From: an uncultured Alphaproteobacteria bacterium
Lineage (GTDB): Bacteria; Pseudomonadota; Alphaproteobacteria; Bin95
Reading direction: 5' to 3'
Length of the DNA: 64,000 nt
Assembly (NCBI GenBank): GCA_938083135.1
Contig: CALLKY010000005.1
Location: 62,001 to 126,000 of the forward strand
In this document: positions 1 through 64,000 of the stretch, piece after piece
Layout of the letters: each line of letters begins with the position of its first letter
How positions within the stretch are numbered: the first letter of the stretch is position 1
Made by a program: the position numbers and the translations under genes
Notes under the pieces: model-generated
Told to the model about the DNA's origin: nothing
Databases searched by the model: none
Seen by the model: the letters and a program-made list of their open reading frames with translations, nothing else

Positions 1-2
1 CA

Positions 3-1070
3 ATTGTTGCGGCATTGCTGGACTTTATTGCGGCGGACGGGGCGGATGATGCCCAGTTCAATGCCATGGCCCTTGAGCTGTTTGCCTATCAGTTTGAGAA
101 CAATGCGCCTTTCCAGAAATTTGCCCGCTCGCGCGGGAAAACCCCGCGCATGGTCAAGTCCTGGGTGGATATTCCAGCTGTCCCCATCAACGCCTTCAAA
201 ACCATGGACCTGACATGCACGCCAATCACGGATGCGGCAGCGATCTTTATGACCAGCGGCACCACGTTGGGCGGCGTGCGCGGTAAGAGCTATCACCCGG
301 TATTGGATGTCTACGACGCCTCCATGCGCCGGAATTTCCGGGACCGGTTTATGGGGGGGCGCGAGCGGATGCATATGGGCATTCTGTTCCCATCGCCTGC
401 CATGATGCCGAACTCCTCCCTGGCGCATTACCTTAATCTTGCGGTCCAGGACTTCGGTGCCAATGGCAGCGGCCATCTTGTGTACGAGCGCGGAATTGAA
501 TTTAGCCGGCTGTATGCGGACCTGGCAGAAGCGGAAAAAACGGGCGAGCCATATGCCCTTCTTGGCGCAAGCTTCAGTCTTGTCCATGTGCTGGATGAAA
601 TGGCGCGTATTGGGCATACGGTCAAACTACCGCCCGGCAGCCGTATTCTGGATACAGGCGGATTTAAGGGCCAATCCCGTGAGCTAAAGCCAGATGAATT
701 CTATGACGGGCTCACCGCTACATTCGGCATTCCCCGCAGCGCTTGCATCAATATGTACGGCATGACGGAGCTGTCATCCCAGTTCTACGATGAGGGCAAT
801 GCCAGCTGTCCTTCTATCAAATCAGGTCCCCATTGGGTGCGGAGCCGGGTGGTGAACCCGCTGACGGGGGATAGCCTGCCTGATGGCCAGACCGGCATTC
901 TGGCGCATACTGACCTGGCGCATTTTAATATCGTTACAACGATTTTGACTGAGGATGCAGGGATCGCCGTTGATGGCGGGTTCCAATTGCTTGGTCGGGC
1001 GGCAGGAACGGCGGCGCAGGGCTGCTCCATGGCCGTGGATGAATTCCTGAAGGCGGCTGGCGCTGCCTGA
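3..1070 (+). CDS. LuxE-family acyl-protein synthetase (5' partial)
   Basis: The frame is open to the left edge, so the true start lies outside the window; the TTG at 15 is probably internal. The protein matches the LuxE/acyl-protein synthetase family: an SGTTLGG nucleotide-binding stretch near residue 85, then the long AMP-forming-ligase-like body with a MYGMTELSSQFYD block that resembles the adenylate-contact region. Members activate a fatty acyl group with ATP and hand it, as an enzyme-bound acyl ester, to the LuxC reductase. LuxC follows 5 bases downstream, which fits a fatty-acid reductase pair. No luxA or luxB is present in the window, so the acyl substrate and purpose here are unknown. 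Family assignment is firm; physiological role is open. Confidence 0.85.
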   Translation: MVAALLDFIAADGADDAQFNAMALELFAYQFENNAPFQKFARSRGKTPRMVKSWVDIPAVPINAFKTMDLTCTPITDAAAIFMTSGTTLGGVRGKSYHPVLDVYDASMRRNFRDRFMGGRERMHMGILFPSPAMMPNSSLAHYLNLAVQDFGANGSGHLVYERGIEFSRLYADLAEAEKTGEPYALLGASFSLVHVLDEMARIGHTVKLPPGSRILDTGGFKGQSRELKPDEFYDGLTATFGIPRSACINMYGMTELSSQFYDEGNASCPSIKSGPHWVRSRVVNPLTGDSLPDGQTGILAHTDLAHFNIVTTILTEDAGIAVDGGFQLLGRAAGTAAQGCSMAVDEFLKAAGAA

Positions 1071-1075
1071 CGATT

Positions 1076-2515
1076 ATGGCTGAGCGCGCATGCCATCTGC
1101 CTGGGCTTGATTCGGCCGCACTTCAATGGGAAGCGCTTCACTTTGATGGCGCGGGCCGGGATATCGCCGTTGAAGTCCCCGTACTTTCGGGTGCTGATAT
1201 GCAGGCGATGGCAGCGCATGTGCGGGCGCATACTAAGCGGTATCTGGCGCAGTATCCTGTTGCGCGCGTGGTGGATATCATAGATCAAGCGATTGCCCGC
1301 TTGCTGGATCGCAGCGATCCCTACCGGCGCCGTATGGAAGACCTTCTGCCTGCGATCACCGGCTATGACCGGGAGATGTTACAGCTTGGATTGACCGAAT
1401 ACCTGAAATCGTTCCGCAAACCAGAGCTACAGCGCTTCTTGGCGGAAGATTTTCCCAATCCAGCGCTATTGGATGATTTCCAACCTTTGACAAAGGGCGG
1501 TTATGGCCGGGCCTATGGTCCAGAGGTTCTGGCGCATATCTGGGCTGGCAATGTGCCGGGCCTGCCGCTTTGGAGCCTCGTTTCCGGGCTTCTGGTGAAG
1601 GCCGGAACGATTGGGAAAGTCCCAAGCGCTGAACCCATGTTCGCAACCTGGTTCGCTCAACTGCTGGCGGAGATCGAGCCTGAACTGGCAGATAGCATCG
1701 CCATCACATGGTGGAAGGGCGGTGATGAGGAAGCTGAGCGGGCTTTGTTGGCCGAAGCGGACGTCGCTTTGGCGTTCGGCGGCAATGAAGCGCTTGCCGC
1801 CATCCAATCCCGCGCACCCATCACGACGCGCTTTCTGGCTTATGGCCACAAGGTCAGCTTCAGCCTGATTGGGCGGGAGGCACTGGATGCCGCCAAGGCA
1901 TCTGACACAGCGCGCCGTGCCGCCTATGATGTGGCGCGCTATGACCAGCAAGGCTGCTACAGCCCCCACACGCTTTTTGTGGAAGCGGGCGGCAGCGCCG
2001 CGCCCCGCCAGTTCGCGCAATACCTAGCCCATGAACTCTCGGCGCTGGAGTGGAAATTCCCCCGGCGCCCGCTCGCAATGAATGAGGCCGCCAGCATCGC
2101 TGCGTGGCGCAATGCGGAGGAAATGACAGCGGGCGCAGAGGTTGTCGGAGCCCCAAACGGTGCCTGGTCGGTATCCTTTTTGGAGAATGCAGATGGCTTC
2201 GGGCCAAGCGCCCTGAACCGCTCCATTCGTGTTGTCGCAGTTGATGATCTAGCCAGCGTTCCCGCCAGTGCAGCACCCTACAAGCGGTTGCTGCAGACGG
2301 TTGGCATCGCTGCCCCACCCGGCCGTCTGTTCACGCTTTCGGCAGCACTGGGCGCGGTTGGCGTGACCCGCATTGCAGCGCTTGGCGACATGACAGCACC
2401 AGAGGCCGGATGGCACCACGATGGCCGCTATAATTTGAGTGACCTCGTTCGCATTGTGGAGATCGATGGGCGCGCGCTTGCCGCTTCAGACAGGCTGGCA
2501 CCCTATGCCGAATAG
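1076..2515 (+). CDS. LuxC-family acyl-CoA reductase
   Basis: The 479-aa length and sequence match the LuxC acyl-CoA reductase family, which reduces acyl groups supplied by LuxE to aldehydes with NADPH. The nucleotide-binding core runs through ALAFGGNEALAA, and the probable catalytic cysteine is C294 in the QQGCYSPH motif, aligned with the acyl-accepting cysteine of the aldehyde-dehydrogenase fold. It is coupled to the LuxE gene upstream, and its last 11 bases overlap the start of the ABC ATPase gene downstream, so aldehyde formation and transport appear to be expressed together. No bioluminescence genes are visible. Confidence 0.88.
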   Translation: MAERACHLPGLDSAALQWEALHFDGAGRDIAVEVPVLSGADMQAMAAHVRAHTKRYLAQYPVARVVDIIDQAIARLLDRSDPYRRRMEDLLPAITGYDREMLQLGLTEYLKSFRKPELQRFLAEDFPNPALLDDFQPLTKGGYGRAYGPEVLAHIWAGNVPGLPLWSLVSGLLVKAGTIGKVPSAEPMFATWFAQLLAEIEPELADSIAITWWKGGDEEAERALLAEADVALAFGGNEALAAIQSRAPITTRFLAYGHKVSFSLIGREALDAAKASDTARRAAYDVARYDQQGCYSPHTLFVEAGGSAAPRQFAQYLAHELSALEWKFPRRPLAMNEAASIAAWRNAEEMTAGAEVVGAPNGAWSVSFLENADGFGPSALNRSIRVVAVDDLASVPASAAPYKRLLQTVGIAAPPGRLFTLSAALGAVGVTRIAALGDMTAPEAGWHHDGRYNLSDLVRIVEIDGRALAASDRLAPYAE

Positions 2516-3272
2516 CTGCAATTTCCTCGATATCCATAGCGCTAGCTTCGCCTATGGCGATGGTACTGACGTTGTGTCGAGTGTCGATTGGTCAATCCCT
2601 GCTGGTGCCGTGCATTGCCTTGTTGGCCGCAGCGGATGCGGGAAGACAACGCTGTTGAAGATGGCAGCCGGATTGCTACAACCGACGGCGGGATCAGTCC
2701 AAATGTTGGGCAAGGATGTGCCAGCGCCCTCGCGCAATGTCGGGTTTGTATTCCAGTCGCCGTCCCTGTTGGAATGGCAGACGGTGCTAGACAACGTGCT
2801 ACTGCCAATTTCCCTGCACCAGACCGTGACTGAGGCTGACCGCATAGTGGCTGAAGAATTGCTGGAATTGGTTGGCATTAAAGAACATACCTGCCGGTAT
2901 CCGCGACAATTATCTGGCGGCCAGCAAAGCCGCGTCGCCCTGGCACGCGCCCTCATGACAGAGCCCGCAGGCCTGCTGATGGATGAACCCTTCGCAGCAC
3001 TCGACGCCATCACCCGTGAAGAGCTGCAAGATGATTTGCTGCAGCTTGCCGCCATCCGCAATACGACAGTGCTGTTCGTCACCCATGATATTGGGGAGGC
3101 CGTGTATTTGGCTGATCGTGTGGCGGTGATGGATGCGGGGCGGATCGTGTTTTCGGCAGATGTAGACCTGCCGCGCCCACGCAATCAAACCCAGCGTTAT
3201 TCGACGGCATTCAACGCTGCCTGCCTTGATCTCCGTCACGCTATGTCGCCCCAAAGCAGCGCAGTCGCATGA
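2505..3272 (+). CDS. ABC transporter ATP-binding protein (SsuB/TauB/ThiZ type)
   Basis: A 255-aa ABC ATPase with Walker A GRSGCGKTT, signature LSGGQQSR, Walker B LLMDEPFAALD and the H-loop VTHDIGEA. The chosen ATG at 2505 overlaps the LuxC stop; an upstream in-frame ATG at 2439 would add 22 residues unlike the family. It energises uptake through the permease that follows. The family serves taurine, alkylsulfonate, nitrate or thiamine-precursor importers, and the ATPase alone does not reveal the substrate. Confidence 0.88.
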   Translation: MPNSCNFLDIHSASFAYGDGTDVVSSVDWSIPAGAVHCLVGRSGCGKTTLLKMAAGLLQPTAGSVQMLGKDVPAPSRNVGFVFQSPSLLEWQTVLDNVLLPISLHQTVTEADRIVAEELLELVGIKEHTCRYPRQLSGGQQSRVALARALMTEPAGLLMDEPFAALDAITREELQDDLLQLAAIRNTTVLFVTHDIGEAVYLADRVAVMDAGRIVFSADVDLPRPRNQTQRYSTAFNAACLDLRHAMSPQSSAVA

Positions 3273-4030
3273 CGCGCACAAGCATGTTGTCGCTGGCCTT
3301 GTTCGTCAGCATTCTGGGGCTTTGGGAAGCCTTTGTGCGGCTGACAGGCGTTTCTCCGCTCGTTATTCCTGCACCCTCCGCCGTGCTGATCGTGCTGTGG
3401 GATGGTCTGACGGTTGGGTTCCTCTGGCCGCATATTTGGGTGACGGCAGTGGAGGCGCTGCTTGGGTTCGGTCTTGGCTGTGCCATCGGTTTTGTTGCCG
3501 GGGTCTTGCTCGGGGAGATCGATTTTCTGCGCCGCTTGCTCTGGCCTTATGTGCTGGCGAGCCAGGTCGTGCCAAAACTGGCGCTCGGGCCAATCTTCAT
3601 CGTCTGGTTCGGGTTCGGGATGACCTCCACCATCGTGATCACGGCGCTGATCTGCTTCTTTCCGCTGCTTGAAAACACGCTGACTGGCCTGCAATCGGTC
3701 CCGCCTGAAAAGCGAGACCTGTTCCGCATGCTGGGCGCATCCAGGCGGCAAACTTTACTGCGGCTGAAAATCCCGTCCGGTCTACCTGTGATTATGGCGG
3801 GTGTGCGCGTCGCCATTGTATTGGCGTTGGTTGGGGCTGTTGTCGGTGAATTCATTGGCGGGGACGCGGGGCTTGGCGCCAGCATTATCGCGGCCCAAGG
3901 CATGATGGATTCAACGCTCATGTTTGCGCTGTTCGTCGTCATCACGGCCTTGGGCATGTTGTTTTATCAACTCACAATTCTATTTGAACGTTGGCTGCTC
4001 AGCAGCTGGATGAAAGGGCAAGAGACATGA
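3269..4030 (+). CDS. ABC transporter permease (SsuC/TauC/ThiX type)
   Basis: A 253-aa integral membrane protein of the BPD_transp_1 family with about six hydrophobic segments. The EAA-loop region (around PPEKRDLFRMLGASRRQTL) contacts the ATPase. The start overlaps the ATPase stop by 4 bases, and the stop overlaps the start of the binding-protein gene, giving a tightly coupled transporter unit. It is an inner-membrane channel subunit; the substrate is not evident. Confidence 0.88.
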   Translation: MTRTSMLSLALFVSILGLWEAFVRLTGVSPLVIPAPSAVLIVLWDGLTVGFLWPHIWVTAVEALLGFGLGCAIGFVAGVLLGEIDFLRRLLWPYVLASQVVPKLALGPIFIVWFGFGMTSTIVITALICFFPLLENTLTGLQSVPPEKRDLFRMLGASRRQTLLRLKIPSGLPVIMAGVRVAIVLALVGAVVGEFIGGDAGLGASIIAAQGMMDSTLMFALFVVITALGMLFYQLTILFERWLLSSWMKGQET

Positions 4031-5001
4031 TCTTGAAAACTTTGGCGGCCGCTATGGCGCTGGTGCTGACGGCTGGAACAGCCTCCGCGCAATCCATGGA
4101 TACGGTGCGGATTGCGGGGTGGAGCAAGCCCATCAGCGAGATCACCAATATTCTGGCAGAGCCCGACAAAGGCTTCTTCAAGGCGCACAATATTGAAATG
4201 AAATATGTGCCGGGCGCTGGCGGCGGGTCCGCCATTCGGAACATGCTGGCGGGTGCAGCGGATGTTGCGTTCACGGACCCGGCTTCGTTCTATCAGGCGC
4301 TCGATAAGGGCGAAAAGCTGGTCGCGATCTATAATATCTACCCGCAGAACGTGTTTAACGTCGTCGCACCGGTGGGGCGTGGGATCGTGAAGCCGGAAGA
4401 CCTCAAGGGCAAGACCATTGGCGTCTACAGCCTGTCCAGCGGCACCCGTCAGAACCTTCAGGTGCTGTTGCATCAGGTTGGGCTGACGGAAGCAGACGTG
4501 ACCATCAAAGTGACGGGTCTGCTGAATTTCGCACCGGTGATTCAGGGCCAAGTTGATGCTACGGCGGCGACAGATACCGGTCTTTATGTGGGCAAGCTGA
4601 AAGGCCTGGGCGAAGTGAACGTGATCAATGTCGCCGATAGCCTGAACATTCCAAGCGATATGTTCGTTGTTACAGAAGCCTATTATGCCGCCAACAAACC
4701 GCTGCTGAAGCGCTTCCTGGCAGCCTATCGCGATAGTGCCGCATGGATGATTGCGGAACCGGCAGCGGCTGCCAAAATCGCCATCTCGCGCACCATTAAT
4801 GGCCGGAATGAGGCCGTGAACTTGGAGATCATCAAAATCCGCAATATCTCCGCACAATCAGACACGACCCGTGCCAAAGGTCTTGGTCATTTCGATATTG
4901 ACCTGTTGCAGAAGGGCGCTGAAACATTCAAGGGCCTGGGATTGATTAAGGCGGACCTGGATATGAGCGCTGTCATCAAAACAGACCTGATCCCGGAATA
5001 A
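4027..5001 (+). CDS. ABC transporter substrate-binding protein, NMT1/SsuA-like
   Basis: The ATG at 4027 forms an ATGA overlap with the permease stop and begins a clear signal peptide (hydrophobic core LAAAMALVLTAG, cleavage after ASA). The mature part resembles the NMT1/THI5-like periplasmic family: RIAGWSKP near the N terminus, GSAIRNMLAGAADVAFTDPA in lobe 1, and a hinge region around GKTIGVYSLSSGT. Such proteins bind small organic ligands (sulfonates, nitriles, pyrimidines) for SsuBC-type importers. Its coupling to LuxE/LuxC and an SDR suggests a ligand feeding aldehyde or acyl metabolism, but that is inference. Confidence 0.85.
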   Translation: MILKTLAAAMALVLTAGTASAQSMDTVRIAGWSKPISEITNILAEPDKGFFKAHNIEMKYVPGAGGGSAIRNMLAGAADVAFTDPASFYQALDKGEKLVAIYNIYPQNVFNVVAPVGRGIVKPEDLKGKTIGVYSLSSGTRQNLQVLLHQVGLTEADVTIKVTGLLNFAPVIQGQVDATAATDTGLYVGKLKGLGEVNVINVADSLNIPSDMFVVTEAYYAANKPLLKRFLAAYRDSAAWMIAEPAAAAKIAISRTINGRNEAVNLEIIKIRNISAQSDTTRAKGLGHFDIDLLQKGAETFKGLGLIKADLDMSAVIKTDLIPE

Positions 5002-5005
5002 TCCG

Positions 5006-5773
5006 TTGGATTTCGCCGGGAAATCTGTCCTCGTAACTGGCGCTAGCCGGGGCATTGGTGCTGCCATTGCCCGGGCCTTTGCTGCAGAAGGGGCGGCGGT
5101 TACCGTCAATTACCTGGCGAACGCAGACGCGGCAGCGGCCAGTGTTGCGGCCTGTGAAGCAGCAGGCGGGGACGCCGTCGCCGTCCAAGCGGATGTGACG
5201 GAACGCGCGCAAGCGTTCAGCTTGGTCGAGCAGGCGGTGGATGCGTTCGGCAAGGTCGATGTGCTGGTGAATAATGCATTCCGGCCCTACCGCTTCGATC
5301 CGGAGCGGCGAAAGCTGCACTGGGAGTTGGATTGGGCCGATTATCAGGCGCAATTTGAGGGTGCTGTGAAGTCTGCCCACAGCCTGGCGCAAGCTGTGCT
5401 TCCGTCAATGTTGGCCCGTGCAGAGGGGTCTATCGTCAATATCGCGACGGATTTAGTTGCCCGTCCAATCGTCCCGTACCATGAATACACGACGGCGAAG
5501 GCGGCGCTGATCGGGTTCAGTCGTAATCTCGCGGCGGAATTGGGGCCGATGGGGGTGCGCGTGAATACGGTGGCACCCGGACTGGTCTATCCAACGGCAG
5601 CAAGTGCGGCGACGAAGGAATCCGTGAAGGATGCGATCATCGCCCAAACGCCGCTCCGGCGCATTGCAGGGCCGGAGGATATCGTCGGGCCCGTGCTATT
5701 TTTGGCGTCAGACTGGGCGCGGTTTATGACCGGACAGACGCTCTATGTCGATGGCGGTCTTGTGATGGGGTGA
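5006..5773 (+). CDS. SDR-family oxidoreductase (FabG-like)
   Basis: A 255-aa classical short-chain dehydrogenase: TGASRGIG cofactor loop at residues 11-18, VLVNNAF at about 88, the YxxxK catalytic pair in YTTAK, and the C-terminal GQTLYVDGG typical of FabG-like members. The frame starts with TTG at 5006, 4 bases after the binding-protein stop. No better ATG exists without losing the glycine-rich loop. It probably acts on a carbonyl or alcohol connected with the LuxC/LuxE products or the transported ligand; the substrate cannot be read from sequence. The gene ends 4 bases from the convergent PilZ gene. Confidence 0.85.
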   Translation: MDFAGKSVLVTGASRGIGAAIARAFAAEGAAVTVNYLANADAAAASVAACEAAGGDAVAVQADVTERAQAFSLVEQAVDAFGKVDVLVNNAFRPYRFDPERRKLHWELDWADYQAQFEGAVKSAHSLAQAVLPSMLARAEGSIVNIATDLVARPIVPYHEYTTAKAALIGFSRNLAAELGPMGVRVNTVAPGLVYPTAASAATKESVKDAIIAQTPLRRIAGPEDIVGPVLFLASDWARFMTGQTLYVDGGLVMG

Positions 5774-5777
5774 GGCG

Positions 5778-6188
5778 CTAAAGCGTCATCTCATTCTTGG
5801 CGGTGAACGGGTTGCGGAAGGCCATTTGGGCACCGCGGATGGTTTCTAGCAACTCATCGCCCTGCTCTTCACACAGCTGATGAAAATCAGGATCGGGGGA
5901 GAAGCAGATCGCGGTGTAATTATCATCCGTCATACGGGCAACCCAGCCTGTGATCGGGCCGTATCCTGGCAGGTCCAGCGTGGCGCGGTCGCCAACGTCA
6001 ATGCCTAACAAAGGCCCAACCAGTGCGCCGCCAGCTGAAATGTTAACCAGCCGTGTCGTGCGCGAGCGTTGGTTGGAATTGATGATAGCCAGGGAATCCA
6101 CCGGCAGCCGACGAGCGACACGGCGGTTATCTTCGGAAATTTGGGCTTCCGCGATATCGGGAAGGTCAGTCAGATTCGTCGTATCCAT
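5778..6188 (-). CDS. PilZ-domain protein (probable c-di-GMP receptor)
   Basis: A small cytosolic protein (136 aa from ATG 6188, preceded by GGAG at a 9-base spacing). It carries PilZ signatures: an arginine-rich RRVARRLP stretch at the RxxxR position and NISAGGAL at the (D/N)xSxxG position. PilZ domains bind cyclic di-GMP and relay it to motility or exopolysaccharide systems. A Pel operon lies about 11 kb away, but no direct link is visible. It is convergent with the SDR gene and separated by about 66 bases from the transporter operon on the same strand. Confidence 0.8.
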   Translation of the reverse strand: MDTTNLTDLPDIAEAQISEDNRRVARRLPVDSLAIINSNQRSRTTRLVNISAGGALVGPLLGIDVGDRATLDLPGYGPITGWVARMTDDNYTAICFSPDPDFHQLCEEQGDELLETIRGAQMAFRNPFTAKNEMTL

Positions 6189-6254
6189 CAGTCGTAGCTC
6201 CAAACCCTAGCTCTTGTTCCAGGGTAGAGTGCGGTGGGATTGCTTTCGAAATTG

Positions 6255-6962
6255 CTAACGCAGATAGGCCAAAGCCAAGGAACTTGGCTCAGCGATTTCT
6301 GGGGCTAGGCCCTCAGCAACAATCTTGCCGCCTACAAGCACTGCCGCCCGGCTGGCAAGGCGGCTTGCAGCGGCTGCATTTTGCTCTGCGATCAGGATGG
6401 CGACGCCGGATTGGCGGACTGCGCCAAGCGCTTCAAACAGGCCTGATGCAGTGTTGGGCGCCAGGCCAAGTGATGGCTCATCCAGTAGCAATAATTTTGG
6501 CCGTCGCATCAGCGCACGGGCGATGGCGAGCATCTGCTGTTCCCCGCCTGAAAGCCGCCATGCTTCTGACTTCAAGCGCCCCGTGAGCGGTGGGAACAGT
6601 GCCAGCATTTCCTCGAGCCGCGCTTGGCGCATGGCCCGAGGATCATCGGAGGCTGCCAGCATGTTTTCCCTTGCCGTGAGGCCTGGAAACACGCGGCGAC
6701 CCTCCGGCACATATCCAGCACCCGCCCGTGCCATTCTGCCAGGATCACCGCCTTTGACGGGCTCGCCATCGAAGATGATTTCGCCGGCATCCAGCGCCTT
6801 TAAGCCCATGATAGCGCGCAGTAACGTGGATTTTCCGGCACCATTGGGGCCGAATAAGGCAAGAGCCTCACCCGCCGCCAGCGTCAGGTCGAGCGGACCG
6901 AGCAGGGCTGTATCCACCGCACCAATGCGGGCACTTTGGATGTTGAGTAAATCCTTGGTCAT
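6255..6962 (-). CDS. HAAT-family ABC transporter ATPase (LivF-like)
   Basis: A 235-aa ATPase with Walker A GPNGAGKST, signature LSGGEQQM and Walker B LLLLDEPSLGLAP, typical of LivF. It is the last gene of a four-gene transporter operon and overlaps the preceding fused permease-ATPase gene by 4 bases. Despite the Liv family, the operon sits behind a TPP riboswitch, so the substrate is more likely related to thiamine than a branched-chain amino acid (inference). Confidence 0.88.
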   Translation of the reverse strand: MTKDLLNIQSARIGAVDTALLGPLDLTLAAGEALALFGPNGAGKSTLLRAIMGLKALDAGEIIFDGEPVKGGDPGRMARAGAGYVPEGRRVFPGLTARENMLAASDDPRAMRQARLEEMLALFPPLTGRLKSEAWRLSGGEQQMLAIARALMRRPKLLLLDEPSLGLAPNTASGLFEALGAVRQSGVAILIAEQNAAAASRLASRAAVLVGGKIVAEGLAPEIAEPSSLALAYLR

Positions 6963-8539
6963 GAGGCTGCACCATCAGCCAGCGGCGTGCCTAAATAGGC
7001 TGTAATGACTGCGGGGGCGCTGGTTACGGCATCTGGTTTACCCGATGCGATGACGCGACCCTCGCTCATGCAGACCATCCAATCTGCCAGGGCTGCCAGA
7101 AACGGCACGTCATGCTCCACGACCAAAACGGCAGCACCAGCGTCAGCGGCGTCACGCAGGATTTGGGCGAGGCGCTGGCGCTCATCGGCTGTGAGCCCAG
7201 CGGCAGGTTCATCCAGCAGCAAAACACCAGGGCGGGCCGCCAGTGCGCGGGCGATTTCTAAGAACCGCTGCGCACCCTGGGGGAGTTGGCTGGCAGGTGT
7301 TCCGGCATCCGCCGTCAGGCCAACTGCATGCAGCGCCGCCCAGGCATGTTGGGTTGGTGCGCCGACAGCCCGCACGTTTTCCAGCGCTGAAAGGTCTAGC
7401 GCCAAAGCAGGTGTTTGGAATGTGCGTCCGATCCTGCCGTTCAACTGGCCGGTCAACTGAATAGTCCCCGTTGACGGTTGATCCAGCCCGGTCACCAAGT
7501 TCAGGAGCGTTGATTTGCCCGCTCCGTTTGGCCCGATCAGCCCAGTGATCTGACCGGGCTTCAGCGTCAGATCGACATCAGATACTGCAGTCACGCCGCC
7601 AAAGCGCCGCGTCAGTCCAGCGGCGGAGAGCCCGCCTTCATTGGCAGGTGTCAACCGCATCGGCGGCGGCGGATCTAAGTGCCGGGCGGGCCTGAGCGCT
7701 TTCGTGGCTTTGGCAAGTAGCGCCGCTAGGCCTTCGGGTGCCAGCCAAATCGCTAACAGCAGCAGTGCGCCATAGGCGATCAGATAGGTTTGTTCCAGAA
7801 ATCGCAGCCATTCAGGCGTCCAGGTAACCAGCAGTGCCATGAGCATAGCGGCAGGCGGGCTGCGGCGACCGCCGATAATCACCACCGCCAGGATCGCCGC
7901 CATGGTCTTGAACGCCAGCACATCGGGCGAAACCAAGCCGACGGTGAACCCATGGGCAGCACCACCAAGGCCGCCTGCGAGCGCGCCAACGGCCATTGCC
8001 GCCACGCGGATGGGGCCAGCGTGAATGCCAAATGCGCGGGCGGCCAGGGGTTCCGTTCGCAGCAGGGTCAATTGCTCTCGACCGAAATATCGTTGGAAGC
8101 CGTAAAAGGCACCCGCCGCCGCCGCCGCCGCCGCCCAGGCCAAGCCTGCGCGGGCTTCAGCGCTGTTCAGCCAAGCGGGGGCGGGCGTCATCAGCAAACC
8201 ATTGGCACCCCCGGTCACGCTTTCCCAATTGGTGGCGATAATCACGGCGATTTCTGCAAGCGCCAGTGTCGCCAAGGCGAAATAATGGCTTTCGAGGCGG
8301 CGGATAACGCCTGTCAGTGCAGCGAAAATCAGTGCTGGCCCTAGCGCCGCTGCCGCTAGCGCTAAGCCGAATGGCCAGCCGGAAAGCGGCAGGACAGTCA
8401 GCGCATAGGCACCTAGCCCCATCGCCATCCCCGCAGCGAGCGAAAGCGCGCCTGCCAGCCCGAATACGATCTGCCAGCCAATCGCCCCAGCCGCCAGTGC
8501 GCCGGCAAGCGCTAAAAGGTGCAGGCTATAACCGCTCAT
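6959..8539 (-). CDS. Fused HAAT permease-ATPase (LivM-LivG fusion)
   Basis: One 526-aa chain combines a LivM-like permease (about residues 1-290, eight or so hydrophobic segments, GGRRSP motif) with a LivG-like ATPase (about 300-526). The ATPase part has Walker A GPNGAGKST and Walker B VLLLDEPAAGL, but the signature motif is LPQGAQR in place of LSxGQ. Permease-ATPase fusions of this kind occur in some HAAT systems. It overlaps livH upstream and livF downstream by 4 bases each, so all four transporter genes should be translated together under riboswitch control. Confidence 0.87.
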   Translation of the reverse strand: MSGYSLHLLALAGALAAGAIGWQIVFGLAGALSLAAGMAMGLGAYALTVLPLSGWPFGLALAAAALGPALIFAALTGVIRRLESHYFALATLALAEIAVIIATNWESVTGGANGLLMTPAPAWLNSAEARAGLAWAAAAAAAGAFYGFQRYFGREQLTLLRTEPLAARAFGIHAGPIRVAAMAVGALAGGLGGAAHGFTVGLVSPDVLAFKTMAAILAVVIIGGRRSPPAAMLMALLVTWTPEWLRFLEQTYLIAYGALLLLAIWLAPEGLAALLAKATKALRPARHLDPPPPMRLTPANEGGLSAAGLTRRFGGVTAVSDVDLTLKPGQITGLIGPNGAGKSTLLNLVTGLDQPSTGTIQLTGQLNGRIGRTFQTPALALDLSALENVRAVGAPTQHAWAALHAVGLTADAGTPASQLPQGAQRFLEIARALAARPGVLLLDEPAAGLTADERQRLAQILRDAADAGAAVLVVEHDVPFLAALADWMVCMSEGRVIASGKPDAVTSAPAVITAYLGTPLADGAAS

Positions 8540-9408
8540 GCCCGCTTGCCTTTGGCCTCACCGCCAAGACCTTGGGGCCGGAATGCGAGCAGGGCGACGA
8601 AGCCTGCATACAGCAATGCCTCGGCGACGGCATGGCTGACCAGGGCGGCACCAATGGTCTCGAACAGCGCGATGGCGATGGCGGCGGCGGCGGTGGGTAA
8701 GATGCGGCCCCACCCGGCGGCAGTGGCGGCGACATAGGCTTTCAGGATGTAGTCCGCACCTGCGCCCGGCGTTGCGTAATGCTGTGCGGCAAGCAGCACG
8801 CCAGCAAGCCCGGCGAGTGCACCAGCGACGGCGAAGGCCAAAATCGCCAATCGCATAACCGGGATGCCATGGGCGGCGGCGATCTCTGGGTCTTCTGCGG
8901 CAGCGCGCATCCGGCGGCCCGTCTGGCTTTTCGCTAGCACGGCCCATACGGCAATGAAGGCAATGGCGGCAGCGGCCAGGCTGATCAGCGCTTGCCAGCT
9001 CATAAAGACTGCGCTCATATGCACCCCGCCGCTCGCGACCTGTGCTGGCGCTTGCGGTGCGCCGCCGAAGCTGGCTGTCAGGGCGTTCTGCAGGACGATG
9101 CCAATGGCGATGGCGGCGATGAAGGTGGCTTCAATCGGCCGTTTGCGAAGCGGTGCCCAGCTGAGGCCCGCGACGCTTAGGCCCAGCAGAGCGCCCGCCG
9201 CTATCGCCAGGCCCGCCGCAGCCGGTCCGCCAAGGCCAAGCGCACCGCCTGCCACGGCCACATAGGCAGCGGCGACGGCGACATCACCATGGGCGAAGTT
9301 GATCGCCCCAGCAGACCGAAGCGCCAACGCGAAGCCAAGTGCCAGCAAGCCATATCCAGCGCCAAGCGCCAAGCCGTTGAACAGCAGTTGTAGGGATAGC
9401 GCGTCCAA
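8536..9408 (-). CDS. HAAT-family ABC transporter permease (LivH-like)
   Basis: A 290-aa permease with about eight hydrophobic segments and the typical LivH opening (LLFNGLALGAGYGLLALG, then INFAHGD). It pairs with the LivM half of the next protein to form the inner-membrane channel. It lies 11 bases downstream of the binding-protein gene and overlaps the fusion gene by 4 bases. Confidence 0.88.
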   Translation of the reverse strand: MDALSLQLLFNGLALGAGYGLLALGFALALRSAGAINFAHGDVAVAAAYVAVAGGALGLGGPAAAGLAIAAGALLGLSVAGLSWAPLRKRPIEATFIAAIAIGIVLQNALTASFGGAPQAPAQVASGGVHMSAVFMSWQALISLAAAAIAFIAVWAVLAKSQTGRRMRAAAEDPEIAAAHGIPVMRLAILAFAVAGALAGLAGVLLAAQHYATPGAGADYILKAYVAATAAGWGRILPTAAAAIAIALFETIGAALVSHAVAEALLYAGFVALLAFRPQGLGGEAKGKRA

Positions 9409-9419
9409 GGGATATGGCG

Positions 9420-10547
9420 CTATTGGACGCCATCGAGCGCTTGGTACCGTTTGGCGATCCGGGCGCGATGGCTGTCGCCGTCATAGCACACGATTACAGC
9501 ATCATGGGCCATGTCGCCGCGTCCATTGGTGCGATAGGTCATAGCCACACCCGGATAGCGCATCTCGGCCAAGGCTTTTCGCACATCAGCCGGGTTTTTG
9601 GCACCAGATTTCAAGGCCGCTGCCAACATGCCCATGGCGTCATATTCGGCCAGCGCGAAGGCATCTGGTTCTTGGTTGAAGCGGGCACGGTAGGCGTCAG
9701 CGAAGGTCTTGCCGGGACCGTCAGTTTCCGCTGCCGGAGCAGAGCCGGATTCAGCGCACACACCCTTCAGCATGGCCGGATCCAGCAATGCGGCTGTCGT
9801 TGGTTGATGCATCGCTGAGCCCGCAACAATGGGCAGGTCCATGCCAAGCTCAAACGCTTGCCGGACGGCGAGGGCCGTCGGGCCGCCATGCAAGTGCAGC
9901 AGCAGGCCATCAGCACCAGCAGCACGGGCCTTGGCGAGCGCAGACGTCAGGTCTTTGGCAGAGGGCGGCACACCTTCTTCATAGACGGGGGTTACACCCA
10001 GCTTTTTCAAATTCGCGACCAATTCAGCGCGGCCACTCTGGCCATAAGCTGTTGTTTGATAAATGATCGCAGGTGCTTTTATTCCCAAGTCTTCAACGGC
10101 ATAGCGGGCATGCGCGGCCTTTACCACAACGTCGCCCGGGAAGAAGCGGAAGATGTTCGGGCTGCCCATAGCGGTCAGCTTTGCCGTACCAGAGATCGTC
10201 AAGATCGGTAGGCCCTCAGCATCCGCCAGCGGTAACAGCGCCAGCATCTGTGAGCCAAGGATCGGCCCCAGCATTGCAGGCGGCAGCCCATCCCGGAGCG
10301 CACGTCGGAAAGCGCTGACAGCGACGGCGGGTGCGGTTGTCGTATCCTGGACATCGGCTTTGATAATGCCGTCGCCAGCATGATCAGCGGCCAGCAGCGC
10401 GCCGTTGCGCTGGGCGCCGCCCTCAAGCGCCAGAAATCCGGTTATTGGTGCCAGAACTGGCACGGTGACAGGCTCCGCGGATGCGGTGAAACCGGTTAAA
10501 AAACCTGCGCTCAACACACAGGCCGTCCATAAAGTCAGCTTTCTCAT
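9420..10547 (-). CDS. HAAT-family periplasmic binding protein, TPP-riboswitch controlled
   Basis: A 375-aa LivK-like (Peripla_BP_6) protein with a signal peptide (MRKLTLWTACVLSAG..., cleavage after ASA). It is the first gene behind the TPP riboswitch; its Shine-Dalgarno AGGGAG (10557-10562) is the 3' strand of the aptamer's closing helix, 9 bases before the ATG. The family is known for amino-acid and amide ligands, but riboswitch control argues for thiamine, a thiamine precursor or a degradation product. The ligand itself cannot be read from sequence. Confidence 0.88.
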   Translation of the reverse strand: MRKLTLWTACVLSAGFLTGFTASAEPVTVPVLAPITGFLALEGGAQRNGALLAADHAGDGIIKADVQDTTTAPAVAVSAFRRALRDGLPPAMLGPILGSQMLALLPLADAEGLPILTISGTAKLTAMGSPNIFRFFPGDVVVKAAHARYAVEDLGIKAPAIIYQTTAYGQSGRAELVANLKKLGVTPVYEEGVPPSAKDLTSALAKARAAGADGLLLHLHGGPTALAVRQAFELGMDLPIVAGSAMHQPTTAALLDPAMLKGVCAESGSAPAAETDGPGKTFADAYRARFNQEPDAFALAEYDAMGMLAAALKSGAKNPADVRKALAEMRYPGVAMTYRTNGRGDMAHDAVIVCYDGDSHRARIAKRYQALDGVQ

Positions 10548-10556
10548 AAAGCCGTT

Positions 10557-10646
10557 CTCCCTACGCTGGCATAATCCAGATCAGGTTCGGTGGGTGCTTC
10601 TCAGTCTCGAATCCGCGTTTTGCGAACCGCGACGCCCCAGCCGGCA
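10557..10646 (-). promoter_or_regulatory. TPP riboswitch (THI element)
   Basis: Read on the minus strand, the leader shows the conserved THI-box parts in order: CTGGGGCG (10631-10640 region), a variable hairpin, CTGAGA (10599-10604), ACCC, GAACCTGATCTGG (10576-10588), then ATGCCAGCG and TAGGGA (to 10557). These are the pyrimidine- and pyrophosphate-sensing helices of the TPP aptamer. The closing helix contains the ribosome-binding site of the downstream gene, which implies translational shut-off when TPP is bound. No separate terminator is visible between aptamer and gene. Confidence 0.93.
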
Positions 10647-10697
10647 GGCGCTCAAGGTGCAGCGGTGCGCCCTGTACGTCAACTGTCGAAAAATGCC

Positions 10698-10729
10698 CTT
10701 GAAACCAGATTTTCGGTTTCCTATTTCAT
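10698..10729 (+). promoter_or_regulatory. Heat-shock (sigma-32-type) promoter of the hsp20 gene
   Basis: CTTGAAA (10698-10704) is followed, 18 bases after CTTG, by CCTATTT (10720-10726). This fits the alphaproteobacterial sigma-32 pattern CTTG-N17/18-CYTATNT. The expected transcript start near 10737 leaves a leader of about 100 bases that holds the thermometer. Confidence 0.65.
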
Positions 10730-10736
10730 GTCTGTC

Positions 10737-10835
10737 AGCCAGGGCAGCCCATAAGGGGGTCCTGGCGACGCGTCCGGCTCATGCGAGCGGGCGATAGATT
10801 GACCCTAAACATCGCTTCCAAGGAGGATGTCACTC
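10737..10835 (+). promoter_or_regulatory. ROSE-type RNA thermometer
   Basis: The leader ends in a hairpin at 10811-10828 in which AUCGCUUCC pairs with the AGGAGGAU Shine-Dalgarno. A single bulged G in the anti-SD strand matches the hallmark of ROSE elements, whose conserved 3' core is U(U/C)GCU facing the SD. Further GC-rich hairpins lie upstream. Melting on heat shock would free the ribosome-binding site of the IbpA-like gene that follows, the usual target of ROSE elements. Confidence 0.75.
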
Positions 10836-11297
10836 ATGCGTACTCTAGATTTTGCCCCCCTTTACCGTGGCGCCGTCGGCTTTGACCGCATCGTCAACAT
10901 GTTCGAGAACATGGAACGCCCGGACGAAGGCGGCTATCCGCCCTACAATATTGAAAAAGCTGGCGACGACGCCTACCGCATCACGCTTGCAGTTGCAGGC
11001 TTTGGCGACAGCGACCTCTCGATTGAGGTCAAGGAAGATCAGCTGACAATCGCTGGCGCTCTGGCTGAGCAGAAAGAAGGCGAACGCGCCTATCTGCACC
11101 GCGGCATCGCATCCCGCGGGTTCCGGCGCGTCTGGCGCTTGGCGGACCACGTTGAGGTGGTCGGCGCGAAGCTCGAGCATGGTTTGCTGCACGTAGACCT
11201 TGAACGCCGTGTGCCTGAAGCGAAGAAGGCCCGCCGCATCGAGATCGCTGGCGGTACCGCTGAAGCGCCTGCAATTGAAGGCGAAACAGTAAACTAA
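10836..11297 (+). CDS. Small heat-shock protein, Hsp20/IbpA type
   Basis: A 153-aa alpha-crystallin-domain chaperone that binds unfolding proteins in the cytosol. It opens with MRTLDFAPLYRGAVGFDRI, close to IbpA, and has the YRITLAVAGF and GLLHVDLER beta-strand motifs of the crystallin domain. The ATG at 10836 is chosen over the one at 10827 because the latter abuts the AGGAGG, while 10836 has a 9-base spacing and gives the IbpA-like start. Control by a sigma-32-like promoter plus ROSE element is indicated. Confidence 0.93.
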   Translation: MRTLDFAPLYRGAVGFDRIVNMFENMERPDEGGYPPYNIEKAGDDAYRITLAVAGFGDSDLSIEVKEDQLTIAGALAEQKEGERAYLHRGIASRGFRRVWRLADHVEVVGAKLEHGLLHVDLERRVPEAKKARRIEIAGGTAEAPAIEGETVN

Positions 11298-11299
11298 AG

Positions 11300-11605
11300 G
11301 CCGCGCAACTTGGGTGCTAAGCCCGGTACGGGTTCTATGCGTCCAATGGCTTAGGTCTGATGCATCACCCCGGATTCATTGTTTGGAGTGATCCAAATAC
11401 GGCATTGTCCAGCCCATGGAGACACGGGCGGTCAGGCAGATGCCGGTGTCTCCGGAGCTACAGGTAGATGCGTAGGCCAGGTAGGCCACGGGCGGTCCGC
11501 AAGGGCCGCCCGGCGCGGCTCTTAAGGTGATGCCCACTTGGGCGCACCTGCTGATAAACAGGACGGCCCAGCATGGTTCAGCTTGCTGGGCCGTTTTGCT
11601 TTTTG
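11300..11605 (+). ncRNA. Candidate structured RNA or long structured 3' UTR after hsp20
   Basis: This gene-free stretch (11298-11685 between hsp20 and the next gene) holds at least five strong hairpins: CTAAGCC/GGCTTAG (11317-11354); TTTGGA-GTGA-TCCAAA with a GNRA loop (11382-11397); GGAGACAC/GTGTCTCC (11418-11453); a nine-pair stem with a GCAA loop (11490-11511); and AGGTG/CACCT enclosing GCCC/GGGC (11525-11549). A terminator with a U-tract follows. No open frame of note covers it. It does not show the signatures of RNase P, tmRNA, SRP or any riboswitch known to me. It may be an independent small RNA or the processed tail of the hsp20 transcript. Confidence 0.5.
11564..11605 (+). terminator. 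Rho-independent terminator after hsp20 / structured RNA
   Basis: A perfect nine-pair stem (CGGCCCAGC at 11564-11572 with GCTGGGCCG at 11585-11593) is followed by TTTTGCTTTTT. Confidence 0.9.
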
Positions 11606-11617
11606 GACGCTTACATT

Positions 11618-11658
11618 CCTAGAAATACAAAGCCCCGGGACGCACTATATCCCGGGGC
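11618..11658 (-). terminator. Terminator of the first NarL-type regulator gene
   Basis: On the minus strand, 28 bases past the stop, a nine-pair stem GCCCCGGGA/TCCCGGGGC (11632-11640 with 11650-11658) is followed by TTTGTATTTCT. Confidence 0.85.
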
Positions 11659-11685
11659 CATGCTCAGTTAATCGATCGGCACCGC

Positions 11686-12441
11686 TTAGTGAGACTTGAA
11701 GTCGCCAGACATCTCATCGATGTCACGATCGATACCGTTTTCACGCGCCCAGAGGGCGGCTTGTGTGCGGTTCGTGGCACCAATCTTCCGGAGGAGATGG
11801 CGGAGTTGCGCCTTCACCGTCATATCGGTCGTGCCGAGATTGTTGGCGATGACCTTGTTTGAGTGACCCGCGAGCAGACCATAGAGGATGTCTTTCTCAC
11901 GCGGCGTGAGGCGGGCTTCGCCAACGGTCGCTGCACGGCCACGGCCGCCTTCAGCCAGGGAGCGCGCCATCCGGAGCGGGGCAACGTTCTCACCCAGTGC
12001 GACCAGATTAATCGCCTGGACCAATGCCACTGGGGACATGTCCTTGAACAGGCAACCATCGACGCCAGCACGCAGGGCTGCCGTTAGCATGGCTTCGTCT
12101 GCACCGTTGGACAGTGTGACGATGCGGGCGTGGCGCCACATTGCTTTGATTTGTCCCACCCATTCAGCCTTCGGATCAGCCGGGGCGTCGATCACGACAA
12201 TGATGTCTGGGTCAACATTGGCAGCCTTGGCGGCTTCCAGGTCTGCGATCTTTTCAGACTCGCCTTCCAGAGTGAACGGTGCGGTCTGCAGGAGGCGCTT
12301 CAGGCCTTCGCGGAAGAGCATGTCGCCGCCGACCAGCAGAACGCCAGATTTTTCCATACCTGCGGCAGTGACTGCAGCGCCGACTTCGTGTGCGCCTTTG
12401 TTATTGTTGTTAGTTGAACGGCTGTCGGTGTTGCTAAGCAT
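11686..12441 (-). CDS. NarL/FixJ-type regulator with degenerate receiver (paralogue 1)
   Basis: A 251-aa protein with an N-terminal receiver-like domain (about 30-150) and a C-terminal LuxR-type HTH (about 180-240: LTPREKDILYGLLAGHSNKVIANNL). The ATG at 12441 is preceded by GGAG and begins MLSNTDSR. In the receiver the usual acidic pair of the VDD motif is replaced by glycines (VLLVGGDMLFREGL), although an aspartate remains in VVIDAPAD. Phosphorylation may therefore be lost or altered. The downstream neighbour is a paralogue with the same defect and the same NRTQAALWA C-terminal motif. The pair lies in the regulatory block before the Pel operon and may control it; no direct evidence. Confidence 0.85.
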   Translation of the reverse strand: MLSNTDSRSTNNNNKGAHEVGAAVTAAGMEKSGVLLVGGDMLFREGLKRLLQTAPFTLEGESEKIADLEAAKAANVDPDIIVVIDAPADPKAEWVGQIKAMWRHARIVTLSNGADEAMLTAALRAGVDGCLFKDMSPVALVQAINLVALGENVAPLRMARSLAEGGRGRAATVGEARLTPREKDILYGLLAGHSNKVIANNLGTTDMTVKAQLRHLLRKIGATNRTQAALWARENGIDRDIDEMSGDFKSH

Positions 12442-12515
12442 AATAATCTCCAACTTCGTGGATTTGTCTATTGTTTGGGGCTTGTTGGCGCGTGCCGCGC
12501 TAGGGCTCGGGCGAC

Positions 12516-13211
12516 TCAAGCGGTCGCATCGCCGGTTGCATGCGGCGCCTCATCAAGACCATGCTCAATCGCCCAGAGCGCGGCTTGGGTGCGGTTGCCC
12601 GCCCCGATGCGCGCCAAAGCCTGACGCACTTGGGATTTAACGGTCGATTCTGGCAGCTTCTGCTGCTGAGAGATCGCCCGGTTAGAAAGGCCCTGCGCCA
12701 GGAGGCGCAGCATCGTCATATCGCGGACGCTAAGGCCAAGAGAGTCAGCCAGATCGTCTTCGTCATGAATGTTGGATGCGGCTTCCGCAACACGGGTCGG
12801 GAACACGTTCTCACCCAGCAGCACCAGCTCAATGGAGCGGCGAAGCGCTTCCGGTGACATGCTGCGGGACAGCAGGCCGTCCAAGCCAGCGCGGAGGGCG
12901 GTCGAAAGATCGCCAGCGCTTGGGCTGGTTAGAACGCCGGCCACATATTGTGCGCCAGAGCGGCGCATTTCGTGGGCGACCCGGGCCAGTGCTTCTGGTG
13001 AAAGGCCGTCTGCAACGACGATAGCGAGATCCAGGGGCTCATCGCCTTCATGGATCACAGAAAGGTCGAAATCCGTGAGCATCTGCTCAAGGCCGTGACG
13101 AAAGAGTGCGTCGCCGCCGATGACAGTGACGCGGCCTGCGCCGGTGTCCGCAATAGAAGCGGGTTTGGCGTTGGCGGTAGCTTCGGAATTGATCGGTGTA
13201 TGGTTCAGCAT
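12516..13211 (-). CDS. NarL/FixJ-type regulator with degenerate receiver (paralogue 2)
   Basis: A 231-aa protein with receiver-like N terminus and LuxR-type HTH (LSVRDMTMLRLLAQGLSNRAI). The ATG at 13211 has AAGGAG at a 9-base spacing; a GTG two codons earlier is too close. The acidic pocket reads VTVIGGDALFRHGL, again with GG in place of the metal-binding acids, and the phospho-site region is AIVVADGLSP. It is transcribed ahead of paralogue 1 with 74 bases between them. Tandem duplication is likely. It may act as a phosphorylation-independent regulator (inference). Confidence 0.85.
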   Translation of the reverse strand: MLNHTPINSEATANAKPASIADTGAGRVTVIGGDALFRHGLEQMLTDFDLSVIHEGDEPLDLAIVVADGLSPEALARVAHEMRRSGAQYVAGVLTSPSAGDLSTALRAGLDGLLSRSMSPEALRRSIELVLLGENVFPTRVAEAASNIHDEDDLADSLGLSVRDMTMLRLLAQGLSNRAISQQQKLPESTVKSQVRQALARIGAGNRTQAALWAIEHGLDEAPHATGDATA

Positions 13212-13402
13212 AGTCACCGGCTCCTTTGGCAGAACGTTGGTTCAAGCCAGAAGGAGCAAGGGTTATGCCAATGGCGCCAAGCCAGGGTGACGCAAATGCG
13301 CAAGCCCATAGATTCCGGGCGGTTCCGAGGTTTTACGCCCTATAAAACGGCGGAATTCTGCCGTTTACTTTTAGCGCCATGCCAGAATTCCTCGCAAAAC
13401 GC

Positions 13403-13439
13403 TTTGCAAATTGCAATCAGCTTTGCATTTTGCATTGCA
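13403..13439. promoter_or_regulatory. Cluster of five TTGCA motifs upstream of the regulator pair
   Basis: Within 37 bases TTGCA occurs at 13404, 13411, 13423, 13430 and 13435. It includes an imperfect 13-base direct repeat, TTTGCAAATTGCA and TTTGCATTTTGCA, set 19 bases apart. A small hairpin (AACGGC/GCCGTT) lies at about 13346-13365. The 264-base gap between the epimerase and the regulators is otherwise featureless, so this could be an operator for the regulator promoter. Confidence 0.4.
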
Positions 13440-13475
13440 GCCTGGGAATCGTGCCGCGCAATTTGCGCATTGCGA

Positions 13476-14402
13476 TTACGCCGCGCGAATTCTGGGGCCA
13501 ACGGTGTAGCCCAAACCGAAGTTCAATGGCGTTAGCTTAAGCGCTCCGAGTGCGGCGGTAGATGCATCGGGGTCACCGATTGAGCGACGAATGTCACCGG
13601 CGCGCGGTGGGCCGAAATTGATTTCAGGCTGTGTATCGAACACAGCGCCTATTGTGTTTGCAAGGCCCAGGATATCTGTCGGTTGACCGGTGCATACATT
13701 GTAGACCGGGGCGGAGACGTCCGCGCGCTTCATTGCCTTTATCAAGCGCCGAACCACGTCTGCCACGTAGACAAAGTCCCGCTCCTGGCCGCCGTCGCCG
13801 AAGATCGTGATTGGTTTGCCAGCACTGATCCGGTCGCAGAGGATTGAGATAACACCGGAATAGGGTGACTTCGGGTCTTGGCGTGGGCCGTAAACATTGA
13901 AAAACCGAAGCCCCATCGTCGGCACGCCATGGACGCCGCCCGCCACGCGTGCATGCAGTTCACAGCCAAGCTTGTCGGCACCATAGGCGTTGAGTGGATG
14001 GGTCGTGGCGTCCTCTTTCAAGGGAGTGTTGGGGTTGTCGCCATAGACAGCGGCGGAGGATGCGTAGACCACCGGGATCGGCCCAGTTGCCTTTGCAGCG
14101 TCCAGAATGGCGATGGTGGCGGACTGGTTCACCCGGTGCGTCGCCAGCCATTCCATATTGGCGCGCTCGACAGAGGCGACGGCTGCCAAGTGGAAACAAC
14201 CGTCCATTCCATCCATGGAGCGGAGTGCGACGACCGGATCAGCTGCATCGCCGATCATTAATTGGGCGGCGTCTGGCGCGTTCGCCAGTTGTCCTGTGGA
14301 GAGATCATCCAGAATGCGCACGCTGTGCCCAGCCGCGATTAGCCCGTCCGCCAGATGGGAGCCGATGAACCCGCACCCCCCTGTCACCAAGTATTTCGCC
14401 AT
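13476..14402 (-). CDS. NAD-dependent UDP-sugar epimerase (GalE/PelX-like)
   Basis: A 308-aa extended SDR: GGCGFIGSHL NAD loop at residue 8, SSAAVYGD, the YGADK catalytic YxxxK, and RFFNVYGPRQ, typical of UDP-glucose/UDP-GlcNAc 4-epimerases and relatives. Pel is a galactosamine-rich polymer, and some Pel loci carry a UDP-GlcNAc 4-epimerase (PelX) to make the UDP-GalNAc precursor. This gene, about 3 kb before pelA, could serve that purpose; other nucleotide-sugar reactions are possible. It is transcribed away from the Pel genes. Confidence 0.82.
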   Translation of the reverse strand: MAKYLVTGGCGFIGSHLADGLIAAGHSVRILDDLSTGQLANAPDAAQLMIGDAADPVVALRSMDGMDGCFHLAAVASVERANMEWLATHRVNQSATIAILDAAKATGPIPVVYASSAAVYGDNPNTPLKEDATTHPLNAYGADKLGCELHARVAGGVHGVPTMGLRFFNVYGPRQDPKSPYSGVISILCDRISAGKPITIFGDGGQERDFVYVADVVRRLIKAMKRADVSAPVYNVCTGQPTDILGLANTIGAVFDTQPEINFGPPRAGDIRRSIGDPDASTAALGALKLTPLNFGLGYTVGPRIRAA

Positions 14403-14580
14403 GTCGTCCTCACCGAAATCCAGGGCGGTCGGATGACGGCCCTGGCGAGAGAGTGACCGCGTATGTTTGACGAGCGGTTACCAACAGGCTTGTTCGGACA
14501 TTTGTAGGCTTTTTACGGGATGCTTATGGCCGTATCGAAATGGCGGTGCGGCGCGCTAGAGCGTCCGGCAGGAGTAGACG

Positions 14581-15147
14581 ATGTTTCAAACGGCTTCGCG
14601 CACCCTGGTAGAGGGCATGCCGGCATTGCCGGTTCCCCCTTGGCAGGAAGCATTTGGTTTGGGGATGATCGCAGTCATGTGCGTTGGACTGACGGCGATC
14701 CTGTTTGCAATGGTGCTTGCCCGCGGCGTTTTCACGATGCGTCGTAACCGTCGAAGCATTCTGGCTGAACAGACCGCAGGCGCGGTGCTGGACATAAGCT
14801 TCCTGGAGAACCTGGCCCGTGCGACCCCGCCACAGCGGATGGGCGCACTTATGTATGCAATGGTTCGGGATTGTCGGGGCCGCATCTTGGACATCCGCGA
14901 GGCCGCGCGCGCTGGCGATTTAGACCGCCTGCAAAGTGAATCTTCCGCGCTTGCCCATTCCTGTGATGCCTTCGGCGCAACAGGTTTAGCGCACCATGCC
15001 CGAGGGTTGTTTTTTGCGGTCAGGGATCAGGCATTTGATGACGCTGGGCGATATATCGTGGAACTTGATGCAATTGCACAGATGACATTTGAGGCGCTAG
15101 AGCGCCGCGCGCCAGATTATGCTGATCCATCTCTGCGGGCGCACTAA
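14581..15147 (+). CDS. Membrane-anchored histidine phosphotransfer (HPt) protein
   Basis: A 188-aa protein with one N-terminal transmembrane segment (about 25-50: FGLGMIAVMCVGLTAILFAM) and a cytosolic HPt domain. The motif ALAHSCDAFGATGLAHHARGL fits HPt helix consensus HxxKGxxxxxGA, with H126 the probable phospho-accepting histidine. AGGAG precedes the ATG at a 7-base spacing. HPt proteins pass phosphate between hybrid kinases and response regulators. The adjacent sigma-54 regulator and the stand-alone receiver are natural partners, as in LuxU-LuxO; a membrane anchor on an HPt is unusual. The cognate kinase is not in the window. Confidence 0.72.
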   Translation: MFQTASRTLVEGMPALPVPPWQEAFGLGMIAVMCVGLTAILFAMVLARGVFTMRRNRRSILAEQTAGAVLDISFLENLARATPPQRMGALMYAMVRDCRGRILDIREAARAGDLDRLQSESSALAHSCDAFGATGLAHHARGLFFAVRDQAFDDAGRYIVELDAIAQMTFEALERRAPDYADPSLRAH

Positions 15148-15170
15148 ACAGCGCCTAGCACTTTCGTCGC

Positions 15171-16679
15171 CTAGCCCGCGAGTGCAGCGTCTATATCAAT
15201 GCCCCAGCGGGTGAGCTTGCGATAGATCGTTGAGGGGCTGACCTCCAGAAGTGCTGCTGCGCGCGGCACGTTCTGGCCAGTTTCATCAAGTGCGCGCTCA
15301 ATCATCACCCGTTCCATCTCCGCCAATGGCATGATCGGCAGATCGTGCAAGGAAGGTGCTTGGTGCTGCTCGCCTGCTGATTGGTGGTGATGTGCAGCGG
15401 CAATGTGCGCGCCACCACCGCCCGCATTTACTGCTGACGTCGGGCTGGGGCGCGGCGGCAGGCGCAGCGCATCCCGGTCTGTGAAGCTTCTGGCCATTTC
15501 GGGCAACGCAGATTGCAGCATTGGCGCATCGACAACATCAGCGTCATTCAGCACCACGACGTTCCGGATGACGTTTTGCAGCTCGCGGACATTGCCGGGC
15601 CACAAATGGCTCATCAGTAGATTTTCTGCAGCAGTGTCGAAGCCCTGGAAGCTGCGGCTTTCTTCTTCTGTCATGCCCGCCAGGAAAGCGTGGGCCAGCA
15701 ACATCACGTCCTGGTCGCGGTCACGGAGTGGCGGCATGTGAATGGGAATAACGTGGAGGCGGTAATAAAGGTCTTCCCGGAACCGGCCGGCAGCGACCTC
15801 CACCAGCGGATCACGGTTGGTAGCGGCGACGAAACGTACATCAACGCGCTCCACCTTTGATCCGCCGACGCGCGTGAACGTGCCCATCTGTACAAAGCGC
15901 AGCAGCTTCACCTGCAGATCGAGCGGCATTTCACCCAGCTCATCCAGGAAGAGCGTTCCGCCATCAGATCGCGCGGCGGCACCAATCCGGTCCGTTGTAG
16001 CACCCGTAAACGCGCCTTTTACATGGCCGAAAAGCTCACTTTCCATCAGGTCATGGGGAATGGCACCGCAATTGATTGCGATGAACGGCTTGTCGGCACG
16101 GGGGCTGCGTTGATGAATAGCGGCAGCGCAAAGCTCCTTGCCGGTACCCGATTCGCCGGTGACGAAGACGCTGGCCTTACTGGGGGCGGCACTATCAATG
16201 ATACGGTAGATCGCCTGCATGGCGAGCGATTTGCCAATGATGCCCTGGAACGCCCCGTCTTCCTGCTCCGGCCCGATTGTCTGAACAATACCGGATAGGC
16301 GCTTCTTCTCCAGCGCATTGCGGAGCGTGACGATCAGCCTGTCGCCGTTAAACGGTTTGACCAGAAAATCATCGGCTCCAGCGCGCATCGCCTCAACGGC
16401 TTTGCCGATCGTGCCATGGGCCGTTGCTACGATCACGGCAGGTGCCCCGGCACCAGTTTTCAACTGGTCCAGAATATCCAGGCCGTTCACATCCGGCAGC
16501 TGTAAATCCAGCAGAACCACGTCATAGGCGGTTTTAGCGGCCATTTCAGCCGCTTGTCGCCCCGTCTCAGCGTGATCCGACATGTGGCCATCGGCCAGGA
16601 CGAACTGCTCATACATTTGTGCCAGCGGTGGGGTGTCTTCAACAATGAGGACCCGTGCGCCGGCTTGCGCTTCAGCCAT
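15171..16679 (-). CDS. Sigma-54-dependent response regulator (NtrC/LuxO-like)
   Basis: A 502-aa activator in the standard order: receiver (about 8-125, phospho-site D58 in LLDLQLPD), AAA+ domain (about 145-385, Walker A GESGTGKE, sigma-54 contact GAFTGA, arginine finger region FREDLYYRL), histidine/glycine-rich linker, and a Fis-type HTH (RAAALLEVSPSTIYRKL). The ATG at 16679 has AGGGAG at a 9-base spacing; in-frame ATGs up to 16733 lack a site. It would activate sigma-54 promoters when phosphorylated, possibly via the neighbouring HPt protein. It is divergent from the receiver-pel operon and so well placed to control it. Confidence 0.92.
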   Translation of the reverse strand: MAEAQAGARVLIVEDTPPLAQMYEQFVLADGHMSDHAETGRQAAEMAAKTAYDVVLLDLQLPDVNGLDILDQLKTGAGAPAVIVATAHGTIGKAVEAMRAGADDFLVKPFNGDRLIVTLRNALEKKRLSGIVQTIGPEQEDGAFQGIIGKSLAMQAIYRIIDSAAPSKASVFVTGESGTGKELCAAAIHQRSPRADKPFIAINCGAIPHDLMESELFGHVKGAFTGATTDRIGAAARSDGGTLFLDELGEMPLDLQVKLLRFVQMGTFTRVGGSKVERVDVRFVAATNRDPLVEVAAGRFREDLYYRLHVIPIHMPPLRDRDQDVMLLAHAFLAGMTEEESRSFQGFDTAAENLLMSHLWPGNVRELQNVIRNVVVLNDADVVDAPMLQSALPEMARSFTDRDALRLPPRPSPTSAVNAGGGGAHIAAAHHHQSAGEQHQAPSLHDLPIMPLAEMERVMIERALDETGQNVPRAAALLEVSPSTIYRKLTRWGIDIDAALAG

Positions 16680-16819
16680 GCTGTGGCGCTCCCTAGACAT
16701 CTCGTGCAGGGCCATTGTGGCATCAGTAACCAAAAAAAAGGGTTTAAAGCGGTACCTTAAAGTTCATCGAATATCGAAAAGCGTGCATCCGTCAGCACGC
16801 CAGAGGATGGACAACCCCC

Positions 16820-17248
16820 ATGTCTGCGAACGCAGCACCTGCCCCAGAAGCCATTGATGATCAAATGGATGGCGCGGATATCACCGCCAAGACAATCCTG
16901 ATTGTGGATGACAGCCCATTGATCCGTAACCTGCTCACAAATTTCGTGCAGGAAATGGGGTTGCTGTCCCTGGAAGCAGGCAATGCCGCTGATGCGTTAG
17001 CCATAATTCGCAGTTCCAAGCCCGCATTGGTGCTGATGGATATCGTTATGCCCGGCGCAAACGGCGTGGAGGCGCTGCAGCAAATCCGGGATGATCCGGC
17101 CATTGCTGATGTGCCGGTGATCGCCGTGACGACACTGGCTGGCGGCCCGTCTGAGGATGACTTCATTACCGCAGGGTTTGACGCCTACATCCCAAAACCC
17201 CTGAACCTCAACCGCTTTGCTGAGGCGGTTCGCCGTCATATCCGGTGA
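16820..17248 (+). CDS. Stand-alone receiver (CheY/DivK-like), first gene of the pel operon
   Basis: A 142-aa single receiver domain after a short acidic leader: ILIVDDSP acidic pocket, phospho-site D74 in VLMDIVMPG, switch threonine in VTTLAGG and lysine in IPKPLN. All key residues are kept, unlike the two NarL-type proteins nearby. It has no output domain. Its stop overlaps the pelA start (GTGA), so it is made together with the Pel machinery and may sense or buffer the HPt phosphorelay. Confidence 0.9.
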   Translation: MSANAAPAPEAIDDQMDGADITAKTILIVDDSPLIRNLLTNFVQEMGLLSLEAGNAADALAIIRSSKPALVLMDIVMPGANGVEALQQIRDDPAIADVPVIAVTTLAGGPSEDDFITAGFDAYIPKPLNLNRFAEAVRRHIR

Positions 17249-19551
17249 GTGTGATGGGACGCTGGCTGATATCGCGATCTTCTATTCGAATCGTCACGTG
17301 GGCGGCGCTTTTTGCGGTCTTCCTGGCACCGCAACCGGCCTTAGCCGCACCTGGTCCAAACCAGGTAGCAGGGCCTACAGACGCGGAAGCGCCCGGGTTC
17401 ATTGAGCCGCGGACGATCTTAGCGCTGTATGATTCGCGCAATATTCCAGACCCGCGCAAAAGCTGGGCTAATCGCTATGCAGCGATGCCCCTTAATCAAA
17501 TTGGTTTGAAGGTGCGCTTCTGGGACTTAGCGCAAGGCCTGCCAGACGCTGCGGCCATGGATGATGTGCGCGGCGTGCTCGCATGGCTCTATAACGGTGC
17601 GCCTTTGAATGCAAAAAACTATCTGAATTGGGCCAATCAAGCTGTTGATGCCGGATACCGATATCTGGTGATGGGTAACATCACTGGCTCACTGTCCGAA
17701 TCTGCTGACCAAGAAACCTTCGACCTAGCGAAACGCCTGATAGCGAAGCTGGGCGTGCGCTTGGGTGGCCGGTTTGTAGCCTCCCCATACCGCGCACGTT
17801 ACCCCATCTATGACAAAAGCGCTGTTGGGCTTGAATGGGACATCACGAAAGGGCCAGAGGGTTTCCAGGAATCTGGCCTGGCTACCGGGGTTAGCGCGCG
17901 TGCATTTCTGACCGTAGATGCTGGCCCGCCCTTGCGGGAACAAGGCGTTCTCGTCGCGACCAGCGTGCACGGCGGATATGTGCAGGCGAGCCATGAAATT
18001 GCTGTTGGTGATGGCAAGGCACAGTGGATCATTGATCCATTTACCGTAATGACTGCGGCCTTCGCGGCTGGTGATCTGCCGAAGCCTGATACCACAACAG
18101 CCGTAGGCCGCCGTATCTATTACAGCCACATCGACGGTGATGGCTGGCGGAATCTCTCTACAGTTAACGGTGTGGCTGCAACGCCAGTTTTGGCGGCAGA
18201 TGTCATTTTTGATAAAGCGATCCGTGCCTACCAGGACCTACCCGTAACCGTGGCACCTGTTATGGGGGATCTGGACCCGGATTGGTTTGGCGCTGAACCA
18301 GCGCTGGAGGCTGCAAGGCGCATTTTCGCGCATCCCAACGTAGAGGCGGCGCATCACACATACAGCCACCCCTTCGCCTGGGGGTTTTTTGAGGATTACG
18401 ACGCTGAATTAGAGAAAGCGACGTCGACCGGAGATGGGTTTGGGCGTCTGCGCCCCGCCCATAAACGTGTGTCAGAGGATGATCCGCTTTTTGGCTATGA
18501 CCAGGTGCGGGCCTATATGCTCAAGCCTTTTGATTTGCATCAGGAGATTGTGGGGGCGAAGCAGTTTCTGGAATCAATACTGCCGCCTGGGAAATCTGTT
18601 GAGTTGGTCCAATGGTCCGGCGATACGCTCCCGTTCCCAAAGGCCCTTCAAGCAGTTGAGCTCGCTGGCCTCCTCAATATTAACGGTGGCGATACGCGCT
18701 ATGATCCTGAATATCCGTCTATCTCAACTGTGGCACCAATTGGTGTGCAGATAGATGGTGGGCTGCAAATATACGCTTCAGCCAGTAATGAAAATACCTA
18801 TACCGGGCTTTGGACCCGGCGCTTCTATGGCTTCCGATTCTTGCAGGAAACGCTCCGGGGCACGGAGGCACCGCGTCGCCTGAAGCCAATAAATATCTAT
18901 TATCATATGTACACAGGTGCGAAGTCGGCAGCTCTAAAAGCGCTGCTTCAGAACTTGGATGCGGCGCGTGCCACTGAAATCGCGCCCATAAAAACCAGCG
19001 ACTTTGTGCGTATTGCTGAAGGCTTCTTCACGACGGGTTTGGAACGTCTTGCTGACGGTCGCTGGCGCATCCGGGATCGTGGCAACCTGAACACGATCCG
19101 ATTTAGCGGTCTGAACAACGCCGTGGATTATGCCCGGAGTCAGGGCATTCTGGGCCATCGGTTCGTGAACAGCGACCTGTATGTCGCCCTTGACCCTGTA
19201 GCGACGGCGCCGCTGATCGCATTGCAGCCAGCCAATAGCGCTTCGTCCGCCAGACCCGTTCTGGAGCAAGGCCGCTGGTTGACCGAACGGCTTGTGATCA
19301 ATGAAAACGGCTTCGCATTCAATGCAAGAGGCTATGGCGATGGTGCCTATCTCTGGCGCGCGGTACAGCCCGGCGGATATGTGATCGAGGCCCGGCGGCA
19401 AGGGCAGGTCGTGTGGTCAGGCGCTGCCGAATCTGACCAATCCGGCACACTTGCATTCTCCGTGCAGGCCGATGCGGTAGCAGGGGTCTCCGTTACAGTC
19501 CGGCACCGGTCGCTGGCCGGTCGATCAATGGGGCAGGGCGGCGCGCAATGA
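17245..19551 (+). CDS. pelA: PelA-like polysaccharide deacetylase lacking the hydrolase domain
   Basis: A 768-aa exported protein (signal peptide ending PQPALA at about 35). The N-terminal part (about 55-240) resembles the flavodoxin/reductase-like middle domain of PelA. The deacetylase core follows, with the motifs YSHIDGDG (H295, D297, D299) and HHTYSHPFAWGF (H371, H375), which supply metal ligands and catalytic base in PelA-type deacetylases. The Pseudomonas PelA of about 948 residues begins with a glycoside-hydrolase (GH166) barrel; no counterpart is seen here or elsewhere in the window. It should partly deacetylate Pel in the periplasm. The GTG at 17245 overlaps the receiver stop, and an ATG at 17254 is an alternative start. 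Confidence 0.85.
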   Translation: MSVMGRWLISRSSIRIVTWAALFAVFLAPQPALAAPGPNQVAGPTDAEAPGFIEPRTILALYDSRNIPDPRKSWANRYAAMPLNQIGLKVRFWDLAQGLPDAAAMDDVRGVLAWLYNGAPLNAKNYLNWANQAVDAGYRYLVMGNITGSLSESADQETFDLAKRLIAKLGVRLGGRFVASPYRARYPIYDKSAVGLEWDITKGPEGFQESGLATGVSARAFLTVDAGPPLREQGVLVATSVHGGYVQASHEIAVGDGKAQWIIDPFTVMTAAFAAGDLPKPDTTTAVGRRIYYSHIDGDGWRNLSTVNGVAATPVLAADVIFDKAIRAYQDLPVTVAPVMGDLDPDWFGAEPALEAARRIFAHPNVEAAHHTYSHPFAWGFFEDYDAELEKATSTGDGFGRLRPAHKRVSEDDPLFGYDQVRAYMLKPFDLHQEIVGAKQFLESILPPGKSVELVQWSGDTLPFPKALQAVELAGLLNINGGDTRYDPEYPSISTVAPIGVQIDGGLQIYASASNENTYTGLWTRRFYGFRFLQETLRGTEAPRRLKPINIYYHMYTGAKSAALKALLQNLDAARATEIAPIKTSDFVRIAEGFFTTGLERLADGRWRIRDRGNLNTIRFSGLNNAVDYARSQGILGHRFVNSDLYVALDPVATAPLIALQPANSASSARPVLEQGRWLTERLVINENGFAFNARGYGDGAYLWRAVQPGGYVIEARRQGQVVWSGAAESDQSGTLAFSVQADAVAGVSVTVRHRSLAGRSMGQGGAQ

Positions 19552-22500
19552 AACAGCCGTTCCCAATTGCCGCGACCATTTTTGCGGGCGGCGCATTAAT
19601 GCTCAGCTTTGTCATGCTGCCCGGCGATAATGAAATGGGCGCGATGGATCTTCGCGACCAAAGTTATGACGGTGCTGTTGCGAGTTATGAGCTAGCCGCG
19701 ACCCATGGCGACAGATCGAAAGCCACGCTCGCCCAGCTTGCGCGCGCTTATGCCGGGTCCGGCGATATCGATAAAACGATTGGCGTGTACCGCGATTATC
19801 TGAGCCGTGAGCCAGATCATCTTGAGGCGAAACTTGCGCTGCTTGAAGCCTATAACGACGGCCAGCGGATGGATGATTACTATCGCCTGCTCAAAGACGT
19901 TGCGCTGAACAGCGATGACACCGCACACCTCCGCACCCTCTATGAGGCGGCGGTGATGCGCCAGGATTTGCCCGTTGAAGAACAGGCGTTAACTGCATTG
20001 TCAGCCAAGGGTGCAGCAGAACCAGACCATCTCCGCCGTCTTGCATTCTTGCTGGCACAGAACGCGCGGTTCAAAGACGCCGCCCGCGTGCTGGACCAAA
20101 TCCCGGCCCGGTCACGCACACAGCAGCAGGTGATTGAGGACTCCCGTTTGGCATTCCGCCTGGCGTTGGATGCTGAGGACCCAAATCGCGCGGAAGCTAT
20201 TGCCAGCCGGGCATTGCATCGGCGGGATGATTTCTCGAGCGCTGGCGGTTTCATCGAAACGTTGAGCGGCTATGGCTATCAGGAGGCAGCCTATCGTGTC
20301 ATCGCGCGGCTCGATCCGGGAAATGATCCAGCCCTGCAGTTACAGCGTGCAGGGCTCAAACTGTCTGTCGGTGATAGAGCGGGTGCAGCGGCTGAAGCGC
20401 GGGCGGTGTATGACGCAGCACCAAATGATGCCATTCGCAGAGAGGCCGCTGGTCTCCTGTCCGATACCGGCGATCAGCAGGCACTTGCAGCGCTGACTGC
20501 CGATGGCGGTTTTGCGACCCTATCGCTGGACCGGCAGCGCGCGGTGATCGATGCGCACCTGGATGGGGGCAATGTGGCCGCTGCTAAGGCAGCGATGAAT
20601 GGTGCTGGGCCTGAATTCGTTGAAAGCAATCCTGTGCTGGCCGCGCGCGTGGCATTGGCTGCGGGTGCGAAGAGAGACGCCCGGCGGATCATCGCTAAGG
20701 CGCTGGTCCAAGCGCAGAGCGGCGGTACTGAAATTGTTGAACTGGCGATCCTCGCCGAAGACGTTGGTGATGGTGCATCTGCGCGCCGGGCTGCTGCAAA
20801 GTTCCCACCGCCCGCGCGCGCCAATGCTGCGCAGCTTGAGGCGATGGCGCGGTTTTATGTGCAGTTCGGCCAAGCGAAAGCGAGATTGCCAGCATTTGCT
20901 GCCCTTCGTCAGTCTTCGCCAGGGCCAGCGGTTGACCGCGCTTGGGTTCGGCTCGCCACGGCTGCGGGCGACCTAAAACCTGTCAGCGCCTGGCTGAAAC
21001 AGACTGCTGATGTCCCGGTTGGTGTTCTCTATGACATTGCGAACGCAGCCATAAAGCGCCGCGCTTACCCCCTTGCTCGGGAAGCCGGTGAGCGGATCGC
21101 GGCTGAAACGCCGACCCGACAGAACAAATCTTATTTGGCTTATATCCGCCATAAAACGGGTGACCATCGCGCCGCCATCGCATTGCTCAGCGCGATCAAG
21201 CCGCTCAATCGGGATGAGCAACAGCTCTATGCCGCATCCGCGCTCGCTAGTGGCGACCAACGGCTTGTGGCTCAAACCCTGGGGCGCGATCTGAAGCGCG
21301 GCGGTAAAGCGGCGACACAGGCGCTGCACGGCTTGATCGCTGCTGGCGCCTTCACTACAGCCGAACCCGAAATGGCGCGGCGCATTCAGGCGGGCGAGAC
21401 AGACTGGCTCTACAGCTATGGGGCCGCTGCAAAGAAGCGCGGCCAGACCAAACGATTTGTGGCGTTCGTTCAGGCGAATGCGTTCAATACAGGTGCTCCC
21501 GCCGCTGTTGCTGAAGCCGGGATTTCGTCCGTCGCGGAAGCGGCTGGGCAGGACGTTGCGTTGGATCTCCGCCGCATTGCCGCTGAACGGTTCGGCGGGA
21601 AGTGGGCGGAAGCTTATGAATTCGCGTTGATCGAAGCTGGCCGCAAAGACGTAGCGACGGCCTCGCGTGTGCGCCGTGCGTCGAGCGGTGCATTGCCGAA
21701 GCAAAAGCGGATCGAACTCGCTGACGCCCTAGCCGCCGATGGTCGCAAGCGTGAGGCAGAGGCGATTTACCGCCAATTGGCGGAAACGGCCGGCGCGAGG
21801 TCTGTCGCCGTTGAGCGGCTGCTGTACCTTTGGGGGCCGCGCCCGAGTGCGGATGCAAAGTCGTGGTTGGCACTTAGAGCACGGCAAGCAAAAGCGCCGG
21901 AGGCCCGCAGACTATGGCGTCGGCATATGATCGATTTCGGCGCTGGTGAAGATGTATTCCGCCAGATTGTCGCTGCACCCGGTGCGGCTGATCCGGCGGA
22001 CATGCGCATGGCGGCGGAATTGGCACCATCCGTGCGGGATAAGCGCACTGCTGCTGGGGGCCTTGCGGGGCTGATTGGTGCCGCGCGAGATACAGGCGCG
22101 TTGGTCGCACTTTCAAATGCCAGCGAAAACTTGGGCGATAAACGCTCTGCCTATGCCGCCATCGCGCGCGCTGCCCAGGCGGCACCGGATAACCCGAATG
22201 TGTTGCGGCGTGCGGGGTATCTGGGCCTGTCGCTTGGGCGCCCGAATGAAGCCTATGCCGCATTGTCTCGCTATGTCGCAATCCGACCTGCGGATGCCAG
22301 TGCTGCCATGGATTTCGCCGCAGCGGCTGAACGGCTTGGCCGCTATAGCGAAGCGGCAGAAGCCTATGGCCGGGCGGCGTTGACGTTCCGCCGCACGCGC
22401 CAGGATGAAACGCCCGCCCGCCTCGCAGAGGCCTATGCCCTGCAGAAAGCCGGAAAGAGAAATGACGCCATTGCAGCCCTTGCCGGTTTGGCCGAGGCCC

Positions 22501-22592
22501 GCCCCCGTGACGCCCGCGCCCGGGCCGCATATGTCGCAGCACTCCTGGATGCAGGTCGCGCTGAGGAGGCCAAACGTGCGCTTAATCGCTAA
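19548..22592 (+). CDS. pelB: PelB-like periplasmic TPR scaffold (N-terminal half of PelB)
   Basis: A 1014-aa protein with one N-terminal membrane anchor (about 7-24) followed almost entirely by TPR-like helical repeats (for example at about 60-110 and 860-1010). This corresponds to the TPR part of PelB, which spans the periplasm and brings PelA to the secretion pore. It lacks any beta-barrel; that part is encoded by the next gene, which starts 17 bases before this one ends. It overlaps the pelA stop (ATGA). Sequence identity with known PelB cannot be measured here; position and architecture support the call. Confidence 0.75.
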   Translation: MKQPFPIAATIFAGGALMLSFVMLPGDNEMGAMDLRDQSYDGAVASYELAATHGDRSKATLAQLARAYAGSGDIDKTIGVYRDYLSREPDHLEAKLALLEAYNDGQRMDDYYRLLKDVALNSDDTAHLRTLYEAAVMRQDLPVEEQALTALSAKGAAEPDHLRRLAFLLAQNARFKDAARVLDQIPARSRTQQQVIEDSRLAFRLALDAEDPNRAEAIASRALHRRDDFSSAGGFIETLSGYGYQEAAYRVIARLDPGNDPALQLQRAGLKLSVGDRAGAAAEARAVYDAAPNDAIRREAAGLLSDTGDQQALAALTADGGFATLSLDRQRAVIDAHLDGGNVAAAKAAMNGAGPEFVESNPVLAARVALAAGAKRDARRIIAKALVQAQSGGTEIVELAILAEDVGDGASARRAAAKFPPPARANAAQLEAMARFYVQFGQAKARLPAFAALRQSSPGPAVDRAWVRLATAAGDLKPVSAWLKQTADVPVGVLYDIANAAIKRRAYPLAREAGERIAAETPTRQNKSYLAYIRHKTGDHRAAIALLSAIKPLNRDEQQLYAASALASGDQRLVAQTLGRDLKRGGKAATQALHGLIAAGAFTTAEPEMARRIQAGETDWLYSYGAAAKKRGQTKRFVAFVQANAFNTGAPAAVAEAGISSVAEAAGQDVALDLRRIAAERFGGKWAEAYEFALIEAGRKDVATASRVRRASSGALPKQKRIELADALAADGRKREAEAIYRQLAETAGARSVAVERLLYLWGPRPSADAKSWLALRARQAKAPEARRLWRRHMIDFGAGEDVFRQIVAAPGAADPADMRMAAELAPSVRDKRTAAGGLAGLIGAARDTGALVALSNASENLGDKRSAYAAIARAAQAAPDNPNVLRRAGYLGLSLGRPNEAYAALSRYVAIRPADASAAMDFAAAAERLGRYSEAAEAYGRAALTFRRTRQDETPARLAEAYALQKAGKRNDAIAALAGLAEARPRDARARAAYVAALLDAGRAEEAKRALNR

Positions 22593-24213
22593 AACCCTAA
22601 CCGTATGCGCCTTTCTGGCTGTGCTTGCGCCAGTCGCGGCACCGGCAAACGCTGCGACTGTCCGTGACTGGCGGGCTGGCGAAGCGTTGATGGTCGATAT
22701 CGACACCGGCCAATCGACACAGGCCGTCATGCGCCGCGCTGAAGGTGAGATCTATTTTCAGTTCTCAGGCCCGCTTGGCAGCAGTGCGGAATTGGACCAA
22801 TTGGCGCTCAAATATCCAGATGACCTGCGCGCTGTTCGTTCAGGCTTCGATAGTGTTGTGATGACGGCTGCGCGTCCGGGCCAGTTCCAAGCTTGGACAA
22901 CGCCCCAGGGTGTTCGTGTTGCTTTTACGCCTGCCGCCGGTCTTGGCGTCGCCCGCCTTCAGCCTGATGTGATTGAACCTGCAGCAGACCAAGCGGCGGC
23001 GGAACGGCGGCTGCAAGTGCTACGAGGGCGGGTCGAGCTTGCGACCGGACAGCCTGAAGCAGCAGTTGCCTCTTTGCAGGCAGCCCGTGCGCAGAACCCT
23101 AATGACCCAGAAACGTTGGCTGCATTGGCCGCTGCAGAAACCGAACTTGGGCACCCTGGCCGTGCCCTCGCATATCTCGACCAGGCCATCGCTAGCCGTC
23201 CTGATGATCCAGATCTCGCCCGTGACCGTGCCCGGCTGGCCCGCGATACGGGTTCATATGTTGAAGCCTTTGCTGGATATCGGGACACAGATGATTCTGA
23301 TGATATTGGGACCGGTGGTGTGCGTCTTGCCGCGCGCTATGGCCAGCGCTGGCGGCTCGCAGCGGAAGGGGTGATCAGTCATATTGATGCGCCTGTCGTG
23401 CAGCGCGTTGATGGCCGGGTGACACCGGTTGAGAAGACCTTTGGTCGGGGGCAGGCCAGCATCGCCTATGCCTGGACGCCCGACCACGAAACGGCTGCCA
23501 CGCTTTATGGCGCAGAGCACGGGCCGGGCATTGGTTTGGCGCACCGGGCTGGTCCGCAAACCGCGCGGACGACTATCGCAGCCGCTATCGGTGAGCCATA
23601 TCATGATGAGGTTGCTGGCATCGCCGATCGGGGGCGGCACCATAGTGTAGCGCTTGGTCATGAGCGCCGGTTCGATGCGAATTGGTCTGCGGGTGTGTCT
23701 GGCGGCCTAAATCAATACGGTGTCCGTGGTGATGAAAACGTATCCCGCACCGCAAGCGGCACGCTGAATGTTCGGCGCCGGATCTATAATCAAGCACCGT
23801 TCTTCGTGGATGCCGGATACGGCCTTGATGCGGAATATGTGATTGAAGATGACGAGCGCCTGGATACCGGCGGGAACATCTTTACGCCGCTTGGCATTGA
23901 GAAGCGCGAAGTGCACTTCGGTGATGTGTCAGCGACGGCAACAGTCGCGACCGGTTTGTCGGTCTCTGGCACGCTCGGCTACGGCATCGACCGGTTTGGC
24001 GGTGATGGCATGACCGCGGCGGGCTCCATCAATTGGGAGCCATCGCCGGATTGGAAACTAGGGGTTTCTGCCTCCCGCAGCTTCGCAGCGACCCGCGGTG
24101 ATAACGATACGGTCACTAACTTCGGGCTTTATGTGCGGCGTCGCATCGGTGCGCCTTTGCAGGCGACGCCAGTCCCACCCGCCAATGCGCCAACAGGAGC
24201 GGTTCAACGATGA
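22576..24213 (+). CDS. PelB-like outer-membrane porin (C-terminal half of PelB)
   Basis: The GTG at 22576 is chosen because GAGGAGG lies 6 bases upstream and the codon opens a clean signal peptide (VRLIAKTLTVCAFLAV..., cleavage after ANA). The 545-aa product has an N-terminal domain of about 170 residues, two or three TPR-like repeats (about 155-235), and a C-terminal region of alternating short strands (about 250-530: GVRLAARYG, LAAEGVISH, ATLYGAEHG, GLYVRRRIG) typical of a beta-barrel. PelB of Pseudomonas joins a TPR scaffold and a 16-strand barrel in one chain; here they are separate. The product should form the Pel export pore. Confidence 0.75.
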   Translation: MRLIAKTLTVCAFLAVLAPVAAPANAATVRDWRAGEALMVDIDTGQSTQAVMRRAEGEIYFQFSGPLGSSAELDQLALKYPDDLRAVRSGFDSVVMTAARPGQFQAWTTPQGVRVAFTPAAGLGVARLQPDVIEPAADQAAAERRLQVLRGRVELATGQPEAAVASLQAARAQNPNDPETLAALAAAETELGHPGRALAYLDQAIASRPDDPDLARDRARLARDTGSYVEAFAGYRDTDDSDDIGTGGVRLAARYGQRWRLAAEGVISHIDAPVVQRVDGRVTPVEKTFGRGQASIAYAWTPDHETAATLYGAEHGPGIGLAHRAGPQTARTTIAAAIGEPYHDEVAGIADRGRHHSVALGHERRFDANWSAGVSGGLNQYGVRGDENVSRTASGTLNVRRRIYNQAPFFVDAGYGLDAEYVIEDDERLDTGGNIFTPLGIEKREVHFGDVSATATVATGLSVSGTLGYGIDRFGGDGMTAAGSINWEPSPDWKLGVSASRSFAATRGDNDTVTNFGLYVRRRIGAPLQATPVPPANAPTGAVQR

Positions 24214-25595
24214 AAGACATCCGCGCCAAATTCGAGCCATTTGAGAAGCGCTTTAATTCAACCCGTAAGGGCCGCGCTGCCTTTGGCTTATCGGCCTCTG
24301 CGCTGGTGGAATTGGCGATTTTCTTCGCCATCGCGTTCATCATTGATTTCCTGGTGTTCGGCGGAACCCGCTTCCAGGGCCTGCAGCCGCACCCCTTCTG
24401 GATTCCTGTGATCCTGCTCAGCGTGCAGTACGGCACAAGCGAAGGCTTGCTGGCGGCGGTTATATCGACCATCGCCCTATTGCTTGGCGCGCTGCCAGAG
24501 CAACGGTTTGGCCAAGACATTTACGATTACCTGCAGGCTGTCGCAGTAGAACCGCTGATGTGGTTTATCGCAGCCATTATCGTTGGTGAACTGGCCATGC
24601 GTCGCCGCCGTCGCCTTGCCAGGACTGAGCAGGAATTGGCCGATGTCCGCCAGGAAGCTGACGGTCTCGCAGAAGCCTATGCCAAAGCCCGCCAAGCTAA
24701 GGACACACTGGAAGCACGGCTGGCCAGTGACCTCACGACAACCCTTTCGCTGTATCAGGGCGCGCGGGCCGTTGAACGTTCTAGTGTCGGGAATGTGCTG
24801 ACGGGGGCCGTTGAGCTGATCCGCCGTGTGCTGGACCCGGATATGTTCTCGATCTACCTGCTGAACGGCTCGCAGCTTGAAGCAGCAGTCCAGGAAGGCT
24901 GGGAGGACGACGCAAAACAAGCCCGCGTGTTCGCCGCTGATTCAGCACTCTACCAGGCGATTGCGGCGGAGGAGCGGATGTTATGTGCGGCACATGCCGA
25001 TGACGCGCGCATTCTAACCGGTGAAGGCGTGCTCGCAGCGCCGCTCTTGGGCGGTCCATCAGGGCAACCGGTTGGCATGCTGAAGATTGAAGCGCTGTCA
25101 TTCGCAGACTTAACGACAAGTTCCGTTGAAACATTCCGGCTCTGCTCCGAATGGATCGGAAGTGCCTTAGAGCGTGCGCGGCGCCAGGAAGCATTGGCGG
25201 CGGGGCAAGTCACGGCGGGGGGCGGGGCGACGCTTTCGGCTGCGCTTTATTCCCATGAAGTTGATCTGATGACCCGGCTTGGTGCGCGCTTCGGGTTCGA
25301 TGTGGCGCAACTGGTCGTCGATGCGGAATTGGCCCATGCGCTGTCTGCGGATGATAAACGCGGCTTTGCAACAGCCCTGGCGGCGGCGGCGAAAGAAGCG
25401 CTCCGCGATACGGACCTGACATTCGATATGGGCCGCCATGGTCGTCAATACGCAATCCTGTTGCCCGGTGCGGACGCAGAGAGCGCCGACATTGCAGCCC
25501 GTCGTTTGGAAGCTGCATTGAGCCGGTTGGCCCCAGCTGCAGCGACAGCGGGGCGGGTCGCCGTTCGTGCTGAAACGCTGGAACTGGCTGCATGA
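24210..25595 (+). CDS. pelD: PelD-like c-di-GMP receptor (TM + GAF + degenerate GGDEF)
   Basis: A 461-aa inner-membrane protein with about four hydrophobic segments in residues 25-135, an arginine-rich helix and coiled-coil stretch (135-180), a GAF domain (about 190-320) and a GGDEF-like domain (about 345-455). The signature is lost (GRHGRQY in place of GGDEF), so no cyclase activity is expected. The inhibitory-site motif RDTD (R399-D402) just before it matches the RxxD that binds c-di-GMP in PelD. c-di-GMP binding to PelD switches on Pel polymerisation. Start overlaps the previous stop (ATGA). Confidence 0.9.
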   Translation: MKDIRAKFEPFEKRFNSTRKGRAAFGLSASALVELAIFFAIAFIIDFLVFGGTRFQGLQPHPFWIPVILLSVQYGTSEGLLAAVISTIALLLGALPEQRFGQDIYDYLQAVAVEPLMWFIAAIIVGELAMRRRRRLARTEQELADVRQEADGLAEAYAKARQAKDTLEARLASDLTTTLSLYQGARAVERSSVGNVLTGAVELIRRVLDPDMFSIYLLNGSQLEAAVQEGWEDDAKQARVFAADSALYQAIAAEERMLCAAHADDARILTGEGVLAAPLLGGPSGQPVGMLKIEALSFADLTTSSVETFRLCSEWIGSALERARRQEALAAGQVTAGGGATLSAALYSHEVDLMTRLGARFGFDVAQLVVDAELAHALSADDKRGFATALAAAAKEALRDTDLTFDMGRHGRQYAILLPGADAESADIAARRLEAALSRLAPAAATAGRVAVRAETLELAA

Positions 25596-26710
25596 CCGCT
25601 GAAACGCTTCCCCAGGACCGACTTGCAGATCCGCGCATCAAAAAGCGCGGTGACCTCCGCCGGGCGCAGAAACAAGAAACCGTCCTTGCCGGATTGCTGT
25701 CGATCCTGGCAGAAGGCTTGCTGACACTCGGTGTGGCCTCCATGCCAGCGCTTTGGCCGGTATGGCTGCTTGGGCATGTTGTTGTGTCTGCGATTTTGAT
25801 TTTTTGGGCGCACCGCATGCGTCGCCGCCGTCGTGCGCGCCGGTTCCCGGCATTGCTGGCGATTTGCACCGCGACGCTTGGGCTAGCAGGTGCGATTGGC
25901 GTGATGTTTGCCGCCCTTGGCCAACGGGCATATCGCAGTGAGGCGCGCTCATTTCAGGTTTGGTACTACACGCTGTTTCCACCCCGAACCCAACGCACGG
26001 CCCGGGCTTGGTATGACTTAAGCCAGGCGCTTGGGGACGAGGACAGCGGCGGCGTTGAGTCCTTCACGGACTTGATTCGTTATGGTGAGATCGATCAGAA
26101 GCTGGCTGTTGTCGCCCTGTTGGCCAGGCGCTTTGATCCCCGTTTTGCACCAGCACTACACGCAGCATTGAATGACCCAGACCCGACCGTTCGTGTGCAG
26201 GCCGCAACAGCTGCCGCGCACATTGAAGATGATTTCGTTGATCGCTGGGTCGTCTCCAAACGCCGCGCCGACGCCCGCAAAAGTGATCCTGCGGCGCAAA
26301 TGGAACTGGCGGAACTGCTTGATGCCTACGCATTCACAGACATTTTGGACGAGCGCCGCGAGGCTGAGCTTCGCCGCGAAGCTGAATCCCAATATCGCCG
26401 TGTGATCGAGATTGAGCCGCGCCATGCCCGTGCGCACATGCTGCTTGGCCGGTTGCTGTTGCGCACAGACCGCCCAAGAGATGCGCTTGCTGTCCTCCGC
26501 CCATTGGAAGCCGATTTGTCCCCAGAAGCGGCAGGCTGGCTGATGGAAGCATTATTCCAGCTTGGGCAGTTCGACGAATTGAAGCGTGTGATTAATGAAG
26601 CGCCAGATGGTGTTCTGCCAGATCGGCTTGCCGCATCCGCTGCATTGTGGCATGGCGACTTGCCCCCTGCACCACACAAACCCGCGCCCGCCCAGGAGGC
26701 AGCCGCATGA
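25592..26710 (+). CDS. pelE: PelE-like inner-membrane TPR protein
   Basis: A 372-aa protein with two transmembrane segments (about 28-70 and 85-110) and a C-terminal helical-repeat region (about 130-350), matching PelE, which links PelD to the synthase complex. It sits exactly between pelD and pelF with 4-base overlaps on both sides. Sequence conservation of PelE is weak, so order and topology carry the call. Confidence 0.82.
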   Translation: MTAETLPQDRLADPRIKKRGDLRRAQKQETVLAGLLSILAEGLLTLGVASMPALWPVWLLGHVVVSAILIFWAHRMRRRRRARRFPALLAICTATLGLAGAIGVMFAALGQRAYRSEARSFQVWYYTLFPPRTQRTARAWYDLSQALGDEDSGGVESFTDLIRYGEIDQKLAVVALLARRFDPRFAPALHAALNDPDPTVRVQAATAAAHIEDDFVDRWVVSKRRADARKSDPAAQMELAELLDAYAFTDILDERREAELRREAESQYRRVIEIEPRHARAHMLLGRLLLRTDRPRDALAVLRPLEADLSPEAAGWLMEALFQLGQFDELKRVINEAPDGVLPDRLAASAALWHGDLPPAPHKPAPAQEAAA

Positions 26711-28260
26711 GCCAGTCCAGCCAGCAAGCGGATATCTGTTTGATCCTTGAAGGCGCATATCCATTCGTATCTGGCGGCGTTTCGTCCTGGATGCACGATA
26801 TGATCAAAGGCCAGCCGGACCTGACTTTCCATCTGGTCGCCCTGACGCCAGAACGCGAGCAACCAGAGCTGCGCTATGAATTGCCGGAAAACGTCATTGG
26901 GTTCGATGTGACGCCGCTGCAACTGCGGTCCTCTGGCGGTCGTCGCATGCGGAAGCTGGACCGGCTGTTTGAAGCGTTGGAAGACCCGCTCAGCCGACTT
27001 CTCAGCCGGGGCGAACTTAGCGACCTGGCAGAAGTGATGGCTATCCTCAAGCAGGAAAAGGGTGAGCTTGGCACGGCCCAACTGCTGGATTCCGAAGCGG
27101 CATGGCGGCTGACGGAGCGACTTTATGTGAAGCTGTTGCCTGGCGCGTCGTTCCTGGATTTCTTCTGGAGCTGGCGGGCCTTAATGGGTGGCTTGTTTCA
27201 GATGTTGTTAACGCCGCTGCCGCAAGCGCGCGCCTATCACACGATTTCAACTGGCTATGCTGGCCTGCTTGCGGCCCGCGCTCGGATTGAAACCAACCGC
27301 CCCGCCATTTTGACCGAGCACGGCATCTACACCAATGAACGCCGTATTGAAATCGCCATGGCGGACTGGCTGCATGAACGTGCGCCGACCGGGTTCAGCC
27401 TGAAGCGCGCAAAGCGGGACTTGCGGGAATTCTGGATTGACGCATTCCGCAGCTATGCCCGCGTTGCGTATCAGGCGATTGACCCGATTGTGACGCTCTA
27501 TACCGGCAACCAGATCATGCAGCGCCGTGATGGCGCGCCCGAATCCGCTCTTCGCGTGATCCCGAACGGCGTCGATTATGGGCGGTTCAGCCGAATTGAA
27601 CGGGATCAGGCGGCGCGCCCGCCGCAGATTGCGCTGATTGGCCGGGTCGTGCCGATCAAGGACGTCAAAACCTATATCCGCGCTGCCGCAGTCCTGAAGC
27701 AGCGCTTCCCGGACCTGGTGGCTTATGTGATGGGGCCAGATGAAGAAGACCCGGTCTATGCCAAGGAATGTCGGACATTGGCTGCTCACTTAGGCGTTTC
27801 GGACACGGTGCAATTCACAGGCTCAGTTAAGCTGGATGATTATCTAGGCCAATTGGATGCAATCGCGCTGACGTCTCTATCCGAGGCCCAGCCCTTGGTG
27901 GTGCTTGAAGCGGGTGCCGCTGGCGTGCCATCGGTGACGACAGATGTGGGCTGCTGCCGTGAGCTCATTTTTGGGCAAGCCTCAGAAGACCCGCCGTTCG
28001 GGGCAGGCGGTGCAGTGACCGCAGGCGCAGATCCAGAAGCGACGGCCAATGCACTTGGCGCTATCCTTGCGGACCCAGCCCGGCGCACTGCTATGGGCAA
28101 GGCCATGCAGCAGCGGGTTAAGGCCAGCTATGACAAGCCAGATATTCTGGCGGTCTATAACGAACTCTATTGGAATGCTGCGCGCGCGCCAGATTTGGGG
28201 ACGGTTCAAACCACCAGCGATGCCCCTGCCCAGCGCCCACAGATTGAGGAGGCGGCCTAA
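26707..28260 (+). CDS. pelF: PelF glycosyltransferase (GT4)
   Basis: A 517-aa soluble GT-B glycosyltransferase close in length to PelF of Pseudomonas. Visible motifs are ICLILEGAYPFVSGGVSSW at the N terminus, the EHGIYTNERRIEI block, NGVDYGRFS, and the GT4 donor-site ExxxxxxxE in SEAQPLVVLEAG. It polymerises UDP-GalNAc (or a related UDP-sugar) into Pel on the cytosolic side. The ATG at 26707 overlaps the pelE stop; an upstream in-frame ATG at 26647 lies inside pelE. Confidence 0.95.
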   Translation: MSQSSQQADICLILEGAYPFVSGGVSSWMHDMIKGQPDLTFHLVALTPEREQPELRYELPENVIGFDVTPLQLRSSGGRRMRKLDRLFEALEDPLSRLLSRGELSDLAEVMAILKQEKGELGTAQLLDSEAAWRLTERLYVKLLPGASFLDFFWSWRALMGGLFQMLLTPLPQARAYHTISTGYAGLLAARARIETNRPAILTEHGIYTNERRIEIAMADWLHERAPTGFSLKRAKRDLREFWIDAFRSYARVAYQAIDPIVTLYTGNQIMQRRDGAPESALRVIPNGVDYGRFSRIERDQAARPPQIALIGRVVPIKDVKTYIRAAAVLKQRFPDLVAYVMGPDEEDPVYAKECRTLAAHLGVSDTVQFTGSVKLDDYLGQLDAIALTSLSEAQPLVVLEAGAAGVPSVTTDVGCCRELIFGQASEDPPFGAGGAVTAGADPEATANALGAILADPARRTAMGKAMQQRVKASYDKPDILAVYNELYWNAARAPDLGTVQTTSDAPAQRPQIEEAA

Positions 28261-29660
28261 TGGCGGGTGTAGGGTTCGCACTCCGCCGATTGGCGGACCG
28301 GTCTGACTTGGGTGGTGCAGCCCAGGCCTATTTGCACGCGACAGTGATCACCAGCGGCCCTTGGCTGATGACGATCCTAGCGCTCGCAGGCGTGGCTTAT
28401 CTGACGGAGGGTGTGGTTGATCCAAGCCATGCGCTCGCGTTCCGAACTGTGCTGATCTACACGTTCTGCATCACGCTTTGTTTGACAGGCGGGCCGACAA
28501 TGGTCGCCTCCCGGATGATGGCGGATATGATCTTCGCCCGGCGGATGGGCGAGGCCTCCAGCCTGATTGTGGCGCTATATGCGGTGTCGCTTGGCGCGTC
28601 CCTATTGGTGGCTGCACCCCTGTTCTTCTTGATTGCAGACCTATCACCAAGCGCCTCTGTCGCTGCTGTGGTGAATTTTGGGCTTTTAGCGGCGGTATGG
28701 GCCGGGGCCACGTTCATCACCGCGCTGAAGGATTATTGGACGATCACCATCGCCTTTGCCGTCGGCATGATAATGGCCTTCGTCATGGCGCTCTGGCTTG
28801 GCGGCATGTACCAGACATCAGGCTTGTTGTGGGGCTTCAATATTGGCCTTGGCGCAATCGCCTTTGCTTTGCTGGGGCGGATCTTGGCGGAATATCCATC
28901 TGACGTGCGCAACGTGCAGAATCTGGGCAAGCGTCTGCGACCGCTCTGGCCGTATCTGGTCGTTGGCGCGCTGCATAATCTTGGCGGATGGTCGGACAAA
29001 TGGATCATGTGGTGGGCGGCACCAGAAGCGCAGAGCGCCATCAACCTGCCATTTTATTCCCATTATGACGGGGCGATGTTCGCGGCATATTTGACCATGA
29101 TTCCAGCACTGGCCGCGTTTACCTTGCATGTGGAGACCGGTTTCTTCGAACGTTACCGCCGCTTCTACGATGACATCGCCGATCACGCGACACTGCCAGA
29201 AATCACCCGCGCCCATAGGAACTTGATGGAAACGCTGTTTGGCGGGCTTCGGAACCTTGTGGTTCTGCAAGCGGCTGTAACAGTGACCGCACTGCTTGCG
29301 GTGCCCACACTGGTGGAAATGCTGGATATGGATTTCCGGCAGGTCGGCATGCTGCGCTTCGGCATTCTGGGTGCGGCGTTTCATATGCTGATCGTCGTGG
29401 CGACGATTCTGCTCTGCTACTTTGATCTGCGTTACGACAACATGCGCCTGCAGGCTGTGTTCCTTGGCACAAACGTCATCGGTGCCATTGGCTCAAGCGC
29501 CGCCGGGTTCCCATTCTATGGTTATGGCTATTTCCTGGCTGCGATGGTGACGGCGCTTTATGGGCTGTGGTTGGTTTATCGCCGCGTTGGCAAGCTGCCC
29601 TACATCACCTACGTGACGAACAACCCATCCCTCCGCTCGAATGCGGATGCTTTAATCTAG
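28260..29660 (+). CDS. pelG: PelG inner-membrane Pel transporter (MOP-like)
   Basis: A 466-aa polytopic membrane protein with about twelve hydrophobic segments, matching PelG, the Wzx/MATE-like partner of PelF in polymer synthesis and transport. The start overlaps the pelF stop (TAATG). It is the last gene of the operon; the following 70 bases hold no obvious terminator before the next gene. Confidence 0.93.
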   Translation: MAGVGFALRRLADRSDLGGAAQAYLHATVITSGPWLMTILALAGVAYLTEGVVDPSHALAFRTVLIYTFCITLCLTGGPTMVASRMMADMIFARRMGEASSLIVALYAVSLGASLLVAAPLFFLIADLSPSASVAAVVNFGLLAAVWAGATFITALKDYWTITIAFAVGMIMAFVMALWLGGMYQTSGLLWGFNIGLGAIAFALLGRILAEYPSDVRNVQNLGKRLRPLWPYLVVGALHNLGGWSDKWIMWWAAPEAQSAINLPFYSHYDGAMFAAYLTMIPALAAFTLHVETGFFERYRRFYDDIADHATLPEITRAHRNLMETLFGGLRNLVVLQAAVTVTALLAVPTLVEMLDMDFRQVGMLRFGILGAAFHMLIVVATILLCYFDLRYDNMRLQAVFLGTNVIGAIGSSAAGFPFYGYGYFLAAMVTALYGLWLVYRRVGKLPYITYVTNNPSLRSNADALI

Positions 29661-29730
29661 AGCACGGTTTACCTACGCCCTAAAGCGGCATATCTCCCAA
29701 GCAGAAGTCATTCAGCTGGAGCTTTGCGAC

Positions 29731-30297
29731 ATGGTGCGTTTAACGAAAATCTATACCCGCGGCGGTGATGGGGGGTTGACCTCTCTGGCGTCCGGCGAGC
29801 GTCGGCCAAAGCATGATTTCAGGGTGGCAGCTTACGGTGCCGTTGATGAAGCCATGAGCGCGATTGGCGTTGCGCGCCTGCACACTGATGGTGCGCTAGA
29901 CGCCATGTTGGCGCGCATTCAGAACGATCTGTTTGATGTCGGTGCGGATTTGGCGACACCGCCAAAGGAAGGCGAAGACCAGCCAAGTGGCTTGAGGGTC
30001 GTGGATGCCCAGGTTGATCGGCTTGAACAGGAAATTGACGGGCTTAACGCAAACCTGGCGCCGCTCAACTCATTCGTACTGCCGGGCGGGACGCCTGCTG
30101 GCGCGCATCTACATATGGCCCGCGCCCTAACCCGGCGTGCAGAGCGTGAGGCGACGCGGTTGGCAGCGGAAGAACCGGTCAGTCCCCCGGCGATCAAATA
30201 TTTGAACCGCCTCTCTGACCTGCTCTTCCAGATGGCACGCCATGCCAATGACGACGGTGCCAATGATGTGCTCTGGGTGCCGGGCGCCAATCGCTAA
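29731..30297 (+). CDS. Cob(I)alamin adenosyltransferase, PduO type
   Basis: A 188-aa enzyme that transfers the 5'-deoxyadenosyl group of ATP to cob(I)alamin (or the a,c-diamide) to make coenzyme B12. It shows the PduO ATP-binding start IYTRGGDGGLTSL, the GAVDEAMSAIG helix, and the conserved RALTRRAERE and YLNRLSDLLF motifs. It stands alone after the Pel operon and converges with a small membrane-protein gene. Confidence 0.95.
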   Translation: MVRLTKIYTRGGDGGLTSLASGERRPKHDFRVAAYGAVDEAMSAIGVARLHTDGALDAMLARIQNDLFDVGADLATPPKEGEDQPSGLRVVDAQVDRLEQEIDGLNANLAPLNSFVLPGGTPAGAHLHMARALTRRAEREATRLAAEEPVSPPAIKYLNRLSDLLFQMARHANDDGANDVLWVPGANR

Positions 30298-30304
30298 ACG
30301 GGAC

Positions 30305-30475
30305 TTAATCCGGCATATCTTCCGGGCGCCAAAGCATCATGGCGGTCAAAGTGATAATGACGGCGACGACGGCGGCAAGACCGGTTAAGCCGGGCATGCT
30401 ATTTGCCAATACGGGTACATTTGTGATGATCATTAGGGATGCCATCAGGCTAAAAAAGGCGACGGGAAGCAACAT
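30305..30475 (-). CDS. Small membrane protein, 56 aa, unknown function
   Basis: A short frame from ATG 30475 to TAA 30305, with GAGGT placed 8 bases upstream of the start. The product begins MLLPVAFFSLMASLMIITN, continues with a second hydrophobic stretch (LAAVVAVIITLTAMMLW) and ends RPEDMPD, so two membrane helices are predicted. It lies between the adenosyltransferase and the M32 peptidase. I do not recognise a family. Confidence 0.6.
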   Translation of the reverse strand: MLLPVAFFSLMASLMIITNVPVLANSMPGLTGLAAVVAVIITLTAMMLWRPEDMPD

Positions 30476-30657
30476 CGCTCAAGACCTCGCGAATTGTGAT
30501 TAGGCCGACAGGATGTCCGCCCTTCGAACGGTCTTAGATGTATCGCGATTTAGGCCTAACTCCTTGTGGGCGAAGGTATTAGACCATTGGGCTTGGCACC
30601 ATTGGGGAATGGTCTCTAATGGCGGCACCTTTGATGCAAAGGGCTGAATACCGCCCC

Positions 30658-32151
30658 CTAACTTAGGTATCGCGCTTTGATATGGGCCTTGAAGGCGTTG
30701 CTGCTCAAGGGCGCGCCGGTCGCTGCCTGCAGCAGGTCATTGCTGGATGGATAGATGCGGCCCTGACTGTGGACATTGTCCCGCATCCAAGCTGTTAGTA
30801 GCGCATAATCGCCTTTTTCAAGCGCGCCATGCAGATCATCCGTACCAATGCTGTCGGACGCTGCTTGGAACAATTGCGCCGCCGCCATAGCACCCAGCGT
30901 ATAGGTTGGGAAATAGCCGAACGCGCCATCATACCAGTGGATATCTTGCAGGCAGCCATTGCGGTCATCCGGCGGATCAAGCGCTAAGCTTTCGACGACG
31001 CGCTGGTTCCATGCGGCGGGCAGGTCTGCTGGGGCAAGCTCGCCGCTGATCAGCGCCTGCTCTAACTCAAAGCGGAGAATGACATGCAGCGGATATGTTG
31101 CCTCGTCAGCATCCACGCGGATATAGCCTGGTGAGACTTTCAGCAACGCCTGGGATACGGCCTCGCCGGTGATGTCGGTGCTTGCGGCATCAGACAATAG
31201 CTTGGCCAGATAGTGCGACATGGCGGCGGTGCGTCCGGCCTGCATTTCATAGCTCAGCGATTGGCTTTCATGCACAGCCATTCCAGCGTCACCGCCAACG
31301 GGCTGACCGCGCCAATCACCGGGCTGACCCCGTGTATAGGCGGCGTGACCAGCTTCGTGTAGGACGGCCATCATGCCGGTCAACGCGTCATCAGGGTTCC
31401 AACGGGCCGTGATGCGGGCATCATCCGGTGTGCCGGTGGAGAATGGATGCAGGCTGTCGTCCAGGCGGCCATGATCGAAGTCAAAACCGATGGATTTCAG
31501 CAGGCCCTGTGCTGCCTCACGCTGCGCCGCGACGGGCGCTTTGATGGCGCGACCGTCACCCCAAGTTTTCTGGCGTTCAACAATCTCGGGGATTGTATCG
31601 CCAAGGAACGCACGAAGATCATCGAAGACCGGTTCAATATCCGCAATACGACGGCCCGGATCATACTGCTCAAGCAGGGCGTTATAGGGGGAGAGGCCAA
31701 GCGCTTCGCCGAGTGCGCTTGCTTCCTCGCGCACCAGTTTCACCAGTTCCGTAAAAGCTGGCAGCGCCAGTGCAAAATCGCTCGCTGGGCGGGCAACGCG
31801 CCACGCCGTCTCAGACAGGTTCTTTGCGCGAGAAAGGGCGCCGACCAAGTCTGCCGGTATAGCCGTCGTCATAAGGTAATTGCGCTGCATTTCCCGGAAG
31901 TTTGCAGCCCGCCACGGGTCTTCTGCAGAACTGGCACCTTCAGCTTCTGCTTTGGCCAACAGATCGCCAGTGATGTCGGACGCAATCAGCTCGTGGGAGA
32001 TTTCAGCCAGTGCTGCGAGCTGTTCGGCGCGGGCACTGGCACCGCCGGGCGGCATGGTGACGCTCTGGTCCCAATGAAGCCATCCTGACGCCTCATCGAC
32101 GCGGTTTGCACGGGCGAAGCGGGCGGCGAGGGCGTCATATGATGTGCTCAT
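30658..32151 (-). CDS. Thermostable carboxypeptidase, M32 family
   Basis: A 497-aa cytosolic metallocarboxypeptidase. The zinc site HEAGH (in AVLHEAGHAAYTRG) and the family motif HESQS with the following LSYE are intact, and length matches the Taq carboxypeptidase family. It removes C-terminal residues from peptides. The gene starts 5 bases after the corC-like gene ends, so it may be the last member of the aroK-aroB-corC transcript. Confidence 0.95.
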   Translation of the reverse strand: MSTSYDALAARFARANRVDEASGWLHWDQSVTMPPGGASARAEQLAALAEISHELIASDITGDLLAKAEAEGASSAEDPWRAANFREMQRNYLMTTAIPADLVGALSRAKNLSETAWRVARPASDFALALPAFTELVKLVREEASALGEALGLSPYNALLEQYDPGRRIADIEPVFDDLRAFLGDTIPEIVERQKTWGDGRAIKAPVAAQREAAQGLLKSIGFDFDHGRLDDSLHPFSTGTPDDARITARWNPDDALTGMMAVLHEAGHAAYTRGQPGDWRGQPVGGDAGMAVHESQSLSYEMQAGRTAAMSHYLAKLLSDAASTDITGEAVSQALLKVSPGYIRVDADEATYPLHVILRFELEQALISGELAPADLPAAWNQRVVESLALDPPDDRNGCLQDIHWYDGAFGYFPTYTLGAMAAAQLFQAASDSIGTDDLHGALEKGDYALLTAWMRDNVHSQGRIYPSSNDLLQAATGAPLSSNAFKAHIKARYLS

Positions 32152-32156
32152 GAAAC

Positions 32157-33488
32157 TTAGTCGTCCCCTGATCCCTGGCCGCCCCGGCGGCGGGATGGTG
32201 GTGTAATGCGGATTTGTGCGATCTGGTTGCGGACCCGTCGCAATATGCGGAACCGGTAGCCGTAGAATTCGAAGGTTTGCCCAGCATCTGGCAGCAAGCG
32301 TGCCTCATGCATGATCAGTCCGCCGACGGTGGTTGCGTCGTCGTCTGGCAAGTCCCAATCCAGCTCCCGGTTCAAGTCGCGGATAGCGGTCACGCCGGGT
32401 GCCACGTAGCTGCCGTCCGGCTGCATGCGCACACCGGCGAGTGGCAGGTCATGTTCATCAGCGATGTCGCCGACGATTTCTTCCAGAATATCTTCAAGCG
32501 AAACGACGCCCATGAAGACGCCGTATTCATCCACAACCAGCGCGAAATGCTCCCGGCGGCGCCGGAATGCCTGAAGCTGATCCAGCAGCGTTGTTGATTC
32601 GGGCACAAACCATGCAGGGGATGCGATCTCTTGTAGATCTAAGTGGCTGGCGTCCCCACCGGCGGCATGGACCGCACGCAGCAGCGCTTTTGCATGGAGA
32701 ACGCCGACGATGTTTTCTTGGGTGTCCCGCATGATTGGGATGCGGGTGTAGGGGCTTGCCAGCACTTCGGCGACGATTTCTTCAGATGGCCTGTCGCCAT
32801 CCACCATGACGACGTTGCGGCGGTGGGTCATCACCTCCTCAACCTCAAGGTCTGCCAGCTCCAGGATGCTTTTCAGCATTTTACGCTCGGACTCGGTCTC
32901 CGCGTCTGTGCCGTGGTGTAGCTCGATTGCGCCGCGGAGAGCCTCTTCGCGTTCTTCATCCAACGTTTCGCGGCGGAGTGCGGCATTGGGCTTGTCGCCA
33001 AGCAGATACAGCACTGCCCGCACGACCTTCTGAACGGCCTTCGCGATCGGTGAGAACACAGCCACCACCAACCGCACGACAGGTGCCACGGCGAGTGCGG
33101 ATTTGTCTGGATGGTTGATCGCGAATGTCTTTGGCAGCACTTCTGCGAAGACCAAGACAAGCAGCGTCATCACCCCAGTCGCGTATACAACGCCGGCTTC
33201 GCCGAAGAGCTTGATCGCAAGGCTCGTCGCCAATGACGCTGCCAGGATATTGACCATATTATTGCCAAGCAGCAGTGCGCCCAGCAGATCTTCCTTCCGG
33301 TCGCTCAACCGGCGGACAACGCCTGCCCGCGCATTGCCCTTGCGCGCCAGGTGATGCATGCGGGGCCGAGAAACCGCCGTCAGCGCGGTCTCCGAGCCAG
33401 AGAAAAATGCGGATAACGCAATCAGCGCCAAGACAGCACCGATCGTCAGCCAGATTTCCAGGTCAACATCCAGAAAGAAATCTTCCAT
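32157..33488 (-). CDS. CNNM/CorC-family transporter-associated protein (TlyC/HlyC-like)
   Basis: A 443-aa membrane protein: DUF21/CNNM transmembrane domain (about 10-200, FSGSETALTAVSR start), a pair of CBS domains (about 215-345, including MTHRRNVVMV and VDEYGVFMGVVSLEDILEEIVG), and a C-terminal CorC/HlyC domain (about 360-430). Relatives take part in Mg2+ or Co2+ homeostasis. Its start overlaps the aroB stop, the usual alphaproteobacterial aroK-aroB-corC order. Confidence 0.92.
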   Translation of the reverse strand: MEDFFLDVDLEIWLTIGAVLALIALSAFFSGSETALTAVSRPRMHHLARKGNARAGVVRRLSDRKEDLLGALLLGNNMVNILAASLATSLAIKLFGEAGVVYATGVMTLLVLVFAEVLPKTFAINHPDKSALAVAPVVRLVVAVFSPIAKAVQKVVRAVLYLLGDKPNAALRRETLDEEREEALRGAIELHHGTDAETESERKMLKSILELADLEVEEVMTHRRNVVMVDGDRPSEEIVAEVLASPYTRIPIMRDTQENIVGVLHAKALLRAVHAAGGDASHLDLQEIASPAWFVPESTTLLDQLQAFRRRREHFALVVDEYGVFMGVVSLEDILEEIVGDIADEHDLPLAGVRMQPDGSYVAPGVTAIRDLNRELDWDLPDDDATTVGGLIMHEARLLPDAGQTFEFYGYRFRILRRVRNQIAQIRITPPSRRRGGQGSGDD

Positions 33489-34618
33489 CAGGGGGTCAAC
33501 GCCTCTGCCAAGGTTTCGCGGACGAGACTTGCATCAGCATCCGCCGCCACAAAAGACTTGCCAATGCCACGCGCCAAAATGAGCGTCAGCTTGCCATCAA
33601 GTGCCTTCTTATCCTTTTGCATCCGGCCAAGCAGGTCATCCACGGTTGGGATGGGACGGTTACCGGAAAGATCAGGACGGGTTGGTAGGCCGGAAGCCGC
33701 CAAACTTTCTTCGACAGCACGGGCGACTTCGGGGTCGCAGAGGCCGAGCTTGACCGAATGCCGGAAGGCCAGTGCCATGCCGATGGCAACACCTTCACCG
33801 TGGAGCAGTCCGCCGTCATACCCGGCTTCAGCTTCAAATGCATGGCCGAAGGTGTGGCCTAAGTTCAGGAGCGCGCGGCGCCCGGCTTCGCGTTCGTCAG
33901 CCGCCACAACCTCAGCCTTAGACCTGCAGCATTCGGCGACCGCATAGGCCATCAGTGCTTTATCGCCCGCCAGTGCGGCCTGGCCATTTTTGTTCAGCCA
34001 ATCGAAGAAGTCCGGGCGGTCGATCAGGCCGTATTTCACAACTTCTGCGTAGCCTGCCAGCAGTTCCCGGCGGGTCAGGCTGTCCAGCACATCCAGATCA
34101 GCCAGCACCAGCTTCGGCTGATGAAATGCGCCGATCAGGTTCTTGCCGGCCGCAGCATTGATCGCCGTTTTCCCGCCGACGGAGCTATCGACCTGTGCCA
34201 AGAGTGATGTTGGGATTTGGATGAAATCCAGCCCGCGCAGCAGGACCGACGCGGCGAACCCGGCCAGATCACCGATCACCCCGCCACCAAGTGCAACAAT
34301 GGTCGTCCGCCGATCAATGCCCAGCGCCAGAGCCTTCTCCAGCACGCCAGAGAACGTCTGAAAGCCTTTGCTGGCCTCACCCGCTGGCACGTCGATTACA
34401 TCGGTGCGGAACCCGGCTGCATCCAGGCTGGCATTGAGTTTAGCGCCATGGATTTTGGCCACCGCAGCATCGGCGATCACGATCAGGCGGTTCTGTGGGT
34501 TGACGGCGCGGATGCGCTGGCCCGCTTCCGCCAGTAAGCCCTGGCCAATGGCGATCTCATAGCTGCGGTCGCCCAGCGCTACGGGGACGATCAGGGTGTC
34601 AGTCATGGATTGGCTCAT
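33488..34618 (-). CDS. aroB: 3-dehydroquinate synthase
   Basis: A 376-aa enzyme of the shikimate pathway that cyclises DAHP to 3-dehydroquinate using NAD and a divalent metal. Visible motifs: ALGGGVIGDLAGF (NAD loop), PTSLLAQVDSSVGGKTAIN, and the metal-binding GHTFGHAFEAE and LLHGEGVAIG. It follows aroK by 12 bases. A second in-frame ATG at 34606 is an alternative start. Confidence 0.97.
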   Translation of the reverse strand: MSQSMTDTLIVPVALGDRSYEIAIGQGLLAEAGQRIRAVNPQNRLIVIADAAVAKIHGAKLNASLDAAGFRTDVIDVPAGEASKGFQTFSGVLEKALALGIDRRTTIVALGGGVIGDLAGFAASVLLRGLDFIQIPTSLLAQVDSSVGGKTAINAAAGKNLIGAFHQPKLVLADLDVLDSLTRRELLAGYAEVVKYGLIDRPDFFDWLNKNGQAALAGDKALMAYAVAECCRSKAEVVAADEREAGRRALLNLGHTFGHAFEAEAGYDGGLLHGEGVAIGMALAFRHSVKLGLCDPEVARAVEESLAASGLPTRPDLSGNRPIPTVDDLLGRMQKDKKALDGKLTLILARGIGKSFVAADADASLVRETLAEALTP

Positions 34619-34630
34619 GAATCTCTGGGC

Positions 34631-35218
34631 TCACGTGCGGCGCTCCGCTTGGAAATCATACTCGTCGTCATTGGCTTGGTGCGCGGCGCCATGGGCGATG
34701 AGGGCATCCTCAACCTGCTCAGCTGTTAAATCGGGAGACCATTCGCCACTTTCAATGATGATGTCAGCCTCGCTGTAGGAAGGTGTGCGGGCGGCCAAAA
34801 GTTTCTCTAATTCCGCCTTCGGGTCCTCCACGAACAGCATCGGGCGATTGGCCCGACGGAGAACGCGGCGGTAGAGCGTTTCAAGATCCGTCTTCAGCCA
34901 GATAGACGCTGCAGATGCCTTCGTCGCTGCGCGCGTTTCATCATTGACGAAAGCGCCCCCGCCCATGGCCAGAACATGGGGCTCGTCCTCCAATAGGCGT
35001 GCGATCACCTTGCGCTCGCCATCCCGGAATTCTTCCTCACCATATGTGGCGAAGATTTCTGGGATGGTGCGACCGGCGGCGCGTTCGATTTCTTCGTCAG
35101 CGTCCACGAATCGGGCACCGACCCGGGTGGCCAGTCTGCGACCAATCGTACTTTTACCAGCGCCCATCATGCCGACGAGCGCTACAGTTCGGGTTAAACG
35201 GTTCAAACTCTCATCCAA
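34631..35218 (-). CDS. aroK: Shikimate kinase
   Basis: A 195-aa P-loop kinase phosphorylating shikimate: Walker A GMMGAGKSTIGRRLA, shikimate-binding DADEEIE, FRDGERKV and GGGAF. It is the first gene of the aroK-aroB-corC set and is divergent from the small-protein/TPR/xerD genes. Confidence 0.97.
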   Translation of the reverse strand: MDESLNRLTRTVALVGMMGAGKSTIGRRLATRVGARFVDADEEIERAAGRTIPEIFATYGEEEFRDGERKVIARLLEDEPHVLAMGGGAFVNDETRAATKASAASIWLKTDLETLYRRVLRRANRPMLFVEDPKAELEKLLAARTPSYSEADIIIESGEWSPDLTAEQVEDALIAHGAAHQANDDEYDFQAERRT

Positions 35219-35346
35219 ATTCGGGCGACCGGTGATGTTTGCCTCGACATACGGTCATCGAATCGCCATGGTTTGGCCGCGTTATAGCAGAGGTTCCGGG
35301 ATTGCGGTTAAGAGAAGCGCCAAGGGGCGTTTAAGGGAGCAGGTAA

Positions 35347-35490
35347 GTGATCGGTCGGTTTTTCGGATTTTTGGCGGCGGCGCTTGTAGTCGTCTCCGTT
35401 GGTGGGGCCATATTCTTGGCGTACTGGGATATCCCAGCGCCCAGGTCGACGGTTGAAAAGGTGCTGCCCAATGCGCGTTTTCCTGACTAA
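35347..35490 (+). CDS. Small single-pass membrane protein, 47 aa
   Basis: A GTG-started frame preceded by GGGAG at a 7-base spacing. It begins IGRFFGFLAAALVVVSVGG (one membrane helix) and ends with WDIPAPRSTVEKVLPNARF, a tail I recall from short alphaproteobacterial proteins encoded near xerD. Its last 20 bases overlap the start of the next gene, so the two are translationally coupled. Function unknown. Confidence 0.7.
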   Translation: MIGRFFGFLAAALVVVSVGGAIFLAYWDIPAPRSTVEKVLPNARFPD

Positions 35491-37120
35491 ATTTCTTCTG
35501 GTTCTGACCTTCGCCGCCGGGGTGAGCGCCCATGCATCAGCGCAAAGCGGCATTGTGCGCACGCTGCAGCTTGATGGTGGGTTTGATCCGGCAGCAGCGG
35601 GGGCGATTGATCCATCTGACGCTGATTTAGCCGCCAACTTGTGGCGTGGGGCGGACCGTGCGGACATGGCGCGACTGATCGCAGGCCTGCCGGCGCGTCT
35701 TCAGTCGGCGACCTTGGCCGATTTGGCGCGCCGCACATTGGCCGTCGCCGCTAAACCACCGCAAGGGGCTAAGACGGCTCCAGGGTTTGCTGAAACCCGC
35801 GCAGAAGCGCTGCTGGCAATTGGTCAGGCGGACCTTGCGTCCCGCTTGCTCGCCGGCATTCCAAAATCCAGCCGCAGTGAGGCGGCGGATGTATTGCTGC
35901 TGAACGCCAGCCTGCTCGCCCGTGATAATGCGGGTGCATGCGCCGTTGCACGCGGCCGGGCCGCGACCAGTGGTGCATTGATCTTCGCGAAAATGCTGAC
36001 CGTCTGCGAGGCACTTTCGGGCGATACGGCACGGGCGGAATTGGGCGCAGGCCTGTTGGCTGAGCAGGACCCGAACGATCCAGCATTCTTTGAGCTTCTG
36101 GATATGATGACCGGTGCCGTCAGCGCGCCAGGCCGTGCAGTCGCTGCCTTGAAGGTACCGTCGCCGTTGCATTTATCGATGATGCGGGCGCTCAGCGTAC
36201 CGCCGCCAGCCTTGCCGCCATTGGATGCGATGCCTGCCGAAATTGCTCGGCTGCAGGTCGCCAAAGAACAGATGATTGCGGCGGACCCGTCCGCCTCACC
36301 AACCATTCGTATGGAAGCGGCATGGCGGGCGCTGCGTGCTGGTGCTGCTGATTATGAGCAATCCCGCCAGCTGTTTTTCGCCCTTGGTGGCAAAGCGCCA
36401 GGCGGCAGCGTCGCACGGCACTATGCGGCGGCTGCAGCTGCGAATGACGGGCCGGATAAGACGATCGCCTTGGCACGCCTGTTGCTCGCGGGACAATCTG
36501 ACGGTGGATACAGTGCGGCGGCGGAACTGGTCCATCCAATGTTGCGTGACCTGCTGGCGCTTGCCAGCGGGCCAGATATTGCGCTTCGCATTGGGCGCGG
36601 CCTGCTCACGGCAGGGGAGCCTAAAGTGGCCATGAACTGGCTGCGTTCGTTAGATGGTGCGGGAAAAGTGCCGGGTGCGTTGAATGCCGCTGCCCGCCTG
36701 GCTGCACTGATTAGTCTGGCGGAAGGCCAGGACGTACGACCGTTCGATGGTCCACGCGCCGCGCTTTGGATCGCAGCGGTCAATGGGCAGGATGCAGCGT
36801 CTGCTCCGGCGAAAGCTGCGTTAATGGCCAAGCTTCGTCGTGCTGTCGGTTTGCCCGTACCGCTCTCTCTCGCAGGTGCCGCACAGGCTTATGCAACTGG
36901 CAGCGACTCCTCAGTTCTAGGCTTGCTGCCATTGCAGACGGCCTCGGCGGATAAGCGCATTGGCGAAACGGTGTTGCGGGCGCTGCATCTGGTTGAGGTC
37001 GATACTGTTGGCAACCGGGCGCACCGACTGGCTGAAGCAGCACAAGCGCTTTCGACGGTTGGGCTCTATGAAGACGCACGCTTTCTGGCGCTGGAGGCGG
37101 CAGTCGAGGGCGATCTTTGA
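35471..37120 (+). CDS. Exported helical-repeat protein of unknown function upstream of xerD
   Basis: A 549-aa protein from ATG 35471 with a signal peptide (MRVFLTKFLLVLTFAAG, cleavage after ASA). The rest is alanine- and leucine-rich helix pairs resembling TPR/SEL1-like repeats, without recognisable catalytic motifs. It is sandwiched between the 47-aa membrane protein and xerD, with overlaps on both sides. A periplasmic scaffold or envelope role is possible; no specific function can be supported. Confidence 0.8.
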   Translation: MRVFLTKFLLVLTFAAGVSAHASAQSGIVRTLQLDGGFDPAAAGAIDPSDADLAANLWRGADRADMARLIAGLPARLQSATLADLARRTLAVAAKPPQGAKTAPGFAETRAEALLAIGQADLASRLLAGIPKSSRSEAADVLLLNASLLARDNAGACAVARGRAATSGALIFAKMLTVCEALSGDTARAELGAGLLAEQDPNDPAFFELLDMMTGAVSAPGRAVAALKVPSPLHLSMMRALSVPPPALPPLDAMPAEIARLQVAKEQMIAADPSASPTIRMEAAWRALRAGAADYEQSRQLFFALGGKAPGGSVARHYAAAAAANDGPDKTIALARLLLAGQSDGGYSAAAELVHPMLRDLLALASGPDIALRIGRGLLTAGEPKVAMNWLRSLDGAGKVPGALNAAARLAALISLAEGQDVRPFDGPRAALWIAAVNGQDAASAPAKAALMAKLRRAVGLPVPLSLAGAAQAYATGSDSSVLGLLPLQTASADKRIGETVLRALHLVEVDTVGNRAHRLAEAAQALSTVGLYEDARFLALEAAVEGDL

Positions 37121-38013
37121 CCGTTCCCCATCTCGACGCTTTTCTAGAGATGCTGGCGGCAGAGCGGGGGGCGGCCCAAAACACCCTCGCCGCATACCGG
37201 CGTGATCTGGTGGATGCTGCAGCAAGCCTGGCACCAACGCCGTTGGATGCGGGCCGTCCTGATGGCCTGAACCGCTATTTGGCGGGGCTTGCAGGAAGTG
37301 GCCTTAGCCGGGCGACATCAGCGCGGCGGCTTTCAGCATTGCGCCAGTACTTTCAGTTTTTGCTGAATGAGGGCCTTCGTAACGATGACCCGACCGCTGC
37401 AATAGATGGCCCAAAGCCAGGCCGTGCCCTGCCGAAACATCTGACGGAGGCTGAGGTTGAAGCCTTGCTGGATGCCGCCAATCAGGCAGATGACCGCCAT
37501 GGCCGCCGCCTGCTGGCAATTGTCGAGATGCTGTATGCGACGGGCTTACGCGTTTCCGAACTGGCGGCTTTGCCCGCAACGGCGCTGCGGGCAGAGGGCG
37601 CGCTGATCGTCACCGGCAAGGGCGGTAAGGACAGGCTTGTGCCTTTGGGAGGTGCGGCTGTGCGCGCGCTCAATGCTTACGCGCCGGACCGGGCAAGCTT
37701 TGCGCCTAAGGTGAAGGATAGCCGCTGGCTGTTTCCCTCTACTGGCAAAGAGGGGCGTTTGTCCCGCCGCCGGATTGGGCAAATGCTGGATGACCTTGCG
37801 GTCAAGGCTGGCATTGATCCAGCAAGGGTTTCACCCCATGTCCTCCGCCACGCATTCGCCACACATCTACTGGCGAACGGGGCAGATATCCGCACCGTCC
37901 AGGAACTGCTTGGCCATGCTGATCTATCAACGACCGAAATCTATACCCACGTCCTTGATGAACGCTTGAAAGCGCTCGTGCTGGAGAAACATCCACTGGC
38001 TGGCGGGCTTTGA
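37117..38013 (+). CDS. xerD: Tyrosine recombinase XerD
   Basis: A 298-aa tyrosine recombinase of the XerC/XerD type, which resolves chromosome dimers at dif. The catalytic set is intact: Arg in ATGLRVSEL, Lys in GKGGKDRLVPL, HxxR in HVLRHAFATHLL, His in LGHADLSTT and the nucleophile Tyr in IYTHV. The N-terminal core-binding domain runs from about 5 to 90. The start is a TTG overlapping the previous stop. XerD is favoured over XerC by neighbourhood; no adjacent partner is present. Confidence 0.9.
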   Translation: MTVPHLDAFLEMLAAERGAAQNTLAAYRRDLVDAAASLAPTPLDAGRPDGLNRYLAGLAGSGLSRATSARRLSALRQYFQFLLNEGLRNDDPTAAIDGPKPGRALPKHLTEAEVEALLDAANQADDRHGRRLLAIVEMLYATGLRVSELAALPATALRAEGALIVTGKGGKDRLVPLGGAAVRALNAYAPDRASFAPKVKDSRWLFPSTGKEGRLSRRRIGQMLDDLAVKAGIDPARVSPHVLRHAFATHLLANGADIRTVQELLGHADLSTTEIYTHVLDERLKALVLEKHPLAGGL

Positions 38014-38015
38014 CC

Positions 38016-38951
38016 TTAAGCGTTGATGATGTCCTCACCGAATTGCTGCATGCGGTCGAGCGCTTGTGAAACCGTATCTGCGCGGAAGTCGAAAACGAGT
38101 TCATCAACGCCAAGCGCTTCGAATTCAGCGATGTCTGAAAGTGCCGCATCCCGGCCGCCTGTGAACAAGCGGCGCTCTTCGCCCTCTGGTGGAACGCCGC
38201 CATCATAGAACGGAGCCTTATAGCTGATTTCCAGTTTGGAGAAATCACGGCCATTGGCATCCATCATGCCTTTGATCTTGTCCAGCTTCTCCCGCATTTC
38301 GGCCGGCGGCAGTGGTGATGCGGCGGTGGCACCAACGGGGTGCCAGCCGTCGCCCAGTTTCGCGACACGGCGGAGGGCAGGGTTTGAATGGCCGCCAATC
38401 CAGATCGGCGGGCCGGGCTGTTGGATTGGAACTGGCTCACAGATTACTTCCTCAAAACTGTAATGTTCGCCCTGGTAGGAGACAGGCTTGCCGGTCCAAA
38501 GCTTGCGGAAGATATCAACATATTCGTCCGTGACGCGGCCTCTGTCTTTGAAGGGGGCTGTGCCCAGCGCCTTAAATTCTTCCTCCATCCAGCCAACGCC
38601 GATGCCAACCGTCACCCGGCCTTCGGACAGCACATCGATGGTTGCCAGCGACTTCGCGTTGAAGACGGGATTTCGGTGCGGGACGATCATGACGCTGGAG
38701 ACAATGCGCATGGTTTCCGTACGGGCGGCGACGAAGGACATCAACGCTAGCTGCTCAAAACACTCGCCTTGGCTCAAGAAATTACCTTTGACGGTGTAGG
38801 GATATGCGGAGTCGATTTTGGTCGGCAGGATGATGTGATCGGCCACCATGGTGGACGCAAACCCAAGTTTCTCGGCTGTGTCGAGAATCGCGGAAAGGTC
38901 GCTCCGGTTCGCGAGTGGGCCGCGGGTTGGTAGGTAAAAGCCATAGCGCAT
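38016..38951 (-). CDS. LLM-class F420-dependent oxidoreductase-like protein
   Basis: A 311-aa protein of the bacterial-luciferase-like superfamily. It starts MRYGFYLPTRGP and has GRVTVGIGVGWMEEEF and PPIWIGGHSNPALRR, the pattern of TIGR03619-type F420/FMN-dependent oxidoreductases. It is not LuxA or LuxB: length and motifs are those of the oxidoreductase branch. Substrate unknown. It converges with xerD, with 2 bases between. Confidence 0.85.
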   Translation of the reverse strand: MRYGFYLPTRGPLANRSDLSAILDTAEKLGFASTMVADHIILPTKIDSAYPYTVKGNFLSQGECFEQLALMSFVAARTETMRIVSSVMIVPHRNPVFNAKSLATIDVLSEGRVTVGIGVGWMEEEFKALGTAPFKDRGRVTDEYVDIFRKLWTGKPVSYQGEHYSFEEVICEPVPIQQPGPPIWIGGHSNPALRRVAKLGDGWHPVGATAASPLPPAEMREKLDKIKGMMDANGRDFSKLEISYKAPFYDGGVPPEGEERRLFTGGRDAALSDIAEFEALGVDELVFDFRADTVSQALDRMQQFGEDIINA

Positions 38952-39062
38952 AATCGGTCTCCGACAGGATCAATTTCCAAAAGCCTAGACCATTCTGGCG
39001 CTTGCCCGCTATGGCTGGGCAGTTGAAGATGCGGCTCCATGAATTTCTGAAGGACGGACCCG

Positions 39063-40235
39063 ATGCATTCAGGTGCCATTACATTCTCACGGCTGGCGAA
39101 GGTGACATACGGCGAAGCCGCTGCGGCGGCGTTACCGGCGGCGGCGGAACGCGCAAGCGCCAACCGTGTCTTCATTATGGCCAGCCAAAGCCTCGTCGAG
39201 CGGGGGCCGGAGATTGCAGCAATAAAGGAGGGCCTTGGTCAGCGCTATGCCGGCCTATATTCCGGCATGCCCTCCCACACCCCACGGGATGCCGTGCTGG
39301 AGGCGGCGTACGGTGCCAGGGAAGCGGGGGCGGACATGGTCGCCACTGTTGGCGGTGGGTCTATTACGGACGCCGCGAAGGCCGTCACCCTGGCACTTGA
39401 GCATAACTTGAGGGACATGCCGGATTTCGACCCCTACATCATGCAGACGGCGGCGGACGGCACGACCAGTTCGCCGGAATACCGGAGCCCCAACATCCCA
39501 ATGGTCTGTTGCCCCACCACACTTTCTGCCGGTGAATATAATCCGCTCGCGGGTGTTACCGATCCGCGCATTGGCGTGAAACAGGCGATCCGCTCACTTG
39601 GTTGCGCACCGTCCGAAGTTATCCTGGACCCGGCTTTGACACTGGCGACGCCGGATTGGCTGTGGCTGTCCACCGGGGTGCGCGCCGTTGACCACTGTGT
39701 TGAGGCGATCTGTTCGCGATCTGCGAACGCTTTTTCAGATGCGCAATCTCTGTATGGTCTCGCACTCCTCACTGAAGCACTGCCTCGGGTCATGCGGGAT
39801 GCGGGCGATCTGGCGGCAAGAATGGATTGCCAGATGGGCGCGTGGCTTTCTATGGCCAGCACCCAGGCCGGGGTGCCAAAGGGTGCCAGCCATGCCATCG
39901 GGCATATTCTTGGCGGATCATTTGGCGTGGCCCATGGGCATACGTCCTGTGTGACGCTGCCGGCTGTCATGCGCTGGAATAGACCGGCGGATCATGGGAA
40001 TCGGCAGAACTTGGTGTCCATCGCCATGGGCGCGCCGGGCCGGGACGCTGCAGATGTACTGCATGAATTCATTGAAGGCCTGGGCATGCCGCGCAGCTTA
40101 AGTGCTGTTGGCGTCACGCCGGATCAGTTCGAGCGCGTTGCTGAGCTTTCAATGCATGATCGTTGGACGCACACCAATCCGCGCCCGATTACGAGCGCGG
40201 ATCAAGTGGTGGACATTCTGAAATTGGCAGCGTGA
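39063..40235 (+). CDS. Iron-containing alcohol dehydrogenase
   Basis: A 390-aa group III (Fe-ADH) family member with the NAD loop GGGSITDAAK and metal ligands in RAVDHCVEA (D, H), SHAIGHILGG and HGHTSC. The family oxidises alcohols or reduces aldehydes and includes maleylacetate reductases. The cysteine-rich MVCCPTTLSAGEYNP loop is of the maleylacetate-reductase-like branch. The physiological substrate is not evident. It is divergent from the LLM oxidoreductase, and the two might act on related compounds (weak inference). Confidence 0.9.
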   Translation: MHSGAITFSRLAKVTYGEAAAAALPAAAERASANRVFIMASQSLVERGPEIAAIKEGLGQRYAGLYSGMPSHTPRDAVLEAAYGAREAGADMVATVGGGSITDAAKAVTLALEHNLRDMPDFDPYIMQTAADGTTSSPEYRSPNIPMVCCPTTLSAGEYNPLAGVTDPRIGVKQAIRSLGCAPSEVILDPALTLATPDWLWLSTGVRAVDHCVEAICSRSANAFSDAQSLYGLALLTEALPRVMRDAGDLAARMDCQMGAWLSMASTQAGVPKGASHAIGHILGGSFGVAHGHTSCVTLPAVMRWNRPADHGNRQNLVSIAMGAPGRDAADVLHEFIEGLGMPRSLSAVGVTPDQFERVAELSMHDRWTHTNPRPITSADQVVDILKLAA

Positions 40236-40262
40236 TCCAATTTATGGGATTCACGAGGCCTT

Positions 40263-41648
40263 CTAGGATTCTAAGCCGCGGCGGAGTAGGCGGACATCTT
40301 CAGCCAGGGTCTGATCATCCGCCGTTAGCTCGTCGATCTTGCGAATCGCATGCATCACGGTCGTGTGGTCCCGCCCGCCGAACTTTCGGCCAATTTCGGG
40401 CAGGGAGCGCGAGGTCAGATGTTTTGACAGATACATCGCCACCTGGCGCGGACGGGCAACGGCCCGGGCGCGGCGTGGGGAACTCATATCTGCCAGCTTG
40501 ATGTTGAAGTGCTCAGCGACGGTTTTCTGAATGTCTTCAATCGTCACCCGACGCTCATTAGCGCGGAGTAGATCATGCAGCGCATCGTTCGCCGACTCGA
40601 CCGTGATCTCACGGCCAACCAATTGAGCATGGGCCGCCAGGCGGGTCAGTGCGCCTTCAAGCTCACGCACATTAGAGGTGATTCGCTGAGCGACGAATTC
40701 CAGGACCTTCTGACTAACGTCAAAGTTAATCGCCTCAGCCTTCGCCTGTAGAATTGATAGGCGGAGTTCATAATTGGTGGGGTTCATTTCCGCCACCAGG
40801 CCCCAGCCAAGGCGGGATTTGACCCGTTCCTCAAGGCCGTCCAGATCATTCGGGGATTTATCCGCCGAAATAATCACCTGCGCACCCTGGTCAACCAGCG
40901 CGTTGAATGTGTGGAAGAACTCTTCCTGGGTCGCGTCGCGGCCACACAGGAACTGAACGTCATCTACCATTAGCACATCGACAGAGCGGAATAGCTCTTT
41001 GAATGCCACCGTTTCCCGGGCGCGCAGGGCGCGGATGAACTGATAAAGGAACTTTTCAGCCGTGAGGAACAGGATGCGTTTCTCAGGAAACTTGCGGCGC
41101 ATCTCAAGCGCTGTTGCATGCATGAGATGGGTCTTGCCGAGCCCAACGCCACCATAGAGAAATAGCGGATTGAACGCAGGTTTTTCTGTTTCTGCCGCTC
41201 GTTTGCAGGCCGCGAATGCGAACTCATTCGGTTTGCCGACGACGAAGGTGTCAAAGGATAGGCGCGGGTCCAGTGGTGATGCGACACCATCCGACCAGCT
41301 ATCGTCCGTCAGCGCTTCTGCCGAGTCGTCGGCTTCAGAAGGCTCCGGCGGTGGGGCTGCGATCAGGCTTGGCTTGCGGCCAGCCGTTTCGGGCGAAACA
41401 TCGATATCAATGCCCGTGATCGCGTCGTCTTCCGCGCGCCACAGCTCACGCAAGCGATCACCATAGAGGGTGTTCACACGGTCGCGGACGAATCGGGTCG
41501 GCACGCTCATGGTGACCGAGGCATCGTCAACGGCGGTGAGGGTCAGCGGGCGGAGCCAGCTGCGGAACACGCCGTCGCCAAAATCAGCGCGGAGGCGGCC
41601 ACGAATCCGGGCCCATTCGGCATTTCTGCGTTCTTCAAGACTTGCCAT
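40263..41648 (-). CDS. dnaA: Chromosomal replication initiator DnaA
   Basis: A 461-aa initiator with the four-domain layout: N-terminal helicase-interaction domain (1-80), variable linker, AAA+ core with Walker A GGVGLGKTH and Walker B VLMVDDVQFL, and the C-terminal DNA-binding domain with the DnaA signature GGRDHTTVMHAIRKI. It opens DNA at oriC. It follows a rhodanese gene by 5 bases, an arrangement that suggests co-translation. Confidence 0.98.
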   Translation of the reverse strand: MASLEERRNAEWARIRGRLRADFGDGVFRSWLRPLTLTAVDDASVTMSVPTRFVRDRVNTLYGDRLRELWRAEDDAITGIDIDVSPETAGRKPSLIAAPPPEPSEADDSAEALTDDSWSDGVASPLDPRLSFDTFVVGKPNEFAFAACKRAAETEKPAFNPLFLYGGVGLGKTHLMHATALEMRRKFPEKRILFLTAEKFLYQFIRALRARETVAFKELFRSVDVLMVDDVQFLCGRDATQEEFFHTFNALVDQGAQVIISADKSPNDLDGLEERVKSRLGWGLVAEMNPTNYELRLSILQAKAEAINFDVSQKVLEFVAQRITSNVRELEGALTRLAAHAQLVGREITVESANDALHDLLRANERRVTIEDIQKTVAEHFNIKLADMSSPRRARAVARPRQVAMYLSKHLTSRSLPEIGRKFGGRDHTTVMHAIRKIDELTADDQTLAEDVRLLRRGLES

Positions 41649-41653
41649 TGCCG

Positions 41654-42076
41654 TTATCCCTGCCGCCAGGGCAGGCCAGCGACCTTCCAGCCGCCTACTT
41701 TGCCACGTTGTTGATCGGCATTTGGATTGCCTTCGAAGCCTTCCGAAATATTGTAGGCTTTAGAATAGCCTGCTGCCGTAGCGGCACTGGCCGCTGCCTG
41801 GGAGCGGACGCCTGACCGGCACAGAAACATAACCGGCGCAGCCTTATCTGGCGCAGCTTCGGCGAGTGTTTCTATAAACTCTGGGTTGATACTCATATCA
41901 GGATAAACCTGCCAGGCGATAAGTGCAGCGTCACGTCCGTGACTGCTGGCGTCAGGTAATCCAACAAATTGCCATTCTGCTTGTGTGCGCACGTCGACGA
42001 GAACCGCCTGGCCATCCTGGCCTAACAATTCCCATGCCTGCGCTGGCGTTAAATCGCCAGCATAAGCCTTAGTCAT
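41654..42076 (-). CDS. Rhodanese-domain protein upstream of dnaA
   Basis: A 140-aa single rhodanese domain with the active-site loop CRSGVRSQ (persulfide cysteine in MFLCRSG) and the DVRTQAEW motif. The start at 42076 (MTKAYAGDL) fits other single-domain rhodaneses; an upstream in-frame start would add 22 low-complexity residues. It may handle sulfane sulfur or stress signals. Its 5-base spacing to dnaA means both share one transcript driven from the 42.1-42.4 kb region. Confidence 0.9.
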   Translation of the reverse strand: MTKAYAGDLTPAQAWELLGQDGQAVLVDVRTQAEWQFVGLPDASSHGRDAALIAWQVYPDMSINPEFIETLAEAAPDKAAPVMFLCRSGVRSQAAASAATAAGYSKAYNISEGFEGNPNADQQRGKVGGWKVAGLPWRQG

Positions 42077-42440
42077 AGTAAAATCGCCCCCGAATTTACT
42101 GCCACCATTGGCGTTTTTGCTAATAAAACAGGTCATTAGCAAATTATTTTATACCGGTACTTTAGGAAACAATATTGTTACTCAAGTGGGCAGGACGAAT
42201 GCTTCAAGCAAACTCCACCTAGCGGGTAACCGTGTTGTTTTAATCCCAGTCGTCCGTATCGTTTCTTCGTTTTTATTGCATTGGCATGACCCAATGCATG
42301 ATCAGACTAGCTAGGATGATGGGCGGCTGCAACGAATAGAATCGCGATTCAGACAAATTCTAAGCTTGACTCTGATTGCCGTGTTGGGACTCGCGCCAAG
42401 TCCCTTATTCTGTGGAAAAACCTCGTGGGCTTAATCCAAA
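42077..42440. promoter_or_regulatory. A+T-richer intergenic region with palindromes between rpsT and the rhodanese-dnaA genes
   Basis: This gene-free stretch contains three palindromic sites: TACCGGTA (42152-42159), AACAATATTGTT (42168-42179) and TGCATTGG-6-CCAATGCA (42277-42298). One DnaA-box-like 9-mer, TTTTCCACA (minus strand, 42411-42419), is present. It must hold the promoter for the leftward rhodanese-dnaA unit. A single box does not make an origin, so oriC is not claimed. Confidence 0.4.
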
Positions 42441-42445
42441 CGCAA

Positions 42446-42471
42446 AAACGCCGGAGCGAACCCCGGCGTTT
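42446..42471 (-). terminator. Terminator of rpsT
   Basis: On the minus strand, AAACGCCGG and CCGGCGTTT form a nine-pair stem with a short loop, followed by TTTTTGCG, 26 bases past the rpsT stop. Confidence 0.88.
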
Positions 42472-42496
42472 AAAAGTCGCAATTTGGAACTGGCGA

Positions 42497-42760
42497 CTAT
42501 GCCATTGCGTTAACGCGCTTAGCCAAACGGGAAAGCTTACGATTCACCGTGTTACGATGCATGATGCCCTTGGTGACCGCACCGTGCATGATCGGCTGCG
42601 CTTCTTTTAGCGCTGTCTGCGCGTTGGACTTGTCGCCCGCTTCAAGCGCCGACTCGACCTTTTTCACGTAGGTGCGGTAGCGGCTGACCCGCATACGATT
42701 GACAGCCGTTTGCCGGCTGGTTTGGCGAATGCGTTTTTCAGCTTGTTTGCTGTTGGCCAT
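42497..42760 (-). CDS. rpsT: 30S ribosomal protein S20
   Basis: An 87-aa basic protein with the S20 opening MANSKQAEKRIRQTSRQT and the conserved GAVTKGIMHRNTVNRKLSRL helix. It binds 16S rRNA during assembly. It is followed by its own terminator and lies ahead of dnaA, the common alphaproteobacterial arrangement. Confidence 0.98.
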   Translation of the reverse strand: MANSKQAEKRIRQTSRQTAVNRMRVSRYRTYVKKVESALEAGDKSNAQTALKEAQPIMHGAVTKGIMHRNTVNRKLSRLAKRVNAMA

Positions 42761-42874
42761 TTAACGTCTCACGGTGCATGTCAGTGGAACTCAGAAGCGG
42801 CGGTGTATACGGCTCAAAGCCATAACAGTCAAGGGTTTTGGCCCGAGATTCTGCCGCCTTCAGCGGGTTATGCG

Positions 42875-43723
42875 TCAATCTGCTGCGTCTACTTCGGCTG
42901 CAGGCTTGCGGCGTCGGCGTGGTTTGGGTTCTGCTTTCAAGAAAGCAGCATCAATGCCGTTGTCGGCCTGTGCGGTTTCAGCGGGCTCTGCCGGTGCGGG
43001 TTTCGCCCGTGGCGCACGGCGACGGCGTGGCGCTGGCGGCGGTGCTTCTGCCGCCTCCACTGCTGGCGCTTCCGCTGTCTGCTGCGGTTCTGGCGCTGCC
43101 TGAACTTCGGCAGTCACGCTTGGCGACTCGGCGGCAGCGTTGTCCTCAGCACTTTCGGCTGCGATGGGTTCTGGGCGACGTGGTGCCCTACTTTGCTCAT
43201 CCCGGCTCTGCTCATCACGTCTTGGCTCATCCCGCCTTTGGTCGTCACGGGTATTATCGCGATTTTGATCACGGCCTTGCCCCCGTGCCTGATCACGCCC
43301 CTGGTCGCGACCTTGATCCCTAGCTTGGTCTCTGCCTTGCTCACGGCCCTGCTCGCGGCCCTGCTCACGATCGCTGGCCTCGGTGTTTTCGCCCTCGCCT
43401 TGGTTGCGGTTGCCGCGGCGCTCTTCGTATTGTGCCCGTTCACGCTGTTGCTGTTCAGCCTGGGCGGTATGGGCGCTCAATACGCGGTAATAATGTTCGG
43501 CATGCTGAAACAGGTTTTCAGCCAGGACGCCATCGCCAGCGGTCTGTGCATCCCGCGCTTGGGCGAGGTACCGCTCCAGCACCTGGGTTGCGGAACCGCG
43601 CACCCGGCCTTCTGGGCCATTGCTGTCGAACGACTGGTTGCGTGGGCTAGGGCGCCCGCCGCGATTGCCACCAGAATTATTATTGCCGTTATTGTTCCGA
43701 CCACGGGAACGACGCTGATTCAT
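42875..43723 (-). CDS. DUF4167-domain protein with low-complexity tail
   Basis: A 282-aa protein from ATG 43723 (MNQRRSRGRNNNGNN). The DUF4167 core (about 25-100: GPEGRVRGSATQVLERYLAQARDAQ) is followed by charged repeats built on GRDQ/GREQ (about 115-165) and an Ala/Pro/Glu-rich, arginine-ended C terminus, probably disordered. Members sit next to prmC-prfA throughout alphaproteobacteria; function is unknown, though the basic RG-rich ends suggest RNA or ribosome contact (inference). Confidence 0.88.
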   Translation of the reverse strand: MNQRRSRGRNNNGNNNSGGNRGGRPSPRNQSFDSNGPEGRVRGSATQVLERYLAQARDAQTAGDGVLAENLFQHAEHYYRVLSAHTAQAEQQQRERAQYEERRGNRNQGEGENTEASDREQGREQGREQGRDQARDQGRDQGRDQARGQGRDQNRDNTRDDQRRDEPRRDEQSRDEQSRAPRRPEPIAAESAEDNAAAESPSVTAEVQAAPEPQQTAEAPAVEAAEAPPPAPRRRRAPRAKPAPAEPAETAQADNGIDAAFLKAEPKPRRRRKPAAEVDAAD

Positions 43724-43911
43724 GTTGAATTTCCGCAATGGTTGGCGGGGATAGTCGCAAACGCGCACTGACATCAGCTTTGCTACCGCAGACAAAAGCC
43801 TGAAGCGGCGAAGGCATCAATTCTGTGCAACGGATCGACTGCGCCGGAAGCATGTATGCTTTGACCAGCACGTATGTAAGTAAGCCTAAAACCTAGGCGT
43901 TGCCAAGGCCT

Positions 43912-44775
43912 TTATTTCTGAGGCCGCTGATGAAAAATCACTGCGCGCGGAATGCCGGCAAGGTCAGGGCGCGCTTCGACCCATTCCAGCCCCGCCTGCT
44001 CGCCGAGCGCACGGACCTGTGGCATCTGGTGAATGCCGATTTCAAGCACCGCTACGCCGCCTGGTGCCAGCAGTCGCGGTAGGTCTGGCAGGATGGTGCG
44101 ATAGGCATTGAGGCCGTCTGCACCGGCATAAAGCGCCAATTCTGGATCATAGGCCGCGGTCGCAAAATCTGGTGCCGGGCCATGCTTAGTCGCGACATAT
44201 GGCGGGTTGGAGACTATGAGGTCAGCCGCGCCGGGTTTAAGCGCCCGCCCCCAATCACCAGCCATGAACGCGGCCCGGTCCTGCAGGCTGAGAGCCTCTG
44301 CGTTCGCGCGGGCTGTTTTAAGGGCACCAACACTGCAATCTACGCCGACACCCGTCGCAGCGGGCAGATCATGCAGGACGGCAAGCAAAATGCAGCCGGT
44401 GCCGGTCCCAAGGTCCAACACCGATGGCTGAGCAGACGGCGCATGGTCGAGCGCTGCCTGGACGATGGTTTCTGTATCCGGGCGCGGCTCTAGCGTCTCA
44501 TCGGAGAGTAGGAACGGCAGGCTCCAGAATTCTTTGACGCCCAAAATACGCCCGAGCGGTGCACCACTGATGCGTTGCATGAGGATTGCATCGGCTTGGA
44601 CCTGCTCTGTGGGTGCCAAAGTGCGCTCTGGATGGGCGAACAGAAATGACGGCGTCTCCCCGGTAGCGCTCGCCAGCAGCGCTCTTGCTTCCGCCATGGC
44701 GCGGGGCACGTCTGCGCTGTGGAGAGCTGCGGCGGCTTTGCCGAGCCAGTCGCCGGCCAACATCAGTTCCGGCAT
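43912..44775 (-). CDS. prmC: Peptide chain release factor N5-glutamine methyltransferase
   Basis: A 287-aa SAM-dependent enzyme that methylates the GGQ glutamine of release factors. It has an N-terminal helical domain, the SAM site VLDLGTGTGCILLA and the catalytic NPPY motif (IVSNPPYVA). The start overlaps the prfA stop, the expected coupling with its substrate. Confidence 0.96.
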   Translation of the reverse strand: MPELMLAGDWLGKAAAALHSADVPRAMAEARALLASATGETPSFLFAHPERTLAPTEQVQADAILMQRISGAPLGRILGVKEFWSLPFLLSDETLEPRPDTETIVQAALDHAPSAQPSVLDLGTGTGCILLAVLHDLPAATGVGVDCSVGALKTARANAEALSLQDRAAFMAGDWGRALKPGAADLIVSNPPYVATKHGPAPDFATAAYDPELALYAGADGLNAYRTILPDLPRLLAPGGVAVLEIGIHQMPQVRALGEQAGLEWVEARPDLAGIPRAVIFHQRPQK

Positions 44776-45848
44776 CAGTCCATATCTGCGAGGCGGCTGG
44801 CCTGATCTTCTTCAACCAGCGCATCAATGACCTCAGCAAGGCCGGGGCCGGTGATGATCTGGTCGATCTTATAGAGTGTCAGATTAATCCGGTGGTCCGT
44901 AACGCGGCCTTGCGGGAAATTATAAGTGCGCACCCGCTCCGACCGGTCCCCGGATCCGACCTGACTGCGACGATCTTCGGCCCGTTCATTGGCCTGGCGC
45001 TCACGCTCGGCTTCATAGAGGCGGGAGCGGAGAATGGTCATCGCTTTGGCGCGATTCTTATGTTGCGACTTCTCATCCTGCTGACTAACGACGGTGCCAG
45101 TTGGAATATGCGTGATGCGCACAGCCGAGTCGGTCGTATTGACGTGCTGGCCGCCCGCCCCCTGCGCCCGGAAAGTATCAACACGCAGATCCTGAGGCTC
45201 AATTTGAATATCAACCTCCTGCGCTTCCGGTAGTACGGCTACAGTCGCGGCGGAGGTGTGGATTCGTCCACCAGTTTCCGTCACTGGTACGCGCTGTACG
45301 CGATGTCCGCCCGATTCGAACTTCAGTTTCGCGAACACGCCGCGACCGCCAATTTCCGCAATGCCTTCTTTCAGGCCGCCAAGTTCGGTTTCGCCGAATG
45401 AGAGCGTTTCGAATTTCCAGCCGACACTTTCGGCGTAGCGCTGATACATGCGGAACAGCTCGCTGGCGAAAAGGGCGGCCTCATCCCCGCCAGTGCCGGG
45501 CCGGACTTCAAGAATAGCGTTCCGTTCGTCGTCGACATCCTTAGGCAGCAACGCGATTCGTACGTCGTGCTCCGCAGCCGTTATCTGTGTCGCCAGCTCC
45601 GATTGCTCCATCGCCGCCAGGTCGCGCATTTCTTTGTCGGCTTCGGGGTCATTCAAAATTTCGCTAAGGCCAGCCAATTCTTCCTTGCGCGCCATCAGCG
45701 CACGCACGGCCTCCGCGACCGGTTCAAGCTCACTATATTCGCGGCTGAGATTGGCGAAATCGTCGGCATCGAATGTTTCGCTTGCCATGCGGGACGAAAG
45801 CTCATCGACCCGCTCCAGGACTTGCTGAAGCTTTTCGTCGAAACTCAT
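44775..45848 (-). CDS. prfA: Peptide chain release factor 1
   Basis: A 357-aa class I release factor for UAA/UAG. The GGQ loop ([14 protein letters not shown]) and the stop-codon-recognition region with a P(V/A)T-type tripeptide (RVPVTETGG) are present. It overlaps hisS upstream and prmC downstream. Confidence 0.98.
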
Positions 45849-47095
45849 GACCGGGCCGCCAATACTGCGGCGATCCCGTCAAGCGGTACTTCCTGCTGCT
45901 CACCAGATTCCATATCGCGGAGTGTGGCCATGCCCTTCACCAGCTCATCATCGCCAAGGATGACAGCGGTATGAGCGTTCACTTTGGCAGCGCGGGCCAT
46001 GCGGCGCTTCAGATTGCCGGAATAGCCTATGTCGGTCACGATGCCAGCGCCGCGCAGCTCATAAGCCAATTGCCGGAGCCGTCGATCCGCCGCGTCGCCG
46101 ATGGGTGCTAGAGCCACTGGGCGCGGTGCCTCCAGTTCTTCCATGGTCTGGTCGGCCAGCATTGCCAGGCGCTCGATGCCGCCAGCCCAGCCAACGCCTG
46201 CTGTAGCAGGTCCGCCCATGATCTCTGCCAGCCCGTCATATCGACCGCCGCCAATGACCGTGCCCTGGGCACCCAACGCATCGGTTACGAATTCGAACGC
46301 AGTGTGGCAGTAATAGTCCAGGCCGCGCACCAAGCGTGGGTCGCGGATATAGGCGACGCCCAAATCGTCCAGGCCTTGGCGCACTTCGGCAAAGAAGTCT
46401 GCGGCTTCGCCGGTCAGGTAATCGTCGAATACGGGCGCTGCTTCCACGACGGCACGGTCGTTCTTGTCCTTGGAATCGAGGATGCGCAGTGGGTTCTTTT
46501 CCAACCGGCCCAGGCTGTCTTCGGAAAGCTGGTCTTTGTGGCCGGAGAAATAGTCGATGAGTGCTGCGCGGTATGCGTCGCGACTTGGCGTATCGCCAAG
46601 CGTGTTCAGGTGCAGAACCGTCTGGTCGAGCATATTGAGTGCGGCCAACACCTGGGCACCAAGTGCGATCACTTCCACGTCGGCAGCAGGGCCAGGAACG
46701 CCAAACAGCTCAACACCAATTTGATGGAACTGCCGCTGGCGACCCTTCTGTGGGCGCTCGTAGCGGAACATGGGGCCGGAATAGAAATATTTGAGCGGTA
46801 GCGCATTTTGCAGTTTGGCCGCGATAAAGGCCCGCATCACGCCAGCAGTGTTTTCTGGCCGTAGCGTTAGGTGCTCGCCACCACGATCCTCGAATGTATA
46901 CATCTCCTTGGTCACGACGTCGGAAACGTCGCCGAGGGTCCGGGCGAATACGTCTGTGAACTCAAAGATCGGCGTGTTGATTTCGCCAAAGCCATACCGC
47001 TCCGCCAATTCACGCGCAGTCTCAGAAACGCGGCGATGGCGGCGCGAATCATCAGGAAACAGATCAACGGTCCCGCGAACTGGGCGAACGGACAT
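45845..47095 (-). CDS. hisS: Histidyl-tRNA synthetase
   Basis: A 416-aa class II synthetase charging tRNA-His. Motif 2 lies around [19 protein letters not shown], the histidine loops are [14 protein letters not shown] and GGGRYDGL, and motif 3 is [11 protein letters not shown]. The ATG at 47095 is preferred: GGAAGG lies 10 bases upstream, while the earlier ATG at 47104 is only 1 base from it. Confidence 0.97.
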
Positions 47096-47135
47096 GACAG
47101 ACATACCTTCCAGTATGATATTCTAATTCAAATGG

Positions 47136-48254
47136 TTATTCGGCTGCGACGGCTGCACGCTCAGCGTCGATCTCACGGGCTTTCTGCTCAATCTGCTCGA
47201 CCAGATGGTCAACCAGATCAACATCTGTAATGCGATGGTCTGGTAGACCGCCGACATAGACCATATGCGTGCCCTTGCCGCCGCCCGTAACACCTAAGTC
47301 CGTCTCCCGCGCTTCGCCGGGGCCGTTAACGACACAGCCGATCACAGAAACCGTCATTGGCGTTGCGATATGGGCCAGGCGTTCTTCCAGCACCGTCACG
47401 GTGTTGATCACGTCGAACTGTTGGCGGGCGCAGGATGGGCAGGAAATGACATTGACGCCGCGATGGCGCAGGCCAAGCGCTTTCAGCATCTCAAACCCAG
47501 CTTTGACTTCCTCAACTGGATCGGCAGAGAGCGAGACGCGGATGGTATCGCCGATCCCAGCCCACAACATGGAGCCAATGCCGATAGCGCTCTTCACCGT
47601 ACCTGTGCGCAGGCCGCCAGCTTCCGTGATGCCAAGGTGCAGCGGATAATCACAGGCATCCGCCAGGCCTTGATAGGCTGCGACCGCTAGAAAGATATCA
47701 GAGGCTTTGACACTGATCTTGAATTCATGGAAGTCGTGATCTTCCAGGATTTTGGCGTGGGTCAGTGCGCTTTCAATCAGCGCTTCGGGGCAGGGCTCGC
47801 CATACCGGTCCAGGAGTTCTTTCTCAAGGCTGCCAGCGTTAACGCCGATCCGCATGGAACAGCCGTGGTCCTTGGCAGCCTGCACGACTTCGCGCACGCG
47901 TTCTGAGGAGCCGATATTGCCGGGGTTTATGCGCAGGCAGGCAGCCCCTGCTTCCGCCGCTTCAATGGCGCGGCGGTAGTGGAAATGGATATCTGCCACA
48001 ATTGGGACATTGGAGCTGTCAACGATCTCTTTCAGCGCTGCCGTCGATTCCTGATCTGGGCAGGAGACGCGCACGATATCAACGCCCGCATCTTCCGCCG
48101 CCCGGATCTGGGCGATGGTCGCTTTGGGGTCAGATGTCAGGGTGTTGGTCATCGTCTGCACGGTGATCGGGGCATCGCCGCCGACGGGGACGTTCCCGAC
48201 CATGATCTGACGGGATTTACGGCGGTGAATGTCGCGGTAAGGCCGAACGCTCAT
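47136..48254 (-). CDS. ispG: 4-hydroxy-3-methylbut-2-enyl diphosphate synthase
   Basis: A 372-aa MEP-pathway enzyme (GcpE) reducing MEcPP to HMBPP. The iron-sulfur ligands are seen in SCPSCARQQ and [12 protein letters not shown]. The N-terminal TIM-barrel starts with [20 protein letters not shown]. It lies 31 bases upstream of hisS on the same strand. Confidence 0.97.
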
Positions 48255-48412
48255 AATGAAGCTGGCTCCCTTGGAGGATCTTGGAGGCGCTGTATTCGCG
48301 CGCTGCTATAGGGATATATAACGTTGCTTCGATAAAGGCCAAACCGGGGTGAAAATGGGTTCGGGCTGCAACAGGCGCCGCTTACGCAGGGCGCGCGCGA
48401 GATATGCCGTCG

Positions 48413-49588
48413 CTAATGTCGGTCGGTTAGCAGGGCATGGCCTTCAAGGCTAACGTCACGCACGACTTTGCCGTGTCCGCCCAGCGATGGCGCAGCGCGG
48501 CCGTCAACCAGAATTTCAAGGCCGCCGGCATTCCCGGTCGTCATGATCAGGCCGCGCCGATCCGGGGCGGAATACCGTTCACCCTGGCGCAACACACGGG
48601 AGAACATCACCCGTCCGGTCTTCACGGACTTAATTTCAATCCAGGTATCGTCCACTGCATGCAGCACAACGAGACCTGAAGCATGGGGCGGAGTCGCAGC
48701 ATAAGCGGCACCCGGATTAGCGTTATAGCGCGGCGCGCCTCTAACATCTGTGGATGCCATAGCAGGGCCCGGCGCTGGAATGGACCAACGCGGGGAAGCT
48801 TGTGGCGGGGTTAGCCTCGGCTCAGGCAATCCGGCTGCGAGAATGCCGGAGTCTGGCAAAGGCGCTGTGGCCACGGTTCCTGTTTGCCTTGTCGGTGGTT
48901 GGTCCGGTGCTGCATAGCGGACAGCGCCAGGATTGCTGCGGCTTGGCGGCAAAGGTGCACCGGTTGTCTGGCGGGTGGCCACGGGGGCCTGGGCGCGTGC
49001 GACGGTCGTGCGCTCAGAAGGCGGCACGGCATCGGGGAATGGGCGGTATGGGCCGGTCGCAATTGTGCTGCGCGGCTCCGAACCTTCTACGAAGTCTGGC
49101 GCGTCGACCCGGGCAAGGGTTTGGGCGGCGTCTTCGAAGCGGGATTTGGTGTTCTCGAAGTACCAGTAGACATAGCCGGCCAGCGCCAAGCAGATAGCGG
49201 CTGCGGCCAGGGGGGCAGCGCGGGACACACGTTCCGTTTCAGGCTTGCGAGCGCGATGGGCGGGCGCTGGAAGTTTGCCAATGTCTTCTATGGCGGCGCG
49301 GGCTGTCGATTCGACATCAGCGCCCAGGAATTCCGCATAGGCGCGGACAAAGCCTTGGGCATATGCCCGGCCTGGCAGCGACTCGAAGCGATCATCTTCA
49401 ATGGCTTGGATATAAGCCTCGCGGATGCGGACCTGTGCAGCGGCTTCTTGAACGGTCAGGCCAGCGCGCTCGCGCACCAACCTTAGGAAGAGACCAACTG
49501 ATTCACCAGGCAACACTGAAGGCTTAGGCCCCGCGAAACTCGCGTCCCCTGCGACAACCCATAGTTTGAGGTTGCTTTTGCCCGCCAC
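48413..49588 (-). CDS. RodZ-like helix-turn-helix membrane protein
   Basis: A 391-aa protein with an N-terminal Cro/CI-type HTH_25 domain (about 28-95, ERAGLTVQEAAAQVRIREAY), one transmembrane segment (about 125-148), a long Pro/Thr-rich periplasmic linker (about 160-300) and a C-terminal DUF4115 domain (about 305-385). This is the layout of RodZ, which couples MreB filaments to cell-wall synthesis. Position upstream of ispG is typical. Confidence 0.88.
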   Translation of the reverse strand: MAGKSNLKLWVVAGDASFAGPKPSVLPGESVGLFLRLVRERAGLTVQEAAAQVRIREAYIQAIEDDRFESLPGRAYAQGFVRAYAEFLGADVESTARAAIEDIGKLPAPAHRARKPETERVSRAAPLAAAAICLALAGYVYWYFENTKSRFEDAAQTLARVDAPDFVEGSEPRSTIATGPYRPFPDAVPPSERTTVARAQAPVATRQTTGAPLPPSRSNPGAVRYAAPDQPPTRQTGTVATAPLPDSGILAAGLPEPRLTPPQASPRWSIPAPGPAMASTDVRGAPRYNANPGAAYAATPPHASGLVVLHAVDDTWIEIKSVKTGRVMFSRVLRQGERYSAPDRRGLIMTTGNAGGLEILVDGRAAPSLGGHGKVVRDVSLEGHALLTDRH

Positions 49589-49723
49589 GTGAAAACCTAC
49601 AAATTGCTACGCTGACAGCTTACGGCCCCCGCGTTACCGTGATCTAAAATAGATGATCACAGCAAACGTATCTGTCTTATGTTAGCACCATTTTTACAAT
49701 GCCCTGGGGCTGGCGGCAACGGG

Positions 49724-51991
49724 TTAATACTGTTCATCTATGGGGATATCCGCAGATTCAGCAAATTCCCGCACTTGATCGCGCACGCTATGCTCTTCTG
49801 AGCCAATCAGCTCCTCAATCAGCACGGCAGCTTCAGCAGCATCAATATGAGCCGCAACCGCCCGGATTGGCTTGACTGCGGCGGGTGCTACGGACAATCG
49901 CCGGACCCCCAGGCCAATCAGCGCAATTGCCGCTAGCGGATCGCTCGCCATCTCACCGCAAACCGATAGCGGCGTATTGGCGCGCTTCGCTGACTGGACG
50001 ACATGGCGCAGCATGGCCAGGGCAGGCGGAGACAGCGCGTCATAGCGTTCAGACATGCGCACGCCGTCCCGGTCTGCGGCGAAGGCGAACTGCAATAGGT
50101 CATTGGTGCCGATTGTGGCGAAGTCCACCCGGCGAAGTGCAGTTTCGCCTTGCCAAACCAGGGATGGCGTTTCAATCGCGACACCAACCCGGACTTTTGC
50201 AGGCGCGGCACCATCCGCTTCCGCCTGTTCCAACGCGCCGCGCAATATGGCCCGTGCGGCGGAGATCTCTGCAGCCTCCGCTGCCATTGGAAACATGACG
50301 TCTAACTGCCCGTCTGATGCCGCAACGGCGAGCGCGTAAAGCTGGCTGCGCAAGGTCTCTGGCATATCGAGCGCGATCCTGAGCGCCCGCCAGCCAAGGG
50401 CGGGGTTGTTCTCCCGCGTGCCGGCCAATGATGCTGGTGTTTTATCGCCGCCATGGTCGAACGTTCGGAAGGCAATGGCCCGATCGCCTGCGATGTCGCG
50501 CACTTCCCGGTAAAGTGCGATTTGTTCTTCAGCAGTCGGTAGCCCGGCACGGCCAAGGAAGGATAGCTCGGTGCGAAACAGGCCGATTTCTTCTGCCCCC
50601 TCTGCCACAGCCGATTCGACATCGAGCAGCAGGCCTGCATTGGCGAGGACGGCAATGCCTTCGCCATCTCGGGTTCGGCTCGGCGCATCACCGAGGAAGG
50701 CGTAGCTGGCTTTACGGGCCGCTTTGGCGGCGACTGCGGATTCAAAACTTGCCATCACCTGATTGGCTGGGCGCAGTAACACTTGTCCGCGATCTGCATC
50801 CAGCACAATTGGGTCACCAGGCTGTACGCCCGCCAGGGCGTTTCTCGCACCGCCAATGGCCGGAATGCCTAGCGCACGGGCGACGACGGCAACATGGGAG
50901 GAGGCTGATCCTTCTTCCAGCACCAGCCCCGCCAGTGCGCCTCGGTCAAGCTCCAGCACTTCGGCAGGGCCAAGTGCATGGGCGAACAGGATGGCGTTCG
51001 GCGGCAGCGCATGCATGCCGTCATCGCCAGACTGGGCGGCGATAGCGCGGACGAGCCGCCCTGCCAGATCATCCATATCCGCCAGCCGGTCGCGCAGATA
51101 GGCTGACTGCGCCCTGCGCATGCGGATGCGGGCTTCGGTCTGCACCCTGCGCGCTGCGACCTCCGCCGTCATGCCATTGGCGATGCCTGCGCGGATGCGG
51201 CGGATCCATCCGTCATCACTGGCGGCAAGGCGAAATGCGTCAAGGATATCCCGATGCTCACCGGCATGATCCAGGCTTGGATCATCCAGCAGCGTGTCGA
51301 GCTCATTCCGCATCCGGTCAACGCCTTGGGCCAGGCGGCGGAGCTCTTCCGACTCGTCCTCTGCCACCATGCGCTGGATCGGCAATGGCGGGTCCCGAAG
51401 TGCAGCGACGCCAATGGCGAGGCCGGGGGAGAGGCGTGCGCCCGTTAATCGTGCGGCAGGGGCGGCAGTACCAGCGGCAACAAAGGCTGCGAAATCTGGA
51501 TCTGCCGCGACTTCGGCCATAAGCGCAGCGACGATGGCCACGGCTTCAATATCATCACCGGAATAAGACCGGTCCTGGGCATGCTGGATGACGAGCACAC
51601 CAACGGCAGCACCGCCGCGCAGGAGCGGTGCCCCAAGGAATGTGCTGTAGGGGTCTTCCCCTGTTTCTGGGCGGTAAGCGAAGGCTTCGTGGGTTTGCAC
51701 ATCCCGAATTGCGACGGGGCGATGGGATGCTGCTGCGACACCGACAAGGCCTTCACCGCCGCTTAGTCGCGTGCGGAATACTGCGTCTGGGCGAAGGCCG
51801 TGTGTCGCGGCCAGGATCATCGCGCCATCACGCTGTTGCAGGTAAAGTGAGCAAACGTCAGCGGTGAGGGCATCGGCGATAACCGCGACAGCGCGGTTCA
51901 GCCGGTCTGCCGCCGTCGCATCCATGGCGACGGCATCGCGAACGGCGCGGAGCATATGACGCCAGCCGGTGGTCTGTTCCCCCTCCGCCAC
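49724..51991 (-). CDS. ptsP: PEP-protein phosphotransferase of the nitrogen PTS (EI-Ntr)
   Basis: A 755-aa enzyme with an N-terminal GAF domain (about 20-160), the phosphohistidine swivel domain (His in GSASSHVAVVARALGIP) and the PEP-binding TIM barrel (LFRTELSFLGR, SDPLAAIALIGLGVRRLS). It starts the PTS-Ntr relay (NPr, EIIA-Ntr) that senses N/C balance. The GTG at 51991 follows the upstream gene by 7 bases; the ATG at 51955 is an alternative. Confidence 0.94.
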   Translation of the reverse strand: MAEGEQTTGWRHMLRAVRDAVAMDATAADRLNRAVAVIADALTADVCSLYLQQRDGAMILAATHGLRPDAVFRTRLSGGEGLVGVAAASHRPVAIRDVQTHEAFAYRPETGEDPYSTFLGAPLLRGGAAVGVLVIQHAQDRSYSGDDIEAVAIVAALMAEVAADPDFAAFVAAGTAAPAARLTGARLSPGLAIGVAALRDPPLPIQRMVAEDESEELRRLAQGVDRMRNELDTLLDDPSLDHAGEHRDILDAFRLAASDDGWIRRIRAGIANGMTAEVAARRVQTEARIRMRRAQSAYLRDRLADMDDLAGRLVRAIAAQSGDDGMHALPPNAILFAHALGPAEVLELDRGALAGLVLEEGSASSHVAVVARALGIPAIGGARNALAGVQPGDPIVLDADRGQVLLRPANQVMASFESAVAAKAARKASYAFLGDAPSRTRDGEGIAVLANAGLLLDVESAVAEGAEEIGLFRTELSFLGRAGLPTAEEQIALYREVRDIAGDRAIAFRTFDHGGDKTPASLAGTRENNPALGWRALRIALDMPETLRSQLYALAVAASDGQLDVMFPMAAEAAEISAARAILRGALEQAEADGAAPAKVRVGVAIETPSLVWQGETALRRVDFATIGTNDLLQFAFAADRDGVRMSERYDALSPPALAMLRHVVQSAKRANTPLSVCGEMASDPLAAIALIGLGVRRLSVAPAAVKPIRAVAAHIDAAEAAVLIEELIGSEEHSVRDQVREFAESADIPIDEQY

Positions 51992-51998
51992 CGCGCGC

Positions 51999-53039
51999 CT
52001 ACGCGGCCCCGGCAGCGCGCTGGATCAGCGCATCCGCCGCTTGGTCGACGAGCGATTGGATGATTTCTGCGGTTGGTTGCTCAGCCGTGACCATGCCAAC
52101 GCTCTGCCCTGCCATCAGGGAGCCGTTTTCAACGTCGCCATCGATCACCGCACGGCGCAGTGCACCTGCCCAAAAGTGCTCGATTTCAAGCTGCGCTGCT
52201 TTTTGGTCCAATTCACCGGTGCGCCAGCGGGCGATTACGTCATGCTGGGTTTCAGCGAACTTGCGGGTGGCGTTATTCGCCAATGCGCGCACAGGAATAA
52301 CCGGGAAGCGCGGGTCCACTTGGACGCTTGCTGTCGCATCACGAGCCGAGCCCTTGAAGAATGCTTTCTTGAAATCCGGGTGTGCGACGCTTTCCTCAGC
52401 ACAGACAAAGCGAGTGCCTAGCTGGCAGCCGGCTGCACCCATTTCCAGATATGAGAGCATTGCTTCACCGCGACCAATGCCACCTGCAACGAAGACAGGA
52501 ACATCCTGCACGTTTGGCAGAATTTCCTGCGCCAAAACGGATGTTGAAACGGGGCCGATATGGCCGCCGGCTTCCGTACCTTCGATAACCAGCGCATCGG
52601 CACCGTCACGGATGAGTTTTTTGGCGATCCCCAGGGCTGGCGTCAGCGCTATCAGTGTGGCACCCAAGTCTTTTACTCGGCGCATGGCTTTGCGCGGCGG
52701 GATTCCGCCCGCCAACACAATGCAGCCTACGCCTTCTTCACCGCAAACTTCGATCAGCGCATCCAAATCCGGATGCATCACGATGAGGTTCACACCGAAA
52801 GGCTTCTGGGTGAGGGCTTGGGTCGCTTGGATTTCTGCGCGCAGAAGGTCTGTCGTCATGGAGCCGCATGCGATCACGCCGAACCCGCCGGCGTTTGAAA
52901 TTGCGGCGACGAGGTTGCGTTCAGATACCCAGGTCATCGCACCGCCAAGAATGGCGTGCTCAACGCCCAGCAGTGTACGGCCGCGTTCGGAAAGCGTCTG
53001 GATATGGGCAAGGGCGTCGGCGCGGGTCATGGTGGTCAT
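51999..53039 (-). CDS. Nitronate monooxygenase / FabK-like flavoprotein
   Basis: A 346-aa FMN-binding TIM-barrel protein of the NMO/2-nitropropane-dioxygenase family. Motifs: AILGGAMTWVSE at the N terminus, VIEGTEAGGHIG, VFVAGGIGRGEAM and GCQLGTRFVCAEES (flavin phosphate site). Relatives oxidise alkyl nitronates; FabK-type enoyl-ACP reductases share the fold, so the reaction is uncertain. It overlaps lysC by 1 base and precedes ptsP. Confidence 0.87.
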   Translation of the reverse strand: MTTMTRADALAHIQTLSERGRTLLGVEHAILGGAMTWVSERNLVAAISNAGGFGVIACGSMTTDLLRAEIQATQALTQKPFGVNLIVMHPDLDALIEVCGEEGVGCIVLAGGIPPRKAMRRVKDLGATLIALTPALGIAKKLIRDGADALVIEGTEAGGHIGPVSTSVLAQEILPNVQDVPVFVAGGIGRGEAMLSYLEMGAAGCQLGTRFVCAEESVAHPDFKKAFFKGSARDATASVQVDPRFPVIPVRALANNATRKFAETQHDVIARWRTGELDQKAAQLEIEHFWAGALRRAVIDGDVENGSLMAGQSVGMVTAEQPTAEIIQSLVDQAADALIQRAAGAA

Positions 53040-54286
53040 TAGGCTTCCAGTGATTCGGTTGCGTCGAGGCCGTAGGCGGTGTGTAGCGCGCGCAGGGCGA
53101 GCTCAAGATAGTCTTCAGAGATCAGAACGCTGACTTTGATTTCAGACGTAGAGATCACTTGGATATTGACGCTGCGATCCGCAAGGGCGCTAAACATCCG
53201 CTGGGCGACGCCCGCGTGGCTGCGCATGCCCACGCCAACGACGGAAATCTTCACCACATTCCGGTCGGCCATAATTTGCTGATAGTTCAGCTCGTCCTTA
53301 CGGCCTTCCAGCATGGCGACGGCGCGGTCGAAGTCCGCTTCCGTTACCGTGAAGGTCATGTTTGTGGTTTCACCGTCGGGCGAAACGTTCTGGACAATCA
53401 TGTCCACATTGATTTCCGCTTCGGACAATGGGCCGAAGATTGACGCGGCTATGCCCGGCTGGTCTGCAACATTGACCAGGGTGATCTTCGCCTCGTTCTT
53501 GTCATAGGCAATGCCGGTGACGACCTCGTTCTCCATATCCGCATTCTCCCCCACTTCTTCGTGGGCTACCAGGGTGCCGGGTTTATCTTCAAAACTGGAT
53601 AGAACCATGACCGGCACATTATGGTTCATGGCCATTTCGACAGACCGCGTCTGCAGCACTTTCGCACCCTGGGATGCAAGCTCCAGCATCTCTTCATAGG
53701 TGATGCGGTTGATCTTGCGCGCCTTGGGTACGATGCGCGGATCGGTCGTGTAGACGCCGTCAACGTCCGTATAAATTTCGCAGCGGTCGGCCTTGATTGC
53801 GGCGGCAAGGGCCACTGCTGTTGTGTCTGACCCGCCCCGGCCAAGGGTTGTGATGCGGTTTTCCGGGCTGACGCCTTGGAACCCAGCGATCACAGCGACC
53901 TGGCCCTGCCCCAATCGCTCCATCAACAGCTCGCCCTCCACATCCATGATGCGGGCACGCCCGTGCAAGCCATCTGTGTGCAGTGGGATTTGCCAACCAA
54001 GGAAGGAGCGCGCTGGCACGCCCATTTCTTGCAGCACGATCGCCATCAGGCCTGCGGTCACCTGCTCACCAGATGCGACGACGGAGTCATATTCGCGGGC
54101 GTCTTGCAACGGGGAGGCCGCGCGAACGAGGTCCACCAGCCGGTTGGTTTCACCAGACATGGCAGAGACCACGACGGCCACTTGGTCGCCTGCGTCAACG
54201 GCGCGTTTGACCCGCCCCGCTGCATTGCGGATACGATCAAGGTCAGCCACCGAAGTGCCGCCGAATTTCTGCACAATGCGCGCCAC
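53039..54286 (-). CDS. lysC: Aspartate kinase
   Basis: A 415-aa aspartokinase, first step of Lys/Thr/Met synthesis. The kinase domain begins VQKFGGTSVAD and carries GRGGSDTTAVALAAA. Two ACT domains (about 270-410) point to allosteric feedback, probably by Lys and/or Thr. The following NMO-like gene overlaps its stop. Confidence 0.97.
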   Translation of the reverse strand: MARIVQKFGGTSVADLDRIRNAAGRVKRAVDAGDQVAVVVSAMSGETNRLVDLVRAASPLQDAREYDSVVASGEQVTAGLMAIVLQEMGVPARSFLGWQIPLHTDGLHGRARIMDVEGELLMERLGQGQVAVIAGFQGVSPENRITTLGRGGSDTTAVALAAAIKADRCEIYTDVDGVYTTDPRIVPKARKINRITYEEMLELASQGAKVLQTRSVEMAMNHNVPVMVLSSFEDKPGTLVAHEEVGENADMENEVVTGIAYDKNEAKITLVNVADQPGIAASIFGPLSEAEINVDMIVQNVSPDGETTNMTFTVTEADFDRAVAMLEGRKDELNYQQIMADRNVVKISVVGVGMRSHAGVAQRMFSALADRSVNIQVISTSEIKVSVLISEDYLELALRALHTAYGLDATESLEA

Positions 54287-54426
54287 GGGAAAATACCTTT
54301 GGCCTCGGCCCGCTGGACGCGCGGACCGACTGGCCTGTCACAAGTTGCCGTCGGGATTGCGCGCAACATATTTTGGAGTTCCGGTGCCCGCAAGCGCTGA
54401 AACCAGAAGAAAGGCCGGAAATCGTT

Positions 54427-55179
54427 ATGCCCGCCGATATACAAGCCCAAGTTCAAGGTGCGGTCGACCCGCGTGAGGCCGCACAGTTCGCCGCAATCGC
54501 CGAATCGTGGTGGGACCCAGATGGGCCATTCCGTCCGTTGCATCGGCTCAATCCTGCGCGCATGCGGTTCGTTATGAACGCCGTGCAGGAGAATTTCGGC
54601 GTCGCAGAAGGCCCCCATGCGCTGAACGGCATGACAGCGGTGGATATTGGCTGTGGTGGTGGGCTGATATCAGAACCGCTGGCGCGGCTTGGCGCAGATG
54701 TTACGGGATTGGACGTGACAGAGGAGAATTTGGGCGTTGCCCGCGCACATGCTGCTGATTCGGGACTGACGATAGATTATCGGCTTGAAACGGCAGAGGC
54801 CCTGGCGGCCAGCGGTGCTAAGTTCGATATCGTGACAGCGCTTGAGGTGGTCGAACATGTGCCAGACCCGGATGTGTTCATGCGCGCTGCCGCAGAGATG
54901 GTGGCACCCGGCGGTCTTCTGATCGCTGCTACGATCAATCGGACGGTTAAATCATTGGCGCTTGCAAAGTTTGGTGCCGAATATGTCCTGCGCTGGCTGC
55001 CGCGCGGGACCCATGATTGGCGGAAATTCATGAAGCCGTCAGAATTGGCCCGCCCGCTCCGCGCCGAAGGACTGAGGGTTCTACGGACAGAGGGTGCGGT
55101 TTATGAGCCGCTGACGGGGGATTGGCGGCTCAGCCCGGATGTTTCCATGAATTATATGATTGCGGCTGCCCGGGATTGA
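54427..55179 (+). CDS. ubiG: Ubiquinone biosynthesis O-methyltransferase
   Basis: A 250-aa SAM-dependent enzyme performing both O-methylations in ubiquinone synthesis. Features: ESWWDPDGPFRPLHRLNPAR near the N terminus, SAM loop VDIGCGGGLISEPLA, and the membrane-contact and active-site region RTVKSLALAKFGAEYVLRWLP. ATG 54427 (MPADIQAQ) fits the family start. It is divergent from lysC, the usual alphaproteobacterial arrangement. Confidence 0.96.
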   Translation: MPADIQAQVQGAVDPREAAQFAAIAESWWDPDGPFRPLHRLNPARMRFVMNAVQENFGVAEGPHALNGMTAVDIGCGGGLISEPLARLGADVTGLDVTEENLGVARAHAADSGLTIDYRLETAEALAASGAKFDIVTALEVVEHVPDPDVFMRAAAEMVAPGGLLIAATINRTVKSLALAKFGAEYVLRWLPRGTHDWRKFMKPSELARPLRAEGLRVLRTEGAVYEPLTGDWRLSPDVSMNYMIAAARD

Positions 55180-55329
55180 TTCCGATAGGCGAAATCGCAT
55201 CGCTTTATGGCTGTAGTCAGGTGCGTTGCAGAAGTTCAAAAAATATTACTTTTGTTCTCATTTTTGCATTGAAACATAAATAGAACATTTATATATATTG
55301 GTCGGCGCCCGTAATCCGTGGAGAAACTG

Positions 55330-55638
55330 ATGTCTAAACGCCGATACGCCCTCAAGTCTGGGAATGCCGCCCCCTATGAATTGTTCAATGATGCAGAGGA
55401 TGCCTGGTTCTGGGCCTCTGCAAACACCGCGTTAATACTGGCTGGTGCGCGCGGCCAGCCAAGCCTGAAACCAACGCAGCGCCCTTGTGAAGCGGCGGAT
55501 GTGCTGAACGCGTTCGAGCGTCTGATGCGGGCTGGAACACTGGCGGCGCGCCACGCCCAAGTTGCCGCACGGTTCGGGCTGCGGCAGCGCCGCCCAAACG
55601 GCCTCATTCCATCTGTGAGTAGTGACACTAGGTATTAG
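55330..55638 (+). CDS. Small conserved protein with truncated C terminus next to the IS element
   Basis: A 102-aa protein from ATG 55330 (GGAG at a 7-base spacing), beginning MSKRRYALKSGNAAPYELF and containing DAEDAWFW and QRPCEAADVLNAFERL. I recall this as an alphaproteobacterial family of unknown function whose members run 40 or so residues further. Here the frame ends in an unrelated tail (VSSDTRY) 18 bases before the IS left end. The gene was therefore probably shortened by the insertion or an attached rearrangement. The upstream region is A+T-rich (55200-55300). Confidence 0.6.
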   Translation: MSKRRYALKSGNAAPYELFNDAEDAWFWASANTALILAGARGQPSLKPTQRPCEAADVLNAFERLMRAGTLAARHAQVAARFGLRQRRPNGLIPSVSSDTRY

Positions 55639-55723
55639 AATCCGGGATATGGCGGTGGAGCAGCCCCGCTGAAGTGGTCCACCCACTGGGATAGTATTTA
55701 TCCCGTCAGAGGAGGATCAGAAG

Positions 55724-56011
55724 ATGGCAGGCAGACGAGACAAACCAGAAGAGATCGTAGCGAAATTGCGCCAAGTAGATGTGCTTCAAGGCCAAGGCCA
55801 GTCGATAGCGGATGCAGTCCGTCAGATTGGCGTAACGCAGCAGACGTATTACCGATGGCGCAAGCAATATGGCGGGATGGGGCGTGACCAACTTCGCCGC
55901 CTGAAGGAGCTAGAGAAGGAAAATCTTCGGCTCCGGCGTGCGGTCTTGGATCTGGCATTGGACAAGCAAATTCCTCAGGCTGAGACAGAACCGTGGCCGA
56001 AGGCCGCGTAA
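55724..56011 (+). CDS. IS3-family OrfA (helix-turn-helix transposase subunit), altered 3' end
   Basis: A 95-aa product with the HTH_Tnp_1 start KPEEIVAKLRQVDVLQGQG, the TQQTYYRWRKQYGGM recognition helix and the leucine-zipper-like ENLRLRRAVLDLALDKQI. GGAGGATCAGAAG precedes the ATG. In relatives orfA runs to a TGA overlapping the orfB start; the equivalent TGA at 56038 is out of frame here, and the product ends early with PWPKAA. A small indel near the 3' end is inferred, which would also upset the programmed -1 frameshift into orfB. Confidence 0.75.
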   Translation: MAGRRDKPEEIVAKLRQVDVLQGQGQSIADAVRQIGVTQQTYYRWRKQYGGMGRDQLRRLKELEKENLRLRRAVLDLALDKQIPQAETEPWPKAA

Positions 56012-56593
56012 GTCTGTTGAAGGGACGGGAAAACTATTGAGCCTCGCGCGTCGCCGGCGGTGTATCGATGATGTTCGGGAACGGCTTGGCGTATCGGAGC
56101 GCAGAGCCTGCCGCATACTTGGCCAGTATCGTTCAACGCAACGCCAGCGTCCGTCGGAGCCAGCAGACGAAGCCAGCCTGACAGCAGACATCATTGAGTT
56201 GGCTCGCACCTATGGTCGATACGGCTATCGCCGCGTGATAGCTCTGCTGAACCAGGCGGGTTGGCATGTAAATCATAAGCGGGTTGAAAGGATATGGCGG
56301 CGTGAGGGGCTTAAAGTACCGCAGAAGCAACCAAAGAAGGGACGGCTGTGGCTGAATGATGGATCCTGCATCCGCCTCAGGCCAGAGCGTCCCAATCATG
56401 TCTGGTCCTATGACTTCGTCCATGACCGGACCGACGACGGGCGTGTTTACCGCACGCTGAATATCATTGATGAGTTCACACGGGAGGCTCTGGCTATCCG
56501 TGTTGACCGGAAGCTCAACTCCATCGATGTGGTGGATGCTTTGACGGATCTCTTCATCCTGCGGGGACCGCCAGCATTCATCCGTTCTGATAA

Positions 56594-56637
56594 TCCCTCT
56601 CGGCCATTGCTGCGCAATAGCCTGCCGGTCAGTGGGA
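56594..56637 (+). repeat. Short palindromic insertion element, copy 1
   Basis: A 44-base unit, with TCCCTCTCG at the left, an imperfect hairpin GCCATTGC/GCAATAGC, then CTGCCGG-T-CAG-T-GGGA at the right. It interrupts the SDN|GPEF junction of the transposase, at what was probably a TGGA tetranucleotide. The outer TCCC and GGGA can pair. Confidence 0.8.
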
Positions 56638-56705
56638 CCAGAGTTTATCGCTGAAAAGGTTCGGGACTGGATCAACGCAGTGGGAGCCAAGACAGCCTAT
56701 ATCAC

Positions 56706-56748
56706 TCCCGCTGCCCGGCAGCGGTTTGTCTTCAAACCGCGAGAGGGA
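56706..56748 (-). repeat. Short palindromic insertion element, copy 2 (reverse orientation)
   Basis: Read on the minus strand this 43-base unit is TCCCTCTCG, a perfect hairpin CGGTTTG-AAGA-CAAACCG, then CTGCCGG-G-CAG-C-GGGA. The two flanks match copy 1 almost base for base, while the central stem differs in sequence but keeps pairing. It splits the AYITP|GSPW codons, again at a probable TGGA (TCCA on the plus strand), and adds 13 codons in frame. Confidence 0.8.
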
Positions 56749-57004
56749 GGCTCACCCTGGGAGAACGGATACTGCGAGAGCTTCAACGCCCGCTTCAGGG
56801 ATGAGCTGCTCAACGGCGAAATCTTTTACACACTCAAGGAGGCCAAAATCATCATCGAACAATGGCGACAGCACTATAACCGCAAGCGACCTCACAGCGC
56901 TTTGGGCTGGCGGCCGCCAGCCCCGGAGGCAGTCATGCCTCTAGAGCAGAGACTGTATATCCACTAACATTACACCCGGACCACTCTGTGGGGGCTGACC
57001 ACGC

Positions 57005-57127
57005 TTCGGCTACGGCGCGCTGCGCTGGCAACGCGCGGAACCCAACCGCCTCCTCGACTATGGCGCCCGCGCGCCCGAAGACTGGCAATTCCCCGAAGAT
57101 CACCCTTGGTACCAGGACGAGCCGTGA
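57005..57127 (+). pseudogene. C-terminal gene remnant right of the IS
   Basis: A frame open from the IS right end to TGA 57127 encodes FGYGALRWQRAEPN...WQFPEDHPWYQDEP, a plausible tail of a real protein, strongly GC-biased in third positions. No start codon or upstream part is present. It does not look like the missing end of the protein left of the IS. Family not recognised. Confidence 0.45.
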
Positions 57128-57129
57128 GT

Positions 57130-57160
57130 GCGGCGCTGGTGATCTCTGAACCAGCGCCGC
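57130..57160. terminator. Strong inverted repeat between the gene remnant and the PNPOx gene
   Basis: A perfect eleven-pair stem, GCGGCGCTGGT (57130-57140) with ACCAGCGCCGC (57150-57160), sits just after the remnant's stop and 22 bases past the stop of the opposing gene. No U-tract follows on either strand, so terminator function is probable but not certain. Confidence 0.5.
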
Positions 57161-57182
57161 GCATGCACGCGCTCCGGCACCG

Positions 57183-57836
57183 TTAGCCGATCTTCACTGC
57201 TTTTGCATCTGCTGGCACCTCTAGGCCGGGCAGGTTGCGTGGATCGGCTTCTGGTTCGCCGATGGTCATGGTGATGGGGACGACGCCAGCCCAGATGGGG
57301 AGGGCGTAGTCTTCCTCGTCGTCTTTTGGGCCGCCGGTGCGGATTTTGGCGGAGGCCTCGTCAATGGGCATTGAGAGCACCGTTGTTGCCTTAATTTCCT
57401 GGGCGTTGATGGGGCGGAGCGTGTCCCAACGGCCAGGGGTAAGGCCTTCAACGAACGCCTCCAGGCTGGCAACTTTCTCGTCTGTGTCCTCAATCTTTCG
57501 CGCGACCCCGTAGATCATGGCAGAGCGAAAATTGGCGGAGTGATGCATGCCGGAGCGCGCTAAAACCAACCCGTCCATGAGTGTCACCGTCAAGCAGACA
57601 TCCATTTTTTCAGCAGCGCGAAGACCCCGGCTGGCGCTGGAGCCATGCCAATACACATGGTCCCCCTGACGCCACTGGCAGGTCGGCATCACGACAGGCT
57701 TGCCGTCAATATTGTAACCCACATGGCAGAGCGGCATGGCATCCAGAATGCCGTAAAGGGTTTCCCGGTCAAAATGCCCGCGCTCATGGGAGCGGCGGAG
57801 GCGGGTGCGGTCTGTGCGGGATAAATCAGCAGTCAT
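57183..57836 (-). CDS. Pyridoxamine 5'-phosphate oxidase-family flavin protein
   Basis: A 217-aa FMN-binding split-barrel protein from ATG 57836 (GGAG at a 9-base spacing). Motifs: MPLCHVGYNIDGKPVVMPTCQW at the N-terminal strand pair, VYWHGSSASRG and SANFRSAMIYGVARKI, as in the PNPOx-like/NimA group. It is probably not PdxH itself. The divergent MocR/PdxR-type regulator suggests a connection with B6 vitamers; the reaction is unknown. Confidence 0.82.
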   Translation of the reverse strand: MTADLSRTDRTRLRRSHERGHFDRETLYGILDAMPLCHVGYNIDGKPVVMPTCQWRQGDHVYWHGSSASRGLRAAEKMDVCLTVTLMDGLVLARSGMHHSANFRSAMIYGVARKIEDTDEKVASLEAFVEGLTPGRWDTLRPINAQEIKATTVLSMPIDEASAKIRTGGPKDDEEDYALPIWAGVVPITMTIGEPEADPRNLPGLEVPADAKAVKIG

Positions 57837-57890
57837 CGTCTTGGTCTCCAATTGCGTTGGAGGGATAATTATGGGATTTTTGGACTATAC

Positions 57891-57921
57891 AAAATGACCA
57901 ATTATGGAAAAAATGACCAAT
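57891..57921. promoter_or_regulatory. Direct repeats at the start of the MocR gene (possible operator)
   Basis: AAAATGACCAAT occurs twice, at 57891-57902 and 57910-57921, 19 bases apart; AATTATGG also repeats (57867 and 57900). MocR-family regulators such as GabR and PdxR bind direct repeats in the gap to their divergent target. The second copy overlaps the proposed coding start, so coding constraint could contribute. Confidence 0.4.
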
Positions 57922-59322
57922 CCAATTATTGCGCCGGACGCCCAATCAACCGCGCCTTTGTTCCAACAGGTCTATACCCGCTTCCGGGATCGGATCATCG
58001 CGGGCGATATGGCACCGGGGGACAGGTTGCCTGCCAGCCGGGCCTTGGCGGAACAGCTCGGCGTTTCCCGCGCGACTGTTGTCGCAGCCTATGATCAGCT
58101 GGGTGCGGAGGGGTTTGTGGAAGGCAAGCCGGGTTCTGGCCTGTACGTCTGCGCTATTGGCGAAGTCGAGCAGCCAGTGCGTGCGGAGCCAACGCGGCCG
58201 ATAAAGCCGAAGCCTGCACCACCCCCATCAGGCCTGCCGAAGATCAGGGCGTTCGAACCTGGCCGGCCGGATATGCGGCTTTTTCCCTATCGCCAATGGG
58301 CGCGCGCGATGGCGCGTGCGGCCCGGAACAGCCCGGAAGCGCTGGTGACATCTCCAGACCGTTTCGGTGATCCGGTCCTCCGTCAGGCGCTTGCAAAACA
58401 TTTGGCGGAATGGCGCGGGATTGTCGCCAGCCCAGAGCAAATTCTGATCACAGCCGGATCTGGCGACGCCCTTGAAATCTGCATACGTGCGCTCGGTGCG
58501 CCGGGCGATGTGGTGGCTTTGGAGGATCCTGGATATTTGCCAATCCGCCGCTTTGTCGAAAGCCTTGGTTTGAGTTCGGTCTGGATGCCGGTTGGTGTGG
58601 ATGGTGCTGCTTTGCCGGATGTTCCAGCACGGATCGCCATGCTCACCCCCTCCTGCCAATTCCCACTTGGCGGCGCGATGCCGACGGCGCAACGGATCGC
58701 GTTTTTGAATTGGGCGGATGCCAACCAGAGCTGGATCATCGAGGATGACTATGACAGCGAGTACCGCTATGCAGGCCGCCCAATTCCTGCGCTCGCTAGC
58801 CTCGATAAGGCAGGGCGTAGCCTTTATATCGGCAGCTTCTCAAAAGTGTTTTCAGATGCGCTGCGGCTTGGATATCTCGTAATTCCAGAGCCATTAATCG
58901 AGCGCTTTACGGAGACCTTGCGGCGCTTCGGCGTGAAAGCCTCCATCGCTGCACAGCGCACCTTAGGCGCGTTCATTGAGGATGGAGATTTCTATCGTCA
59001 TATCCGGCGGACCCGGCGGATTTATGGCGAGCGGCGGGCAGTGTTCCTCCGCCTGATCGAAGAAAAATTGGGACATGCCGCCACATTCACAGATCATCAG
59101 GCGGGAATGCAGATCGCGGTCACGCTGCCGGGTGTCGCGGATGATGTAGCGCTGGCGGCGGATGCGTCTGCGGTTGGGGTTGGGTGCCTGCCGCTTTCTG
59201 GCTTTAGCGCAGGCGAAGGTGGAGTGTCTGGGCTGCTGCTGGGATTTTGCGCGTTCTCACCGGAGGAAATGGAGGTCGCGCTGGACCGGCTTGCAGGCGT
59301 TATAGCGGCCAGAAGAACATGA
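57904..59322 (+). CDS. MocR-family transcriptional regulator (GntR HTH + aminotransferase-like domain)
   Basis: A 472-aa regulator: winged-helix GntR domain (about 15-85, RLPASRALAEQLGVSRATVVAAYDQL) and a type I aminotransferase-like domain (about 115-465), with SFSKVFSDALRLGY carrying the PLP-lysine position and EDDYDSEYRY the PLP-contacting Asp/Tyr. Such proteins sense PLP or an amine and often control a divergent gene, here the PNPOx-like one. ATG 57904 and ATG 57913 are both possible starts. Its 3' end overlaps the convergent permease gene by 23 bases. Confidence 0.92.
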   Translation: MEKMTNPIIAPDAQSTAPLFQQVYTRFRDRIIAGDMAPGDRLPASRALAEQLGVSRATVVAAYDQLGAEGFVEGKPGSGLYVCAIGEVEQPVRAEPTRPIKPKPAPPPSGLPKIRAFEPGRPDMRLFPYRQWARAMARAARNSPEALVTSPDRFGDPVLRQALAKHLAEWRGIVASPEQILITAGSGDALEICIRALGAPGDVVALEDPGYLPIRRFVESLGLSSVWMPVGVDGAALPDVPARIAMLTPSCQFPLGGAMPTAQRIAFLNWADANQSWIIEDDYDSEYRYAGRPIPALASLDKAGRSLYIGSFSKVFSDALRLGYLVIPEPLIERFTETLRRFGVKASIAAQRTLGAFIEDGDFYRHIRRTRRIYGERRAVFLRLIEEKLGHAATFTDHQAGMQIAVTLPGVADDVALAADASAVGVGCLPLSGFSAGEGGVSGLLLGFCAFSPEEMEVALDRLAGVIAARRT

Positions 59323-61087
59323 TCGCGGGAATGGCGACGATGACGATAATCACTTCCAGTGGCAGCCCCATCCGCCAGTAATCGCCAAAGCGATACCCGC
59401 CCGGCCCCATCACCAGCGTGTTATTTTGATGCCCAATTGGCGTGAGGAACGCGCAGGATGCACCCACGGCCACAGCCATCAAGTATGGATCCGGATTGTT
59501 CCCGAGTGCTGCGGCGACATTGGCCGCCAATGGTGCCATCACGACGGCAGTTGCTGCGTTGTTGAGAATGTCCGACACCGTCATGGTGACGACCAGAATG
59601 AGCGTCAGCACCGCCCAGGGCGGTAAATCGACGGCGAATTCAGCGATAGCGTTGGCCGCGAGTGCGGTAGCGCCCGATGCCTCCAAAGCACTGCCCAGCG
59701 GAATGAGCGCGCCCAGCAACACAAGGATTGACCAGTTCACGCTCTCGTAAAGCTGGCGGGCATGCAAGATGCCGGAGAACACCATGGCAAGCGCCGCACC
59801 CGTTAGGGCTACAGCGATTGGCAGCACACCAAGGGCCGCCAGCGCAATCGCACCTGCGAAGAATCCGACCGCCAAAATTGGCCCACGGCGCTTGCCGCCG
59901 AAGCTTTTAAGGCCGCGTGCCGCCAGCGGCATGCATCCAAGCTCCGAGATCACGTCTGTCAGGCGTTCACCTTCGCCTTGCAGCAACAATACGTCACCTG
60001 CAGCAAAGCGGAAGTTCCTAAGCCGTCCTCTGTGTGGTTGGCCCTGGCGGGACACTGCGAGCAAATTGACGCCGTAGCGCCGCTGCAAGCGCGCTGCCAT
60101 AACCGTTCGATTGGCGAGGCGGGAGCCTTCAGCGACCACAGCCTCAACCAATTCAACATCTTCGGAATGCAGCAGGCTTGTGCGCGGCGCGGTTGGGTCA
60201 ATCAACTCAACCCCAAGTGCGGCCACCACGTCTTGCAGCCCGCCGGGCGCTGCCTCAATCAGTAAGATGTCATCTTGCTCTAGGCGCGCGAACCGGGGGG
60301 CGGCGGGAAAGACGCGGTCGCCCCGGATCAATCCAACAACCTTCACATCGAAATCACCGATCAGTGGATCAAGCTTGCGCACGGTCAGCCCAATCGCCTG
60401 CGACCCTTCAACGACGCGCACTTCGGCCAGATAATCTTCCATGCCGTAGGCGGACGCTGCATCGCCGCTAACGGGCCTGCGGATTGGGATCAACCGCCAG
60501 CCGATCAGTGCGACAAACAACAGGCCAGCAACGGCGACGACGAAGCCCACCGGCATGAAATCAAACATATAAAACGGCTCACCAAGCGCCTGATCCCGGT
60601 ATGTGGCGACAATAATATTCGGCGGCGTGCCGATCAGTGTCAGCAAGCCGCCGAGGATCGAGCCATAGGCCAATGGCATCAGCAGCAGGCTGGGAGACCG
60701 CTTTGCATCCGCCGCTGACTGCACGGCGACCGGCATCAACAACGCCAGAGCGCCCACATTATTCATGAATCCGGAAAGAGCTGCAGCGACGCTTGAAAGA
60801 CCGGCGGTATGGGCGAAGCGGCTTTTGAACAAGGGTGCCAAGGCGTCCGCAATAATTTGCGTCGCCCCTGATTCGCCAAGGCCCCGGCTCAAAATCAGTA
60901 CAGCAGCGACGGTGATAACGGCTGGATGGCCAAACCCCACAAACGCTTGCCCACCGGGTACAACGCCAAGGATAATGCCCGCTAACAATGCGGACAGCGC
61001 CACAATGTCGTAGCGAAGTTTCCCCCAGGCAAACAGCACCAGGGCTAAACCCAGCACACTCACGCTCGCAATTTGATCGTAGGTCAT
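59300..61087 (-). CDS. SLC13-type permease with two TrkA-C domains
   Basis: A 595-aa inner-membrane protein with hydrophobic helices in two halves (about 1-185 and 390-595) around a soluble insert of two RCK/TrkA-C domains (about 205-285 and 295-380; VRVVEGSQAIGLTVRKL and VELVEAVVAEGSRLANRT). The motifs SGFMNNVGALALLMPVA and GTPPNIIVATYRD fit the divalent-anion/sodium symporter family (sulfate, dicarboxylates). Substrate not evident. Confidence 0.9.
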   Translation of the reverse strand: MTYDQIASVSVLGLALVLFAWGKLRYDIVALSALLAGIILGVVPGGQAFVGFGHPAVITVAAVLILSRGLGESGATQIIADALAPLFKSRFAHTAGLSSVAAALSGFMNNVGALALLMPVAVQSAADAKRSPSLLLMPLAYGSILGGLLTLIGTPPNIIVATYRDQALGEPFYMFDFMPVGFVVAVAGLLFVALIGWRLIPIRRPVSGDAASAYGMEDYLAEVRVVEGSQAIGLTVRKLDPLIGDFDVKVVGLIRGDRVFPAAPRFARLEQDDILLIEAAPGGLQDVVAALGVELIDPTAPRTSLLHSEDVELVEAVVAEGSRLANRTVMAARLQRRYGVNLLAVSRQGQPHRGRLRNFRFAAGDVLLLQGEGERLTDVISELGCMPLAARGLKSFGGKRRGPILAVGFFAGAIALAALGVLPIAVALTGAALAMVFSGILHARQLYESVNWSILVLLGALIPLGSALEASGATALAANAIAEFAVDLPPWAVLTLILVVTMTVSDILNNAATAVVMAPLAANVAAALGNNPDPYLMAVAVGASCAFLTPIGHQNNTLVMGPGGYRFGDYWRMGLPLEVIIVIVAIPAIMFFWPL

Positions 61088-61150
61088 CGCCTGCCCGTGC
61101 TATCGATTTGCCAGATATAGAATTCGCCGATGGCGTAGAAGGACCATACC

Positions 61151-62812
61151 ATGGCCAAAGGTCAATCTCGAAAAGCAGCAGGCGGTTCCGCCAAGGTGCG
61201 GGATGCGTTGTCGCGGGCGGCAGCGGCGGAACGTGTGGGGGATGGCGACGCGGCCCTTTCAGCACTGTTGCAAGGTGTGTTGGATAAGCCAGACGCGCCG
61301 GAACTTTATCCCCCACTCTCCCGTCTATTGGGCGATATGCGGTTTGAAGAGGCCAGCCCAGCTGTGGCCCGCGCTGTCGTACATGCTCTGCATGCGCCAT
61401 GGATCAATCCACAGTCGCTCGCACCTGCGGCAATCTCCCTTCTGTTGGCGACACACAACGTTCTGTCGGCTGATGCGCCTGCTATTGGTGCTGCTATGGC
61501 GCGAGACCCGCTCCTGCTGGCATTGCTTGAACGCACTATGCTGCCGAGCCCGAAGCTTGAAGCCATGTTGATCGCGGCGCGCCGTCAGCTTCTACAACTG
61601 GCGGCGGAAGGCTTTGTACCAGAGGCCGAAGCGGTGCGGTTTGCCCAAGCTATGGCCGCCCAAGCGCAGTTGAACGGGTGGATGTGGGCGGAGGCTCCAA
61701 GCGAAACCCAAGCCCTTGGGATATTGGCGCCACGCTTGCCGGAATTGCCGTTTGGCTATGTGCATATCGTCTACGCGCTCTACCGTCCGTTAGCGGATGT
61801 CCCCGGCCTTGCAGATATCCAGGTGAAAGGGCCTTGGCGGGATGCGGCGCGCCTGCTGATCCAGGACCCTGGCGAAGAGCGCCGCCTTGCTGCGAAGTTA
61901 GAGCGGGTCGGCGGGGCAGTATCGACCGAGGGCGCGTCCGCTGCCGTTAAAGCGCAGTATGAAGCGCACCCTTATCCCCGCTGGTCCATGGCTGTTCGCC
62001 GCAAACCGCTGCCAATTCATGAGATTGCTGCGGGCCTTTTTCCCCATGCGGACCTCCCAGATTGGCCCGCGCGGCGGTTGGACGTTCTGATTGCCGGTTC
62101 CGGTACCGGTAAACATGCAGCCGATGTTTCCACCCGATTTCAGGGCGCCCGCATCCAAGCTATTGATCTTTCACGCGCATCGCTTGGCTATGCGGCAAGG
62201 ATGCTGAAAAACCGCCCGGGCATGACCTTCGCTGAGGCAGACATTATGGAATTGGGGAATTGGGAACAACGGTTCGACCATATCGAGAGCGTTGGCGTGT
62301 TGCATCATCTGGCCGACCCGTTGGCGGGCTGGCGCATCCTCACGGGATTGTTGAAGCCGGGCGGGTCCATGCGGGTTGGGTTTTACAGCAAGCGCGGGCG
62401 GAGCCGGATCGAGGCCGCGCGATCTGCCCTTCGGGATGCTGGTTTCCATGGCCAATCAGATGCTGATCTTCGCGCTGCTCGCACCTTTGCCATGGCAGAG
62501 CCGGATGGCAGCGACGCACGCAAGGCTGCTGATGAGCTTGATTTCTATGCGGCGAGCGGTGCCCGCGATTTCCTGTTTCACGCCGAAGAGCATGAACTCT
62601 CTCCAGCAGAACTGGCTGATATGACAGAGGCGCTCGGGCTCCGTGTTCTAGGGTTGGAGCTCACGCATTCCGATGCTGCATCGCTTTACCGTCAGCGCTT
62701 CCCCGATGATCCAGCCATCGCTGATCTCAGGCGATGGGATGCTATCGAAGCGGAGCACCCGGATATATTTCGCCATATGTGCCAATTCTGGTGTGTCAGT
62801 TCTGGTGTGTAA
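61151..62812 (+). CDS. Class I SAM-dependent methyltransferase with N-terminal helical domain
   Basis: A 553-aa protein. Residues 1-270 are helical and repeat-like; after YEAHPYPRWS comes a Rossmann methyltransferase with SAM loop VLIAGSGTGKHAADVS (around 310), IDLSRASLGYAARM and a VGVLHHLADP motif. The architecture resembles TPR-plus-methyltransferase proteins that act on unidentified substrates, possibly lipids or polysaccharides. It is divergent from the SLC13 permease. Function cannot be narrowed further. Confidence 0.85.
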   Translation: MAKGQSRKAAGGSAKVRDALSRAAAAERVGDGDAALSALLQGVLDKPDAPELYPPLSRLLGDMRFEEASPAVARAVVHALHAPWINPQSLAPAAISLLLATHNVLSADAPAIGAAMARDPLLLALLERTMLPSPKLEAMLIAARRQLLQLAAEGFVPEAEAVRFAQAMAAQAQLNGWMWAEAPSETQALGILAPRLPELPFGYVHIVYALYRPLADVPGLADIQVKGPWRDAARLLIQDPGEERRLAAKLERVGGAVSTEGASAAVKAQYEAHPYPRWSMAVRRKPLPIHEIAAGLFPHADLPDWPARRLDVLIAGSGTGKHAADVSTRFQGARIQAIDLSRASLGYAARMLKNRPGMTFAEADIMELGNWEQRFDHIESVGVLHHLADPLAGWRILTGLLKPGGSMRVGFYSKRGRSRIEAARSALRDAGFHGQSDADLRAARTFAMAEPDGSDARKAADELDFYAASGARDFLFHAEEHELSPAELADMTEALGLRVLGLELTHSDAASLYRQRFPDDPAIADLRRWDAIEAEHPDIFRHMCQFWCVSSGV

Positions 62813-62959
62813 GTGCGCAATAATGGATCAAATATCCAGCCATCTATGCGCTAAGCGCAAAGCGACTTTCGCTCCTGGCTGTATTATCAATCCGGCTTTA
62901 CATGGTCATATTGATGTTCAAGATAAGCGCATATGTTTTTGCTGAAGGAGAATTGAACC

Positions 62960-63799
62960 ATGCCGGATACCGCATTTTCGCACCAGCAATCTGCCGCCAG
63001 CACCGCTATTGAGGCTGCGTTCAACTATATTGAGCCGATTCCATCTGGCGAAAAACCATATCGGCGTATGGATCCGCCTGGTCCTGGCCAGTTGGAAACC
63101 AACGCGACCTACGCGCCGATCCAGATGCGGGTGCATGATCTGCGGGAAACGGATGGCCAGCAGACTTTGGATGCTGAAGGCTTCGCCGTTGTGAACGCTC
63201 CGTCTGCTATTCAGAATTTTTCGGATGTAGAGGCGATCCGCACGGCCTATTACGCCCAAAGTGAGGCCATTGTCGCCCAGGCGACGGGTGCCGCGCGGGT
63301 CATCACATTTGACCACACGATCCGCCGCGCTGTTCCAGGCGCGGACCGCGCGCCGGTCGCCCGTGTCCATAATGACTACACAGAGAAATCCGGGCCACAG
63401 CGGGTACGGGACCTCATGGGCGATGAGGCGGAAACGCTGCTGAAAGGCCGCTTCGCCATCGTCAATTTGTGGCGTCCTATCGGCCATCCGGTTGAAGACG
63501 CACCGCTCGCAATCGCTTCCGCAAAGAGCGTGCCACCAAAGGATTTCATCGAGCAGGATCTGATCTATGCAGACCGCGTTGGTGAGACGACTTTGGTTCA
63601 GCACTCAGAGGCGCATCACTGGGTCTATTTGTCTAAGCAGACGCCGGATGAAGCGATTCTGATCAAATGCTTTGACAGTGCCAAAGATGGCCGCGCCCGC
63701 TTCACCGCGCACTCCGCCTTCTTTGACCCGAATGCCCCGGCGGACGCGCGGCCCCGCGAGAGCATTGAAATCCGCACACTGGTCTTCTTTGACGACTAA
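62960..63799 (+). CDS. CmcJ/NvfI-family oxidoreductase
   Basis: A 279-aa protein of the CmcJ/NvfI (AsaB-like) family, whose fungal and actinomycete members act on secondary metabolites as non-heme-iron or related oxygenases. Visible are ETNATYAPIQMRVHDLRE, the HNDYTEKSGPQR metal-site region (H, D), RFAIVNLWRPIG and SEAHHWVYLSKQTPDEAILIKCFDS. A GGAG site lies ahead of the ATG. The substrate is unknown; no biosynthetic cluster surrounds it here. Confidence 0.87.
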   Translation: MPDTAFSHQQSAASTAIEAAFNYIEPIPSGEKPYRRMDPPGPGQLETNATYAPIQMRVHDLRETDGQQTLDAEGFAVVNAPSAIQNFSDVEAIRTAYYAQSEAIVAQATGAARVITFDHTIRRAVPGADRAPVARVHNDYTEKSGPQRVRDLMGDEAETLLKGRFAIVNLWRPIGHPVEDAPLAIASAKSVPPKDFIEQDLIYADRVGETTLVQHSEAHHWVYLSKQTPDEAILIKCFDSAKDGRARFTAHSAFFDPNAPADARPRESIEIRTLVFFDD

Positions 63800-63818
63800 C
63801 CCAATCTGGCCGGTTGCT

Positions 63819-64000
63819 CTAACGCAATTCCCGGCCCATGCGGGTTACGAGCGCCAGGGTTGCTTTGCCGGTTGGCGTCACGCCGATCTGTTTTTGGAAC
63901 GCTTTGACAGCGTTTTCGGTCGGCGTCATATCGTCGAAATTCGCGTCAATCGGGCCGGTATAGTGGCCGAGTGAGATGAGATATCGGCGTGCGAGGACGG
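63819..64000 (-). CDS. Peptidoglycan-binding-domain protein (C-terminal end only)
   Basis: The last 59 codons of a leftward gene end at TAG 63819. The tail has ARRYLISLGHYTGPID and ENAVKAFQKQIGVTPTGKAT, the repeat pattern of PG_binding_1 domains found at the C terminus of wall hydrolases and L,D-transpeptidases. The rest lies beyond the window edge, so the catalytic part is unknown. Confidence 0.75.
   Translation of the reverse strand, partial: VLARRYLISLGHYTGPIDANFDDMTPTENAVKAFQKQIGVTPTGKATLALVTRMGRELR

Follow-up and report, generated by a model that had tools for sequence, protein, structure and literature searches.

The Pel operon and its genes

The window, meaning the whole stretch of 64,000 nucleotides analysed here from an uncultured alphaproteobacterium, carries a Pel operon at 17245-29660 with the gene order pelA-pelB1-pelB2-pelD-pelE-pelF-pelG in the list of open reading frames:

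16820..17248, + strand: CheY-like receiver gene (PF00072, E 1.6e-23), overlapping the start of pelA by 4 bp
17245..19551, + strand: pelA, 768 aa; deacetylase (CE21-like) without a GH166 hydrolase domain
19548..22592, + strand: pelB1, 1014 aa; TPR scaffold (TPR model matches) with a predicted uncleaved N-terminal membrane helix
22576..24213, + strand: pelB2, 545 aa; outer-membrane exporter, predicted from a structure model and a profile-profile match
24210..24213, + strand: pelB2/pelD overlap of 4 bp, at the spot occupied by pelC in other loci
24210..25595, + strand: pelD, predicted c-di-GMP receptor with GAF and degenerate GGDEF domains (PF13492; RDTD at the I-site position)
25592..26710, + strand: pelE, membrane-anchored TPR protein (TPR matches)
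26707..28260, + strand: pelF, GT4 glycosyltransferase (polymerase; NF038011, 449 bits)
28260..29660, + strand: pelG, inner-membrane transporter (PF16933, 365 bits, E 9e-109)

The original prediction that pelA, pelD, pelE, pelF and pelG stand in canonical order with every junction overlapping is confirmed, the overlaps ranging from 1 to 17 bp (in order along the operon 4, 17, 4, 4, 4, and 1 bp). The operon probably begins with the CheY-like receiver gene, given its 4-bp overlap with the start of pelA. PelF far exceeds the cut-off of 100 bits of its equivalog family (E 1.9e-134), pelF and pelG are adjacent as expected of a Pel biosynthetic operon, TPR matches were found in PelB1, PelB2, and PelE in a Pfam search of the window proteins, and the RDTD motif of PelD aligns with the RxxD of canonical PelD, which is invariant in the alignment and suggests c-di-GMP binding. 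We read the locus as an intact Pel-type synthase-dependent exopolysaccharide operon from a broad branch outside Pseudomonas, which is part of the overall reading given below and as probable as that reading. A literature search for Pel genes in Alphaproteobacteria returned no match. A LuxO-like regulator is encoded next to the operon, and for that reason a sigma-54 promoter was looked for: the window holds 52 matches, with 47 expected, and none just upstream of 16820.

PelA departs from the canonical form: judging by its sequence, the GH166 hydrolase domain is absent. The protein is 42% identical to Azospirillum-type PelA and 29% to canonical PelA, and in alignment with the latter its N-terminal hydrolase columns are missing; PF03537 is found in canonical PelA and not in window PelA, which is without any Pfam match. 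In relatives, the GH166 hydrolase is a separate gene beside pelA. A GH166 profile search of the source genome (G000) gave no match (relatives score 284-438 bits), and its sole PF03537 protein is of GH114 type and lies on another contig. The deacetylase motifs HIDGDG and HTYSHPF (HxxxHPF) are retained in the alignment. One reading of these differences is that the operon makes a Pel-like polymer of another sugar or modification and that the altered exporter mirrors this cargo: PelA has no hydrolase domain, PelF and PelG of this branch lie far from the canonical clade, and the PelC proteins of the branch are charge-swapped in the D-loop, with Arg or Lys in place of the key Asp. However, PelF clears the equivalog cut-off and the deacetylase motifs of PelA are kept, so that a different cargo seems possible but unlikely.

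PelB is encoded as an inner-membrane rod and an outer-membrane exporter

In the place of pelB are two open reading frames, each with its own signal, so that scaffold and barrel are not one chain. The expectation of an anchored TPR protein and an exported barrel protein was borne out by the reading frames, the signals, and a structure model of PelB2:

19566..19622, + strand: predicted PelB1 inner-membrane anchor (hydrophobic window, residues 7-25)
22576..22650, + strand: PelB2 signal peptide, from sequence (ANA cleavage motif)
22657..22932, + strand: PelB2 AMIN-like beta domain (residues 28-119; domain-only model, pLDDT 94.7)
22978..23250, + strand: three terminal TPRs of PelB2 (model; TPR Pfam matches)
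23254..24147, + strand: PelB2 16-strand beta-barrel (DSSP of the model; short helix between strands 7 and 8)

The hydrophobic window of PelB1 has no AxA site and is followed by an LP/IP motif conserved in homologues; from these sequence features, PelB1 is a TPR rod anchored in the inner membrane by a helix predicted to stay uncleaved. The pelB2 gene starts with GTG at 22576, and its open frame opens earlier, at 22405. The AlphaFold2 model of the whole PelB2 (pLDDT 89.2) has a 16-strand barrel, and its best match in the PDB is 9h80 chain M, PelB of the PelBC structure (E 3.6e-17), followed by BcsC and PgaA. The helix between strands 7 and 8 of the model sits where PelB has Plug-I. A profile-profile comparison matched PelB2 to residues 816-1194 of canonical PelB (E 7.4e-7). 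PF24604 did not match window PelB2 at E 0.1, and 12 of 32 homologues match it at E<=1; with PelB1 or PelB2 as a single-sequence query, PDB sequences yielded generic TPR proteins only. The model thus points to an outer-membrane part that retains the plan of PelB, BcsC, and PgaA.

The original prediction also made the two proteins together equal to PelB. Their parts do match, but at 1559 aa, against 1193 aa for P. aeruginosa PelB (PMC12022489), they have a rod of greater length and, in addition, an AMIN-like domain, located exactly where PelB was cut. The best PDB matches of this domain are the PilQ B2 domain (4aqz, E 0.008) and AmiC (4bin, E 0.014), fold matches with probability 1.00 but moderate E values and no sequence family match (AMIN is absent among the Pfam families shown for the PelB2 set). 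It is nearly universal in split PelB2 and was seen in none of the canonical PelC-dependent PelB proteins sampled.

The two frames differ and the genes overlap, as might be expected if pelB had decayed or had been broken by an error in sequencing or assembly. This explanation is refuted by genome comparisons and has practically no probability left: there is no frameshift, and the same two-gene layout with separate targeting signals recurs in dozens of genomes, complete ones included; PelB1 has an uncleaved anchor and PelB2 a cleavable signal in many of them. A genus-mate (G002) shares the identical 17-bp pelB1/pelB2 overlap, two unrelated genes separate B1 and B2 in another locus (L037), and in a complete, single-contig genome (G187) they are unlinked, B1 at 1.20 Mb and B2 at 4.14 Mb; with the genes megabases apart in one complete genome, the two chains are therefore real. 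In fused homologues, the B1 and B2 parts are in a single chain in the same order. Nor is the locus exceptional, as had been supposed: in our survey, two-gene PelB is the rule among alphaproteobacterial Pel loci and is seen in other groups too. A split of pelB into more than one locus has been reported as 'pelB fission' in another group, aquatic thermophiles, where it is given as a gene-order event (PMC7112194, Fig 5 iii); the text on this fission is silent on PelC, an added domain, and targeting signals.

PelC absence and the PelB split are separate events

As predicted, pelB2 is followed directly by pelD, without the pelC that stands between them in other loci (L031, L035, and L036); the 4-bp overlap leaves no room for it. 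Nor is there a PelC gene elsewhere: two profiles, one of them broad, found no match in the source genome (completeness 99.99%), whereas the broad profile gives true PelCs in other genomes about 200-245 bits. The split and the loss of PelC had been thought to belong together. Both recur across Pel loci but independently of each other, and all four combinations occur: split PelB is common without PelC and common with it (Azospirillum, Thalassospira, and Magnetococcales), acidobacterial and chlamydial MAG loci have a fused PelB and no PelC, and Pseudomonas typifies the fused PelB with PelC. On a PelF+PelG tree, the presence of PelC switches at least 6-8 times, and Azospirillum oleiclasticum is without PelC while its sister species, among them A. 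doebereinerae, carry it. Sphingomonas is another culturable relative that lacks PelC, as A. oleiclasticum does. PelC loss and the PelB split are separate events.

The distribution of the AMIN-like domain, in nearly all split PelB2 and in no sampled canonical PelC-dependent PelB, might suggest that it assumed the job of PelC and permitted its loss. This is very unlikely, and as a simple PelC substitute the domain is rejected, given that it co-occurs with PelC in the three groups named above and that the acidobacterial and chlamydial fused PelBs have neither. A ring could also still be present if a gene elsewhere encodes a non-homologous lipoprotein or oligomer that has taken the place of PelC; P. 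aeruginosa cannot do without PelC (PMC12141448), and homology searches would miss a substitute of that kind. We consider such a replacement improbable: every Pel junction overlaps, so there is no candidate inside the operon; PelC is also missing beside a simple fused PelB; and the exporters that come next in structural similarity, BcsC and PgaA, work without a lipoprotein of this kind (PMC12141448).

Discussion

The best explanation of the whole, to which we give a probability of about 0.75, is a ring-free Pel exporter in which PelB1 docks non-covalently on PelB2. The likely mechanism is a BcsC/PgaA-like exporter with a non-covalent envelope-spanning contact. By homology, PelF would polymerise the chain and PelD, PelE, and PelG would carry it over the inner membrane, PelD placing this step under the control of c-di-GMP. 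From its inner-membrane anchor, PelB1 would guide the chain along its TPR rod and dock onto outer-membrane PelB2, whose three TPRs are predicted to feed a gated 16-strand barrel; PelA may deacetylate the polymer at this outer-membrane stage. The AMIN-like domain probably tethers PelB2 to peptidoglycan or to PelB1, and a PelC ring would not be used, as in BcsC and PgaA. Since the GH166 hydrolase is missing from operon and genome, the polymer is expected to be long and cell-attached.

The claim that the export path must be built differently from the Pseudomonas model was too strong: the outer-membrane plan is kept, and what must differ is the inter-membrane tether, which is not one chain, and the missing lipoprotein ring. 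The P. aeruginosa system (pelABCDEFG; PelBC structure 9h80) shares with the window the order of A, D, E, F, and G, a TPR rod with an uncleaved N-terminal helix, a 16-strand barrel, the PelD RxxD, and the PelA deacetylase motifs; the window differs in its two-chain PelB, longer rod, added AMIN-like domain, lack of PelC, and PelA without the GH166 domain. Azospirillum-type loci (L035, L047, L049, L059, and L066) share the split, the domains, and the gene order but, unlike the window, have pelC between pelB2 and pelD, and in L035, whose upstream region is visible, GH166 is encoded by a gene of its own ahead of pelA. BcsC (cellulose) and PgaA (PNAG) likewise combine TPRs with a 16-strand barrel and no lipoprotein ring, but are single chains serving another polymer and another synthase. 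In alginate export, TPR scaffold and barrel are on separate proteins as in the window, AlgK being a lipoprotein and AlgE an 18-strand barrel; in the window it is an inner-membrane anchor that holds the TPR rod. The alginate complex is named AlgX-AlgK-AlgE in PMC12022489.

The paper on the PelBC structure describes PelC as a hallmark of Gram-negative Pel whose necessity is 'puzzling', BcsC and PgaA managing without a PelC-like lipoprotein (PMC12141448). An earlier survey by workers in the field searched with PelC (PMC7112168) and would therefore miss Pel systems that have none, of which many were found here. On balanced odds, PelC may be an accessory to Pel export in Gram-negative bacteria, with many losses (or gains), rather than a core part, and a large branch has a non-covalent two-part trans-envelope conduit, an inner-membrane TPR rod with a peptidoglycan-held AMIN-TPR-barrel porin, without the lipoprotein ring. 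Recurrent loss allows one to ask why some bacteria need the ring, which is directly testable because PelC-free A. oleiclasticum stands beside PelC-bearing sister species; the two-chain PelB tests the need for a single covalent inter-membrane bridge, as proposed for P. aeruginosa PelB. In the PelC-plus set, the periplasmic barrel turns of PelB2 carry more acidic residues (D+E 13.9, against 9.5 in the PelC-minus set), a lead only, as the difference is dominated by Azospirillum and PelC-minus A. oleiclasticum resembles its PelC-plus sisters. PelB1 may pair with proteins other than PelB2, since some relatives (L068 and L109) hold B1 with no recognisable B2 in the locus.

Gene content of the Pel operon

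The Pel operon is real and was correctly read from the raw sequence: seven plus-strand genes run from 17245 to 29660, with all junctions overlapping (by 4, 17, 4, 4, 4, and 1 bp in gene order, counting pelB2 from GTG 22576 and pelF from ATG 26707). The window lies within contig 5 of an alphaproteobacterial assembly (4.15 Mb, 163 contigs, 99.99% complete) whose nearest named relative is an uncultured Alphaproteobacteria MAG. Family matches identify PelF and PelG unambiguously, and PelA, PelD, and PelE can be aligned with canonical relatives. The operon is preceded by:

13476-14402: NAD-dependent epimerase, close to the operon
14581-15147, plus strand: membrane-anchored protein, weakly matching Hpt
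15171-16733, minus strand: LuxO/NtrC-type sigma-54 activator
16820-17248, plus strand: CheY-like receiver, overlapping pelA by 4 bp

The operon probably starts with the receiver gene, which together with the Hpt-like protein and the activator forms a phosphorelay-like set (14581-17248). The epimerase possibly supplies UDP-GalNAc.

PelB as two proteins

Two genes stand at the pelB place, as the original prediction held. PelB1 (1014 aa) has an N-terminal hydrophobic helix without a cleavage site, then a motif common to all homologues ('..LLLIPR..ELAL..'; 'FVMLPGDNEMGAM' in the window), then TPRs. PelB2, of 545 aa, starts with a cleavable signal; its AlphaFold2 model (pLDDT 89) predicts with good confidence a beta domain of eight strands, then three TPRs, and finally a barrel of 16 strands in which a short helix lies between strands 7 and 8. 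The best solved structural match of this model is PelB of the PelBC complex (9h80 chain M, E 3.6e-17), followed by BcsC and PgaA, and a 32-sequence PelB2 profile matches canonical PelB at 816-1194 (E 7.4e-7). In fused homologues the two parts make up a single chain, at the same site and in the same order (loci L040, L056, L065, L078, L092, L095, L106, and L112), which shows that PelB1 and PelB2 together correspond to PelB. P. aeruginosa PelB is proposed to be a single chain that keeps its N-terminal helix uncleaved and spans both membranes (PMC12141448, PMC12022489), whereas in the window this covalent membrane-to-membrane bridge is broken; PelB1 would dock onto PelB2.

The split is a common and already known kind of event, and PMC7112194 had earlier reported 'pelB fission ... 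in aquatic thermophilic species'. PelG is present in 22 of 387 sampled Alphaproteobacteria genomes, and every alphaproteobacterial locus with a readable pelB region has a split PelB except one (L040, fused). Outside the Alphaproteobacteria, the two-gene form is found in Caldimonas and in MAG loci of gammaproteobacterial, magnetococcal, nitrospinotal, lambdaproteobacterial, and myxococcal origin. A sequencing error joining two frames is ruled out by this spread and by loci in which the halves are separated by two unrelated genes, one a homoserine succinyltransferase (L037), or unlinked, as in the single-contig genome G187 (PelB1 at 1.20-1.21 Mb, PelB2 near 4.14 Mb). L041 (9359-10777), nested in a fused-PelB clade, is cut behind the AMIN-like (beta) domain and not in front of it, which leaves that domain on PelB1; PelB fission therefore occurred more than once. 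Three loci (L068, 4380-7337; L109; L185) have PelB1 with no recognisable PelB2 in the locus, and those of Methylobacterium and Hyphomicrobium (L088, L104) have short PelB1-like proteins only.

Modelled alone (pLDDT 94.7), the beta domain of PelB2 has PilQ B2 (E 0.008) and AmiC (E 0.014) as its two best PDB matches, both with probability 1.00. Almost all split PelB2 proteins carry such a domain, as do several fused PelBs; its position is invariably after the TPR rod and before the terminal TPRs, and two copies are found in the Minwuia family (L032, L034, L037) and L180:

L032:9667-11910: PelB2 with two AMIN-like domains, PelB1 being encoded far off in the same genome

AMIN domains generally serve envelope localisation or peptidoglycan binding, and by this analogy the domain may hold PelB2 at the peptidoglycan. 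Among sampled loci it is absent from canonical PelB and from chlamydial and most acidobacterial fused PelBs. We rejected it as an explanation of PelC loss, since acidobacterial and chlamydial PelBs have neither the domain nor a PelC. Two Nitrospinota loci (L062, 2986-4908; L074) encode an extra AMIN-like and TPR protein without a barrel between PelB1 and PelB2.

Absence of PelC

The predicted absence of PelC extends to the whole window genome: neither a five-sequence nor a nineteen-sequence PelC profile has a match there, and true PelCs in control genomes score 197-246 bits. At E 0.1, Paeniroseomonas, two Sphingomonas, and Azospirillum oleiclasticum likewise show no PelC anywhere in their genomes. 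PelC of the split branch is recognisable where present: between pelB2 and pelD (or pelF), L030, L031, L033, L035, and L036 encode ~190-aa lipoproteins that match PelC structures 5t0z and 9h80_C. A PelF+PelG tree of 81 loci implies 8 changes of PelC state, of which well-supported branches force at least 6, although this is a quick tree with some long branches that does not fix the exact number and direction of changes; PelC is present in all 10 of its canonical beta/gamma loci. All four combinations occur (split with and without PelC, fused without PelC, and the fused Pseudomonas type with PelC), and PelC presence and the PelB split are independent. Export in the window organism would proceed without a PelC ring. 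Widespread PelC-free Pel export through a two-chain conduit appears to have no description in the literature searched.

In P. aeruginosa, Asp119 of the PelC D-loop (Gly117-Leu-Asp-Gly120) docks onto PelB arginines (PMC12141448). The loop reads G[L/V]DGEP in 8/8 aligned canonical PelCs and GL[R/K]EEP in 10/11 from the split branch (for example, L031:9888-10478, GLREEP for GLDGEP), the exception being a variant second copy in L081. Since Arg or Lys replaces the Asp, docking chemistry probably differs in the split branch. On the PelB2 side, periplasmic barrel turns are more acidic in the PelC-bearing set than in the PelC-free set (D+E 13.9 versus 9.5), but Azospirillum dominates this comparison and PelC-free A. 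oleiclasticum resembles its sister species. L081 (5917-7358), like L069 and L086, is a gammaproteobacterial MAG Pel locus with two pelC genes in tandem, which suggests a hetero-oligomeric ring.

PelA without a hydrolase

Canonical PelA carries a GH166 hydrolase (PF03537) at its N-terminus, whereas window PelA (17245-19551) begins past this region, retaining the deacetylase motifs, and a profile built from relatives' separate hydrolases (284-438 bits in five control genomes) finds no GH166 match in the window genome. In P. aeruginosa, hydrolase activity is required for secreted Pel, and its loss increases adherent biomass (PMC9894940); we therefore predict, by analogy, that the polymer exported by the window organism would remain cell-attached. 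Twelve loci have a free-standing hydrolase gene immediately 5' of pelA (L010, L035, L036, L039, L040, L042, L052, L054, L064, L068, L085, and L109). In L041 the GH166 gene is on a different contig, and in L068 an epimerase similar to that at 13476-14402 lies directly 5' of the hydrolase-pelA pair.
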